In this document: in pieces, positions 1 to 64,000 of the stretch
How the letters are laid out: the number at the start of each line of letters is the position of its first letter
How positions within the stretch are numbered: the stretch's first letter is position 1
Assembly: GCA_928724745.1 (NCBI GenBank)
Contig: CAKMXJ010000019.1
Location: 607,637 to 671,636, forward strand
DNA from: Anthracocystis setariae
Taxonomy: Eukaryota; Basidiomycota; Ustilaginomycetes; Ustilaginales; Ustilaginaceae
DNA length: 64,000 bases
Direction of reading: 5' to 3'
Position numbers and translations under genes: made by a program
The notes under the pieces: model-generated
The model's database searches: none
What the model saw: only the letters and a program-made list of their open reading frames with translations
Told to the model about the DNA's origin: nothing

Positions 1-457
1 GTTGACATACTCGTACAGGTCTTGAACGACCTGGGAAAAGTTCTTGCTGGTTTCCTTGTGCAAGTTGCTGATGGCGATACGTGCCGCAAGGACGGCGTAG
101 TCTGGATGCGTTGTCGTCTTGTAGGCGGCCGTCTCGGCAGCAAGGTTGTCGAGCTCGACAGTGGTAACACCTTCGTAGATTCCATCAATCACCTTGCGGG
201 TGATTTCGATGGGATCGACATAGTTCTGGTCGAGACCGTAACAAAGCTTTGAGATTCTTGCGGTGACCTTGTCGAACTTGACGACCTCCTTGCGGCCGTC
301 TGAGAGAAGGAACAAGGAAGCGAAGCGAAGGGAGGAAAGATGTTTAGCAGGTTGGATTGTGTTGAGCCAGTGCCAACGCGCGACGGTGACGATGACATGC
401 GCGGTTGAAAGCGCGTCGAGAAAGGAGAGACTTACCTCGTTTGTATACGTAGATCAT
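1..457 (-). CDS. RNR1: Ribonucleoside-diphosphate reductase large subunit, N-terminal part (runs off the left edge)
   Basis: The protein begins MIYVYKR in a 22-nt first exon (436-457). A GTAAGT...CAG intron (300-435, 136 nt) is removed in phase 1. The second exon (1-299) reads [25 protein letters not shown] and continues through [25 protein letters not shown] and [16 protein letters not shown]. This is the ATP-cone and the start of the catalytic alpha subunit of class Ia ribonucleotide reductase, which makes dNTPs from NDPs with the small R2 subunit in the cytosol. About 107 residues of a protein that is normally about 850-890 residues are present. The start is supported by agreement with family N-termini. 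The gene lies divergently from the RING/PH/VWA gene across 3.5 kb; two ACGCGT boxes 0.7 kb upstream fit S-phase control. Confidence 0.93.
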
Positions 458-1005
458 GTTGTGGATATGAGCGCAATTCGAATGCGATGTGGCGGGCAGG
501 AAGCCTCGAGGTATATGGAGGGTGATGTGATGCGATGTTGATGATGATGATGATGTGGATGAGAGCAAATGCTCAGCAAACAGCAAGGGCGTTGGGAATG
601 AATGCAATGGCGTGCGCAAGATTGAAGTGAGGATGCAAGTCCAGAATGCGAAAGCAGAAGGGAGAAGGGGCCAAAAGAGGAGAAGGACAAGTGCGACGAT
701 GGAGGGAGAAGAACAAAAGGTAGACAGGAAACTGTACGAGCATTATATGTGAGTGTGACTGCAGAGCGCTGCGCAGAAGGGAGGGGCAAAAATTAACGTG
801 TTTGGCGCCGAGAGAGTGTTGCTCTTGGCTTGGTTCTGTTGCTCTGCAGACGTGAAACGAGGGATGAATGATTGCCAAAGTTCGCGTTGCCAGTCTCATT
901 TACACCACTCAAATGGCGACCGTGTTTTTGTCGCGTGCTGTGCTCAGCTCAGCTCAGCTTAGCCCTGCCTCTGCTTTATGTCGAATCGCGTTGAGCGCAG
1001 AAAAC

Positions 1006-1036
<31 letters not shown>

Positions 1037-1140
1037 CGGATTGGCCTAACGTGACTGCAACCGAGACTTTAGTCACCTTAGTCAGCTCCGCGTTGTCTTC
1101 GGATTCACACTGCGATGTGCAGTTGCGAAAAACGAAAACG

Positions 1141-1155
1141 ACGCGTCAGACGCGT
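1141..1155. promoter_or_regulatory. Paired ACGCGT (MCB-like) boxes upstream of RNR1
   Basis: ACGCGT occurs at 1141-1146 and 1150-1155, about 690 bp upstream of the RNR1 start; a third copy is at 1941-1946. ACGCGT is the MluI cell-cycle box bound by MBF-type factors, which control ribonucleotide reductase genes in yeasts. The sequence match is direct; function in this fungus is inferred. Confidence 0.35.
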
Positions 1156-1259
1156 TGCGTGTAAATTGCAGAACTACTGTACCGAACCACCGAGTTATAA
1201 TTTTATAGACCAACACTTTTGACGCGCGACATTGTTGAGTCGGCTTGGCTCTCTCTCTC

Positions 1260-1260
<1 letters not shown>

Positions 1261-1290
<30 letters not shown>
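1261..1290. repeat. (GT)n microsatellite
   Basis: An almost uninterrupted GT dinucleotide run of about 30 bp, preceded by a CT run. Confidence 0.95.
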
Positions 1291-1400
1291 TCAGCCTTGG
1301 TTCGGCGTTCGGATGCGAGAGCTGGGGCGTGCAAGATTCTCGGCCTAAAGACGACGCTGCTGTTCTGTCCAAGTCGCGTGCCCTCGTCTCGCGCAGTCGC

Positions 1401-1414
1401 GTACAGTACTGTAC
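1401..1414. repeat. Exact palindrome GTACAGTACTGTAC, copy 1
   Basis: A perfect 14-bp palindrome, also found at 1900-1913 and 29731-29744. Permuted or partial copies are scattered through the intergenic DNA of the window. Confidence 0.9.
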
Positions 1415-1899
1415 AGTAGTCCGTGTTCATCGCTCTGATCATCACCAAGCACCAGCCAAGACACGGCTATGCATCGCTGTTACGCTTGGTGGAAGTGTCT
1501 CTAGTTAACAGTCGGCGGTGTTCTCCACGGGACATGGAACCGGCTCGGGTTTTGCACTTGAGCATGCCCCGCATTTATCTTTCACTCAACAAGCAACGTC
1601 CGATCCGCCCATCGTCGATCCAGATTCGTCCTCGACAGCCACATCGGTCTGTAGCCTGTCACTCAATCGATGATCCAACGCTTGATCGCCGAGGGCCGCA
1701 GCCAAACGTTGAAGTGCGGGGCGGTGTGCTGATGCCAGGAGTCTTGCTAGAGTCTTGTCGCTAAACATTTCACGCGGTCCAGAGACGCTTTAACGAGGGG
1801 CTTGTGTTACCGCAGCTTACCGCACCACGATCGCTACCAGTCGAGCGTTGACTGTGCATGCAACGCTTGAATTCATTCGACGTGAATCTTGCAGGTAAG

Positions 1900-1913
1900 G
1901 TACAGTACTGTAC
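1900..1913. repeat. Exact palindrome GTACAGTACTGTAC, copy 2
   Basis: Identical 14-bp palindrome 499 bp from copy 1, in the same intergenic region. Confidence 0.9.
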
Positions 1914-2150
1914 AGTCCAGCTGCCACGCTACAACAGCCAACGCGTCGAGCGTCGAGCATCTTGGACGGGCAAAGACGGCGTCTCTGACTGTGCAGCCAC
2001 GCACAGCGTGATTGCGAGATTTTACACGTTGAGGCCGATGCATCACAGCATGGTCCAGGGCAGATCAAGCCGAACCATGCATCTTGTCTGAGATTCATCG
2101 TTTCCAAGTCGCAGGCCAAGTTGCTTGCGCCTTTGCAATCGCCACGAGGC

Positions 2151-2151
<1 letters not shown>

Positions 2152-2201
<50 letters not shown>
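2152..2201. repeat. A50 homopolymer
   Basis: About 50 consecutive adenines after GAGGCC. It could be a poly(A) tail relic or simple slippage; no retroposed gene body is visible next to it. Confidence 0.95.
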
Positions 2202-2204
<3 letters not shown>

Positions 2205-2977
2205 TTTCACGACGGCTTTACGAATTCGCAGCTCGGCCATGAAAATTTTGGCCGCCCACTCCTGTGACTACTCTGCATATCTTTCTGTACCGCATTGAAA
2301 GTCCGACTGCTTGGTGGGATCCAAGCTTGACTATTGCTTGCACCATTCCAGCCTCAAACACAACAACTCAACCTTGAGGCTGCAAAGCCAACAGAGATGC
2401 AATGGTACCTCCTAGGCTTTCCAGTAACAGTCATTTGATGGGTACAGTAGAGCTGGGCAACGACAAAGACAGAGGTTGCGGCGCAGATCAAAGGGCGAAT
2501 AGAGTTGCAGAGTCGCCATCGTTCCTTGCAGTCGGTGAATGCAGGCCACAAGCATTCATTGGGACCTCGGAACCAATTTCAGAGCCTGTTGCAGTTTTCC
2601 GCTGCATAGATTGGTGTACAGCGAGCGGGTGTGCAGACCACCAACGGCAACGCCTCAAGCCTCACTTTCCCCCCCAGACGGCATTCGCCCATCCAACGGC
2701 TTCAAAACCCGACCGGCTTGTACAGTACTGCAACCGAGCTAAGCTTTTATGCAGTCTTTTTCCGCCCTTTACCCTGCACAACTGTCCTACAGTATTGAGC
2801 CCCGTTCAATACATCTTGCATCGTGCAATTTCGAGTGGCAGATGGTGAAGGCGTTCAGCGATCCGAACCCTGAGTCCAAAGAAATCCAGAGAAAAGAAAA
2901 ACCTTGAGGCGAGGGAGGGTTCGAGCTGAGACAAGTTCCTTTGCCTTTCAGAGTGATTGTTTCATAATTGGGCGCGA

Positions 2978-3005
2978 TTTTTTTTTTTTTTTTTTTTTTT
3001 TTTTT
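2978..3005. repeat. T28 homopolymer
   Basis: About 28 consecutive thymines, followed 60 bp later by a short GAGGTC tandem repeat (3065-3088). Confidence 0.95.
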
Positions 3006-3978
3006 CCCATGAAAACTTTGTGCATGGACTGCACTCATCACTTGCGCCACTTTGCGAGGCAACCGAGGTCGAGGTCGAGGTCGAGGTTGAGTGCAGGTGA
3101 AGGTACAGGTGCCCGGTCGCATCCCAGTGGCGCCCAAACCTCATCTCGTGCGCGCTCTCTTGGGCTCGTTTTCTGTCGGAGCTTATCGTGCCGCAGTACG
3201 GCAGGGGCAGGCACCACCTCGCCGGTACGGCACATTACTGCACTGCGCTGTACAATACCGTACTGTACCTTCTGCACGCTAGGATTCACATGTCTCAGTG
3301 TAGCACTGTGCTGTACTACAGTATACTGCAATGATCTGGACCCCACTCTGCTGCTTCATGTGTGATTTTGACCTTCGTTTCTTGAACGACCGTCTTGATC
3401 AAATCTTGTCATATTCTCTTCCGCTCTGTCTCTCTCTCTTTCTCTTCGTCCCTCATACACCATCTTCAAAACAGAGCGCTTCGAGTACCCTCAAGATTTA
3501 CAGGATAATCCAACGCTTTAGTTATCTGTCGCGCTACCACAGTCCAACAACCAATTACGGTCGATACGAATCGCTTAGCCCCACTTATCGCAAGCCTCCT
3601 ATTGTGCAACTTTACAACCAATTCTCACGCTTCCAGCTTGATCATCGTCGCTGGACCTTCCACCATTGTTCGACCTGCATACAGTACCATTCCACCGCTC
3701 CTTCCACATTGGTTCCCGCATACACCTGTGCATAGGCCATAACACTTTTCCAACACGCTCACACCCCTCTGCTTCGCTCCGTACGCTTGCTTCGTGCACC
3801 CCAGTCACGCCTCGCCCCCTCGCTCAGACCTCCGTCCTCTTTTTTTCGTCGTTGCTCACCTTGGTCTTGTCAGGTCGATCAGCTGTTCGCGCATCTCTTC
3901 ATCACGGTCGCCACCTTTCTTCAAGTACCAACCATCCCATTTCCCCTGCTTCGTATCCTCTATCACCGCTTCATCATC

Positions 3979-6900
3979 ATGGGTCTCTTTGACGTAGGCT
4001 CCCTCCGCGTCAAGAAACTTTCAAGTTATCGAGATCTCTCCAACGCTGATTCAAAAGCTTTGCGCCGTGATAACCACCCAACCAACACTTCCAATCTCTC
4101 GCCCTATTCGGACGCACGCCTTGGCGCTTCCACACGCTCCCTTTCCGCCAATCATGCTTCTCCATATCCGATCGGCTCCCCGCCGCCCCGCCCCCAACGT
4201 AGCGTCTCCACCGTCACTCCCAGAGATGCAGCCAGGCAGTCCAAACTCGAACGTATGATGGGCGCTGGTGTGCCTCAAGTGCAAGTACTTGTCCGCCAAG
4301 AGCGTCGCATCCCGTCCGCACTTGCCGAACACTCGTCTCTTACAGCCGACTCCTCCTACCACTCTCGCCACGCCCACAATCCTTCCATTTCGCAGACCAC
4401 CATTCTTGGCTCAACGATCCCCAGGACAAAGTCGATTTCCGAGATGAGCCACTCACAATCTTCCTACTCGAGAACCTTCTCAACCGACATCTCCAACAGC
4501 TTCGCAGGCGCCACCACCTTCACAGAGATGGCCGAGGTCGACTGTCCCGTTTGTCTCGAGCCGCTCTCTCACCGACTCGCCGGCGAAAAGCCTCATGTCG
4601 TGCCATCTTGCGGACATGCCCTACACAATGCGTGCTTCACCGCCATCTACGGTCCTCCCGAGGCGCTACTAGCCGCTCAGAACCCAGCTAGCGGTTTGCG
4701 CAATGCCGGCTCCGCTTCCAGGCACAGCGTCAGCCCACCGGGCATGTGTGGAGTCTGCCGAAAGCCCATTTCTCTTGGCGAAGCCAACACCACCAAATCC
4801 CACAAACTTGCAGGCATCAAACGATCCCCTACCCATCCTCCCGGACTCGATTCCTCCTTGCCTTTCACCAACCACGCTACCGCCCCGGACGCGCACCACG
4901 ATGATCCGCTCGAGCCTACACCGGCGCTCAAGTCAAGGCAGCTCATGAGCTCGGCGGCTTCCATCTCATCTACCTCCTCCATCATCCATACCCTTCCTAT
5001 CCTTCGAGCCAGGCCCGAGTTCCCCACCATCTACTGCAAATCAGATGTCAAGCACAGCGCCAAGCTCAACGTTGTCTCGGTTCTCTCCATCGAGGTTCCC
5101 AGCCGTCGCTCTCCTCACGACGCTCGCGAACAAGCGCTCGACACCATCTCGGATGGGTTTGCCCACGACAACAGTGCCAACGCCGAGCGCGAAGCTGACG
5201 ACTCCTACTCGGACGATCTCAAGCGTAGCGGTTCCGGATGCTACGCTGCTACCGGAGAGCCTCCAGCCGATCCTAGTCGAAGCCCGATGCCAGACTCCCA
5301 TGTCAGCTTCACTGAGGAGGGCGACAAACACCATGTTATGGCGCAGCTCAACTCGCCCATCGACGAAGGCTTCTGTTACAGCACCACCCCAGCCGTGGCT
5401 CCCATCCCGAATCCTACCCAGGCCATTCTCGAGGACTTGCAGCAGCGTGTTGCCGACTGGAAGGGCCACTCGATCGAGCACTTTGGCCCACTGATTCTGC
5501 ACGACTTGCTCAACATCCGACAAGCCTCGGTGGTTCGTGAGTTCCACGTCTACCTCTTCCAGGAGGCGCTGCTCTGCGTCACTGAGGAGAGACGCAAAGG
5601 TCTTAGTCGCTTCGTCTCGGGCGCGCATTCGAACGGAGTCGCCGAGGCGGATGTGGCGGCCAAGCCTGCGCTCAAGCTCAAGGGCCGCATCTATCTTCGC
5701 CACATTCGACGCGTGTTGGATACCTCGGTAGCAAATGAGCACAGCCTCAGCATCACCATGGATGACGAGAACCTGGATCAATTCGTTCTTTGCTTCAGAG
5801 ACACGGGCACTATGGATGTATGGCGATCGCGTCTGGCGCAGCTCACTCAGGGCGCCGGCGCTTCTCCCAAGACGCAAAACGTCGAGCTGCACGCCGAGAC
5901 GCACAGCCCGGCTGCTCAGTCGGATGCTTCCGACCAGCAAAAATCAGCGTCAGAGCCTATCGAGCCTCCCAGTGCTACAGGTTTGAATCCACATCGCTCT
6001 GCCGCTCCTCAGCATCTCACTAGCGGCTCGGCATCTGTCCTGAGCGGCAAGACAGGATCTCAGCAGGGTGCGCCTACGCTGCCTTTTCGCAACAGCAACA
6101 GGTTGTCCACCGTCAGCTCGAGTCTACACAGCAACAGCAATCCCTCGCAGCGCGTCTCGACCGCAAGCGACACCGTGCCCACCTACCAGCAGTGGGCCAG
6201 TTCGGGCGGTCTCGACCCTCGTCTGCCGCCTCCGAGCATGCTTCCTCACACCCCGATCGACCTAGTGCTGATGATCTCGGTTCCGGCGGTGCTGCCTGAG
6301 CACTACTCTGGCTCGATCAATTCGTCGGCAGCGCTCAAATTGCGACTCATCCGTTCGTCGCTCGACTTTATCATCCATTGTCTCGGACCAAACGATCGTG
6401 TTTCGCTGATAGCATTTACAGTCGGTCTAGAAGGTGGTGTCAAGAGAACCGGCTTGTTGAACCCTCAGCGAGAGCCAAGCCGTCGCCTCCTGGAGGAGTT
6501 TGTCGAGAACATCGGCCGTCCTTGGGATGTGGCCAATCAAGACCCGTTCAGCGTCGATCTGAGCATGCTCGGAGGCTCGAGTGACCGCATCGACTCGGTC
6601 ACTGCGGTCAATGTGGGTCTGGACGTGGTGCTCGGCAGGAAAGCCAAGAACCCTGTGACAAGTATGATGCTCGTCAACGACACATCGCACGGACCTAAGC
6701 GCAACCAGATGGATCTGGTCATGGCGCGAGCCGAGGCAGCCAACGTGGCTATTCACTGCTTTGGTTATGGCAAGACGCACGATCCCTCTTCGCTCTGGTT
6801 GATCTCGAACCATACGCATGGATCGTACACGTTTGTGCGCGAGTGGTACCAGTTGCGAGAATGTCTCGCCGGCTGTCTTGGCTCGATGATGTCGGTTGCG

Positions 6901-7878
6901 CTGACGGATGTCAAGGTGCACATTGCGGTTCCGCAGGACAATCACTTCCGCATCCGAAAGATTGCAGGTCTTCCCGGGGCTATCATCTCTTCGTCCGGCA
7001 AAGACGTGGATATCGATGTTGGCGAAATCAAGTTTGGAGAAGCCAAGGATTTGTTGGTTGAGCTCGAACTTGACATTGCAAGCTTACTTCCGACGTTGCT
7101 CGAATATCAGAGCGAGAGTAAGAGCATCGGTCCTGGCCCCATTGAGCAGGGAAGTGCGACGGATGACTTTATGCAGAGGATGGGGATTCAGGATCTCAGC
7201 TTGGTTGAATCGGACGGACAGGATGGATTCCTCGAGCAGATGGTGGAGGAGATCGGAGTGTTTGAGGCGGATGTTAGCTTCAAAGACCCTGCCACGGGAA
7301 TGATGACTTCACGTCTGCCTCACCCAGGTATTCTGACGCTGGAGATCGATACGCACTCGATCGATCCGTTGACCAATGGTCCTCCTGGATTGGCAGCGAT
7401 CGTGGCGGAGCCTACAGTGACTCGTCGACGATTGGAAGTGCTGGTTTCGGAGATGATCACTCGCTCGCTCCTGCTGATTTCGAGGAAAAACTATGGCCAG
7501 GCGCTCAAAGTGATCACCGAAACGCGGCGAATCATCGATACGGTGGTGCGAGCGCTCAACGGGCCGAATCAGAACAAGCGACGATCGCTAGTGGTGCATC
7601 GCTCAAATCAGCGAAGAGTGCGAGAAGCCGCCAACCAGCGCACGATCAACTCGCTGATGGCCATGATGTCGGATCTCGACGTCCTCAGTGAGGGTCTCGA
7701 GCATCAGCATCGTTCCAGCTTTGATCGGGACGGCAGGAACTTTGGTGCCCAACAGGCCATGATTCTGAGAGACCAAAAGGCTTGGACAGCGCGGACTGAT
7801 ACGGAGTATCTGTACTTCAGGGATGACAATGCCGCGGCGTTCACGGCTTGGAGTGCGAGTTTTGCCAGTTTACGCTAG
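3979..7878 (+). CDS. RING-H2/PH/VWA protein of the Far1/Ste5 mating-scaffold type
   Basis: Single-exon ORF of 1,299 residues from MGLFDVGSL. The frame stays open 64 codons further upstream, but that part is pyrimidine-rich leader and ATG 3979 is the first plausible start. A RING-H2 finger spans residues 189-260 (CPVC, then CGH..H, then CGVC). A PH-like domain spans about 513-622 (from IRQASVVREFHVYLF to VWRSRLAQL). A von Willebrand A domain starts near 760 (PIDLVLMISV); its metal site is degenerate, lacking DxSxS. This order is known for Ste5/Far1-type pheromone-pathway scaffolds of basidiomycetes, which bring G-beta-gamma and the MAPK cascade to the membrane. The N-terminal 180 residues and the linker between RING and PH are Ser/Thr/Pro-rich and probably disordered. 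The role is inferred from domain order; an unrelated RING-VWA ubiquitin ligase is the main alternative. Confidence 0.8.
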   Translation: MGLFDVGSLRVKKLSSYRDLSNADSKALRRDNHPTNTSNLSPYSDARLGASTRSLSANHASPYPIGSPPPRPQRSVSTVTPRDAARQSKLERMMGAGVPQVQVLVRQERRIPSALAEHSSLTADSSYHSRHAHNPSISQTTILGSTIPRTKSISEMSHSQSSYSRTFSTDISNSFAGATTFTEMAEVDCPVCLEPLSHRLAGEKPHVVPSCGHALHNACFTAIYGPPEALLAAQNPASGLRNAGSASRHSVSPPGMCGVCRKPISLGEANTTKSHKLAGIKRSPTHPPGLDSSLPFTNHATAPDAHHDDPLEPTPALKSRQLMSSAASISSTSSIIHTLPILRARPEFPTIYCKSDVKHSAKLNVVSVLSIEVPSRRSPHDAREQALDTISDGFAHDNSANAEREADDSYSDDLKRSGSGCYAATGEPPADPSRSPMPDSHVSFTEEGDKHHVMAQLNSPIDEGFCYSTTPAVAPIPNPTQAILEDLQQRVADWKGHSIEHFGPLILHDLLNIRQASVVREFHVYLFQEALLCVTEERRKGLSRFVSGAHSNGVAEADVAAKPALKLKGRIYLRHIRRVLDTSVANEHSLSITMDDENLDQFVLCFRDTGTMDVWRSRLAQLTQGAGASPKTQNVELHAETHSPAAQSDASDQQKSASEPIEPPSATGLNPHRSAAPQHLTSGSASVLSGKTGSQQGAPTLPFRNSNRLSTVSSSLHSNSNPSQRVSTASDTVPTYQQWASSGGLDPRLPPPSMLPHTPIDLVLMISVPAVLPEHYSGSINSSAALKLRLIRSSLDFIIHCLGPNDRVSLIAFTVGLEGGVKRTGLLNPQREPSRRLLEEFVENIGRPWDVANQDPFSVDLSMLGGSSDRIDSVTAVNVGLDVVLGRKAKNPVTSMMLVNDTSHGPKRNQMDLVMARAEAANVAIHCFGYGKTHDPSSLWLISNHTHGSYTFVREWYQLRECLAGCLGSMMSVALTDVKVHIAVPQDNHFRIRKIAGLPGAIISSSGKDVDIDVGEIKFGEAKDLLVELELDIASLLPTLLEYQSESKSIGPGPIEQGSATDDFMQRMGIQDLSLVESDGQDGFLEQMVEEIGVFEADVSFKDPATGMMTSRLPHPGILTLEIDTHSIDPLTNGPPGLAAIVAEPTVTRRRLEVLVSEMITRSLLLISRKNYGQALKVITETRRIIDTVVRALNGPNQNKRRSLVVHRSNQRRVREAANQRTINSLMAMMSDLDVLSEGLEHQHRSSFDRDGRNFGAQQAMILRDQKAWTARTDTEYLYFRDDNAAAFTAWSASFASLR

Positions 7879-9222
7879 GTGATCGCGCATCAGGTTGCTG
7901 TACGCTCTTTTGCGATCCGGTATTGCAATGCATAGATCTTTTTAGAGTTAGATTTGTTCGGCTAAGTTGCCGACTTTGAGGTGGTTGCGATAGCGGATGA
8001 AGTGATGCTTGACGAAAGCTTGGATTGAGCTTTTGTGGCGCGAGATGTGGCTGATACGGGGTTGTTGGCAGATGGAATTGGGGGTCGCTACCGATGGATT
8101 GGTTTGTAGATCTGCATAATGAGGTTCAGTTTATAAAAGTGTGTGAGAGTGCGATGAGCATTCAACTGGATAAGGGAGAGTCAAGGGTTTATGGGTTGTG
8201 CCAAGACCCGGCCAAGACGTTTTCAGTGTGCTGCGGGTTGCCACAACTCTAGCAACTGTACGGGACGGCTACTCATTGCGCAGATGACTGAAGATGCAGG
8301 AACAATGGGTGAGCGAGTGGGTCCGGCGTCTGGCATGTGAAGGGAGTTATGAAAGGGAACCATGATTCGCAGATTGGTGGAACCATCTTTGCTCGGGATT
8401 TGCTGCATTTGGCAAGACGAGAAATGGTTGCAAGCTCTTGGTTGACGATTCGAGCAAAGGACAGTGGTACCGGTGAGAGGAGGACCCTGAACAGCACAAC
8501 ACGCCATATCACGCAGGATTCGAGAAAGCTGCCATCAGACCATCCATCCTTGTCACGATGGACACGACACAGCGCCAAGCAGAGCCAAGACGCTACGGTA
8601 GTTGGAAGCTCGCCAAGAGCGCCAGCGACCAAAAGCACAAAAGTGGAATGCCAAGAAGTAGTTGTCTTGGCTCTGTTCGAAAAGAAACAGAGTGCAAATA
8701 CTGCAATAATAATACGAAAATGATTTTCTTTTGGTTGCCAATGTGAATCACAGTCACAGTAGCGCGCTCCAAGTCTCGGCGTGGCAACAACACAATGCCA
8801 AGAGAAACTTCGTAGCTTGGCCATGCCTAATTCACTTTAGCAAAAGCTTAACGGCCAAGCTTTTCAGCACATCAGCCAGCCAGCCAGCCAGCCAGCTCGC
8901 TTGCTTGGCTCGGTCGTCTTGGACTCTGCCTCCCTTGGGCTTGCCGAACCCGAGATGTGCGCTTTCGGTGTCTGCAATATGCATGGGCGTGTGTACATCA
9001 GAGGAGGGTTAGAGATATATATCATGGGCTTAGGCTCGGGATGGTCAAGGGTTCGTGATCACCTTGCCGCTACTTGCTCGTTGCTCTACCCTCGTACGCC
9101 GGCTGAGCTCTTGAGCATCGTCCCTCGCCATCTTTTACACATACCAACCCCATACTATCTCGTGTCATTTACTGTCAGATACACAAACAGCTGCTGTCTG
9201 TCCCAGCAGGAACAACCTAAGC
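7879..9222. other. Intergenic region, nothing recognised
   Basis: No ORF with credible composition. The first 300 bp are T-rich and probably hold the 3' UTR of the scaffold gene. A short (CCAG)n stretch lies at 8873-8894, and the last 200 bp are CT-rich leader for the next gene. Confidence 0.6.
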
Positions 9223-9729
9223 ATGCCGCTTCTCACCTCTCGTAAAGCCACTGAGGGTGGATCGTCTTCCGCCTCGGTGCGCACTCGCTCTTCTGCCTCT
9301 TCACACCGTTCGAGTGGTACATCCTCTTCGCATCGTGCATCCGAACTTCGTGCACGATACGAAATGGCGCAAGCTATTCAAAAACCCTGGCCCCTACACC
9401 TGCTCGAAAACGGCGTCAAACCACCTTGCCACCTCCCCACCGCCAACGCAGTCAGCAGCACTCGCTCTGTCAACCACCCGCACGCCTCGTCTGCTAGTCG
9501 AAGGGAATCCAGAACCACCACCAACGTCGCCACACTCGCCGAGTTGGACGTGACATCGTCAAAGAGGAAACCGAAGCGCAACTCGCTCGAAAGATTGAGT
9601 CTCTCTCCAACTCTGACTTTGACCAGCTGGATCAGGAGAAGCAGCAAGGATTCAGATAAGAGTGCATCGTCGAGTGCATCTTCGAGTACGAACACCAGTC
9701 CCACGGCGTCTCCCAACCAACTCCTTTGA
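9223..9729 (+). CDS. Small Ser/Arg-rich protein, unrecognised
   Basis: ORF of 168 residues from ATG 9223 in a CT-rich context. Composition is extreme: Ser is roughly a quarter of residues, with Arg/Lys clusters (KRKPKRNSLERLSLSP) and an S/T-only tail. No domain, signal peptide or membrane segment is visible. A short less biased block, ELRARYEMAQAIQKPWPLHL, near residues 46-66 is the likeliest conserved part. The KRKPKRNS segment could be a nuclear localisation signal or a basophilic kinase site. A GC-rich low-complexity ORF could arise by chance, so the gene call is moderate. A C-run and an A-run follow the stop codon. Confidence 0.5.
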   Translation: MPLLTSRKATEGGSSSASVRTRSSASSHRSSGTSSSHRASELRARYEMAQAIQKPWPLHLLENGVKPPCHLPTANAVSSTRSVNHPHASSASRRESRTTTNVATLAELDVTSSKRKPKRNSLERLSLSPTLTLTSWIRRSSKDSDKSASSSASSSTNTSPTASPNQLL

Positions 9730-10209
9730 ATCTCACATAGATTCTCGTCCCGCACCTCATCATATCCCCCCCCCCCCTCACGTATACCCCGCTGTCATCC
9801 ATCGCACTGTCTCGCTAGTACTAAGCTTCCATTCAAATGCATTCCATCTCCTCATCCAACTCGCTGCGACCGTGACTTTGCATCTTGCAACTGAATCGGT
9901 TCTCCCGAACTTGGAAACTTTGGGCCTCAGTCACACTGGCAACCCGCAGCTGCGCAGCAACCATACCGTATAGTGGGGGGGAAATTAGGATGGGTTGTTG
10001 CTTATCTGGCTAATTTACAAAAAAAAAAAAAAAAAAGATGAGAGAGAATGAACAGAGAGCATTCTTGTGGATTTTGCAGGTGAAGGCTGTAAGTGGGTGG
10101 AAAGATCGTGTGGGATTTGGCTTCCCTTTTTTGGTGCCTGTACGAGTTGGTGATGGCGGGGGGGGGGGGAGGTGATGCTCCAGTTCAAAGTCGTAAGGAT
10201 GGATTACAT
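9730..10209. other. Convergent 3' region
   Basis: No gene seen. Contains homopolymer runs (C run near 9770, A run about 10018-10036, G run near 10159) between two converging genes; probably 3' UTRs and terminators of both. Confidence 0.6.
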
Positions 10210-11498
10210 TTATTGGTCCTCAAGCGCAAGCTCAAGATCGGCACCGTAGAGTTTTGAATTGAAGAAGCCAGGGTCGAACCAGTTGACTCGAACGTAGCCA
10301 TCCTCACCTCCGGAAGCGTACGCGGTACCAGCTGGGTGGATCGCGATGGTGTTGATAGGACCAAAGTGACCGGGCAGACGAGCGCACTCCTCCTCAAACA
10401 CCTTGTGCCAGAATCGCGTCTCGAATCGACCTTGTCGTGCCGAAGTGGTGGTCACATTCATGGCGTCCTGACCACCACCGACGATGACGAAAGGTTTGGT
10501 GGGGTGGATGGACGCGCTGTTCAACGGCGTCTCTGTGGCGTACGTCTTGATCACTTGAAGAGTCTTGGAGTCGATCAGCTTGGCGGTCTTGTCTCTGGAC
10601 GACGTGACAAAGTATGTTCGGTCCGCCGACATCTGCAGATCCGAAATCACTTCGCTGTGTGCTTTGGTCGAGTTCTCCTCGAGTTCAGCGTCGATTCCGG
10701 ACTCGGGCTCCTTGTCGTCGTGGTAGTAGGTTGCGACTTTGCCGTCTTCGTGACCGGTGATGATGTATTGGTCGCACGGCGCAAATGCAGCGACAACGGC
10801 CTTGGGCCCCGAGAAGGTGATGGTGCGCGTGGGTTCAGGATCTTGTTGGCTCCACGAAGCTGGGTCGCGGTTGATGCGGAAGACACGCAGCGCACCACGG
10901 TGGCCCATACGTGCTTCAGTGACAACAAGAACCTGAGTGCAGTCTTCGGAAAAGGCGACGCGCTTGGCGGCAGTGGCAAACTCCCACACGAAAAGGCACT
11001 TGCCCGTGGCTACCTCCCAAAGGCGCATCTGGTTGTCGGCGGATCCGGAAACGAGCAATGTCGATGTGGCTGGGTGATAGGAATACCGTAATCAGGCCAT
11101 GCCATCCGAGCGAAATGGAGGGACATTTGGTCGAGGTGCACAGTGTACATGTCGAAAGGGAACCGGTTGAGCATAGATGTAGAAATGCGTTTCGAAATGT
11201 AGGTGGACGGACGTCGGAATCGTAGCATAAAAGCGGCAATGGTGGTGAGTTAGTTTACAGCTGTTTGGAATGACTCAAAGTGATGGTCGGATCAGCGTTG
11301 TTTTTGAAACTTACCGTCAACATCGACGGTCCAGATGGTACCGTTGTGGCCCTCGTAGGTTCCGAGACGCTCGCCATTGTGAGAGAACCAAGCGCTGATG
11401 ACGGGGTCCTTTGCGACCGAGAAGAGAAGGTCGCCCTCGAGGTTGAACTTGATCTGAGTGAGCGAACGCTCGTGACCGGAAAGCAGGATCGGCCGCAT
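10210..11498 (-). CDS. TIF34: Eukaryotic translation initiation factor 3 subunit i (eIF3i)
   Basis: Two exons, 11315-11498 and 10210-11069, joined across a 245-nt intron (GTAAGT...CAG), give 347 residues, the same length as yeast Tif34. Exon 1 reads [19 protein letters not shown], then DLLFSVAKD and [20 protein letters not shown]. The junction restores [20 protein letters not shown]40 blades follow, including [24 protein letters not shown] and [28 protein letters not shown] near the C-terminus. It forms a seven-bladed propeller that joins eIF3b and eIF3g in the eIF3 complex, which loads 43S ribosomes in the cytosol. A single-copy housekeeping gene with nothing unusual. Confidence 0.96.
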
Positions 11499-13308
11499 GA
11501 TGAGAAATGTGCCGTAGATGGATGGTGGTGGAGGATACCCAAAGAAACAGATGATGGCCAACACCGTCGAGAAGATCTCGAAAAGAATTCTCGGACGTTG
11601 AAAAGAAGCAGCAATTCTGGCGCGCTGTGGGAAAGGGCACCTCGTTGGCTGGCTGAACCGTAGCAGACAAAAGTGAGTGCGTGTTGCGTTGGGTTGGGTT
11701 GCGTTTTTCGTTGCTTTCCTCGCTTTTGCCAAACTTGCAGCAGCACAAAGCGATGCCGAGAAAGGTAGAGTGAAGCTCAGCCCGCCAGCCGCGCCCAGAC
11801 AAAGGGACGAAGGCAAGGAATTTCATCTTCTGGCAACAAAATCTGGCTTCAATCGCATCTTTCCACATTTTTGTAACGCGGAAATCAGCTTTTTGAAGCA
11901 ATCCTGCATGGGGAATTTCGAAGAATTTGTATTCGTGCCCATCTATCTACTTTACAGTAGCTTGACTTGACAAATGGTCTGGCACAGATTATTATAGCAG
12001 ATTTAAAGTCAAACATCTCGAGAGAGTCAAGTCAAGGGTCTCGGCTTCAGGAATATTCGTGAGCTCTTTCGATCTTACATTTTGAACTTTTATCCATCAC
12101 ACTGGACTACGTTCTGAGGCTGAGACGTTGGCTTCAGATTGACGAAGCAGCAGCTTCTTTGCTGCCGATATCTTTGACCTCAAAAGAGAATGTTAAGATT
12201 TCAATGATGCCACTGAAATTCACAAGGGCAAAGGTTGAAGACGGGCGGGCAAGGACACGGCCTCTAGAACCATGCCAGATCGAGGCTGGTTCTAGCTACT
12301 GTATCTCGACTAGTTGGCAAGGCTCGTATTCTGTTGGGATCATCTAGCATCAAACGTTGCTTCTGTCTTGTACACTGTATGTCAATCAATCAAGAGCATG
12401 TGACGATGTATGAACAACAACAACTACTTTTTCTTCGACTTGTTTTGCCCAAGGTCAGTCAACTTGCGTCGAGATGCAGGCTGCAGCAACAAACCAATAC
12501 AAAGATGGAAACCCAACCGACTCCGTTTTGTAATGGTTTTGCAAGTACGTAGTAACTAGAGTTGAAGATTGAAAAAAAATGGGCTTGATTTAACTCACTC
12601 GAAGCCCGGTACGCCGGTCGAGTGAGTTGTGAAGAGCACAGAGAGTGCCTTGGACAGACTGGAATTGAAAGGCGTCGGCTGCCCCTCTGCCGCGTCCCCC
12701 CCCCCAATTGCGTTCGAGAGAGGCAGTAACGCTACAGTAAAGGAGAAGAGTGTAGTGGTGTGAACAGGCTGCGGAGACAAACGACGGCGTCTAGACCCGC
12801 AAATCACTCGAATTAAGCACGCGCACACTCACTACGCGGCGGGCCAGCTTTCAAGTCGGAATCAAGCGCCATCCACACTGCGAATCGTGTCTCTCTATCA
12901 ATCGCTCCCTCGCCGTCGCCACCAATTCCGTTCGCCTCCTCCGCTATTCCTCTTGCCTCTCTTCTCTTCAATCCCTCCTTCTCCACACTTCCATCTTCCT
13001 TTTTGGGTTCTTCTGTACCACAACTTGTTTTTTTTGCGCTCATCTTGCATTGCCTCTATCCCGATCGCAAGTTCTTGCTTGATCCAAACAACGGTCGCTT
13101 TCCGATCCCACCTTGGCATTTCCAACCTCTCCGCGCAGGCATTTTGGCTCCATCACCTCACCATCTACCCAGCAAATTCGTCATCGATCACTCTGGCACC
13201 GAACATCACGGCGTTACGCACCTCATCGTCCAGTTGTCCAAATCGTCCTCCGTCTCGTTCATCTGCAGCCTGTCTCGAACGGCGCCGCTTAGAAGTTAAC
13301 TCGACAAC
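11499..13308. other. Divergent promoter region between eIF3i and PP2C
   Basis: No convincing gene in 1.8 kb. The left part is the eIF3i 5' leader and promoter. The right 450 bp (about 12860-13308) are CT-rich and lead into the PP2C start. A C run sits near 12699-12706. Confidence 0.6.
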
Positions 13309-14910
13309 ATGGGTCAGACACTCTCGGAGCCCGTTACCGACAAGAATGTCTCTTCGGGCGGCAACGATTCCGTCCTCTATGCCATATCTGATATGCAAGG
13401 ATGGCGTATCAGCATGGAGGACTCGCACGCAACCATTCTCGATATCAAGGATGCCGCCGATCGCATTGTTGGCAACTTTTTCGGTGTTTACGATGGCCAC
13501 GGAGGTAAGTCCACCTTCGAATCTCGGTGGCTTTCCGCTCTTGAGCTATGCGATCTGACCTGCCCTTGTACCTCTTTCGTTCCTCTCGTCCACAGGCTCG
13601 GCCACCGCTCAATTTTGCGGACAACAGTTGCACCAGATTCTCATCCAAGATGAAAAGTTCAAAGCAGGAGAATACACACAGGCGCTAGAGAACGCCTTTG
13701 TCCAGGCCGATAGACAACTCCTAGGTACCGGTATGTGTGCTTTCCCCATTTCACCGTGTGGTTCCGTCGTTTGCATTCACTCATCGTCACCTCCCACCCT
13801 TCCTGTCCTACAGATCCAGATTTCTTCGTCGAACCCTCGGGCTGCACTGCGGTAACCTGTTTCATCAAGACCAACGACGCGAACCCGAAGAGGATCGAGA
13901 GGGTGTTTTGCGCAAATGCAGGCGACTCGCGATGTGTGCTCTCTCGCGCCGGTCTCGTGCTCGAGATGAGCACCGACCACAAGCCTACACTCGAATCGGA
14001 GCGTTCGCGTATTGAGGCAGCTGGTGGCTACGTCAGCTGGGGCCGCGTCAACGGCAATCTCGCTCTTAGCCGAGCCATCGGAGACTTTGAGTTCAAGCGC
14101 GCCAACGATCTGCCCGTCGAGAAGCAGATCGTCACCGCCGTGCCCGAAATCATGGAGCAGGACGTTTTGCTCGAAGATGAGTTCCTCGTTCTTGCATGTG
14201 ACGGTATTTGGGATTGCCTCAGCAGTCAGGACGTAACAGACATCGTGCGACGATCCGTCGCCAACGGTAAGGAGCTCGAAGAAATCTGCAAGGATCTTAT
14301 GGACCGATGCTTGGCGCCGGAGTCAGACACGGGCGGAATCGGATGCGACAACATGACGGTCTGCATCGTCGCGTTGCTCAACGGCAGAACCAAGGAGGAG
14401 TGGTACAGCTGGATCAAGAAGAACATTGACGTGCCCAAGGACGGCCACACGACTCCTCAATCCGTTCCTCCCGTCTTCAAGAATGCAGCACAGTCTGTCA
14501 GGGATCAGGACGTTTACATGCATGACGGCAACCGCAGCGTCAGCATTCAGTCTCTTCTTTCCGGCCGTATGGCGCGTGGCGACGACGACGAGGAAGGCGA
14601 AGGTTCGCTCCGTTTGCCAGGTGGCTTGGCAGGCGCCCTCAGCGGTGCAGGCATCGTTTTCCGACCCGGACAACGCTCGGAGGGAGGAGATGTGGTTTAC
14701 GAGGCACACGTTGTTGACGAGGAGGACAGCGACGAGCATTCCGAAGGCTCTGGCGCCGAGTCCAAGGCAGCAGCCTCCGCTGGAGCGCAGGAGCCCAAGA
14801 TTGTGGATTCACCTCGCCAGGATGCCAAGGCGGCCAGCTCGGCACAGGACTCGGACAAGATGGAAGTGGATCACGAGTCCGAGACAGCGGCAAAGACGCA
14901 AAGTGGCTGA
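13309..14910 (+). CDS. PP2C-family Ser/Thr protein phosphatase (Ptc2/Ptc3-like)
   Basis: Three exons, 13309-13504, 13596-13730 and 13814-14910, with introns of 91 and 83 nt (GTAAGT...CAG and GTATGT...CAG), give 475 residues. Metal-binding and catalytic motifs of the PPM/PP2C fold are intact: RISMEDSHA, FFGVYDGHGG across the first junction, CANAGDSRCVLSR, DHKP, LALSRAIGDFEFK, LVLACDGIWD and GGIGCDNMTV. The N-terminus MGQTLSEPVT is typical of the Ptc2/3 group, which dephosphorylates MAPKs and checkpoint kinases; Gly2 could be myristoylated. The C-terminal 170 residues are acidic and low-complexity (DDDEEGEGS, DEEDSDEHSEGS). Mn2+/Mg2+-dependent activity in cytosol and nucleus is expected from the family. 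Confidence 0.93.
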
Positions 14911-16194
14911 GCGCAAAGAAAAAAGCGAAAGAAAATGCGAAAGCGAAGAAAGACGCTTCGTCAATACCACCGGAGAGGTCACGCAGCCTAGGCGCTCACA
15001 AATAGCACGCCTGCCCTGTGGACCGAACCGCCAAGATTCCTTTCCAACCCCAGATGGTTCAGTCTCGCGAGCATACCTTTCTCATCCTTCTCCACACCAA
15101 CGAATCAGTCTTCTGCGCGGGTTCTGACATTGTAGACACTACGATACCAGCTTTGCCAAATGCACGAGACGACGTGGAAATGTCAGCACATGAACGGATC
15201 CTTTCTGCAGGCTTGAGTTTTCGATGATTGCATCTGAAGAATCCCAGGGGTCAGCGTTGCGAACAGCATGTGTCAAAAAGGATCCACACGGTCACGTTTT
15301 TTTTAATTTTGTGTATCATGCACACTATGCACAATCTTGGTCATGAGTTCTCAACATTCAGCTTCTTATCTCATAGCGTGCTTGCATTGGATTGATATTG
15401 ACTAGTGTCGGTAGATGTGAGCTGCTGCCATCTGAAAAGTTGAGTGGACTTCAAGGCTTGATGATGCTGTGCTCAGCCAGTCATGCTGCATGTTGTCAAT
15501 TGAAGCTGATTTCAAGGTAGAAAGTAGGCTTGCTCCGGAAGCTGTGTTTACAACATTGATGCTGCCTGAGTTAGCTCTCTGTCAACAGAGTCATCACTGC
15601 AAGCCATGGACTCTCGGATGGTGTCAGCTTTGGCTCAACAAGCCTACTTCCTATCTTGGCTAGCAACTTGCCTTTTGTGCAAGAACTACCATCTGAGCTT
15701 CATGTGCTATCAACCACCCCTCACCAAACATCAAGCTAGCTAGCTGGTATGATCTTTGTATTGCTGTATCAAGCTGCACACCATCAAGTGCAAGCAGATC
15801 CATCAAGTAGAATTCTGAAATTTCAAATCGTGCACATGCTTTTTGGCACGTGTTGTTAACTGTGCCTTCGTGCAGCAGAGGACCCTGCGTTTCGGCCCTT
15901 CCGTGCAACCCAAACACCCCTGAGCACACGCATACACCTCACTTTCATCACTGCAATCCCAGCAGCTGCTTTGCCCACTTGCCACCACCACCTCCTCCTC
16001 CTGCATTCGACTTCGACGCTCGGAAGTTTGCGATAATATCCAGAGCAATGATCTGAGAATTTCTCATTTCTAGCTTCACTTCGGAGCATCCGTCTTGGCG
16101 ACACCCAACACTAGCTCGGCGCATATCACAGGTCTAGACAGCCTGCCATCGAGCACAACTTGATACAGTGTCCTCGACACCGCCTCGGAACGCA
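14911..16194. other. PP2C to antiporter intergenic region
   Basis: No gene recognised. An AAAG-rich stretch directly after the PP2C stop and a TTTTTTTAATTTT block near 15298 could serve 3'-end formation. The sequence from about 15860 to 16194 is CT- and CCT-rich 5' leader for the antiporter gene. Confidence 0.6.
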
Positions 16195-19125
16195 ATGTCC
16201 GCTCACAACTTTGGCTTTCTTAGCCATGTCGATCCGCTCGGATTCGATCCGAACAACTACATCCTCACCACCAATGGCCTTGGTCTCTTCATGACACAGG
16301 TCATCATCATCATTACCCTGTGTCAGCTGCTCGGCAAGCTGTTCAGAATGATAGGCCAACCAGCAGTCGTCGGCGAGCTGCTCGCAGGGATCCTTCTCGG
16401 TCCCACGGCTCTGGGCAACATCCCCGGCTTCACCGAAACCATCATCCCCACACACGCCTTGGGCCTCCTCAAACTCATGGCCACCATCGGTCTGTCGTTT
16501 TTCCTCTTCCTCATTGGTCTCGAAACCGATACCGAACTCATGGCCAAGTACTGGCAGAAGGTCGTCATCATTACATTGCCCGGCATGGCAATCCCATTCG
16601 CTGTCGCCGTCGGCATCGCTCGACTCATCTGGCAGATCGAGACCGACCAGTCCATCCAGTTTACCACCTTCTTCCTCTTTGTTGGAACCGTCATGGCCGT
16701 AACCTCGCTCTCGGTCCTTTCGCGTATCATGGCCGAGATGAACATCCTCAGCACTCGTCTCGGCTGCATAACCATCGCAGCCGGCGTCTGCAATGATCTC
16801 ATCGGTTACGTCTTGCTCGCGCTCGGTTCGGCTTTGGGCGGCGGAGGCAAACAAATCAATGCGCTGTACCAATTGCTCGCAGCTGCCGGCTACGTTCTTT
16901 TGCTCTTGTTCTTGTTCCGTCCACTCATGAATCACCTCATCGCCCGCAGCGGATTCGACATGACCACCGGAGCCGACGACCGTGTTCCCGAACATTTACT
17001 CGTCGTTGCACTCGTAGGCGCCCTGATCAGCGCCTTCTTCACCGATTCCGTCGGCGTGCATCCCATAGTGGGCGCCTTTGCTTTCGGCGTATGCTGTCCT
17101 CACGGCAATTTCGCGGTCAAGGTCACCGAAAGTATCGAGACCCTCGTAATGCTTGTCCTATTGCCCCTCTACTTCGTCACCAGCGGTCTCAGCACCGACT
17201 TCAAACTGCTAAACGATGCCACCGCATGGGGGCTCATCTGCCTCCTCCTCATCGCAATCTTTGTCAGCAAATTTGGTGCCACTACCGCCTCGGCAAAGCT
17301 GGCCGGCATGACTTGGCGAGAGGCCATGTGTGTGGGAAGTCTAATGCAGAGCAAGGGCATCATCGAGATCATCATCCTCAACGTGGCACTTCAGCTCGAG
17401 GTCGTCAGCCCAAAGATCTTTGCCATGCTCATTGTCTGCTTCCTTTGCACCACCATGACGGTCCGACCCTTGTCGAGCTTCGTCTACTTTTCGACCGCAG
17501 CAAAATCCAGTGGCGCCACCGACGACCAAGATCCAGATGATCCGCATGCGCACACCAACGACAGCAAGCTTACGAGTCCATCCAGCGATCAGTTCGAGTC
17601 GAGTGATTTCCCCATCACCATCGCTATTGCCTCGCCTAGTCCTGCGGTCAAAACGCTTATGTTCCTTCTCAACCTTCTCGGTCACCAAAATGCTATCACA
17701 CGACCCGAGGCAACTGGCAACACGGACGATGCCGTGGGCCAAATGTCGATCGATCTGCTTCGATTACTACCGATCGAATACACCACCTCCTCGATCATGC
17801 AGCTCATCAACTATTCGGAGGAAAGGCAGCGCGACGAGATGATGGAAAGTCTCAAGCAGGTCCAACAGCTCTGCGGTGTGCCCACTTCCGCGATGCTGGC
17901 TCGCGAAAGGAAGTTCGGTCATTTTACCAACACTCCAGCAACCTTGGACGTGACACTCGTCACAGACAAGCTTCGTCTCTCTGTTCCGCCCGACACCTTC
18001 GTCGTACCCCGCTCAGACATGATCAAGACGATCGGGCAGCAGAACGTCCGAGCGCAGCATCGGCTACGAAGCGCTGAAAACAATACGTCAGACCTGGGAC
18101 AAGGATTGGCTTTGGTCACCTGGGAAGCGCACAACTCTCGCGGTAGAGGCTTGTCTTGGCTTGGAGCTGCAGCAGCCGCAAGCGGACTCTCCTTCTCAAA
18201 ATCGCTCAACGAAGAAGATGCGGCTGTGAGCTTCTTCCAAGCTAATTCTGATGCTCAGTCGCTTCCGGCTCGACTCTTCCGCACTTTACGAAAGCAGTGC
18301 GCAACGGGGGTTCTTCTGGACCCGAGCATGTCACGTTTCCCATCCATTCCGGACGATTCACGAGCAATCCGGCATGCACTGGAACGCAGCCATAGCCTGC
18401 AGAGGCCCCTCGGCGCTCGGAGAATCATCGTCCCCTTCTTCGGAGGTGCTGATGACAGGGCTGCGGTGGAATTCTTGCGTAGGGTCGTGCTCACTTCGGG
18501 CAGCAGCGTCCAAGGTTTGGTGATTACTTTTACCAGCAGCGATGGCTCTGGTTCCGGTATGGTGCCGGAGGCTCTCTCTGCGGATAGGCCTGTGCCAATG
18601 GAAAATCCAATCGCAGACGACGAGAACATCCACTCCATCAACTTGAAGACCATTTACCAGCAGGAGGCAGCTCGAGTCGATGCTCGGTTTCTCTTCCATC
18701 AGCAAGATGCATCGACGGCGGTTGCAACGGTCAAGTCGATGGCCGAGGTGCAAGTCGAGGAAGAAAAGACCTCTGTCGACGAACCGATTCCCGCAGTACG
18801 CAGCACCGAGGCTGGTGTGGTCTTTATCAACCTCCCCTTGAGCCCCGATACGTTGGGCAACCCTATCCGAACGATGGCTCGAACCCTTCTTCCGCTCCTG
18901 GATGAGCAGCAGGACATGGTGATCATCGGACGGGGAAAGTGGAATCAAAGACCGAAAGAGTTCAGGCTGGAAGTGGAGAAGATGCACTGCCAATTGGCAG
19001 GGTTGGCGGAGGATTTGCGCGAGGAGTTGCGGACGGTGGGAAATTGCTTGGGGGCGGTAAGTGAGGGCCTGTTGATGCAATCTTTGAGGAGTTGTGCAGT
19101 GGTTGTACAGGCTGCTCAGCAGTAA
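16195..19125 (+). CDS. KHA1: K+/H+ (cation/proton) antiporter, CPA2 family, Kha1-like
   Basis: 976 residues from the first in-frame ATG, MSAHNFGFLSHVDPLG; the codons before it lack an ATG. A hydrophobic N-terminal half of about 12 membrane segments (roughly residues 30-440) carries the Na_H_Exchanger signature GQPAVVGELLAGILLGPTALG, then FLFLIGLETD, and the ion-site pair N200-D201 in GVCNDLIGYVLLALG. A long hydrophilic C-terminal half with a possible nucleotide-binding or regulatory role follows, as in yeast Kha1 (873 residues). Kha1-type transporters act in Golgi/endosomal membranes in pH and K+ homeostasis. Single exon. It converges with the prenylcysteine oxidase gene 198 bp downstream. 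Substrate preference cannot be read from sequence. Confidence 0.9.
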   Translation: MSAHNFGFLSHVDPLGFDPNNYILTTNGLGLFMTQVIIIITLCQLLGKLFRMIGQPAVVGELLAGILLGPTALGNIPGFTETIIPTHALGLLKLMATIGLSFFLFLIGLETDTELMAKYWQKVVIITLPGMAIPFAVAVGIARLIWQIETDQSIQFTTFFLFVGTVMAVTSLSVLSRIMAEMNILSTRLGCITIAAGVCNDLIGYVLLALGSALGGGGKQINALYQLLAAAGYVLLLLFLFRPLMNHLIARSGFDMTTGADDRVPEHLLVVALVGALISAFFTDSVGVHPIVGAFAFGVCCPHGNFAVKVTESIETLVMLVLLPLYFVTSGLSTDFKLLNDATAWGLICLLLIAIFVSKFGATTASAKLAGMTWREAMCVGSLMQSKGIIEIIILNVALQLEVVSPKIFAMLIVCFLCTTMTVRPLSSFVYFSTAAKSSGATDDQDPDDPHAHTNDSKLTSPSSDQFESSDFPITIAIASPSPAVKTLMFLLNLLGHQNAITRPEATGNTDDAVGQMSIDLLRLLPIEYTTSSIMQLINYSEERQRDEMMESLKQVQQLCGVPTSAMLARERKFGHFTNTPATLDVTLVTDKLRLSVPPDTFVVPRSDMIKTIGQQNVRAQHRLRSAENNTSDLGQGLALVTWEAHNSRGRGLSWLGAAAAASGLSFSKSLNEEDAAVSFFQANSDAQSLPARLFRTLRKQCATGVLLDPSMSRFPSIPDDSRAIRHALERSHSLQRPLGARRIIVPFFGGADDRAAVEFLRRVVLTSGSSVQGLVITFTSSDGSGSGMVPEALSADRPVPMENPIADDENIHSINLKTIYQQEAARVDARFLFHQQDASTAVATVKSMAEVQVEEEKTSVDEPIPAVRSTEAGVVFINLPLSPDTLGNPIRTMARTLLPLLDEQQDMVIIGRGKWNQRPKEFRLEVEKMHCQLAGLAEDLREELRTVGNCLGAVSEGLLMQSLRSCAVVVQAAQQ

Positions 19126-19323
19126 GCGACACGATGCTTTCAGGATGTTTTGCATTTCACAAATATACCCGCAATCGGTTCATACATGTCGCTCGCTTCG
19201 CACTTGCATAGAACCGAGCACAATCGTCTGTTCAAAATCTACAGATTGGGCATGTGATCAAGCTTGACGCCAAAGGACGCGATTGAAAATGGGGAGGCGT
19301 GATCCATATGCAGAGTGTGAGGA

Positions 19324-21228
19324 TTAAGCAGAATCGCATCCCCAGCCTGCCCAGTTCTCGTTTTGCATTGGATCGTCGGAGTCGTCGTTGATGTTGAAGT
19401 GGCAATCTTTGCCGTTGACTAGGTCGTCTCCGTACCAATTCTGGAGGATGAGGGCGACGGTGTTTTTAGCAGCGACTGTGGAGGTTTCCATGGTGGAGAT
19501 GAGGGATTCGAGCGCGTTTGGGTAGTAGAGGTTTTGGTCGATTTGGATGGCGGGGAAGCGCGTGGTGGGCGTGAGGTAAGGATACGAATCCCAGGCGTGT
19601 CGATAGATCCAAGAGATGGACGAGAGTCCAAAAAGCGAGTCGAGCAGAGAATCGGAGATAGGTTCCGCCGAAAAGATCTTGACGACGTACTCTTTGGCGC
19701 TTTCCTCCGGCAGCGTGTCCCGAGATGCAGGTGGTTGCACCGAGCGGAGGTAGTTGAGGGAGAAGAACTCAAGCTTAGGGTTTTTGATCTTGTCTTGGGC
19801 TGTTCCCCACGGTGGCAACTCTTCAGGCTCACCACCAGGAGCAGGCTCACCACCAGGAGCAGGATCACTGGGAGGTGCGGGCTTTTTCTTGTCGCTTGCC
19901 CTGCGAACGCTCTCATCTGAAGTGAGGATGGTTTTAGGTACTTGGTCTTGCCTACCTAAGCCAAAGTACTCGGGGTTGGGATTAGCGCGACTCGTTGTGA
20001 GCAGGGTCACGTGCAGATGGACAAATGGTTTGGCCTTTACCCTCTCTTTAGTGTTGAGCAGAGTAATGTCAGCATTGTGCCAAGGAGTAGCGATGATGAC
20101 AGCGTCATAGACCTCTCCCTCGCCGGATTTGGTGCCAATGTAGTACTCGGCCTGCGCAGAATCGCTTGCTGGGTTCAACGGAATCCGAGATGATGCGTTG
20201 GTGGGGCTGGCTGCGGAGGAAGGCAATTTGACGATACCTGTCACTGTTCCTTCCACCCCAGTCAATATCCGTGCGCCGGACCGACGAGCGAACTCCTCAA
20301 AGATGCGATAATTACCTGCCTTGACTCCATCTGCTCCGGAAGCAGCTAGACTGACGAGTGCACCGAAGCCGTGGATGCGATCTGTATCTTGCGCATAATT
20401 GACTCTGGTAGCGGCTTCGACCATTTCCTCTATGAAGAGTTCCGAGATCCTGCGATCTTTGAAGAATTGCATGCCTGTTGTTGCTGCAAGTTGGCTGGCG
20501 TTGACTGCGTCTGCGAGATGTTCAACACTTGCCCAAGGATAACCGGAATAGGTCTTGTGTGCGGCACGACGTGAGTGCAGAAAGCTGGGTTGGTACAGAC
20601 TAGTAAAATGTTCGAGTTGCTTCTTGACGACGGCTTCTGTAGCGATGGCACTGTATCCGTAGCGCAAGAAAAACTTGGCACTGGTCCACCAGGAAGATTG
20701 GTCGCCTTCGAACAAGAATTGCTGACCATCCCAGATGCCCATCTGTCCCGACATGCCGGCGTGTGCGCCGGTTTCCAGACCAAAGTCCTTCACTGCCCTC
20801 CTGATATTGTAGTTGACATCTGCAAAGATGCTGGCGCCCAGCTCGATGGGATCTTTGGACTTGTCGTTGTACGGCCAAACCACGGCAGTGCGGCCACCGA
20901 TGCGAGTCTCGCGTTCGTAGATGGTTACGTCGATAGTGTCGGCAGAATAGTTGCCGGATGCAAGGCGGTCTTGAGCTTGTCTCAGAAAGTAGGCTGCGGA
21001 AGTGCCAGAAGGGCCTGCACCGATGATGGCAATCTTGCGAGTTCGAGGTCGTACGTGGGAGGAAGAGGCGGAGGAGGAAGCAGCCAGGTCCGAGGGAGCT
21101 GCACCGGAGTCGACGTAAAGCGGACGTCGACTGACATCTTTCCATCGCATATCAAGCTGAATGGCGGATGCAAATGAAGCCGCTTGAAGTGACGAGAGCA
21201 GCAAGATGAGGAGACTAGGACTACGCAT
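19324..21228 (-). CDS. Prenylcysteine oxidase/lyase (FAD-dependent, secretory or vacuolar)
   Basis: 634 residues, single exon. A signal peptide is evident (MRSPSLLILLLSSLQAASFASA). The FAD-binding Rossmann motif KIAIIGAGPSG ends at residue 75, followed by VTIYERETRIGGRTAV and the prenylcysteine-lyase-type segment IELGASIFADVNYNI. HGFGALVSLAASGADGVKAGNYRIFEEF matches the family core. Prenylcysteine oxidases cleave the thioether of farnesyl- or geranylgeranyl-cysteine released from degraded prenylated proteins, giving cysteine, a prenyl aldehyde and H2O2. In smuts, a-factor-like pheromones and Ras/Rho proteins are prenylated, so this enzyme may help recycle them. A Pro/Gly-rich insert with the repeat PAPGGE lies near residues 440-460. 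Confidence 0.88.
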   Translation of the reverse strand: MRSPSLLILLLSSLQAASFASAIQLDMRWKDVSRRPLYVDSGAAPSDLAASSSASSSHVRPRTRKIAIIGAGPSGTSAAYFLRQAQDRLASGNYSADTIDVTIYERETRIGGRTAVVWPYNDKSKDPIELGASIFADVNYNIRRAVKDFGLETGAHAGMSGQMGIWDGQQFLFEGDQSSWWTSAKFFLRYGYSAIATEAVVKKQLEHFTSLYQPSFLHSRRAAHKTYSGYPWASVEHLADAVNASQLAATTGMQFFKDRRISELFIEEMVEAATRVNYAQDTDRIHGFGALVSLAASGADGVKAGNYRIFEEFARRSGARILTGVEGTVTGIVKLPSSAASPTNASSRIPLNPASDSAQAEYYIGTKSGEGEVYDAVIIATPWHNADITLLNTKERVKAKPFVHLHVTLLTTSRANPNPEYFGLGRQDQVPKTILTSDESVRRASDKKKPAPPSDPAPGGEPAPGGEPEELPPWGTAQDKIKNPKLEFFSLNYLRSVQPPASRDTLPEESAKEYVVKIFSAEPISDSLLDSLFGLSSISWIYRHAWDSYPYLTPTTRFPAIQIDQNLYYPNALESLISTMETSTVAAKNTVALILQNWYGDDLVNGKDCHFNINDDSDDPMQNENWAGWGCDSA

Positions 21229-22195
21229 TGTGGAATCCGGCTATGAGCTGAGTGACGTGAAAAGGCTGCAAGACTTTGATCTTTGCGTTGACAAGCACCC
21301 CAGAGGGCATGTAGCTTTTCGTGATGTCGAGCCTGCAGCGTGAGGGAGATCAACCTCGAAATGAGATGTGAAGCTCGAAGTCTGGACGCAGATCGGAGAC
21401 CATCAAAGTGCAATGATGAGGTTAACAAGAGCTAAGCAACTCTTAGTCAGGGTCCAAGCGGCAACGTACTGACCCGCTATGCCGCTTTACGCCTCCACTT
21501 GGGTTCGATTCACTCGAGTAGCGCGAACTAACAGTCTAAAGGGGCGGAAACGTGCCTGGATTCGAGAGACCCAAGCGACTAGCGACAGTACATATATATA
21601 CCTTTCAGAACAACTGACATGAGTGAGAGCTCAATCTTGCATCTGCTTGCTACAATCACAGATCTCAGATCACAGAATGAGATGAGATGGTTGTGCAGCA
21701 ATAGGTGACTATACATCGACAATCGCCAAAAAATCCCTGCTTCACATCTTCAACAGCCAAACCAGTGAAAATCAGCAAATTTTACTCAATAATGTCCTCC
21801 TGCCTGCACCAAAAAATGGGCTCGAAAACATGGTCGTGAAAATAAGCGGCTAAACAAAGCTGTCATCATGACCTTTTTAAAGTACACAAGCCAAGCATCC
21901 CAATCACATACAATACACTCAGGCAACTGAGGTGACAATGTCCCCTGCGGGGGACGCCCTGGTTATGGCAGAAGCGAGACAGATACACTAGTCTACATGG
22001 TTAGCAAGTCGGCATATGAGGTCGTTTCGCGTTCGATTGAATATTTGTATGGGTTACTGCGAGAGACGCAATCCGGAGAAGAGCTGCAATAAGGAAATGG
22101 AACCTGAGAAGCATGCTATAGAGAAGCAGCAAGGGAAACGATCACGGCAGGATTGAGTCTGAGTTCGACCAAGCCAACTCTCACAATCCGTCACT
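21229..22195. other. Promoter of the prenylcysteine oxidase gene and 3' region of the bHLH gene
   Basis: No ORF worth calling. A TATA-like ATATATATACC lies at about 21592-21602, 370 bp upstream of the oxidase start but written on the + strand. AT-rich segments lie at 21720-21850. Confidence 0.5.
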
Positions 22196-24004
22196 TTATA
22201 CGCGGACAGCCGATTCGACCAGCGACTGGTTGTCCATACGCGTGTGCCAATCGCGTGGCCTTTCTTGGGTTGGCGAACGAGTCGGTGGCGAGCGAGTGTG
22301 GGGAGCTCGATGAGAAATCATGTAGTTGGGGCCGGTGGGCGATGGTTCAGCTTCGTCCTTGTCGCCGTCCGAAACTCTTCGACGAGAGGGTGAGCGCTGA
22401 CCATCTTCGCCGTCCTCCGCCCAGCGTTTCGCCGCCGAAGATCGAGCGTCATGATAGCTGTCCATAGACCTCAAGCCTGGACCTGGACCTTCGTGGCCTC
22501 CCTGCGGTCCAGGCGGCCTGCTGGCAGATTCGTACTGGGCGAACGCCCTAGCATGGTAGGCACCGTTGGTGGAGTAGCTGGTTCCAGGTCCGCCGTAGAC
22601 ATTCGACGGCATACCGCCGATCCTTGGACCGTTTCCCGACTCGGTGTTGTTGCTGCTATTCGGCATCTGCCTGCCACCATTGGAGCCGCGACGTTCTTCA
22701 TCGGCGTTAGAGCGCCCGTAGCGGCGGTAGTCGTCCTTGTCATCGGGTGGACTGCGGTTGCTGTAACCGCCGAGACCGTGGCTGTCCATGGGAGGTCGGT
22801 GCTGGCGCTCGACGACACTCTCCAACTCGCGAATATACTCAAGAGCACGCTTGAGAATGGTTGCCTTGCTGTCTTGTCCATCTCGACACGCTGGAATGGC
22901 TTGGCGCAGGTCTTCGAACCCAGTGTTGATCGACTCGCGACGCTTCTGCTCGGACAGGAGGTGCGCTACTCTCCTATTTGCGTTGACCGTGGTGGCAGTG
23001 GTGGCGGCTGAGGGTGCTGCGACGACAGGCGATGCACCGGGCGTAATGGCCATGTTAGTCTGGCTGATGGTGCCAAGCGTGGGAGCAGGTCGAGGTGGGT
23101 CCATGCCCGTCATCCCAGATCGTATGACCGGCAGGTTGGGTGCTATGCTCTGCCGCCTCGTATCGGGCGGGCTGTGGGTACCTGGACCATATGGGCGCGC
23201 GACAGGGTGTGAGTATCTGCGCATGCTCTGTTCATCTTCATTCAGGCTTGGACTTGGTCTTCGGCGAACGCGCCTGGCATCGTCAGCATATTCGGCGTCG
23301 AACGGACGAGCACCGCCTCGCACGTCGTGTGGATATGAGCCCATTGGCGGGTACCCCGGAGGTCCATCGTACGGATGCATGGGCCGCCCAGTGCGATCAT
23401 CGCGCCACTGGTCTTCCTCCCTTGCACGGTCATGAACGAAAACTTCTGGCGGAAGATCAGCGCGGTCGCGTGGGGTCGAGGCTGGCCTCCACGGGCCTGG
23501 ACCTTCGTCCCGCAGCGTCATAGCAGGTCCCGGTAAGCGAGGCCTGTGCGCATCTTCAGCTGTATGCGGCCATGCTGAAGATCTCGATTCCTCCCTTGGC
23601 GCGAAGGATGCTGGTGGCATGTGAGGGCTGTAGTGATCTTTCGCAACATAGCGAGCTGCGTAGCGTTCATATGGGCGCCAGCCGGTCTCTTCCCCGCGAG
23701 GCGAAACATGTGGATCATGATCGCGAGCGAAAGAGGGCGGCGGTGGACCGCTGGATCCTATCTTTGTACTGATTGGACCGGCGTAGGGTTCGTCGGCGGG
23801 TCGGGGGACAGAACCTCGAGACAGCTCCACGTTACGCGGTGGCCGAGGAAGCAAGCCAGCCGGGGGAGTTTGGCGGTGGTCTAGGGAAGTGGAAGGTCTT
23901 CGTCTCGGCTTTGAGTCGTCGAGAGGTGCATCAGGTTTGGAGGAAAGAGCCGAGATCGGCGGGAGAGTGTGGCGATCTGCTTCTGAGGCTCGATTGGAGA
24001 ACAT
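22196..24004 (-). CDS. bHLH transcription factor, class B (CACGTG-type basic region)
   Basis: 602 residues in a single exon from MFSNRASEADRH. One basic helix-loop-helix domain spans about 343-401: NRRVAHLLSEQKRRESINTGF, the loop around IPACRDGQDSK, then helix 2 ATILKRALEYIRELESVV. Basic-region residues H348, E352 and R356 are the set that reads CACGTG E-boxes. The remaining protein is disordered and rich in Pro, Arg, Ser and Gly. The C-terminus carries SPSRRRVSDGDKDEAEPSP. Fungal relatives regulate lipid, phosphate or glycolytic genes, but the flanks give no assignment. It is probably a dimeric nuclear regulator. Confidence 0.88.
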   Translation of the reverse strand: MFSNRASEADRHTLPPISALSSKPDAPLDDSKPRRRPSTSLDHRQTPPAGLLPRPPRNVELSRGSVPRPADEPYAGPISTKIGSSGPPPPSFARDHDPHVSPRGEETGWRPYERYAARYVAKDHYSPHMPPASFAPREESRSSAWPHTAEDAHRPRLPGPAMTLRDEGPGPWRPASTPRDRADLPPEVFVHDRAREEDQWRDDRTGRPMHPYDGPPGYPPMGSYPHDVRGGARPFDAEYADDARRVRRRPSPSLNEDEQSMRRYSHPVARPYGPGTHSPPDTRRQSIAPNLPVIRSGMTGMDPPRPAPTLGTISQTNMAITPGASPVVAAPSAATTATTVNANRRVAHLLSEQKRRESINTGFEDLRQAIPACRDGQDSKATILKRALEYIRELESVVERQHRPPMDSHGLGGYSNRSPPDDKDDYRRYGRSNADEERRGSNGGRQMPNSSNNTESGNGPRIGGMPSNVYGGPGTSYSTNGAYHARAFAQYESASRPPGPQGGHEGPGPGLRSMDSYHDARSSAAKRWAEDGEDGQRSPSRRRVSDGDKDEAEPSPTGPNYMISHRAPHTRSPPTRSPTQERPRDWHTRMDNQSLVESAVRV

Positions 24005-24801
24005 TGCGGGTGACTTTCTATCTTGGTCTGGACGAGCGGTGCACTCACAGCCGTTCGAGTGTTTGAGGCCGATGATGATAGGAAGGGGAGAAGGACTGGG
24101 CTGCAGCTAGGCACAGAAGAAAAGCATCAAGAGATGCTGTTGTGTCAATCCAAATCTGATCTAAAACGTATGCATGGGTTGCGATGGTGATCGAAAGTTG
24201 CCAACGTTGGTGTTCTGGAGGCAAAAGATGAAGGTTTTGCGACAGCCTGTGATCCAAAGTGGTCGTTGTCCGATGTGGCTGGACTGCTGCTGGGATCAAG
24301 TGCAAGGAATAGAGTCGATGGTTGAGGACATGGAGAGAAGGGACAATCGTCCGATGGAAGGACACGTCGAGGAGACAAGGTCGAGTGATGGGAGAAATGA
24401 GACCAGGAGGGAGGGAGGAACAAGGGGTGAGGAGCAAGGCCACCAAAGTGAGGATGATTGGACGGTGTTTCGGAAGTTTGGATGAGTGGAAGTTGGGTGG
24501 GCGGGTTTGATGCGCCAGTCCATCACACAGGGACGTAGAAGGCAAGAGCGGAGACCGAGAGCGGTGCAGTGAACCAACGGATCTTGCTCGGTAGCTGTCA
24601 ATCCTATCATGCCAATCCAACCAATGCCATAGAGGCGCAGATGGCTTTGAGCCCAGTAAAGGCAGGAGGACAGGAGAAAACACGAGTACACGGCTCTGGC
24701 TGTGCGTGAGTGTGCCCGAAAACAGATCGGAAGTGCAAGCTTGCCATCACAACTAGAAACGGAATGCCGTCAGCGTCTGAACAGGAACACAAGACAGCAT
24801 T

Positions 24802-24815
24802 GTACTGTACAGTAC
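24802..24815. repeat. Permuted palindrome GTACTGTACAGTAC
   Basis: A circular permutation of the GTACAGTACTGTAC palindrome, itself a perfect palindrome. Confidence 0.85.
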
Positions 24816-27800
24816 ACACGCAGCAACTGTGTGCATTCTTTTTAAGCGAGGCTGACAAGACGCTCGATGCACGATGCACGATGCACAATGCAAGGTCGAG
24901 ATGGCCGAACATTGATGCCCCATCGCTCTGCCAAATGCAGACGTTGGCGTTCGGCAAGCGCTTTTGCGGCCCGCGAGCCACGCACACAAAGAAGCACAAA
25001 GAAAAAATAAAAGAAAGAAAAAGAAAGCTCGTCACGGGGTTAGGGACGAAGAAAAGGAGAAAAAAAAAAACGAAGATGAAGACAAATTATAAGAAAATTC
25101 CGATAATTACAGTCGGTGGGGGGGAGAGCGGGAATGAGCGGCACGCTCAGATGGGATGGAAAACGATGAATCATGCAAACGGCGAGGCATCCGAAAACGC
25201 GGTTATGGGGAGCAGCGGCATCGCGGTATGGAAATGCGTTTGTTAGTTTTCTTTGGTACATCTGGGTTTTTTTCCGCAGCCAATTGTTGCACAGAGGTGA
25301 GCTGCCATGCATGTCCCTGTCCACCAATCTTCGCTTTGTCTCTGAAGTCCAAGTCAATTCAAGCACCGCAGAGTCTCTGACCTCCCCTGGAGACATGATC
25401 ACGTTATCATAGAGATGATGAAGTCAGGGGTGGTTCGGTTTCCAGCGTATTGTATAGTGCTGTGTAGTACTGCATGGCCAATCCGGGAAAGTCGAAACTA
25501 CAATTTGGACAAAGTGAGAGGCAAAATACTGTGGAACACGAAAAGTTCCGCAAGGGTACTGTGCGGTAAAGTACTGTATAGCAATGCAAAATGGAACAAA
25601 AAACCCCGATCCCTCCCTTCGCTTCTCAAAGGGCGACGCCACCATTCGCTGTGTGCTACTTCCGTTCAGGTCGCCCGCCACTCTCATGCGACCTTGGTCT
25701 GGGTCGGGAGGACCTTTTCTAGTGGTGCTCTGTCATTCAGTTTAACAATTTGCCAGCGTTATGTGCTGTACTGTAGGATTCGAAACCTGGAAGCGTTCGT
25801 GAGGTGTGCTTGTCGATCGCGGACTCGAGGCTGGGGAAAGCGAAGGGGTTGGGGGCATCGAAATTGTGGCGCCGAGGAGTCGAAAGCTGCGTTGGCCGCG
25901 GTGACTGTACGTCGAACCCTCTTCTGAAATTGAAAGTTGGTGCATTTGCATAATTTTCATTCAGTACCGCTACTACTGTTCAGTCGCGTTTATAATTGTC
26001 CCACAAAAATTGCACGAAAATTACATGCAAGAAGGCACTTCACCAGTGTACGTGGACATTTAAAGCGGTTTTTCTTGTGTTCTCTTTCGTGATGCCTGTA
26101 TATCTCCTCATCATGAGATCCTATACTCATGATGTTGGTAAGAGATTTGCAGCCAGAGATACATTCTACATGCACACCAAAGATCATGGCTGTATGTCAA
26201 CATTTCTCTTATGGTGAATGCCAATTTTGTGAAGGGGGGTAATTTTCAAAATACTGTGCTGTGCTGCTGAAAAGTTGAATTTCCCAAACGCTTTTTGGGA
26301 GTACTTTTCAACCCGCTGTCACTCCCTCCCCAAGTCACCAATCATGGTGCAGAAAGCAGGAGCTTATAGCCACGCTTCGTAGCTATCATTCCCTATTTGA
26401 ACCATCAAGCTTGGTGGTATCTTGGAAGAAGAGAAAAGAGCTATTTTGTCAGGCGCCATGTTTGACTGGTGAAGTGCCTTGACGAGTAATTCAACCCCCC
26501 CTGTAGAGGTGCCAACAATTTGGCCCAGCTTTGTACCTTCCTTGATGCTTGAACTGCACCATGCTTGGTGACAAAGTTGTAGCTATACATAGGCGCTAGT
26601 CAAACCCCAAGTTTGAAAAGCAGAGAGGAACATTTTTTATAAGGCATTGGCCATTCAAGCACGGGGGGTTTAGAAAACACAAGACCGTGCTGTACAGTTA
26701 AAAAAGTCGAATTTGACAGCTCAAAAGTTAAGGCATTTTTGATCCAATACCAACTTTTCCACAAGAATCTTTTCTCCATACACTTGCAGCAAAAGCTGTA
26801 GCCAAGTGTATGACAGCTATCCATATCAGGTTTCAAAACAGCTCTAGCGCAACTTTGGCAATATGGTGTTGTTCAATCTGGTGAAGTTGGGTGCTTTTAA
26901 GTTGAGGTACTGATGTGGAGCCATAAAAGTTTGAAAATTCAAAAAAATGCCAGATTTTCATTTTTATGGGACAAATATGGATGCGACTGTATACTTGCGA
27001 TTTCTGTGGAACAAATCCGCCATCGCGCGGCCCAGACGAAAAATTCAAAGTCCACCACCGTATGGCAAATTGATTTTCGTCTTGTGGACGGGCAGGTCTG
27101 TTAACGGCAATTGGCTCCTGTCACAAAGGTCTGCTCGCTTGCTTGCTTTTTGCCCCAACCCGGTCCGTTTTCGATCTGCATAGTCGTGTTGGATCTGCAT
27201 GACCAAAACCAAATTAACGCTTTTCTCTCCCATGCATCTGAATCTCAAAACGCTTCTCCCGTGCGCTAACCACCACCCGTCCCACCCAACTGACTTTGTC
27301 ATCTGCTTTCAGCAGCGGGTTGAGCGACCAAGTCCGAGAGATTGAAACTCGTTTCGATGGCAACCGTACGATGATTCGGATCATGCTGAAAAAACTTTAC
27401 GCTCCCGAGGATCTCTGGAAGTCTTCCAGTGCCCTCCCAACGATCAGCGAACGAAGGTGCAAGCCTTGACGCAACGCAGCCAAACACTGAGGCGAATCGT
27501 AAGAGCAAGCTGGGCGTCGAACTGGTCACTATGGCCGTACTGTTCTGTATAGTCCAGTGAAAACAATTAACAATACAGCCTCTAGCCGCGGAGTTGACGG
27601 GGGCCACGTAAATCGGCACACGTGCATTAGATTGCGCCATACTGTATTCTACTGTATCACTTGGCTGGCGTCCTCGCTCAAGATCCGTCAAATGAAGCTA
27701 GTCACTTTGACTGTGCAGTAGCGCCTAATGTTGTAACTAAAAGCGGAACAAAAAAAAAGTCAAGCTTGGCACTTCGATGCTGCTGCTACAGTATCCAAGA

Positions 27801-28066
27801 GCACGCGTTGCGGGTAAACGTTTTGCGAGCATGGGCACGCATGCAAGTCGGTTCGACATGCGCACGATAAAGGCAAAAAGTAAACACGGCCGTTGAGCTT
27901 GTTTTTTTCGGTTGTGCTATTTTATTTTTCTTTTTTTGTCTCCTCTTACCGAGAGAGGATCGGCACCGGCACAGTGTTGACCAGCGGGACGAATCAAGTA
28001 CCAATGAGTGTCTGTACGCGCCGATCGGATTGTCACAGAGCCGTGCTGCAGTATATCACGACGAGA

Positions 28067-28112
28067 GAGAGGGACTGGAGAGAGAGGGAGAGAGAGAGGG
28101 AGACAGAGAGGG
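28067..28112. repeat. GA-rich microsatellite
   Basis: Purine-only GAGAGAGG-type sequence of about 45 bp. Confidence 0.85.
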
Positions 28113-28293
28113 GGGGCTTTGCTTGCCAGCCGCAGACCCGCAATGCTAGCCACCAGGTGCAGCAAGCTTCGCAAGCGTTGTTTTAACGTTTCGGGTCAGA
28201 AAACCAAAAGGCTGAAGGAGTGAGATCGATTGGCGTCTCAAGCTGGCACTTGACGCCTGCGTAACACCCACAACAAAAGGCTCGATAGCAGGG

Positions 28294-28295
<2 letters not shown>

Positions 28296-28330
<35 letters not shown>
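28296..28330. repeat. T35 homopolymer
   Basis: About 35 consecutive thymines inside the gene desert. Confidence 0.95.
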
Positions 28331-29730
28331 CCTTTGGTTGGGGTTCTGGATTTTGGGCCTGGCAATGCTTTGAAGCCCAAGCGAGGAGACGGAAGCAGAG
28401 CTTCTTTGCGATTCATGCGATTTCTTTTTGGCACATGCATGTATTGTTCCCGTGCATCGCGCGCGATCCTCGTCGCGGAAGTCCCGACATTTACCGTTTT
28501 CCACCTACTCTGTGCTGTACAGTACTACCGTGCAGTACGGTACGGGACGTGTTCACGAGATCCAGCTGACTTTGGAACCCATGCCGAGTGTCGCATCTGC
28601 CGAATACACCGTCGTTAAAATCTTCCGTCGCATCCTTCGTCATTTGCGATTACGGTCGTTATATTGGGTTTCGGACGAAGTTTACACACGACAACAAGTG
28701 TGCGGTTGTTTGGTTTCACCCAAAGCGGCCGCCGCATGTTCGAAAGCGACAAGCTAGAACAAATCAATCGAATTCGATTTCGTACTCTACAGTGTTGTAG
28801 TGTACAACGCCGTGAGGCTCGGTAGTCATGTCGAATGTGGTACTGCACTGTATTGTGCGATACAGTACAATGCTGAATGGCTTGGAGACTCATGCCCGTT
28901 TTGAGCTAGGCAGACTAGACTGTACAACCCATTCATGCACATGCAGGAACCACATTCGAGTCGTTTGCTTGTCAGCATCGGGGACGTTACCAGACTAGGC
29001 GGAGTTCAACCATTGCTTTCAGAGCCCGCGGCCATCGGACGTCGGTCGCACCGCGTCCCTTTTTGAACAAATATAATTAAAGAATGGAAATTGTACTGTA
29101 CTGTACAGTCCAGCACAATTCTGTTGGTGGCTGCATCAAGACACTCAATCTTCTTGACGGCATACCTTGTCAAGCGACGAGCCTCAGATGAGAGCCACGT
29201 TAGGTTGACAAAGGAATCGTTGTACAGCAGCAAGTTGGTTCATTAAATGCAGAGACTTGCTGATCTCATCTCCGCAAGCGACTTCTATCTATGAAGACTG
29301 ACCCCGCCTCGTGTCGCCGGCGAGCTCATAAACAGGCTCGCCGACATATCTACGTTAAACCTCGGATTGAGTCCGACCTGCGGCTTCCTTTTCCAAGTAA
29401 TCAAGCAGCTCTAAGCAAGTCAAATTTTACATCGCGCGTGCTCCAGCCTTTTTGTTCTATGCTCACTTGTAGGAGTGTCCTCTTATTTGCCGAACCATGA
29501 GCTTCTAAATGTGGTTGCTCTGGACGCGCCACATCCTGCGCGATTCCTCCCACGCCAGCCACAGGTTAGGGGTTATTGGGGTCGCGTGTGGGCCGACATT
29601 CAGATAGGAGGGCGCGCGGTGCACGGCGATCCTTTTGCCGAGTTCAGGTCCGTCTGGCCGGAGCCGGTAAAAACAGTTTCGAGGCAAGTGTCAGTAACGA
29701 ATATCTGCTTTCCGAAGCATGAATAGTTCT

Positions 29731-29744
29731 GTACAGTACTGTAC
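29731..29744. repeat. Exact palindrome GTACAGTACTGTAC, copy 3
   Basis: Third exact copy, followed 90 bp later by a near-copy (about 29831). Confidence 0.9.
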
Positions 29745-32128
29745 ACGGCTGGCCATCTCGCAAAGGCGACATCTATCTTTCGCAAAACCTCGTTATAGGA
29801 TACCAAGGGCTTTCAAAGGATTAGACAGGTACAGTACTGTTCAGTGTAGTGCTGTGCAGTATACACGATGGTAGAAAGTCACGGAACGATTCCACACTGG
29901 GCACTTTCATGCTTTTTTTCACCGCCCGGAACCTTCTCAGCCTCGGATTTAGCGATCATCGGAGAGCTTTCCTGTCGAGTTAGAAAGAATAAACCTCCAA
30001 AATGGTACTTTGCCTTCTCCGAGCTCTCTTGAAACGACAAGAAGGCTGGGCGTTGAATTCAATTCCATTGAACAGCATCCTAGACAAGCGAAGCCAGCTT
30101 GCGAGTGTCGACAAACCCTCTTTCCATACGAACGATTGCGGTGCGGCCCACAAATTGGAGCTGGAGTGAGTGTCTCATATGCTTCTGGATCCACTGCAAG
30201 CCTTATCCGCATAACCCACTGAGTCGGCAAAATCCGATGCTTGACTTGAACGATGGAGTTAGAGCAAGATCAAAAAGAACCCTCACAAAGAGTGACGTGT
30301 CGACATGGATTGCGGGAGATCAGGTTCGCCTAGGCACATGCTTTTGTGCGCTTCACATGGCCTGAGAATCTCGGCTAAGCCGACGACCAAATCTCGCTTG
30401 TACAGATTTCACCCATTTTTGTATGACTTGGGCCGCACATCGTCGCACCGGAAAATCCGGGTGCCATTTCCCCCTATGCCCACCTCTGGTCCCGTCTACC
30501 GTAGTGTGGAAGCAAGAGAAGCTGCTGGACTTCTTGGATGAACGCGATCCCGGCGGTCGGCAAGGGCCAGTCAAAGATGGAAGCCTGTCTTCTCTCACTG
30601 GGCTGGTGACCAGGTCACGGACTCCATGACGACAGATGCATTGCTTGCCATCACCGAGGTGTCATGCCGCACAAATCTTATACACAAAAGATACAATGCC
30701 TGTCTAGCCTATCTTTCGTGCAGAAACTTGCCGAACATGAGCCCCGACCGCGGCAATGAGTGCTGGAGACGAACATTTTATGTTGACAGTGTCCAGATTT
30801 GGTCGCAACCTTTCATGTCGACTTTAGGTTCATTTGCTTGAGGGCCCACAAAGAGTGAACATGGAGCCGCATGTCAATTGTACTGAGAGCGAGGCTTGGT
30901 ACGCTTGAGCCGTACACTTCGCTGCATGCTGCGCCGCTGCACAAGTCTAGAGCAGGGGACGATGCGGTTCTGTCGGATTGGGAAAGGAAGGCGGATTTCG
31001 GTTGGCGAACATGACTGGCACATTAGACCCAGTAAATTGATGAGCTCCGAGGGAAGCGCACACCCGCAAGGCTGCCTCGCTGATACGCGATTTTTGGGCC
31101 ACCGCCGCTCACACCTTCCATTGGCTTGGCCCAGACATAAGCACCGAGATTTGGGGTTACCTGGCGCATCTCATCACGCCCAAGTTGCAGCTGCACTGAT
31201 GCCCCACACGTGCAGGCGAGAGCATACAAATGGAGAGATCCATGCAAGCTACTGTGGTCCAGCTTGTCAGACATTGTTGGGGCGAGGAGGCCTTCACACA
31301 ACGAAAGAGCTAGAACAAGTCCTTACAACGCACCTCGGAGAATACACTACACTAGAGTCCAGCCCAGCATAGTACAGTATCCTGAACGATAGGCAAGCTG
31401 GTCGAGACGGTCAAGCTATTGAGCACGACATTCGCCGCTCCCATGTTGACTCGAAACCAGAGCAAAATCTAGAGCCAGGATTCGCATGGATGTAGAGCAG
31501 CAGCTAGAGGAAGCATGTGACATGTAATGCTCAGCTGAAGTGCGGGCGAGGCAGTCCGAGAAAAGTAACAATAATGAGAGGCAAAGAATGTAGGCGAGCG
31601 AGCGAGCGAGGATCACGGAGTCCGAAGCGCTTGATCGGCATGATAGCAGTGAGTCGAGTGCCGAGTCGCCTCGGCTGTGAAACAACAACTCAAGAGAATC
31701 GAGACATCCAAAACTTCCGCTGGAAGCCGCTCAGCTGAGCTCGGAGGTGCATGCTGACATTCTAGCCCAGATGCAAACTTTAACGGCCAACTGTTTCCTG
31801 CTGTAGGCTGCATAAGCTCACCATCGTTTTGGTTTGCGACATCCACCCGTGCCGCGGTAGGTCGCAGTTTGGTGAAACGACACCTCTTTGTTCCGTATGC
31901 AAATTCGTTTTAGTGTGGTAGGCCACTGCTGCACTTTCTTATGTTCATCTTCTTTTGTCTGACAATTGGAGCTTCACGTGTAGACAGCCGAATTCAAAGG
32001 ACTCAACATTGCGGACAGAGAAGGCGACATGCGCAATTAAGGCTACAACTCGAGATTTGTCCAACTTCTCCAACGGAAACAAATCGTCTCGACTTAGTGG
32101 ATCGACCGCAGAAACGTACCATATGGCA

Positions 32129-32168
32129 CAGCACAGTACAGTACAGTACAGTACAGTACAGTACAGTA
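32129..32168. repeat. (GTACA)n microsatellite
   Basis: About eight tandem AGTAC/GTACA pentamers, made of the same word as the dispersed palindrome. Confidence 0.9.
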
Positions 32169-33097
32169 CTACTTTGTTGGTTTCTACAACTGGGCCCAAG
32201 AACTCGGACAGACAAGACAATCTCGCAGTTCGGAGCCGCCATCTGCGTTCAATTACTCGGACGACACATGGCTTCATTTTACAACAGCTACGGTAGAGGG
32301 CGAGCTGCGTTTTTCCCAATCGGTAGCTCCTAGTATGACAGCTGACGATGTTGATCGGGCGTCCTTCCCAACCTCCAGTCCATTCCAGAAAATTTGCACG
32401 ACCGAACAACTGGGGCAAGCTTCACAATTTTCTCGAAGCTCGCTGCCGTTGTAAACCGTCATATTGTGCAACAAGCTGTCTGGCTGTTCGATGATTTTTC
32501 TATCACTCGAGAAAGCGAGTCAATTGTGGAAAAGGATCGTTGATCTTGCCTTTCGAAAATTGACTCGTGCGCCAAAGCTAGCAACATTACAAACCGATGG
32601 TCTTGCTTTTGTAAGTACTTTCGCCCTTTTCGTAACATGGTTTCAAGATGCTTTCGAAACTTGCAATAATCTAGTTTCAATCCAATTGACAAAAGGATAT
32701 AAATTTCGAGCGGTCCGTTGTCATTTTGAAATCGGTGATTACGATCCTATTCGATCGGTGGAACAGGAGGCCTGAACGTCGCAGTCCGTCAACACAGCCC
32801 AGTGTTGAAATGGATTGGTATAGGGGAGTGCGGTGCGACACGAGGGTGTTGGTCTCTCGCTCAACCAGCGATCTACAGCCAAACACGCTTCCATGGCCAG
32901 TCGGGCGCGCAACTCCACTCTGGGCTGCACTGCACTGCGCTTCCGCTCTGCTCTGCTATGCTCGACTTTGTCAGTCAGTGCGCACGTCCGCTTATCCTGG
33001 CATCCGATAGTCATCCTCCTTCGATTCTTCTTTCCTGCATCCATCCTTATCGGCCACTTCGTCCCTTCTTCCGCTCATCCTCATACTTGTTCCAAAA

Positions 33098-33846
33098 TGG
33101 TACGTGTTGTCCAATTTAGTCTCGCACAAACGCACTTGATAGCTGTCAGACGCTCCAAATTGTGGCCAACATCCTCATGGATCCGAGTACTGACTTCTCT
33201 CTGCTTGGTTCATCTCATCGACCTTTTTATACATACGATGCCTCGCTACCTTGGTTGATGTCGGCTACTCCCGCTTTGGTCACACTTCGTCTGCCTTTGG
33301 CCGTGGCGTCTCTCTCACCGCACCTGTCGGCTCTGCCGTGCCCCACGATCGGCCCGTCCCGCTCGTTTCTCGGAACGAACCGCTCGCTTTTGCTTGTCCC
33401 TCTTCTCGACTTCCGTTGATCGACAACAGTCCTCCGGTGTCGCCGTGTCTCAGGAATGCCTTGCTCAGTTCCAGGAGCTTAAGCTTGGCAAGAAAATCAA
33501 GTACATCATCTACACGCTCAACGCCCAGAACACCGAGATCATCGTTGCCAAGACCTCGACATCCTCCTCTTACGACGACTTTGTCGCTGAACTGCCTCCT
33601 GCCGAATGTCGTTACGCGATCTACGACTTTGAGTACGAGAAGGGTGACGAGGGCAAGAGGAACAAGATCTGCTTCTTCACCTGGTCGCCCGACGATGCAA
33701 AGATCAAGCAGAAGATGGTCTTCGCCTCCTCCAAAGATGCTCTCAGGAAGGCCCTTGTCGGCATCTCTTGCGAAATCCAAGGCACCGACTTCTCCGAGGT
33801 CAGCTACGAGACCGTCTTTGACAAGGTCAGCCGATCCACCTTCTAG
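33098..33846 (+). CDS. COF1: Cofilin/ADF actin-depolymerising factor
   Basis: Exon 1 is only the initiator ATG (33098-33100). A 329-nt intron (GTACGT...ACAG, 33101-33429) precedes exon 2 (33430-33846), giving 139 residues that begin [21 protein letters not shown]. The rest is a complete ADF-H domain: [52 protein letters not shown] and [12 protein letters not shown], the actin-binding long helix. Ser2/Ser3 lie where regulatory phosphorylation occurs in the family. Cofilin severs and recycles ADP-actin filaments in the cortex. The length matches fungal cofilins (about 140), and the early intron is common in fungal cofilin genes. Confidence 0.96.
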
Positions 33847-34326
33847 ATGCTAACCAGGTTTGCACCACTCCATTCGATGCCAACCACATGGCGAATCGTT
33901 TCCCAGCAAGCTGCCCAACTCTATGGCTAGGAAAATCCCAATCTATCCCTGCTCATTTAATGCCGCTTTTCATGCAACCATGTCGTCTGAACTCCCTAGA
34001 ATCAGCTTTACTCTGCACGCATGAAGCACCAGCTTACTCAAACTCTTCCAACCGCAGTGATGAAAGCAAGGCAGAGCCCATGACCACCAGCCCAGTAGAG
34101 GTCGACGGCAGAGCACCAAATCCCCGTCCGCCCCTACCCATAAAATTACACGCAGGCTGAGAGGCATGATTGCGTTGCACTACGAGTGTTTTGCCAATTG
34201 TGAAGGAAAGAATACAAGTACAGATCTGAAATGCATGACGTCGTAGGTCTTGCCGTGCTCTTGAGGCTGCGGCGGAGACGTGCGAGCCGCGAGCCGGCTG
34301 GTATATTGAGCCCATGCAGCCGCTCT
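33847..34326. other. Convergent 3' region
   Basis: No gene seen between the stops of cofilin and the SHOCT-segment gene. Confidence 0.6.
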
Positions 34327-36285
34327 TCACTTAATTCCTTCGCGGATAGCAGCGGATCGGAATTTGCTTTGCAGAAACGCAAGCCGGTCTTGATATCGCC
34401 TGACCACGGCCTCCCTTTGCGTGTAGAGTTGGACAAGCTCCGACCTCAGGCCCGCAGCTTCGTCCGGGTCGGCGTCCTCAGAAGCATCGACCGGTCGAGG
34501 CGTCCGGTATGAAGACGGTGGGAAATGCAGTTGACCTCGGCCGGCCAAAGACTCTCGCTCGGTACCTTCAAGACGTAAGGTGGACCCCAGCGGACACGAT
34601 TCCCGCACCTGTTCGAGTATGGCTTTGACAGTGTGTGGTTCAAGTTGGCTGTGTTTCGACAACAGCGTATCTTCTCGCGCTGCAAAGGTACTCAGCATTC
34701 TGTTGCCCTCGGCTTGCACAACAGTGATCTCGGCCTGAATCTCAGCTGAGGATCTGTCAACGTACTCTGCGCCAAACATGGTCGATGGTGCAATCTCGGC
34801 ACGCGTGGAAGTCGGCGAAGTATCGCGGGACGCGACGTCCCGGCCGGACAGGTCGACAGGTCCAGAATCGAAAAGGGAGACGGCGCGCAATGAACGTGCG
34901 GTCCTTTCGGCAGAGAAGGCTTCTTCCAATTTTTTTGCTGCAGCTTCTGCTTGCGCATGTTGGGTCTGGCTGGCAGCTCGCAGACGCCCAAAGGTAGAGA
35001 GGCGCGAAGACTTGACAGCGGAGGAACGCTGCGTGCGCGAAGACGAGGCATAACGAGGGTGACCATCGCCACTGGAGAGCTGCGAAGATGTGCCCACCGA
35101 CTCGCGCCGGACAGGAAGAGCTCGAGTTTCCAAGCTGAGATCGTGACTTGAGCGGGAATCATGGCTGTCTTGCCTGAGCGTTTCCCAAGCATCGCCGCCG
35201 CTCTTTCTTGGGTGGTCGAAAGTGATTTGACGGCCTGAAGCATGGCCACTGCGGCTGCTGCGAACCGAAGAGGGTTGGCGTTCTGACTGTCCCAGCGAAG
35301 ATCTTGATCGGCCGGCATCGATGGAGAGAAACTCGGTGGAGGCAAGGCGATTGCTTTTCGCGCCGCTTTCCGTGACAGACCCATTGGTATCTCGAACGTG
35401 CGTTGGCATGCCAAATCCACTCAAAACTGCTGCTGTGGGTGCTGTCATGGACTCGCCGTCGGTTTGCATCATTCGGTCGAATACGGCCTGGCGCAGCGTT
35501 CGATATTCATCATCAGTAAGAAGGCCGTCAGCATTGGCGACTGCAAGCTCGTTCAACCTCGCTGCCAAGTCGGTTGATGTCATCTTGGCAAGGTCGGGTG
35601 TAGCAAGACTACCTGAGGGTGCACCACTCGGTTGGGCGCTTCGATGCGGCAAAGCGCTGACCGGGTGGACAGTGTTTGATGCTCTGTTTCCTTTTCTTGA
35701 TGCTGAGAGCTCGGAGCTTGAATTGGATGGAGACATGGGTTGCCTGAAACCAGGAGATGAGCCATGTGATGGCGAACGATCAGCCGAAGCATTGTCAGAC
35801 GTACGAGAGCCTGTTCTGCTGGCGGAAGAGAGCTTTCGGCCCAGACCAAGGACCGTGTCACTAGCTCGACCGGTGCGAGTGGGATTGCGAAAGCTTGATG
35901 GAGGGTGTAAAAGCCTGGTATGTGCACTGGTAGTCTCGGAGCTCGGGGCTTGCGGTTCTCCAACGCGATCATTGGCAGTTTTATCGAGAGGCTTGCATCG
36001 TGCCATGGTACCGCGTACAGAGCCGTTCAGCTTGATTTTCCAGGTGCCGTTGTAGGACGCTGGAACCGAGATCTTCTCGTTGCTAGTCAGAAAAGGGTAG
36101 CCAGACTTGTTTACGGGCATGTCTCCGATACCTCCGCCTGGATTGTCCAGAGTTGAGAAGCTTGCTTGGGCTGGCAGGGCACTTCGGGACGGAAAGGCGG
36201 CAGAGCCCTTGTATGAAGCTTCAGCAATGTCATCATTTGACGAGATGTTGACCCGTCTGCCAAAGCTGGACAAGATAGCTTTCAT
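34327..36285 (-). CDS. Disordered protein with SHOCT-like segment and C-terminal coiled coil
   Basis: 652 residues from ATG 36285 (MKAILSSFGRRVN); the frame extends 28 codons upstream without an ATG. I do not recognise the family. The N-terminal 200 residues contain a short hydrophobic block, YPFLTSNEKISVPASYNGTW. A SHOCT-like helix pair, LNELAVANADGLLTDDEYRT, is followed by LRQAVFDRMM. Long Ser/Arg-rich stretches follow. The last 150 residues contain predicted coiled coil (SSAEIQAEITVVQAEGNRML) and SELVQLYTQREAVVRRYQDR. No signal peptide or membrane segment is seen. It is divergent from the alpha-actinin gene across a 1.6 kb region rich in ACTGTAC words. Confidence 0.7.
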   Translation of the reverse strand: MKAILSSFGRRVNISSNDDIAEASYKGSAAFPSRSALPAQASFSTLDNPGGGIGDMPVNKSGYPFLTSNEKISVPASYNGTWKIKLNGSVRGTMARCKPLDKTANDRVGEPQAPSSETTSAHTRLLHPPSSFRNPTRTGRASDTVLGLGRKLSSASRTGSRTSDNASADRSPSHGSSPGFRQPMSPSNSSSELSASRKGNRASNTVHPVSALPHRSAQPSGAPSGSLATPDLAKMTSTDLAARLNELAVANADGLLTDDEYRTLRQAVFDRMMQTDGESMTAPTAAVLSGFGMPTHVRDTNGSVTESGAKSNRLASTEFLSIDAGRSRSSLGQSERQPSSVRSSRSGHASGRQITFDHPRKSGGDAWETLRQDSHDSRSSHDLSLETRALPVRRESVGTSSQLSSGDGHPRYASSSRTQRSSAVKSSRLSTFGRLRAASQTQHAQAEAAAKKLEEAFSAERTARSLRAVSLFDSGPVDLSGRDVASRDTSPTSTRAEIAPSTMFGAEYVDRSSAEIQAEITVVQAEGNRMLSTFAAREDTLLSKHSQLEPHTVKAILEQVRESCPLGSTLRLEGTERESLAGRGQLHFPPSSYRTPRPVDASEDADPDEAAGLRSELVQLYTQREAVVRRYQDRLAFLQSKFRSAAIREGIK

Positions 36286-37860
36286 CTCGAAAACGGGAAA
36301 TGACTCCGAGTGTCGTTGCGAAAGGACCAATGAGACTCGACGGGTTTGATGGGGTTCGTGGGGAGACAAACGAGATCAGGAGGCTGTCAAACAACCTGGT
36401 CAAAAGGGTGCCATGATGCCGCTGTCGACGGTATGTTCGTAGCGGAGTTGCAAAGTTGGCGTCGGCTCCAGCATCAACCTAAGATCAGGGAAGTCGACTC
36501 GGAGGCTTTTGGGCTCGGATAGGTCTGCGGAGATGCAGGAGAAGGAGACCAGTGCGCAGAATGAAGACGAACCGGGCCGGCCGGTCGCTTGCTCTTGATC
36601 AATGCTCTTGATCAATGCTCTTGATCAACAGGGATCGATGGTGGTTTCCAGACAAGGCAGGAAGCTGCAAGCTAGCGGATGGGTAGGATGCAGTTACCAA
36701 CGCAGCCCCGCCTCGCTTATGCTGCCAAAAAGTGGACTCGGCAGACGGCGCGGATCTGCAGCGCTGTACTGTACTGTACTGCACTGCACTGTACCTCTTG
36801 CAAGCAAGCGAAAAGAACACGCGCGTGGTTTGGGTGCAGATTTTGACTCTTTTTGACGGCGGGAAAAGAAAAGTACGGTGCAGCAGCAGTGCAAGCGGGA
36901 AGACATGAGCTGGCGTCTTCGGAAAACACTGCGTACTATACAAGTACTGTACTGAACTGTACAGTAGTGCATTGTGCCAATCGAAAAAGCGTGCAAATTG
37001 CGCAGCGCCACCCTCATATTCATCGCCTATCTTCAAAGTCACTTCAACATTGGCCAGCAGCTTTCCACCTTCTTCCGTCTGCCTCTTGGGACAGAGCAAG
37101 TGCGATGGGCGCAGCACTACTTTACTACTAGCCAGAAATCACGTCGGTGCGATCCGATGGGTTCACATCGCTACCCTGTGAAGGAACGGTCCCGTTCTCT
37201 ATCTCTGCAATTCAAACTTGTCTCCAGCCCGAAGCCTCCATTTTTTTTTCCCCCCCTTCTTGCTTTTTTACTTTATATTTATTTTCTTGTTTCAACCTAA
37301 CACTCTGATTGGAAGCCGCACGCCCGTGCTTGTTGCTCGGTCAGGGTCTAACGGAAAAAATCCGAATCCCCCCACCGACACGCGCTAGTCAGGTGTTGGT
37401 CTCTGTTAGCTACGCGTAGGCTCCTCGTGATGCTCTTGCTTGGCTGCACCACTTTGTACTGTACAATACAGTAAATGAAGCCAACCTTTTCTTTTTGAGG
37501 CCTGTTTGCGGCCTTCTCAAAACCACGAAAAAGTGCAGTTTTCACGCCTGTGCTCATGGCAAGCTGAGACGCACCAGCGGAGTCAAAATAATAACTCCCA
37601 TCCGAAAGCCAAGTCAGGATCAGAGAGGGCGGCGGCACTTAATCCAAAGTTAATTGGATGAAACAGGTGCGACCTCGACGTCCACAACTTTGCATACCGT
37701 CTAGTGTAGCTCCTCCAGCATCTCATACCATTTGGCCGGCCATTCGTTCGGTGATACCGAAGAGCTGATTCCGCATTGCAGCCACTCCGGTGCCACAACT
37801 AGTAGGCTAGTGTTTCTCCAACCGGTCCCACATTGGTGCAATCGTGCACATCACGCACAG
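36286..37860. other. Divergent promoter region
   Basis: No gene seen. Holds ACTGTAC-type clusters at about 36765-36793, 36945-36967 and 37455-37472, a 13-bp triple repeat, and a T/C-rich stretch at 37240-37290. Confidence 0.6.
36592..36630. repeat. Three tandem 13-bp units with TTGATCAA
   Basis: GCTCTTGATCAAT-type units repeat three times; each contains the 8-bp palindrome TTGATCAA. Confidence 0.85.
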
Positions 37861-40098
37861 ATGGCGTACAAGAGGTCATCCGTCCTCGTCGGCTTGCCCG
37901 ACCAGGATCGCGGCTGGGAAGAGGTACAGGCCAAGACCTTTACCAAGTGGTAAGTCACCTACCTTCTGAGGCTTGCTGGCTCTCAGCTTGAGCCGTGTTC
38001 TGACTTCTCCAACTTGCTTCTTGTTTTCTCTTACCGCACCATGCTCAGGCTCAACACCAAGCTCGAGTCTCGACAAATCGCGCCAATGCGCTCGCTGGCT
38101 ACAGACTTGTCAGATGGCGTCAAGCTGGTGCAGCTGATGGAGATCATGGGAGATACTACGCTCGGTCGCTACTACGTCAATCCTCGCATGCGCGTCCAGA
38201 AAGCCGAAAACGTCAACCGCGCCCTGGAATTCATCAAGAGCAGAGGGGTCGTTCTCACCAACGTAGGCGCCGAGGACATTGTCGATGGCAATCTCAAGCT
38301 CATTCTCGGCATGATTTGGACATTGATTCTTCGCTTTACCATCGCCGACATCAGGTACGTCTCCACGTTCCCACGCTTTCGCTTCGCCCGGTCCGCATAC
38401 TTGTTGGCGTAATGCTTGCAGTCTTGGCATGCTGACTCGTTTTCCCTTTCGTCTTTCTTGTCACAGTGAGGAAGGGGTTACCGCCAAAGAAGGTCTGCTG
38501 CTCTGGTGTCAGAGGAAGACCGCACCATACCAAGAGGTCGAGGTCACCAATTTCACAACCTCGTTCAAAGACGGTCTCGCGCTTTGTGCTTTGATTCATC
38601 GACATCGTCCAGATTTGCTCAACTACGACGCTTTGCCCAAGAACGATCCTCACACTTGTACACGCACCGCCTTCCAGGTGGCTGAGCAACACCTTGGCAT
38701 CCCTCAGCTGCTCGATGTCGAGGATCTGTGCGATCGCCCCAAGCCAGACGAGCGCAGTGTCATGACCTACGTCGCCCAATACTTCCATGCTTTCAGCTCG
38801 ATGGAACAAGCAGAGGTGGTCAGTCGACGTGTCGCCACCTTTGCTGATGTCATGCAAGGCGCATGGATCATGCAGCAAGACTATGAGAGAAGAGCTCGCC
38901 AGGTGAGTGGCTTACTTCCTTATCGTAGATTTTTGGAACGCTTCGGATCTGCACACTGACATGTGTATCCTGATGTTTCTGCGTCTGCTCTTCCTTTCGA
39001 TGCGCGGCGGCCAAGCTGGTCGACACAATGGTGCACTTACAAGGCGGCTGGAAGGCTGCCACGTTTGCGGGCACGTATGCTGACGCCCGTGCCCAATTGA
39101 CACAGTTCAACGAGTACAAGATCGGCGTCAAGCGTGAGCTCGTCCGCGAGAAGACCGACCTAGCTGCCATGCTAGGCAATATCCAGACGAAACTCAAGAC
39201 ATACCATCTGCCCGAGTGGGTTCCTCAGATGGGCCTTCGCCAGCCGGATTTGGATGCTGCTTGGTCTACGCTTGCGCTTGCAGAGGCACATCGAAGCCGG
39301 TCCATCAATGCCGAGATCCGCAATGCCAAGGAGACGTTGCGCATCAATTTCGCCAACGCCGCCAACGACTTTGAACGCCAGTTGCGAGACGTGGCCGGTG
39401 GCATCGCTACCCTGGAAGGTGAGCTTGAATCTCAGCAGCAAGTCGTCAAGCGCTTGCTGGCGCAGCTCGAACCCACCAAAGAGCGTCTAAGCTTGATCAC
39501 CTCGCTCGAGCAAGAGTGCACCGATGCCAAGGTCGAAGAAAATGACCATACCATCTTCACCGTCAGCGATCTGGCCTTCGAGTGGGAATTGGTCAAGGCA
39601 AGCGTTTCAAAGAAGCTGGCCTTTATCGAAAATCAGATTGTGTCTCGACAGCACACCAACCTTACACCAGCCCAACTCGAAGAATTCGAGTCCACCTTCC
39701 GCTATTTCGACAAGGATGCATCCAACACACTGACCGTGCCCGAACTTGGAGCGGCACTAGCCAGCCTCGGAATCGTCTACACGGAGAACGACATCGAGCA
39801 GATCCACTTGCAGCTATCCGAATCTTTCGGCGCCGTCTCGTATGATGCTTTCCTGACCTTCTTACGTGAGATCACAGAAGACACTACTTCACCCGATCAG
39901 TTGCTTGAGGCTTTCCAGGGCTTGGCAGGCGACAAGCCCTACGTTACCGAACTAGATCTGCGCCTGGCTTTACTACCACAAGGCTCGATCGACTATCTTA
40001 AGGCAGCGATGCCACAAGTTCGTGTAGAGGGAGTCGACGAACCCGTGTACGATTATGAGGGCTATTTGACCGGCCTCTTTGGTGTCGCTCAATCCTGA
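37861..40098 (+). CDS. AIN1: Alpha-actinin (actin cross-linker)
   Basis: Four exons: 37861-37949, 38049-38354, 38467-38902 and 39016-40098. Introns of 99, 112 and 113 nt are in phases 2, 2 and 0. The product is 637 residues, close to fission yeast Ain1 (621). Tandem calponin-homology domains lie at about 20-250: WLNTKLESRQIAPMRSLATD, DLSDGVKLVQLMEIMG, GLLLWCQRKTAPYQEVEV and FKDGLALCALIHRHRPDLL. A short spectrin-like rod follows (about 260-480). EF-hands follow with loop DKDASNTLTVPE; the second hand is degenerate. Alpha-actinin bundles F-actin at the cytokinetic ring. The last intron has a weak acceptor (CCAAG) and is placed by frame and family alignment. Confidence 0.92.
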
Positions 40099-40144
40099 GC
40101 TCCATTTTTGCCCATTCGTCCTGCGTCCTGCTTCCTGCTGTATT

Positions 40145-40426
40145 CTATCTTGCACCATCATCCCAAACTCGCCCTATATCATCGTATTCCAAACATGCAG
40201 TGCTGCGCAATGTCGAGGGATGCCAAGCTGAGCCATTTAAAGGGTCAGTAATCTGGAATCGTTCTCTATTTTTTGCGGTTGCATGCTTGATGCGGCCGAA
40301 TGAGCAAGCGCGCCTTTTCGTGGGGATATGCACGGCCTTCTTCGGCTCGGTTCTCGCGTCGGAAAGCTTCCTGACGTGCCTGGCAAGCTTGGCATCGGAT
40401 TGCAGGTCATTCTTCTTGCCGGCCAT
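40145..40426 (-). CDS. Possible small basic protein, antisense to the SAM carrier leader
   Basis: 93 residues from MAGKKNDLQSDAKLARHVRK, rich in Lys/Arg (IPTKRRACSFGRIKHATAKN) with a less biased tail (YDDIGRVWDDGAR). The frame stays open to 40669, overlapping the start of the carrier gene. No domain is recognised. It lies in the 509 bp between the alpha-actinin stop and the carrier ATG, where an open frame also exists on the + strand. It may be a chance ORF. Confidence 0.22.
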   Translation of the reverse strand: MAGKKNDLQSDAKLARHVRKLSDARTEPKKAVHIPTKRRACSFGRIKHATAKNRERFQITDPLNGSAWHPSTLRSTACLEYDDIGRVWDDGAR

Positions 40427-40607
40427 CGTTGCACTACCGGACACACTTGATTGCTTCCGCTTTGTGGAGGGCCAACAGACGGTATCTGACACTAGACCGA
40501 GGACCTCGCTTGTCCAGCCTTTCGCATTCGACCGCTCTTGTCTCGCTCTAGAATCTGCCTGCCTGAACACAGGCCCGGTGGAGATATCTGGCTCTGCCGT
40601 CAAGGTG

Positions 40608-41660
40608 ATGGAGGTTTCCAGCGCCACGAGCGGCTCGGCGACGGACCATCTCCCTAAACACTCTAGCATCTCTCATCACACTATCCCTTCCGTGATCGAA
40701 GACGACAAGAGCTACACAGATGCTGCCTCAGCGGACTCATCAGGTCCTCCTTTCCCCTCGGCGCTCGCGGCCGGCGCTTTGTCGGGTCTGACCGTTGATT
40801 TGTTGTTCTTCCCCATCGATACCATCAAGACACGTCTTCAATCTGCTCAAGGCTTCTGGGCAGCAGGTGGATTCGCTGGCGTCTACCGGGGGTTGGCCTC
40901 GACGGCAGTGGGCTCAGCTCCAGGAGCTGCCGTATTCTTCACCACCTACGAGTCCATGAAACCGGCTCTGGTGCGATGGATGCCGGCCATCTTTGCAACG
41001 GAAGGTTCGCTCGGTCCTACCGGCGTGCACATGGCGTCGGCATCCATAGCCGAGATCGCTGCCTGCTTGATTCGTGTCCCCACCGAGGTCATCAAGTCCC
41101 GTCAGCAAACGATGACCTATGGCAAAGGAACCACCACTTTCCAAGCGTTCAAGAAGGTGTTCCAGGAGAGTGGCGTTCGAGGCTTCTATCGCGGCTTTGG
41201 CAGCACGGTCGGACGCGAGATTCCATTCACGTGCATTCAATTCCCTTTGTATGAGAGGCTCAAGCTGGAGATGGCGCGATCCAGAGCTAGATCGCAGGGT
41301 TCGAGCGACGATGCAAGACGTCCCTCGGATCAAGAGCTAGTCCGTAAGTTGCCAACCTGGCAAGCAGGGCTAGCGGGAAGCATTGCCGGTGCCATCGCTG
41401 CTGGGCTTACCACCCCTCTCGATGTCGTCAAGACCCGAATCATGCTTCACACAAAGCGGTCTGTTGCGAGCGCGAATGTTACGGCGGAGCTGCTCCCTCG
41501 CGGTGTCAACACGGACATCATCCCAACGCTGCTTCACGTTGGTCGAACCGAAGGCATCAAGACACTGTTTAGCGGATTTGTACCACGTACTATGTGGATC
41601 GGTCTGGGTGGTGCTGTCTTCCTTGGCACATTTGACGCTGGCATCAAAATCCTCTCGTGA
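40608..41660 (+). CDS. PET8: Mitochondrial S-adenosylmethionine carrier
   Basis: 350 residues from ATG 40608 (MEVSSATSGSATDHL). The open frame runs 136 codons further 5', but that part is compositionally unlike a carrier. Three mitochondrial-carrier repeats carry the PX(D/E)XX(K/R) signatures FPIDTIKTRLQ, VPTEVIKSRQQ and TPLDVVKTRIM. GGFAGVYRGLASTAVGSAPGAAVFF and REIPFTCIQFPLYE match the Pet8/SAMC group. It sits in the inner mitochondrial membrane and exchanges cytosolic SAM for S-adenosylhomocysteine, supplying methylation, biotin and lipoate synthesis in the matrix. An N-terminal extension of about 55 residues precedes the first repeat. It converges with the cyclophilin gene 217 bp downstream. 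Confidence 0.9.
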   Translation: MEVSSATSGSATDHLPKHSSISHHTIPSVIEDDKSYTDAASADSSGPPFPSALAAGALSGLTVDLLFFPIDTIKTRLQSAQGFWAAGGFAGVYRGLASTAVGSAPGAAVFFTTYESMKPALVRWMPAIFATEGSLGPTGVHMASASIAEIAACLIRVPTEVIKSRQQTMTYGKGTTTFQAFKKVFQESGVRGFYRGFGSTVGREIPFTCIQFPLYERLKLEMARSRARSQGSSDDARRPSDQELVRKLPTWQAGLAGSIAGAIAAGLTTPLDVVKTRIMLHTKRSVASANVTAELLPRGVNTDIIPTLLHVGRTEGIKTLFSGFVPRTMWIGLGGAVFLGTFDAGIKILS

Positions 41661-41877
41661 GCATTAGGCACGTCACAGTTCAGAGACACTTGACATCAAG
41701 ATACGCAACACAACAACCAGGCCAAAAGCGAAGCGCTTCTTTGAAAACCGCATTTCCATCGACGGTGGCGAGTGAGTCCCGGCCGTATTGAACAGTCCTG
41801 TACACTCAATCTATACATCTTCAAGCATCTACTGTATTCCGCTTCTATCCACCACAACTTGGATGAGGCGTCCACCT

Positions 41878-44346
41878 TCAGCGAAGGCTGACGTTGACGA
41901 TGCGAATGTCCTGACGCGGTTTGTCGGTCTTGTCCACCTTGGCATCCTCGATGCGTTTAACCACGTCCATGCCAGCTGAGACCTTGCCAAATACTGTGTG
42001 CTTGCGATCAAGCCATGGTGTAGGAACGGTGGTGATGAAAAACTGGCTGCCGTTCGTGTTGGGTCCTGCGTTGGCCATGCTCAGTGTGAACGGTTTCGAG
42101 TGATCAAGGCTAGGGTGGAACTCATCCTCGAAATTGCCTCCCCAAAGGCTCTCGCCACCGGTTCCATCTCCCAGCGGGTCGCCTGTCTGGATCATGAATT
42201 TCTTGATGATGCGATGGAAGATGACGCCATCGTAATAACCCTTCTTGGCGAGGCCGACGAAATTCTTGCAGGTTTTGGGAACAAGCTCGGTGTATAGGGT
42301 GAGCTGAATGTCGCCGAGCGTGGTATGGAGAGTTGCAGTGGAGTGCTTTATGCTGCGGCCACCATCGTCGGCATTGCCGGCACCGAGACGGCCTCGTCCA
42401 TTGCCGACTGCCGCCGTGGCTGATGCGATGGTCTGCTCCTCCCGTGTCGGACGCTCGTTGAAGACATCACGGTTTTCACTTGTGCCCGAAGCTGCGTCAG
42501 CTAAACCGCTTATCGCGTCCGGATCGACCCTTGTAAACATGTAGAACCTGGCACGACCAAAGGCAGTTGCAAAGATGGTCGGATCCAGCAACCCTTGCTT
42601 GGCCAGCAACGGATTTTCGGAAGCGGCGGCAGCAAGCGAGCTAACCTTCTTGTCCGGAGCGCCTTGGAAGAGCGCCAGATGCATGAAACGGACGCTCTCG
42701 TCTTTGCCTATCAATCGGACGCATCGATCCGTGACCAGGTTGACGAATTTGATGCCGTGCAGCGAACCAAAGATGATGAAGTGGCCCGACTCGTCGAACA
42801 ATACATTCCAAAGAGCTGCCGAGCTTGCATTGGTGAAACCCGAAAGTGGTCCGGATGCGCTGGATGCAGAGATCTCTCGCTCAAGAGCAATTCTGCGCCC
42901 AAACTCCATCTGATCCAGCTTGAAATCGATCCTCGGCTGCGTTGCGCCAGACGCCTTGTCATGGTCTTCATCATCAGACGATGACGTAGTTGGGGCTTCC
43001 TGCGCTGCTCGAGCCTGTACGGCTTGAAGGGCTTCGAGACTTTCGTTGTATCTGCGCAAAATTTTGGCACTGCGGAAGTCAAAGACTCGAATCTGTCGAT
43101 CGAGGATGGAAAAGATGGCGAATTTTTCTCCATCCTTGGAGAAGGTGAGCGTCGTTGGGACCGTCTTAGTCTTCTTGAAGTCGAACAGATCTGTTGTGGA
43201 CTTGAGCTTGAATATGCCGGGAATTTTGCTGGGAGACGGTGCCGTGAACGGTTCTTCTGGTGTCCAATACTCGACGAAGCCAGTTACATCGCAGGAGACG
43301 ACCACGTTGTGTCGAGGATTAAAGGAAAGGATGTGCACTGCAGCACGGTGAACGTTTGACACTGTGAAGATGGGTTGATGGCCCAAGATAGCAGTGCCTT
43401 GGATCGCTGGAGACGTTGAATCGCTAGCGTCTCTGTCGTCATGATTGAAAGCGATATCTTGAGACGGAGCTACCGGTGTGCTTTTGCCATCATAGATGCG
43501 AATGTGGCTGGAATCTTCGTCCGTGACAGCAAGCAACGTTCTGGGGCTGCCGGGACGATGGACCCACGCGAGGGTGCGAGCCTTGTACGGAAGCCGGATC
43601 ATATTGATGAGGTCAAAGTTGTCGACGTCAAAGACTTTGACGTTGGCGTCAGCATCGAGCGTTGCGTACGATGTGCCATCTGCAGAGCAGTCCCAAGCAA
43701 TGATGGGAGAAAGGTGGGCTCTGTACTGCTTGACGAATTCGACCACTGAAGAGCCACTGAAGCGTGAAGTGGCCGAGGTGAGAAAAGTACCTGAAGTAGA
43801 AGGCGTGGACGATGATGACGATGCTGACTTCTTCCAGAACTTGACCCATCCATCGACACTGGTGGTGATGACAAAGTTGGAGCGTGGCGTCACTGTGACC
43901 GAGTTGATTGTATCGCGGTGCATGAGTGACTTGAAGTAGCGATCGGAGGATGGCAAGTTGGAGAGGTACGTGCTCTCGTGAGCAAGAACAACCCGTTTGT
44001 GCTTCTTGTGCGATGGTTGTGGGGTTGCATCATCTTGCTGCGGCCTCTTGCTTGAACGACCATGAGGGGGTTTTGATGTCGATTCATCGACGGTTGCGGC
44101 ATGTACCGGGGGTGGAGGAGGTCCGACATCGTCATCTTCCTCTTCCTCACTTTCTTCAGCGTTATTTGCTCTTTCATCCGGCTTGGGACCGGGTTCGTCC
44201 TCAGAATGTGAATCCGAGTCGGTTGTGTCAAAGGATTGCGATCGCCTCCTGAGTCGGTCCGTATCAATTTGTGAGGTGGCCTGCATGGGCGGCCCCGGCG
44301 TCGGGGATCGAGAGTTGGAAGCCGACGACGAGCTCTCTGAGGCCAT
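41878..44346 (-). CDS. WD40-repeat cyclophilin (PPWD1-like peptidyl-prolyl isomerase)
   Basis: 822 residues from ATG 44346 ([14 protein letters not shown]); the frame upstream is open but lacks PPWD1-like sequence. An acidic, Pro-rich N-terminus contains a likely nuclear signal (PSHKKHKR). WD40 repeats follow (for example [20 protein letters not shown] with W.KFWKK, and [20 protein letters not shown]). The C-terminal cyclophilin domain starts near residue 665: [33 protein letters not shown] and [12 protein letters not shown]. The catalytic Arg and the cyclosporin-binding Trp are present, so it should be an active isomerase. PPWD1 proteins belong to late spliceosomal complexes in the nucleus. 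Confidence 0.94.
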
Positions 44347-45080
44347 GCTCGATGTTTCCTTGCAAATGTTTGGTTCGTACTTGTGCGGTGTTTGTAGGAA
44401 GATGGAAGGAATCCAGAATCGTCCGGACTTTTTGACAAGTGAATTAGTACTCCTCAACATTCCAGCCTCCACCTCCGCGTCCCGGGATCCAAAAAAAGTC
44501 GTGTTGTTGGACGCACTTCGACCAACCAAGCTTTTCCGCGTTGACAGATCTCGACAAGAAGCGTGTTGATGTTTGTGCCAACTTTCCTTGTAGGTGAATC
44601 GATTCGAGGCCTGCGCCTGCTGCTGCTGCTCCTGCTGCTCTAAGGGCAAATGTCGACCAGTCAGAATCGAGGTCGTGTATTGTATAGTAGAGGACAGGGC
44701 GAGAGCACGGGGAAAGATGCTGTGATTGTTTTGTTCTTAGGTGAACACGATCATCTCAACATCAGCGACTTTGCGCCCACAACATTTGGTCACAACTCAA
44801 TACTGATCCCGAGCATGCAAACTTTCACACGAACAGTTTTGACAATCACAGTGCTGGCAAGCTGCCGTCATCGTGGTTTCAGAGCATCATTCGAAGGTCT
44901 GAAAGTACGACATGCACGTCTCAAATGGTCTTGGTCGCAAATAAAATAAGAAGTCCTACCAGCAGGAGAGATCGGAAGGAAGGATGATACGTTCTGGAAT
45001 GTACAAATGAAGCTTCTAAGAGCTTAATGTGGTCCCCAACTGGACAAATAGCAAACGACTTCGGCTACGCAATCCCGAGT
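44347..45080. other. Cyclophilin promoter and GH62 3' region
   Basis: No separate gene. A CTG/CAG-rich block at 44618-44641 sits in the leader of the cyclophilin gene. Confidence 0.6.
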
Positions 45081-46079
45081 CTAGCTCTTCAGAGTGAGAA
45101 GGCCGGGACGGTAAGGAGCGAGGTCGTAATTGCTGACCGCAACGGTCTTGTCCCGGCCCTGGTAGAGGAACTGCAAGCGACAGGGGTCAATCGTCATGGT
45201 CTGATCAGGGTTTGATCGAATCAGATCTCCGTGACTAATGTCATCGGTCCACGAAACCTCGCTGTTTGCTTTGCCAGCAAAAGGTGCGCTTTCCGTACCA
45301 GCCTGCACAGTCCACCGACCGTCCAAGCTATCAGCCGTGAAGGAGCGGAAGTAGCGCCCGTTGGTACCCATCGCCTCGACAATCATCAAATACTTGTTCT
45401 GTCCGGCAACGGTGTAGACCTGCACCGCTTCGAAGAGCTTGGCCTGCGTATCGCTAAGAACCACTTCGTACGCCGATCCGAAGCTGCCAGGGAAATCGCC
45501 AATCGGCATACTGGCACGGTAGATCTTGCCGTTGTCTGCAGCAAAAAAGAGGTACATGTTTTGGCTGTCACCGATCACGGTCTGGTCAATAGCACCAGTG
45601 CCCGACCCCGAGATTTTCCCTGAAAACAGCGCCTGAGGAGCCGACCAGCCATTGATGTTGGCAGGATTGCTGCTGGCTCGGTACGTGAAAGTGGCAGCGC
45701 CCCACTGAGATGCGAGGATCCACGTCTTCTTGGGCGCAAAGTAGAAGATGGTTGGAGCAACTGCGGCGTTCGTCATAACAGTTTGGGTGGCAGAAGCCAT
45801 GTCGGCCCATGCGGCAAAGGGAGAGAATCCCATCGATCCGTATTTGGTTCCCGAATCATGAGCAGTGCTGTAGACAAGGTGCTGACCATTGTAAGGAACG
45901 TGGGTGAAGTCCTTCAGAGAAACCAAGCCGTTCTTGGGCTGAGCGAGGGGTGCAGAGGATGTCCAGTGGTACGATGAAGGCAGTGCGCAGCTTGAGCGGC
46001 ACTGAAAGTCACTTCGAGCTTCCGCAAGTGTGGCAATCACCGTTGCACTGATGATAAGAGAGGTCGGGATAAACTTCAT
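45081..46079 (-). CDS. Secreted GH62 alpha-L-arabinofuranosidase
   Basis: 332 residues from ATG 46079 ([21 protein letters not shown], a clear signal peptide). Features of the GH62 five-bladed propeller are visible: [89 protein letters not shown] and [25 protein letters not shown]. The Asp of LKDFT, the Asp of GAIDQ and the Glu of MIVEAMG match the conserved acidic trio. The enzyme releases arabinose side chains from arabinoxylan outside the cell, fitting a grass-infecting smut. No carbohydrate-binding module is present. It is the last conventional gene before the repeat-rich island. Confidence 0.93.
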
Positions 46080-47752
46080 TGTCAAGAAGGGCTGTCGCTC
46101 GAGGGTGAGACGTTCTTGAGTAGATGGGTTAAAGGAAAAGGGAGGACCGGACCTTGTCTGATTAAGCTGGGAAGAGCAGTCGCTGCAGAGGCCTTCAGAC
46201 GTACGTAGCGGAGGGAGGCTCTTATATCGTCTTCAGGCAGCAACCGATAGCATCTTGGGTACATCGAGACGGACGCACGACGCATCTCCTGTAGCACAGA
46301 AGACCGCAAGAGATCGTAGCAGTTTAGCAGACAGCCGTCAAGCCCACCGCAGACAGCGGTACGATGAAGTGTTGCATTGCCCACCATCAGTGATGCTAGC
46401 ACCGCTGCCGACCTAGGCAGGCAACAGGACCTGGCACCCACTTTGCTTGTCCGTATCCGCGGCAGTTTAATGAGACGCGCTGGATCGGTGCGTCTCGTAA
46501 ACTACGCGGGAAGCGAGAGCGCCGCCCAACCTCTGGCACCGACGATGTCCTGCAGTTGCGTTGGTGGCGCCATGGTTGAGTAGCGACGATGCACTGCAGT
46601 TGCTTTTTTGGCACTCCAGTTGGGCTTCATGTCGGCACTGTTCCATCCGTTTGGTCGTCGTGCAAAGATGGCGATGGATGGATGCCCAGAAAATTTGTCC
46701 ACAGAGGAGATTTGCGATGCGGGCTTGCTGCATCGCTAGCTTGAACGTGCATGTCTTAGCGAGGGTCGCCGGTCTATAGCGCTTAATGCTGCCAAGCTAA
46801 AGCCTGAACGCAATGTCAGCGTCAAGTACGTCCGACCAGCCAGAAGTGTCAAGGTGTCCACGGTAGCTCACGGACGTGCCATCGATCTACCAGGTTGGTC
46901 TGCTTTCTTGACGCAGAGGCTCGGACATCTTTGGCAGCTGTTCGATCGGATCGAGGTCGCAAAGGCTGTCATCTCGAGTCACAGAATGTCAGCCGTGCAT
47001 TGCTCATCGGCTTTGCGCCGGTCATGTAGCAGAGATTGTGTCAGGGAACAACGTCGTTACAGAACAGTGAACACCGATTGCGTCCTGCACTAAACTGTGG
47101 AGCACTAGAATTGGAGGAAGCTCGATAAACGCAAGCATATAATGAGTCATAAACAGAGCAGCGATGGGTCGCTTATTCCCAAGTCGAATGTGCCAAGCGC
47201 TTTCGTTATGTAGACGAAGAGAGGAACAAAGCGAGCTGAGATGGATAGCTACTCTGAAAAGGTTGAACGAGTTTACAGACATGAAGTGGTTGCATTTGAG
47301 GCACAGCCTAGTGAAACTTTTTGAAATATACGGTCACCTACTGCGTCCGTGTCATGTGTGCACGTGACTAACGCTTAGTCAGCGTCTCCCAAGCACATTC
47401 AGTAGCTGGCCCTACCGCTCACTTGTCGCTTCGCTCTTCTAGTATATAGTCTAGGCCGTTACCGGATCTCTCTTCTTTGGAATCCACTGCCTTCACTATT
47501 CATACTTTGCATACAAACGGTGCGACATGTGACAGTCAGCCATCAATCTGACATTACAGCCGTCAATAAGGTGTTTGTAACTAGTGCAGTAACATTCCAA
47601 CACAGTTGCCACCGCCACATTTCTTGGGACGTGGAAGCAGTGCATGCGCCAATGCCAATGTTGGCGCCACACATGCCTGTACGTTATGGGTCTTGTGTCT
47701 TATCACATTCCTGACTGGAATCCCTCCCATTGGATCACATTATCATCAACAT

Positions 47753-47994
47753 TGTTGTGTATGCTGATGATCAACTGTACAGTACACTCAGCAATTTGTG
47801 TGTTACTAACGTTGTTGCTATATGGTTCCCTACATCTCTACTAGGAATAACAACATAGGGGACCAATGCGTACTTATAGAGCTCACTTCAAGCACCCAGT
47901 TGATGATCCCTCAACCAATTTATTGCCACCTTCTCCGTATCACAATGTTTGTCCCTTACAGATCCTTACCTACATCACTACTGTTGTGTCAACA
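47753..47994. mobile_element. Possible solo LTR (TGTTG...CAACA)
   Basis: The segment starts TGTTGTGT and ends GTGTCAACA, the inverted termini of Copia-type LTRs, and is about 240 bp long. AACAT precedes the start, and AACAT also occurs at the end overlapping the terminus, so the target duplication is ambiguous. No second copy is in the window. Confidence 0.25.
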
Positions 47995-48035
47995 TAGGTG
48001 TCTTCCCTAGCCCTAGGCGGTTGTCCCCGATGGCT

Positions 48036-48102
48036 GGCGGGAGACAAATCTCCCCCGCCAAATTGACCTGACGCATCTTGTCTCCCACCCCCAGGAGACA
48101 AG
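48036..48102. repeat. Two adjacent hairpins with GAGAC words
   Basis: The first (48036-48059) pairs GGCGGGAGA with TCTCCCCCGCC with a bulge. The second has perfect 9-bp arms CTTGTCTCC (48077-48085) and GGAGACAAG (48094-48102) around an 8-nt loop. The same CTTGTCTC/GAGACAAG arms recur upstream of the dioxygenase gene. Confidence 0.85.
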
Positions 48103-48287
48103 CCCAATTACACTGCTCAAGTGCTGCAGGAGAATCAAATATTTTTTTGGCTGAGCGGCAGGTTGGACCCTGGGAGACGCGTCAAAATTGGCAGAAATTG
48201 GTTGGGTGGTTCACGTGTTTGGCCAGACTGCTGAAGTGCTCAGCGGACAAATTCAACTTTTCACACTCATGAAAGAGGGCAGGAGCA

Positions 48288-48361
48288 GCAGACAGGAGAG
48301 CAGGGACAGGAGACGGGAGACAAAGGCAGGAGACAGGAGACGGGAGACAAAGGCAGGAGAC
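48288..48361. repeat. 27-bp minisatellite, GGAGAC/GGGAGAC core
   Basis: CAGGAGACGGGAGACAAAGG repeats at 48307 and 48334, with partial units on each side. Single GGAGAC words continue to about 48995. Confidence 0.9.
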
Positions 48362-48976
48362 GCTCACTGCAGCAGCTGCAACCTTGGCGTTGGTTCACTC
48401 AATGCTAGGACATGCACACACGCCAATCAGGTAGCAGAGTGAGAGACAAAGATGCTTGAGCATGGGAGACAACAGAGTTTGTGCGCAGGAGACAGTGGTG
48501 CAGTGTGGATGGAAGCTGCGGTTGGGGAGACAAAAGGTATTTGAGCGTGGGATGCAGAGCAAGAGACTATAGATTCTGGCTGCAGGAGACACGCCAGGAA
48601 ATTCTGGAGGACTGTGACGCTGCCCACTATGCCAGGTTAGCAATTTTTCACTGCACAGTCAAGTTTCTTTGTTAGCGGCAAACTCCAAACATACCTTTGT
48701 CTCCTGACGCTGTTCTGTGTGACAGCTCACCGCAAAACACTTTGCCGGCACTACCACCATCTCCCTTTGTCCACCAGAGCCAATGCCTCCATCTTCCTTT
48801 GTCTACCGGAGTGGATCCTTCCGTCTGCTTTTCTATCTGCCCTTTGTGTAGGAGCACCAAATAACCAATGACTCCTACAGTTCTGTTCTGTGCATGCGTG
48901 TCTGCACGTGTGTCTCCTGCCCTGTAGCAGGATCAGTGCCATGTGTTTGATGCTGGCAGCGTACATCTGCTTGAAC

Positions 48977-48983
48977 TTATATA
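48977..48983 (+). promoter_or_regulatory. TATA-like element of the helicase gene
   Basis: TTATATA lies about 115 bp upstream of the chosen start codon in otherwise mixed sequence. Confidence 0.35.
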
Positions 48984-49094
48984 CAGCCATGTCTCCTGCT
49001 CCCAGTGCCGCCGTCAGCCCATCTATCTGCTGTCAGAAAACTGTATACACCATCAAGTCTACGCTGCAACTCTCAATCTCCACCTACCATAACA

Positions 49095-52000
49095 ATGTCT
49101 CAGCACAGTGTTACCCCTGCTGACGGTGCTGATGCTGGCATCAACACCATCCTGCCTCCTCCTGCAATCATTGTTGCAGCATCTCCTCCTCCAGCTCCAA
49201 CTGCTGAGTTTGACAGGTACGTCAACCCATTTTCATGCATCACTACTTTCCCATCTGTTTCTGACCGTTACCTTTTCCAATTCCACCTCTGCGACAGCAA
49301 TGCTCTCCCTACTGCCAACCAGGATGCTGCCGCTGGTCCGGTTGATCCAGACCTTGTTGACCAGCTGGAACGCTTCCAACTACGCCTGGTGCACCATCCC
49401 CGGATCTTGGTCTGCACCCGCACCAACTGCCATCTTCAAGTTCCGCTGGACCCCTCCTTTGACAAAGTGCTTATGCACCTCCAGAGTGACCATCAACTTG
49501 CGCTTGGTGACCGGAGGATCTCCGCACTCAGGGAGCTGCTGTTGGTGCTGGACTTGGATCCTCCCAACACGGTGGTCATCAACAAAGACCTTCTTCCGGT
49601 GCCTATGATCAAGGAACTGCAAGTCATGTACGGTGGCTATGCCTGTCCCTTCTGCTCCTATGCAGTCATGGCACGCTCTGCTGCACGCAAGCACCTTAAG
49701 AACAACCATGGTGATCCAAAGGAGGTCACGCTTACGCACCCAGTGGCTTTGCATCTTCTTTACAAGAATGGCCAGAACAAACGCTTCCTCTACGTCTACA
49801 ACCAGGAGCTCAACCCTATGCCTCCTCAGCCTCCTGCCATCACCATTGCTGTACCAGAGCTCACTGTTGACATCAAAGAAAGGGTGAAAGCGTTCCTCAA
49901 GAAGGATCAGGAGATCCTTGAAGCAGCCAACCTCCTTGATTCCGGTGTGCAGCCTCAAGAGTACATGGGCAATATGGGTCCCTGGGTGGAAGCGCTCCAG
50001 TGGCACCATTACTGGGCTGGTAAGCCGGTTGCTGCCATGAGCAAGGTCTTCACCACTTGGCCAGGTGCGCACCGGGACATGGCTCTCTGGGTGTACCATA
50101 CTGCACGTCCGCTGGTCTTCATGTGGTTCAACAACTTCCTCTGCGCTGGCCGTCAGATCCAGCAGATGTTCCGCAGCTACGGTCTGGAAGCTACACATCC
50201 CTACAACCTGAAGCCAACCACGGTGGAGAAGCGCTCAGATGGGTGGTCCCACCTACTTGCGCTCCTGTTCTGTCTCTACTTTGATGGAGATCAGAATGAG
50301 TTCTTTGTCAATGGCAGGGATCTGGACGACCATCTATCCCTGGATCACAACATCTGCACTCTACTGTGCAAGATCAAGGACCTCTACAACACATCCTACC
50401 CAGAAATCAACGTGGATGAGGATCTGGAGCTGGGGGAGAAGGTGGCATCCCTTCTGCTTGACTTGTCGTATGCTCTACTTGCACAGGAGCCAGCACGCTT
50501 TGGCCATACAGAGGAGCTTACGGTGTCAAGGCTGGTGCTTCACTTTTGCCTAAGCAACGAAGGTACACCAAAGATGCTGAGCGCATGCACATCAAACATT
50601 GCAGGGATTGAGTTTGCTCTACGTGCAGTGCTCCATGAGTACCTTTTGGATCCAGAAGCAGGAGCGCTCAGCAACATCTCTCATGTGGACAAGCATGCAG
50701 AGGTGATGTCATACATCAAGCGCTTTCTCTGGAATGACAGCCACTCCACCAGCGCCCATCTTCAAAGTCTCCTCCGGTATGGCAAGGTGCTGGCCCAGGA
50801 TGATGGCACCAGCTTCACCTTTGTGTGGAGCAAGGATCTCAGCAGCGTCAAGTTCAGCACAGAGATCATTGCTATTGAGCGTCTCCAAGCTATGATGCAA
50901 GGTGCTCAACAGCAAGCAGAAACTCTTTTGCGTTACCTTCTGCTTTTGGATGAGGAGACGCCTCTCATGCTGGACCTCAACACCTTCAACGATGATCTGC
51001 GCAATACCGTGCCAGACTTCAACTTTGCCGATGCATCCTCCTTAGATCCATGCACGCCAGTCATTCTCCAACGTGCTGCTGGAGGCAACCTTCCTGCACC
51101 TGCACCGTTGGCAGACTACTTTGATGGAGAGCCAGAGTTTGATGCTGCTGCTGCGCGCTTGTACTTTGCAAAGCATGACGAGTTCACCAAGCTCCTGGCA
51201 GTGCTGGTTGAGCTCAGCAGCGGACTTCCAGCAAGAGGTACAGAGCTGTTGCAATTGCAGCACACCAACTCACACATCTCTCCCCGCAACATCTTCATCC
51301 ATGATGGATGCATCTTTACCGCATTGCCAACCAACAAGGGTACTGGACGCCAGAAGATCATTCCACGCTTCCTGCCGCATGCCGTTGGATGTTTGGTGGT
51401 GCACTATGTGATGCAGGTGGTGCCCTTTGTACGCCAACTCCACAATGCTGTCCTCCATGCCCGAGCACCCTCCTACTTCCTCTTGGCAGACCACACCGGC
51501 AAGCAGTACATCACCACCACCATCAGCAAGACGCTCCAGATGCTGTGCCAGCAGTACATCAGCTCTTCCTCTGAAGGTCTCAACATGCGCACTTGGAGGC
51601 AATTGGCAGTGAGCATCGATCGCAAGCTTATTTGGCCAAAGCCAGTCACGGTGGAAGAGCTGGAGGAGGACAATGCTCATGATCTCCAAGCAGGCCACTC
51701 CACCAACACTGCAGAGAAGCACTACGGACTTGATGCAAGTACGCTCAGCCAGCTCACGCAAGAGAGCATGGATGCAATGCTGGTGGTGTCAGAGCGCTGG
51801 CACACATTTTGGAGGCTACGCTCCCGCTATGGTGAAGACCTCAAGCCATTTGGCAGTCTCTCCTACGGTGGTCCAGCTGCAGACCAGTCCAAGGTGATGG
51901 AAGCTGTGAAGCATAAGCTGGACTTGATGGGGGAGGATGTACGCAGCATCAAGCAAAAGTTGGAGCACACTCCTGTTTCTGCTCCTGCTGTTGTCACTGC

Positions 52001-53996
52001 GGCAACCTCTTCCAATCCATCACGCTCAGCAGCGCTTCCAATCCCAGTCAGCAATGCTCTATTCAAGGTCACCAGCAGCTCTTACACCAAGACGCTGGAG
52101 CAGGCCTATGCTCTCAATGCTATCTATGCCAAGGAGTCTCCGCTTACCATTGTCATGGCCACTGGTTCTGGCAAGTCTGCGCTCTTTATGTCACCACTGC
52201 ATTGGCTGCCGGCTGCTTCTGTTGTCATAGTGGTGGTGCCGTTCATTGCATTGACCGAGGATCTTCTGGAGCAGTGTCGCCATGTTGGCATCTCTGCAAG
52301 CAAGTGGACTGGCTATCGATGTGCTGACAAGGTGGAAGGCTCCCAGCTGGTCCTTGTTGCTGCAGAGAACTGCTACGACAAGATGTTTGTCAACTGGGCA
52401 CAGGAGCTGGATCTGCAGAAGCGTTTGGCAGCCATCTTCTTTGATGAGTGCCATGTCTGTGTGACACAGAGTGACTTCCGTAATGCCATGCACAAGATCA
52501 AGGCTCTGGTCACCTCTGTGCGTGTACCGCAATACTTCCTCACAGCAACACTGCCGCCAAGCATGGTGCAGACCTTCAAGGCTACGCTCCACCTCCCTCA
52601 AGATGGCACTGGTCTCATCCGAGCAGCAACCAACCGTTCCAACATTGCATATGCGGTGGTTGGCGTCAACAATGCTGCAGAGATGTTGCCCAGGCTCAAG
52701 CGTCTCCTTGCTGCCACTCCTTCTGGTGCAGTCATGGTCTTTTGCAAAAGCTGCTATGCAGCAGAAGAGACCGCAAAGATCCTTGGTTGCAAGTGCATAT
52801 ACTCGGAGATGAATCTTGCAGAAAAGCAACTGAAGCTTGCTGACTGGTTGCAGTGCTCACCAGAGGAGCCCGATGATGCCAAGCGTATTTTGGTTGGGAC
52901 TTCAGCCATTGGCACTGGCATCAATCCTCAGCATGTACGTCTGGTGGTCCATTATGGTGATGCATGGGACATGGTCAGCTACGTTCAGGAGTCTGGCCGT
53001 GCCGGACGTAGCGGTGCACAAGCTTCTGCTGTGCTGCTCATTGCCAAGCAACAGGCTCAACAGGAAGAGCAGATGCAGCTTTATGTTGCAGAAAAGCATT
53101 GCCGGCGCACAGCCATCTCTGCATATGTTGATGGCATGCAGGTGAACTGCCGGAGCCAGCCCAACTTTGCGCTGTGTGATCTGTGCCAAAAGGACACTGT
53201 TGTTCCGCAGACACCGCCAAGGGTACCCACAGCACTGGACTCACCGCCAGAGTCAGACAAGCAGGAATGCAAGGCAAGTAGCAGCAACATGACACCAACG
53301 CGTAGCAGTGCAACCATTGCTGCAAGCCACCGTTTGCTGCAGTCTGCTACCGCAGCAGATACTCCTCCATCAACAGTGCAGTGCCAGCGCCAGCTCACCA
53401 ACGTATTGCAACTTGCACCGCCTGCAGGTGTAGGTACAGCAGCTACGTACCAGAGCATTGCAGCGCCTCCACTGTACCGTATACCAGCGCCAACCTTGTC
53501 TACCGGTATTGGTGCCATCAAGACACTGCTGGATAGCGTACCTGATGGCTGTACGCTCTGCTTCCTCTTCCGTGACCAGCACACCTGTGTTGGTCAACAC
53601 CGCTTCCATGACTGCAACTGCTGGAATGCACTCAAGACCATTGGTGGGCTTGGCACAGATCAGCGTATCAACTCGAGCTGGCTTGGCAAGATGAAGAAGC
53701 TCATCAATGCAGGGCAGAGATCAGGTATTGCATGCTACCGGTGCTTGATCCCCATTGACATTGCCAAGCCCAACAACCACGGTGCTTGCTCCAACAAGCA
53801 TGATGACAAGGTACTGCCAGTGGTGGCAGCGGTGCTGAGAAGTGAGGAGCAGTGTGCGTTGGTGTACCGCAAACTGGGAATAGCATACAGCGGTCTGGAG
53901 CAGGCATGGAAAGATCTTGGCACGCATGTGCGCTACAAGGATGTTGATGTGTTGCTTGCCTTTGCCATATTTGCTGCTGCGGTGGAGCTCACATAA
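49095..53996 (+). CDS. Telomere-linked RecQ-type helicase with zinc fingers and tyrosine-recombinase-like domain
   Basis: 1,633 residues from ATG 49095 (MSQHSVTPADGADAG). Two C2H2-type fingers lie at residues 107-133 and 184-205 (CPFC...H....H). Residues about 640-930 show a tyrosine-recombinase arrangement: R714 in SSGLPARGTELLQLQ, K748 in PTNKGTGRQKIIPR, R835 in TWRQLAVSI, and H868 with Y877 in AGHSTNTAEKHYG. The SF2 helicase follows: Walker A ATGSGKS (1022-1028), DECH (1117-1120), FLTATLP, and motif VI QESGRAGRSG (1298-1307). The C-terminus has Cys/His clusters (CYRCLI...HGAC). Subtelomeric RecQ-like helicases are known in smuts (UTASa) and other fungi. The recombinase assignment is my motif reading. 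It may be a structural gene of a mobile or telomere-maintenance element. All key motifs look intact. Confidence 0.88.
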   Translation: MSQHSVTPADGADAGINTILPPPAIIVAASPPPAPTAEFDRYVNPFSCITTFPSVSDRYLFQFHLCDSNALPTANQDAAAGPVDPDLVDQLERFQLRLVHHPRILVCTRTNCHLQVPLDPSFDKVLMHLQSDHQLALGDRRISALRELLLVLDLDPPNTVVINKDLLPVPMIKELQVMYGGYACPFCSYAVMARSAARKHLKNNHGDPKEVTLTHPVALHLLYKNGQNKRFLYVYNQELNPMPPQPPAITIAVPELTVDIKERVKAFLKKDQEILEAANLLDSGVQPQEYMGNMGPWVEALQWHHYWAGKPVAAMSKVFTTWPGAHRDMALWVYHTARPLVFMWFNNFLCAGRQIQQMFRSYGLEATHPYNLKPTTVEKRSDGWSHLLALLFCLYFDGDQNEFFVNGRDLDDHLSLDHNICTLLCKIKDLYNTSYPEINVDEDLELGEKVASLLLDLSYALLAQEPARFGHTEELTVSRLVLHFCLSNEGTPKMLSACTSNIAGIEFALRAVLHEYLLDPEAGALSNISHVDKHAEVMSYIKRFLWNDSHSTSAHLQSLLRYGKVLAQDDGTSFTFVWSKDLSSVKFSTEIIAIERLQAMMQGAQQQAETLLRYLLLLDEETPLMLDLNTFNDDLRNTVPDFNFADASSLDPCTPVILQRAAGGNLPAPAPLADYFDGEPEFDAAAARLYFAKHDEFTKLLAVLVELSSGLPARGTELLQLQHTNSHISPRNIFIHDGCIFTALPTNKGTGRQKIIPRFLPHAVGCLVVHYVMQVVPFVRQLHNAVLHARAPSYFLLADHTGKQYITTTISKTLQMLCQQYISSSSEGLNMRTWRQLAVSIDRKLIWPKPVTVEELEEDNAHDLQAGHSTNTAEKHYGLDASTLSQLTQESMDAMLVVSERWHTFWRLRSRYGEDLKPFGSLSYGGPAADQSKVMEAVKHKLDLMGEDVRSIKQKLEHTPVSAPAVVTAATSSNPSRSAALPIPVSNALFKVTSSSYTKTLEQAYALNAIYAKESPLTIVMATGSGKSALFMSPLHWLPAASVVIVVVPFIALTEDLLEQCRHVGISASKWTGYRCADKVEGSQLVLVAAENCYDKMFVNWAQELDLQKRLAAIFFDECHVCVTQSDFRNAMHKIKALVTSVRVPQYFLTATLPPSMVQTFKATLHLPQDGTGLIRAATNRSNIAYAVVGVNNAAEMLPRLKRLLAATPSGAVMVFCKSCYAAEETAKILGCKCIYSEMNLAEKQLKLADWLQCSPEEPDDAKRILVGTSAIGTGINPQHVRLVVHYGDAWDMVSYVQESGRAGRSGAQASAVLLIAKQQAQQEEQMQLYVAEKHCRRTAISAYVDGMQVNCRSQPNFALCDLCQKDTVVPQTPPRVPTALDSPPESDKQECKASSSNMTPTRSSATIAASHRLLQSATAADTPPSTVQCQRQLTNVLQLAPPAGVGTAATYQSIAAPPLYRIPAPTLSTGIGAIKTLLDSVPDGCTLCFLFRDQHTCVGQHRFHDCNCWNALKTIGGLGTDQRINSSWLGKMKKLINAGQRSGIACYRCLIPIDIAKPNNHGACSNKHDDKVLPVVAAVLRSEEQCALVYRKLGIAYSGLEQAWKDLGTHVRYKDVDVLLAFAIFAAAVELT
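49217..49297 (+). other. Candidate 81-nt in-frame intron in the helicase gene
   Basis: GTACGT at 49217, CTGAC branch-like site at about 49261 and CAG at 49295-49297 after a T/C-rich tract. The length is 27 codons without a stop, so both spliced (D-S junction) and retained forms stay in frame. Confidence 0.5.
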
Positions 53997-54282
53997 ATAC
54001 TTACACTGCTTTGACATCTTCAGTATGATATCCGATTGCCTCACACCTGCCTCCAAAGCAATAGCATGCTGTCAGCATAGGTGCAATGGTTGATATACAA
54101 TGTGAATGGTAATCTACGTCAAGGCTGCCCTGTACGGTGGACAATGGGGCATCACATGTGTTATTGGGGAAAACACCTCAGGAACGTAACAAGTACACTT
54201 AGCCTAGGTGATTGATGTCTGCATTTTATGTGGATTATTGAGAACCCGCAAGGGAAAAGGGGCCTTTCAGGAATTGAAGGGG

Positions 54283-54308
54283 CGTGGGTTCAATCCACGT
54301 TGTCGCAC
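54283..54308 (+). pseudogene. tRNA T-arm/acceptor-like fragment
   Basis: CGTGGGTTCAATCCACG resembles a T-arm and is followed by TTGTCGCA, which looks like the 3' end of a serine-type tRNA. No matching 5' half, D-arm or anticodon arm was found upstream, so this is at most a fragment. Confidence 0.2.
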
Positions 54309-54327
54309 TGTTACCGTGTTAATCCTC

Positions 54328-54400
54328 CGTCACAAGCGCTAGAAGTCTACGGTCAAATCTGTTTTCTATGGATAGCCGTGAACTGACAGCGCTTGTGACG
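54328..54400. repeat. Perfect 13-bp inverted repeat, 47-nt spacer
   Basis: CGTCACAAGCGCT (54328-54340) pairs with AGCGCTTGTGACG (54388-54400). Confidence 0.9.
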
Positions 54401-54554
54401 TGACTTTGTTTTTTGCTGTTGTACTGACATTGTTCTGTGTCTAGCAGACGGGAAAGCATGGGAACCACAGGACAAGTACAAAGCAGTCTGTGTTGAAGAT
54501 GGAGAGTCAAATCACGGAGAGCCTTCTTTCCTTTGCGGTAATTGAATTTTCCAA

Positions 54555-54955
54555 GGCAGCACAGCACAGAGGGGGACGTGTCTCTGAGAATCAGATTTTT
54601 GCTCGGAGAGGAAAGTCCCCCTTTGCCAGAAGTTCGAAGGCAAATTACTTGGATTTTTCAAGGCAGCCCAGCACAGTGGGGGGACGTGTCTCTGAGAATC
54701 AGATTTTTGCTCAGAGAGACAAGTCCCCCTTTGCTGGAAGTTCGAAGCCAAATTGCTTGGAAATATTTTTCAGGCAGCCCAGCACAGTGGGGGGACGTGT
54801 CTCTGAGATTCAGATTTTTGCTCAGAGAGACAAGTCCCCCTTTGCTGGAAGTTCGAAGCCAAATTGCTTGGAAATAGTTTTCAGGCAGCACAGCACAGTG
54901 GGGGACTTGTCTCTTCGATCTACTTTTTGAATCTGAGAGACAAGTCCCCCTCCTT
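54555..54955. repeat. Four tandem hairpin units of about 107-111 bp
   Basis: Units begin with GGCAGC(A/C)CAGCACAG at 54555, 54662, 54773 and 54884. Each carries a GGGGAC(G/T)TGTCTCT arm followed by an AGAGA(C/G)(A/G)AAGTCCCC-type arm. In the last unit the arms are perfect over 15 bp (54900-54914 and 54936-54950). The array ends just before the dioxygenase start codon, so it may lie in its promoter or leader. Confidence 0.93.
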
Positions 54956-55001
54956 CTCGATGCTGAACTGTTGCAATCACCCCAGACCTCTTAATACATC
55001 C

Positions 55002-56024
55002 ATGCCAGCCAAGTCTCAAGCAGCTTTGGATCGAAAGAAGGAGGCCACAGCAGTCAGGGATGCAGAGAGAAGGAGAAGCTATCGAGACTTACAAAAGGAG
55101 ACCTACAAGATCCATCTTTCTCGAAGGCATCATATCAACAAGGCCTCAGCCCTATCCAGCTTCGATGATCTTGAGCTCAAACCACTTGGAGAGGTCAATG
55201 ACAAGTATCCAACTCGAAGAAACCTGACTCTAGTGGACAGACAGAGCAAACAGATCGTGCTTCAGAGGATTTCACCTACCAGTTACACCAAAATGCTCGA
55301 AGCTAGAGCATCCTCCATCAAAGGTCGAGACTACCTGAATGCATACCTATCCAAGAAGGCCTCAGCATGGCATATCAAGAGGTCAGACATCAAGTCTAGC
55401 AAGCAGCAGCTCAAGTTCAAGCTCACAAGAAGGAAAGTTGTCGAACATCATCTTGGCATCTGGCATTCTCGAGGCAAAACCAGCCTAGACTTCACCAAAG
55501 AGACCTCCAATCATCGATACAAGGATCAAGCACTCGATCTTCTCCTCTGGGCAAAGCAGCACATGGCCAGCACAATGCAATCTTCGAAGAAATTGATTGA
55601 TTCCAGCTTCAGACACAACCTCAAGACTCGAAGCAAAAGTACCAAGTGGCTAGCCTCGATCTTTGAACCATCCAATGTCGACCTTCTCCACCCCTACTGG
55701 ACCACTATAGCCTTCTTCTCCAACTTTGCAGGGGGTCTACATCGAGATGAGCAGGATTGTATCCCTTCCTTCCTATTCAACTTCGAAGAAGCAGCTTGGC
55801 TGGAGCTGCCAGAGTTCTCGGTCAAGATCCTTATCAATCCTCTCGACATGGTCATACTCAACTCTCACACCTACTGGCATCGAACCAAACCTGTGGATTC
55901 TGAGTCTACAGCTGGAAAGAGATGGGCATTCAGTGGTTTCTATCGAGAGTCCATCTACAATCAAGAACCTATCACTAGCATTGCACATAAGAGACTCGAG
56001 GCTATCAATGAGAAGCACAAGTAA
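55002..56024 (+). CDS. TET/JBP-like 2-oxoglutarate/Fe(II) dioxygenase
   Basis: 340 residues from MPAKSQAALDRKKEATAV; an in-frame ATG at 54960 would add 14 residues. The N-terminal 190 residues are basic and helical (AERRRSYRDLQKETYKIHLS), suited to DNA contact. The catalytic double-stranded beta-helix has H247-x-D249 in FAGGLHRDEQD, the spacing motif WLELPEFSVKILINPLDMVI, H293 in YWHRTKP, and 2-oxoglutarate-binding R307 in GKRWAFSGFYR. This layout matches the fungal TET/JBP group, which oxidises 5-methylcytosine or thymine and is expanded next to transposons in basidiomycetes. The assignment is by motif, not by search. It lies 1 kb after the helicase on the same strand; the hairpin array sits directly upstream. 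Confidence 0.72.
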   Translation: MPAKSQAALDRKKEATAVRDAERRRSYRDLQKETYKIHLSRRHHINKASALSSFDDLELKPLGEVNDKYPTRRNLTLVDRQSKQIVLQRISPTSYTKMLEARASSIKGRDYLNAYLSKKASAWHIKRSDIKSSKQQLKFKLTRRKVVEHHLGIWHSRGKTSLDFTKETSNHRYKDQALDLLLWAKQHMASTMQSSKKLIDSSFRHNLKTRSKSTKWLASIFEPSNVDLLHPYWTTIAFFSNFAGGLHRDEQDCIPSFLFNFEEAAWLELPEFSVKILINPLDMVILNSHTYWHRTKPVDSESTAGKRWAFSGFYRESIYNQEPITSIAHKRLEAINEKHK

Positions 56025-56415
56025 TTCCATTCCAGACTCGAAGGGAAAAAGGGGGGATTCTGAATGACCAGCTCCAAAAAGGCTCGAGACCCCCAAAATC
56101 TGACCTGGCTGAAAATTTTTGCCGAGTTTCCCCTATTTTGATCCTGCCACCCAAGTCTGATTTCCGAGTTCCATAATTTCCCTGACGTGTTTTTTTGCAT
56201 TCTGAGTGTTAGTTCATACCGAGTGTTGGTCCAATTGATGATTTTGGTCAGGTATTCCTCATTGGCACGTGTTCTTGACCTTCTGCGTGGTCTGGTATAT
56301 ACCCTTGCTGATACAGAGCCTCAACAAGAACACGCTTTACTGGATCTCTGCCATATGTAGGAAGTAGCACCAGTCCAAGACGTACACAGTGCACAAAAAG
56401 ACAGGTCAAAAAGCT
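56025..56415. other. 3' region of the dioxygenase gene
   Basis: No gene. Possible 3' UTR with a run of G/A and an AT-rich stretch near 56111-56200. Confidence 0.5.
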
Positions 56416-57490
56416 TGCGTTTTCAGGTACTTACCTTTGACATGCCTTTATCTGTCCAAAATCAGCCAATAAAGGCATGTCAAAGTGAAGTCACGCATAG
56501 GTGAAGCTATCAAGGCGCAACTTGGTGTTCCAAACTCAGGATGAGCCTGTGCAATGTCCTATAGGGTAGAGCCACCAAGAAACAAACCTTTGCATTCACG
56601 CGTGTTTCCTTGCGGATCAGTAGCAGCACCCGGTTTCCGCATGGATAGCTGGAACACCTCTGAGAGACAAATGGCTGTCATAGGCAGCTGCAGCAGGTTG
56701 AGAGGAGTCCAGAACACTATTTTGCGTGGAAGATTTCTTGCGTTTTCAGGTACTTACCTTTGACATGCCTTTATCTGTCCAAAATCAGCCAATAAAGGCA
56801 TGTCAAAGTGAAGTCACGCATAGGTGAAGCTATCAAGGCGCAACTTGGTGTTCCAAACTCAGGATGAGCCTGTGCAATGTCCTATAGGGTAGAGCCACCA
56901 AGAAACAAACCTTTGCATTCACGCGTGTTTCCTTGCGGATCAGTAGCAGCACCCAGTTTCCACATGGATAGCTGGAACACCTCTGAGAGACAAATGGCTG
57001 TCATAGGCAGCTGCAGCAGGTTGAGAGGAGTCCAGAACACTATTTTGCGTGGAAGATTTCTTGCGTTTTCAGGTACTTACCTTTGACATGCCTTTATCTG
57101 TCCAAAATCAGCTAATAAAGGCATGTCAAGGTAAAGTCCCCGGTCTTGGGTCCATTTTGGATCTGCCTTTTGTGTACACACTCAGAAGAGGTTGCTCCAG
57201 TGTCCTATAGGCTAGAAAGTGGGACAGCTACACTTTAGCTTTCACGCTGTTGCCTACCCCAGCACCTCCTCCAGCAGTGAATTATGCAAAGTGCTCAGGG
57301 AGCAAATCCTATGCTATAAGACACTGCATGATGCTGAAGGGACCTCAGAACACTCATTTGCGTGGAGAATATCTTGCGATTTATTGTACCTGCCTTTGAC
57401 ATGCCTTTAATCATCTGAAATCAGCAACTAAAGGCATGTCAAGGTAAGATTGGTGGGAGCAAGTCCACTTTGAGTCTGTCTTTTGTGGAC
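56416..57490. repeat. 323-bp tandem repeat with conserved 16-bp stem-loop
   Basis: Two near-identical 323-bp units (56416-56738, 56739-57061), a diverged third (57062-57374) and a partial fourth (from 57375). Each contains TTTGACATGCCTTTAT and its complement; in unit 1 the arms are 56436-56451 and 56469-56484 with a 17-nt loop. In unit 4 the loop differs while the stem is kept. A 69-codon ORF recurs in units 1 and 2 but shows no sign of selection. Confidence 0.93.
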
Positions 57491-58537
57491 AAGCTCAGAA
57501 GAGGCTGGTACAGTGCTCTATAGTATAGGAAAATTGATATCTAGGCCCCTAACCCCCGCCGCATCTCCAAGTCATTGCCCAATTCAGTTGAGTGTCACAT
57601 AGTCAAGTTGTGTCAAGGTAAGGTGAGCTGCTACCTTGCATTAAAGCCTTCTTCAAGCCAGCCAACTCTAGCCCAACCATGATCATGTGCTAGGTCAGCA
57701 AGCTGTGCATGTCAATACAAAAACAGTGGTTGTATGTGTGACACCGAAAACACGCAAGCTTCAAAGATGGAAAGCAGGTGCTGTCTGTGTGCTTCCACAG
57801 TGTTGCCAACCGTCTGAAAAGGGTGTCTGCAGGTCATTGCAAGCTTCAAAGATGGAAAGCAGGAGCTGTCCATGTGCTTCCACAGTGTTGCCAACCGTCT
57901 GAAAAGGGTGTCTGCAGGTCATTGCAGCTGCATCGGAGAGTGGAACATCAAAACGCAAGGCAAAACAATCATCATATGTGCAGAACCGTAAACACGCTCA
58001 TCTCCGATGGCAGGTCCAGGACCATGCTCCAGTGCTTCCAACAAGTGTATACAGGTGTGCGACAATGTGGAACACAGTGAGCCAGCATCACAGAGGAGGA
58101 TCGGTGTCTGCTGTGTACCATCACGGTCAAAGACGGTGGGATCACATGTCACACGGTAGAGCTTCCGACACCATTTCAACAGCATTGTAGCAGCACCAGA
58201 GTGGCCAGACATTGTGTCGGTCACTGTACAGGCTGTAGATACCATACCGATGCTGCCAATACATCCATTCCAGCTGCCACCGCACACCACCAGCGCTCCA
58301 AGTGTCCAGCTGCAAACACGTGAAAACATAGACTCACCGTTCTTGTCTCCCGCTTCCAACGATGGCGTTCCCAGGGTATGGCAAACATCCAGCAGCTAGA
58401 TCATATGCAGCAGCAATGCTTCATGTCAAATCATGCTCAAAAACAGGGCCACAAAAAGAACATGGATCCAATGCAACCAGTGTAAACATGCGTAAACGCA
58501 CACATGAGAACTATGTAGAGACACCACAGGAGGCCGT
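57491..58537. other. Repeat-rich DNA, no gene
   Basis: No credible ORF. Contains an 85-bp direct repeat and recurrent TGTCAACA/TGTC words. Confidence 0.5.
57756..57925. repeat. 85-bp direct repeat, two copies
   Basis: AAGCTTCAAAGATGG...CAGGTCATTGC occurs at 57756-57840 and 57841-57925 with only a few mismatches. Confidence 0.93.
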
Positions 58538-58585
58538 GTAGGGTTGGGGTTAGAGTTAAGGTTGGGGTTAGCGTTAGAGGTTGGG
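58538..58585 (+). repeat. Degenerate interstitial telomeric array
   Basis: Eight consecutive units in a six-base phase: GTAGGG, TTGGGG, TTAGAG, TTAAGG, TTGGGG, TTAGCG, TTAGAGG, TTGGG. They are variants of TTAGGG, the telomere repeat of smuts. The G-rich strand is the + strand, pointing to a telomere on the right. Confidence 0.75.
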
Positions 58586-59893
58586 ATATATATATCACAC
58601 AGGCCAGGATCAGTGTCCATCACAATCTCCAGGTGCAATGTATCTTTGTCGGTACAACTACGATCACGTGCTTGCGTCAGCAAGCTGTGTGTGTCAACAA
58701 GAGTGTCAGCAAAGCGTGTCAACATGCAACAGCAGTGTACAAAGCAGTGTCTGCGTGTCTGCCACCCAGTTCTCCATGTCGCTACACACCATCACCGTGT
58801 CAGCTGTATCGGAGGTATGTGAACTTGTGTTTCAGGTGTTGGACACCGTAACCAAGGTGTGGAGCTTGCTGACTGCTGCTGCAGCGCTCCGATAGGACCA
58901 ACAAGCATGTCAACATGCACACACAGGGTGTAGACTGTCCAAAAAGGCGTTACAAGGGGATCTTGTGGTAGGGCTGAAGACATAACACCCCCTTCTCTGT
59001 GCATTACTGGATAGTGCTAGGTGAGTTTGGCTGAAGTCATTAAGTGGCCCTACGCAAGTTGACTATAAAAACAGGTCAGGGCGGGTCACCGAAAGTAGGG
59101 TCGGGACCCCGGGTCGAGGTAGGGTCTGAGAACTTTTTTTGGATTTTGAGGGATCTGATGCCGCAGGAAGGTGCGTAATGGAGAAATAGGAATGTATGCA
59201 AGAAAGCAGGGATGGGGAATGCATACTGAGGGTGTAGGGGCAGCAGAAGTTGAAAAACGGCCAAATCCAAAGGGGGGACCATGGGAGCATTTTGTGGACC
59301 AAAAAAGTGGCTTGGATGGACTGCATCTCTTAATGACATACATGTCAAATGGTGCCAAATGGCTGTATCTGCAAGGTCAATGCTGTACCGGTTGCGGTTG
59401 CAGCTGGGTAGGGTGAAACGTGTCGGCCAGGCCCTACCCCCGTAGGGTTGGACTCTTCTGGCATAATAAGTGGCCATTTTTTGATGTGCGCTGGGGTTCT
59501 CTGGCATGCAGGAGCCATATCAGACACTATCTAAGCAAGTTGTCTTCCAGGCCCTAGGGCTAAAATTTTTTGGGACCTGAACCTAGCCCTAGCCCTACCC
59601 TGGTCAGGTAGGGCCGACCTGAACTTGTATATTGAGACACTGCTGTTGAATGTGCGGTGAGGCTCTCACACCTTCTAAAGATGATTCAACCACTTTGCAG
59701 GTCTGTCTGCCTCTTTTGGTCAGTCACCGGTAGGGCCACCAAACACCACAGACAGGAAGGTGTAGACGTGTATACTATTATGTATTGGAGCGACTATTTA
59801 CATGGTCTAGGGGAAAAAACCCAGTGGGAAAAAAGTGCCCTAGACCCCACAACTATTTACATACGGAACACAGAACTTGGAACTTGGAACAGA
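58586..59893. other. TAGGG/CCCTA-rich DNA, no gene
   Basis: No convincing ORF in either direction. TAGGG or CCCTA words recur about a dozen times between 59090 and 59735, including CCCTACCCCCGTAGGG (a small hairpin near 59435) and CCTAGCCCTAGCCCTACC (59582-59599). Confidence 0.55.
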
Positions 59894-62254
59894 TCAGGGG
59901 AACAGGAGCTCATAATGCTGGGACTTGGCCAGGTGAAACAGGCCATAGTGGGGTCCCTCTGCATTGTGAGGGTAGACGGTGCCATGGCTGTCACCGGTCT
60001 GAGGGTCTATGCCAGAGTAGACCATGATTGAGATGCTGAATGCCTGCGCAATGGCCATGAGCATGATCTCGTCACCCCATGTTCCTGGCTTGGCCATGTT
60101 AGCCAGGTATGTGGCAGCGGAGAGATGCCCATCGCCCTGGGCCGCAAATGCCAGCAGGATGTCAGGATTCCGCTGCAGCCAGTGGATTGCTTTTGTCCTG
60201 ACCATCATATGCTGGTCTTGGTTGCCTGTCAGGTGGTATGCCATGGCCCTGAACATGCAGTTGCCATCCCTGCCAATGATGTTGCTGACCTTCAGACCAT
60301 ACAGGTTGCGAAGCGTAGCAGCCAGTACAGTGACTCTGTCAACAGCATGGAGGCTGGGCTTGCTCTGCAGTGGCTGACGGGAGGGCAGGGTGACTGCTGG
60401 TGATACCACCAGCTCAGCCACAAAGGGGTTGGGTGTCTCCCTGCATCTGCGGTCTGGGCTGGAGACCAGCTCTGCATCAAGCTCATCCAAGATGGCCTGA
60501 ATGCTAGCGCTGGTCTCTGCGCTGCTGCTCCTAACCACAGCAGGGGCTGGCAATGCTGCTGGGAGGAGCACCACCGCATCTGTGCCATGTGTGTGCAGCT
60601 CCACCGTTGGTGCTGCCACTGCAGGAGAGAGACGCCTACGCAGACGGTTGCTCTGACGGCGTGGACCATGCAGAGGATGGACAGGAGCCTGGTCAGCTGA
60701 GGAATCAGAGTTGCTGCCAAGGTCAGGCATGTCGACATCCTCCTCCTCTGTAGTGACTGCCTCCATTGCTGCTGCCTCTGGCTCTGGCACTGGCTCTGGA
60801 CCCAAGTCTACCGTCAGACGGCCTTGATCAAGCAGCTGGCCAAAGTACTCTCGAGCCTGCTCTTGATTGAGGCGTGCCTTGCAGCCAGTGCACTGCAGGC
60901 GGAACTGACGGCGCCCACCTTGGTTGTACAGTGCTGGCGCTGGTCTCTGACACTTGGGACACGGTGTCTGACCTTTGATCTGGCCAAAGAAGCTACGCAG
61001 AGCATCCATGGTGCGCAGACGGCGCTTCAGGAGAGCCTTGGATGGCTGACGGCGCTCCTCAGCCTGTGTTTCCATCTCCACATCATTGCTGGTGATCACT
61101 GGTGCTTCTCCTTGAGAGTGGAGCCACCAGGCAGCTGGATGATCCCAGCGTGTTGGCTCAAAGCGTCCAGTATGCCAACCCAGCGCATTGAAGAGGTCAA
61201 TGATGATCTGCTGGGAGTCAGGGTGAGGAGAGCGGCTGTTATTGCCAGAGAACACCTGTTGCTCATCTGCTTTGGCCAGCAGATCACGCAGGTTCTTGAT
61301 GTAGTCCTCCTTGTTGATCTTGATGCTCCGTATCTTGTACAGCTCCATTGCCTCAACCCGTGGCGTCATGTACTGGGTTATATTGAGCACAGGAGTAGCC
61401 GTGATGTTGCGTACAGCAAGGCTGAGGGTTGGGCTGGTGATCGTAGCCTCAACCCGTATGCCACCAAGCTGTTGGCTTGATAGCTTCTCCATGTGCGCCA
61501 GATGGCCAAGCAGGGTTGCTCTCCGCTTCTTGCAGATGTAGATTGACTTTGGCTTGTTGAGCATGTGGTTGCCAGCCTGTGCCTTGATCTGGTGGACGAT
61601 GCGTGGATAGATCTTCACCCGATATGTCTCACCACCGTACTGGACCGGCATCTGGACACCGCCAAAGCCCTGGCCCACCGGTGTGAGGATGGGATACTGC
61701 TGGAGGCCAGGGATGCTGTCATGTCGGTTGGTCACAAGCCAGATGTTCTGGCTGGGCCAGTTACATGCCAGGTCAAAGGTATTGAGGTCCGACATTGGGT
61801 GTTGAGGGTTGCCAAGGTCTGGACCGTCATATGGGTAGTTGACCCACATCTTCATGCCGTAGCCTTGGACTCTGACAGTATCAACACCTGCCTTCTGCAG
61901 ACAGTTGATGAAGACACTGCAGGTGATCACCTGATTGCCCCGGATCAGAGCTTCAGGATAGTCGGAGCCCAGCATGATGATGTCGGCGGAGATGAGGACG
62001 TTGAGGAGCGGGATCTTGAACTTTGGGTGGATCTTGATGTTGAAGACGCACTGGCCAGCGCTGACCCAGTCCTTGAATGTGGGATGGTCCTTGATGGTGG
62101 GAGCGTGACTGACCAACTGAACAGGTGACATTGGCTTGAACACCTGGAGTAAGTCTTTGGGGTACAGGCTGATGTTCCACGCATCGAGGTCACGTGGAGC
62201 CATGAATCCTTTGGTGACTTGATGATCCATCCTAATGGGCAATGGATGGTCCAT
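59894..62254 (-). CDS. OTU-domain cysteine protease protein with zinc ribbon
   Basis: 786 residues from ATG 62254 (MDHPLPIRMDHQVTKGF); the frame upstream has no ATG. Residues 1-400 form a globular region I do not recognise (LDAWNISLYPKDLLQVFKPM, VFNIKIHPKFKIPLLNVLIS, PSQNIWLVTNRHDSIPGLQQ). A zinc ribbon follows (CPKC...CTGC). A low-complexity acidic/Ala-rich linker leads to a C-terminal OTU domain: IIGRDGNCMFRAMAYHL has the catalytic Asp and Cys, and SQHYELLFP at the very end supplies the His. OTU proteins remove ubiquitin or related modifiers and also occur in transposable elements and viruses. A TATA box and a dense heat-shock-element array lie upstream. It reads towards the rest of the island. 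Single exon, no obvious decay. Confidence 0.78.
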   Translation of the reverse strand: MDHPLPIRMDHQVTKGFMAPRDLDAWNISLYPKDLLQVFKPMSPVQLVSHAPTIKDHPTFKDWVSAGQCVFNIKIHPKFKIPLLNVLISADIIMLGSDYPEALIRGNQVITCSVFINCLQKAGVDTVRVQGYGMKMWVNYPYDGPDLGNPQHPMSDLNTFDLACNWPSQNIWLVTNRHDSIPGLQQYPILTPVGQGFGGVQMPVQYGGETYRVKIYPRIVHQIKAQAGNHMLNKPKSIYICKKRRATLLGHLAHMEKLSSQQLGGIRVEATITSPTLSLAVRNITATPVLNITQYMTPRVEAMELYKIRSIKINKEDYIKNLRDLLAKADEQQVFSGNNSRSPHPDSQQIIIDLFNALGWHTGRFEPTRWDHPAAWWLHSQGEAPVITSNDVEMETQAEERRQPSKALLKRRLRTMDALRSFFGQIKGQTPCPKCQRPAPALYNQGGRRQFRLQCTGCKARLNQEQAREYFGQLLDQGRLTVDLGPEPVPEPEAAAMEAVTTEEEDVDMPDLGSNSDSSADQAPVHPLHGPRRQSNRLRRRLSPAVAAPTVELHTHGTDAVVLLPAALPAPAVVRSSSAETSASIQAILDELDAELVSSPDRRCRETPNPFVAELVVSPAVTLPSRQPLQSKPSLHAVDRVTVLAATLRNLYGLKVSNIIGRDGNCMFRAMAYHLTGNQDQHMMVRTKAIHWLQRNPDILLAFAAQGDGHLSAATYLANMAKPGTWGDEIMLMAIAQAFSISIMVYSGIDPQTGDSHGTVYPHNAEGPHYGLFHLAKSQHYELLFP

Positions 62255-62781
62255 TGTGACGCTCTCAAGGGAATAGAGAGGTGCTGAAAAGAAGAGAGGA
62301 TTGCTTGGGCGTCTGTGCTGTGTCTGGCGCAAAGTGAGTTGATGTTGCTCGGTCGTTTGATTTGTCCAATGCTTGAGGTCTTGATGTCCTGGGATCTTGA
62401 GGAGGGTTCCTGTGGATGATAATGGGCTTGGTGCAACGTCAAGAAGAGGCTATTGACAAGGTCTTGAGGTGGTCTTGTTGTCTTGAGGTCCTTTGCTTTG
62501 GATTGCTTGATGCTCTTGAGGTTTGTTGACTTTTTTTGTTCCACCAGAGGTGATCTTCCAATCTCCACTAGATATGGTTGGCCAAGCCACGTCTAGCAGA
62601 GAATACAGAAGACAAGACGCCGGGCAGGAGCTCTGTATAGGGACTAGTCACCTAAGTCAAGAGACAGCACCAGTCGTCTTAGAACACGTCAACTCACTTG
62701 CAGACTTCTTGAGGCACAGGGATACGCACACACACTGAAAAAGCGACAAGGAAAGAGCCAGATAGGTGGGAGAAAGGGCCT
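62255..62781. other. Leader region of the OTU gene
   Basis: About 530 bp between the TATA-like element and the OTU start codon, with CTTGAGG/CCTCAAG words repeated near 62370-62520. A further open minus frame overlaps the coding start but has no recognisable product. Confidence 0.45.
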
Positions 62782-62792
62782 GTATATATACC
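62782..62792 (-). promoter_or_regulatory. TATA box candidate for the OTU gene
   Basis: GTATATATACC on the + strand reads GGTATATATAC on the minus strand, about 530 bp upstream of the OTU start and 150 bp downstream of the nearest strong heat-shock element. Confidence 0.45.
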
Positions 62793-62855
62793 TTTCATCC
62801 CCCTGACATATGGCGCAGAAATTCGCTTTTTTTGCCACCGTGGAGCCATCTAGAA

Positions 62856-63490
62856 AGCAGTGGAAGCTCCTGAGCACAGCCACATGCACAGCCACGCACA
62901 GCCACATGCACAGCCACGCTTCCAGCACTTTCCATCACCTTCCGGAAGGTTCCAAAACCAGTTTCCATGGGGTTCCACATGCTTCCATTGGTTTCTGGAA
63001 CATTCTGAAAGATTCCAGAAGTTTCTACTGCACAGCCACATGCACAGCCACATTTCCACAACATTCTGGAAGATTCCGGAACCTTCTATCACTTTCCATC
63101 GGCTTCCATGACCTTCTATTGGGTTCCATCTGCTTCCATCAGCTACCGGAAGGTTCTAGAAGGTTCTGCCATGCACAGCCACATGCACAGCCAAGCTTCC
63201 ACAACATTCCGGAACCTTCTATCACTTTCCATCGGCTTCCATGACCTTCTATTGGGTTCCATCTGCTTCCATCAGCTACCGGAAGGTTCTAGAAGGTTCT
63301 GCCATGCACAGCCACATGCACAGCCAAGCTTCCACAACATTCCGGAACCTTCTATCACTTTCCATCGGCTTCCATGACCTTCTATTGGGTTCCATCTGCT
63401 TCCATCAGCTACCGGAAGGTTCTAGAAGGTTCTGCCATGCACAGCCACATGCACAGCCAAGCTTCCACAACATTCCGGAACCTTCTATCA
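62856..63490. promoter_or_regulatory. Dense heat-shock-element (nGAAn/nTTCn) array
   Basis: Alternating GAA and TTC pentamers in strict 5-bp phase. Runs are at 62939-62953 (three units), 62993-63025 (six of seven), 63064-63086 (five of five) and 63149-63166 (four of four). The last recurs at 63282 and 63415, and three-unit runs are at 63207, 63340 and 63473. Between the runs TTC recurs every 10 bp. Three or more inverted nGAAn units define the heat shock factor site. CACATGCACAGC-type repeats are interspersed. Confidence 0.7.
63078..63490. repeat. 133-bp tandem repeat, three copies plus a partial
   Basis: GGAACCTTCTATCAC starts units at 63078, 63211, 63344 and 63477. The copies are almost identical, so they arose recently. 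Each unit carries a four-pentamer and a three-pentamer heat-shock element. Confidence 0.95.
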
Positions 63491-64000
63491 CCGTAGCAGG
63501 CGTAGTTGACGTAAATGTACGTCTGCGCGTACATGTTGGCTGGTGGCGACGGTGAGCAAGCCAAACTTTGGGGGCTGCTTGGGGTCAGTGTGTGCACTAT
63601 ATGGGTACACTTTGGCATGCCAAAGGCTTGGTGCGGTAGCTGCAGCGTAGGGGCCGCAGATGGGGAGTCAAGTTTGACTCATGGAGGATCCCGAGCTTCC
63701 CGAGCTTCCCGAGCTATTCCGACGCATTCCGAGCTCCCCGAGGTAATTTTCCGAGTTTCCGTGTCGGAAAATTTTTTTCGCTTTTTTGCAATGACAGATT
63801 GTGTTAATTGGCACAATCTAACAAATCTGGAAATGTCGGAAAATTTCCGCTTTTTTTGCAATGCAGAACGTGTTACTCAACGCAATCTAACATGTTCAAG
63901 AACGTCCAAAATCCTTGCTTTTTTGTGGTGTCGGATCGTGTTGATGACGTTGATCAAAGGGTTATTAGAGGTTCTGGTGCTCAAGGAAAAACCACTTGGC
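63491..64000. other. Right edge, degenerate short repeats, no gene
   Basis: CCCGAGCTT-type words repeat near 63690-63740. Three diverged units of about 70 bp start near 63765, 63837 and 63906, each with a T-run, TTTGCAATG-type sequence and GTGTT. The first contains perfect arms AGATTGTG and CACAATCT. No ORF. Confidence 0.6.

Follow-up and report, generated by a model that had tools for sequence, protein, structure and literature searches.

A phased array of heat-shock-element sequences upstream of a subtelomeric OTU gene in Anthracocystis setariae

A block of ~630 bp (62856-63490) upstream of a subtelomeric OTU gene of Anthracocystis setariae can be read as a succession of heat-shock elements (HSEs), some canonical (nTTCnnGAAnnTTCn) and others of the step type with a TTC at 10-bp intervals. 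The block is predicted to bind trimers of the heat shock factor (HSF) and probably activates the OTU gene in response to heat or protein stress. We assign this reading a probability of about 0.65. The identity of the block as heat-shock elements is very likely, and its function as a heat-responsive promoter of the OTU gene is likely. The window, i.e. the whole stretch of DNA analysed here, comprises the last 64 kb of one contig (C18, 607637-671636) in a 21.5-Mb genome of 36 contigs.

The block contains 61 TTC/GAA triplets, and 52 of the 60 spacings between successive triplets are multiples of 5 bp (binomial probability 2e-28). Because a 133-bp unit is repeated 3.2 times within the block, the phase test was redone on 62920-63166, a stretch that excludes this amplification. 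Here, 25 of the 29 spacings were in phase (binomial probability 3e-14), a number that was reached in none of 5000 first-order shuffles of the same stretch. Among triplet pairs with at least eight occurrences in this stretch, GAA/TTC had 86% of its spacings in phase, followed by a runner-up pair with 39%. The original prediction placed TTC and GAA in one 5-bp phase; this holds within the runs, where the phase is constant, but not for the block as a whole, as the phase resets from run to run.

We defined a phased run as a series of TTC/GAA units in which one pentamer at most may be skipped, and found nine such runs (Table 1). In 2000 shuffles of the block, the longest run had 4 units and was attained in 18 of the shuffles. 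Outside the block, the window contains 15 runs of at least 3 units, four of which have 4 units and none more. The excess over shuffled sequence that the original prediction called for was borne out both for the spacings and for the run lengths, and runs of 3, 4, 5 and 6 of 7 pentamers are indeed present, the last at 62993-63025. Likewise, the recurrence of TTC every 10 bp was confirmed in the block sequence. The 133-bp unit is amplified as predicted, but it does not carry two single elements; each full unit consists of one 9-unit array, one 4-unit array and a spacer, and the array is broken off mid-unit at 63490. With a generic HSF pentamer score, without training on A. setariae sites, 63054-63166 reached 45.2 bits, compared with maxima of 19.7 bits in 62 one-kb tiles and 17.4 bits in 500 shuffles. 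Inverted nGAAn units, at least three in 5-bp phase, occur in the block beyond chance.

Table 1. Features of the block, the OTU gene and the chromosome-end module. Positions are those of the window; for 5' ends, the contigs of the copies are given.
Feature	Position	Strand	Detail
Heat-shock-element array	62920-63485	.	nine phased TTC/GAA runs
Phased run 1	62920-62952		5 units
Phased run 2	62963-63025		9 units
Phased run 3	63054-63136		11 units
Phased run 4	63149-63166		4 units
Phased run 5	63197-63269		9 units
Phased run 6	63282-63299		4 units
Phased run 7	63330-63402		9 units
Phased run 8	63415-63432		4 units
Phased run 9	63463-63485		4 units
133-bp tandem unit	63073-63491	.	3.2 copies
Spacer repeats CACAGCCACATGCACAGCCA	62875-62916	+	sequence repeat; two, 22-bp period
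Further CACAGCCACATGCACAGCCA spacer copies	63031-63050, 63174-63193, 63307-63326, 63440-63459		
TATA-like GTATATATAC	62782-62791	-	~130 bp from nearest phased run
Predicted 5'-UTR intron	62284-62697	-	414 nt, GTGAGT ... TCCTCTCTTCTTTTCAG; inferred from sequence, ahead of ATG
OTU gene	59894-62254	-	one ORF, 786 aa
OTU cysteine-protease domain	59996-60268	-	residues 663-753, PF02338, 1.3e-11
Module 3' region to fixed terminus	58949-59893	-	gene strand ...CCCCTTGTAA; + strand TTACAAGGGG from 58950
5' end of module copy	63490		C18
5' end of module copy	63372		C19, C36
5' end of module copy	62715		two C9 copies
5' end of module copy	62359		C31, C32
5' end of module copy	61817		C9
5' end of module copy	61350		C28, C30
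5' end of module copy	60102		C9
5' end of module copy	59933		C34, then telomere run
5' end of module copy	59607		C8, C6
5' end of module copy	59449		C23, TTAGGG at contig end

A DNA search found the block in three copies in the genome (C18, C19 and C36), in line with the expectation that it would recur at other subtelomeres. The three copies differ by two substitutions, one single-base gap and the spacer copy number. The four-unit site GAAnnTTCnnGAAnnTTC occurs at 10 places in the genome, all within these copies (four in C18, three in C19 and three in C36), and its reversed control gave no genome-wide match. This count covers one register; the TTC-first four-unit form is present once per block in all three copies. 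The exact 20-mer CACAGCCACATGCACAGCCA was found at 16 places, again all in the three blocks. The pattern TTCnnGAAnnTTC had 146 matches in the genome against 189 for the reversed pattern. The three blocks account for 39 of these matches (15 in C18 and 12 in C19 among the matches listed, and 12 in C36 counted separately), which leaves 107 outside the blocks against the 189 of the reversed pattern; hence, the blocks are enriched and the genome at large is not. Four TTC in 10-bp steps gave 74 matches, 57 of them inside the three blocks. Its reversed control, with 73 matches, is of little use because CTT too recurs every 10 bp in the block.

Base constraint was studied in 23 decamers, taken in three fixed registers. 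TTC was present in 22 of them (in three of the 22 by choice of register), and YR directly followed in all 23. Columns 8 and 9 contained ~0.8 bits, and columns 6, 7 and 10 contained 0.05-0.28 bits. These values bear on the alternative that the block is a subtelomeric minisatellite, grown by slippage of a TTCC-rich 10-mer and of the 133-bp unit, in which the likeness to HSEs would be a functionless by-product. Such an origin is consistent with the 133-bp and 22-bp tandem repeats, with a 22-bp spacer whose copy number varies between copies, with the subtelomeric position and with the weak arrays at chaperone genes described below. A decayed repeat should, however, drift alike in all columns, whereas here TTC is retained and there is hardly any constraint on columns 6, 7 and 10. 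Moreover, 14 of the 15 GAA triplets between 62920 and 63490 keep the phase of the adjacent triplets, and the 106-bp array at 62920-63025 and the 113-bp array at 63054-63166 differ in sequence but share a common design. We regard the minisatellite origin as decidedly unlikely. HSF prefers a purine ahead of GAA, and the purine found before each GAA in the block fits this preference. A coding repeat was also considered, as open frames of ~110 aa cross the block, but it was rejected since neither repeat length (133 or 22 bp) is divisible by 3.

The reading of the block as HSEs raises the question which factor would bind it. The genome encodes five HSF-type DNA-binding domains above the Pfam cut-off; the protein on C14 has an Hsf1-like helix, while that on C5 has a receiver-type C-terminus, presumably as in Skn7. 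Skn7-like and Sfl1-like proteins are classes of the HSF family, and canonical runs of four or five units favour trimeric Hsf1. The array might bind another member of the family of the Skn7-like or Sfl1-like kind, and would then respond to oxidative, cell-wall or morphogenetic signals, or mediate repression. Five HSF domains, one of them in a protein with a receiver-type C-terminus, make this conceivable, and an atypical step-type element was reported to be repressive in the human UBC promoter (PMC4552642). With lengths of four and five units, the long canonical runs in the block nevertheless point to trimeric Hsf1, and we consider binding by another family member unlikely.

The generic HSF score was applied to seven chaperone stretches (five of the seven HSP70-family genes, HSP90 and a Clp/HSP104-like gene). 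They scored 8.7-18.4 bits, none above the background maximum; in two stretches (L046, L049) the start codon was not placed. The highest score was obtained for the HSP104-like gene (18.4 bits, ~380-440 bp before the ATG), followed by one HSP70 gene (14.0 bits) and an HSP110-like gene (13.0 bits). Weak phased runs occurred in four of the seven stretches, and runs of at least 3 units amounted to 6 per 10.1 kb compared with ~2.4 expected, a mild enrichment. The weakness of these arrays is an argument against regarding the HSF code of the species itself as established. With regard to the proposed HSF-responsive promoter, the sequence strongly supports HSEs at a promoter position, and the chaperone stretches show weak arrays only.

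The array sits ~130 bp upstream of the TATA-like box, ahead of the OTU gene. This box had been predicted and was found; GTATATATAC is the same in the C19 and C36 copies. The OTU open reading frame combines an N-terminal part common to a large subtelomeric family, a CxxC..CxxC motif and a C-terminal OTU domain. Its predicted fold had a mean pLDDT of 59 (9 sequences in the alignment). The best fold match of the OTU part was OTUD1 (4bop), in a region where the model is mostly below pLDDT 50, and the PDB matches listed (50 of 168) were OTU proteins or complexes of them. The motifs DGNC and HY, which we take to be the catalytic motifs of an OTU protease, were present in seven of the nine aligned sequences. 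Four copies of the gene are intact (C18, C19, C31 and C32), with a dN/dS of 0.16-0.28 across the six pairs. Relatives elsewhere comprised 8 proteins. The N-terminal family, with 63 matches that lie mostly close to contig ends, extends down to 29% identity, with open frames of up to ~1180 aa, and the diverged matches mostly span the N-terminal part of the protein alone.

The OTU gene is part of a telomere-associated element, a context that is well supported by its structure. The last 506 bp of the module occur in 15 copies in the genome, which share one 3' terminus, TTACAAGG, at 12 distinct flanks. The exact terminus was found in 13 copies with 10 flanks; the C8 and C6 copies, at two further flanks, have the same TTACAAGG and depart from the exact form a few bases later. 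Of the 12 flanks, seven have GGG at their end, four of these as TTAGGG, and five are without a GGG end. In contrast to this fixed 3' end at many sites, the 5' truncation facing the chromosome end is variable, with ten different 5' ends among the 15 copies (Table 1). The 5' end of the gene is directed toward the nearer contig end in all 15 copies, where for C34 and C23 the contig end was taken from where the locus stops. On C9, one copy is truncated and the next one follows it head-to-tail across a TTAGGG seam, and on the C36 contig a long TTAGGG run lies no more than ~20 bases from the contig end. In C31 and C32, which carry an intact gene, the sequence upstream of 62359 has been replaced, up to a stretch shared from 63489. 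Two C9 copies start 67 bp from the TATA box and have retained the predicted intron.

A module that looks mobile and has a fixed end, together with inverted half-sites able to pair, could also suggest that the block serves DNA structure or recombination, as a hairpin-forming subterminal repeat bound by a transposase or telomere factor, rather than being a promoter. However, single-strand DNA folding of three stretches was only slightly better than that of shuffles (z of -1.4, -1.5 and -1.9), and the module has its fixed end on the side away from the block. Furthermore, the block is kept solely in the three copies that reach far enough in the 5' direction, and is missing from 12 of the 15 copies. 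A role of this kind is very improbable.

Pfam gave the OTU domain alone in the OTU reading frame and no reverse transcriptase (RT). None of the four RT matches examined, out of 150, had the module 3' terminus. The array itself was the only source of repeats of at least 40 bases in 58945-63490, and this stretch showed no LTRs or terminal direct repeats. Five diverged loci (L019, L029, L030, L031 and L033; 35-40% identity) have CCTTGTAAC ~1.5 kb past the match, followed by CCCTAA repeats in three of the five, and the other 12 of the 17 diverged loci had no CCTTGTAAC-type end within the flank covered. The HSF score of all 17 (L017-L033, with at most 1.5 kb of flank and less in L018 and L020) was at most 18.3, i.e. 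at background level.

Several further observations concern the surroundings of the module. At least six other module types start or end with the same TTACAAGG, with two to five flanks each and often after TTAGGG (L039, L042, L019, L026, L029-L033 and other loci); possibly, the repeat types ending in TTACAAGG form a superfamily of telomere-end modules. Distal of the gene, 63489-63958 is ~96% shared with C19, C36, C31 and C32; in its counterparts elsewhere a different sequence of 1.8 kb or 1 kb intervenes, with breakpoints at telomere-like seams. Proximal of the module there are tandem repeats of 111 bp (3.7 copies, 54546-54951) and 323 bp (2.2 copies, 56414-57138). A 1633-aa reading frame (49095-53996, + strand) resembles a telomere-linked helicase; it has an OrsD-like stretch below the cut-off, a DEAD/helicase-C pair and a weak RecQ zinc-binding match, and to our eye its middle recalls a tyrosine recombinase motif. 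A 354-aa reading frame (54960-56024, + strand) had no Pfam match up to E 0.1. The window also contains a GH62 enzyme, whose nearest solved relative is UmAbf62A, which we take to be an Ustilago maydis protein.

If the block acts as a heat-responsive promoter, HSF would bind along the array and, in spite of the subtelomeric chromatin, drive transcription that starts in the TATA region. New copies may arise by insertion at telomere 3' ends, through target-primed copying of the transcript with RT supplied in trans. The two C9 copies begin at 62715, as RNA copies started from the TATA box might, but the intron they retain argues against copying from a spliced transcript. Copying of RNA could not by itself preserve the array, because a transcript from the TATA box would not contain it. 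Exchange between chromosome ends may also spread copies, and the three copies with an array would be either parental copies or the outcome of such exchange. Recombination at telomere repeats alone would probably be insufficient, because the same end is also found at flanks without such repeats. Both block types break off partway through a 133-bp unit, which makes it probable that the array was once longer. Copies without the 5' side, two with an intact reading frame among them, would no longer answer heat shock; C31 and C32 are predicted not to be heat-responsive because their upstream part has been replaced. A more far-reaching scenario, which we offer tentatively and consider rather doubtful, is a telomere-colonising OTU element wired to the host heat-shock response, in which stress, acting through a self-amplifying promoter of HSF sites, both expresses the OTU protein and supplies further copies to the chromosome ends.

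ONSEN is an LTR element of the Copia type, and Helitrons have a Rep/helicase gene. ONSEN of Arabidopsis and the Helitron clusters of Caenorhabditis are, like the module, repeated elements with HSEs or heat-activated (PMC6927752). In contrast to both, the module yields an OTU gene only, without Copia polyprotein, LTRs or terminal direct repeats. In fungi, the HSEs of Hsf1 in Candida albicans and Saccharomyces cerevisiae consist of inverted nGAAn in 5-bp phase and TTCn7TTC, as in the block; TTCnnGAAnnTTC and TTCn7TTC are reported in Hsf1-bound sites of C. albicans, where the extreme is two promoters that each hold up to nine motifs (PMC4894976). The block, in contrast, has 61 half-sites in ~630 bp and includes a tandem amplification. 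Among basidiomycete mobile elements, the LTRs of Cryptococcus TCN3 and TCN12 contain putative HSF sites (PMC12810828), one or two per LTR compared with dozens in a dedicated array in the module; mobilisation was measured in that work, whereas for the module it is a prediction from sequence. The same 2026 paper states that activation of elements by heat shock via host machinery had not been described in fungi (PMC12810828).

The module further resembles MoTeR2 and FoTeR in a 3' end that abuts telomere repeats at some of its flanks, 5' truncation, head-to-tail arrays and TTAGGG seams (PMC7367193, PMC12857005), and the features of these elements that it shares include the fixed 3' end at many sites and the variable 5' truncation facing the chromosome end. 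MoTeR2 is an RT-less member and offers the nearest likeness to the RT-less module (PMC7367193). MoTeR/FoTeR carry an RT or an insert of unknown nature, however, whereas the module carries an OTU gene, has an HSE array upstream and shares TTACAAGG with several module types. Among the titles and abstract openings listed for open PMC papers, none described an HSE array at an OTU gene near a telomere, and a paper on fungal telomeres gave no hit for Ustilago or OTU (PMC8381367).

If the array works, it would be the densest natural HSF promoter known to us. It would also make it testable whether fungal mobile elements exploit the host heat-shock response, with this locus as a candidate and with a built-in control, since the same gene occurs with the array (C18, C19) and with its upstream part replaced (C31, C32). 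A module with a fixed end and the shared TTACAAGG terminus would add another class to the telomere-inserting elements, one that here carries a gene for an OTU protease. Should the more doubtful scenario of stress-fed copying onto chromosome ends be true, A. setariae would harbour a heat-shock-driven fungal mobile element with a dedicated HSF array.
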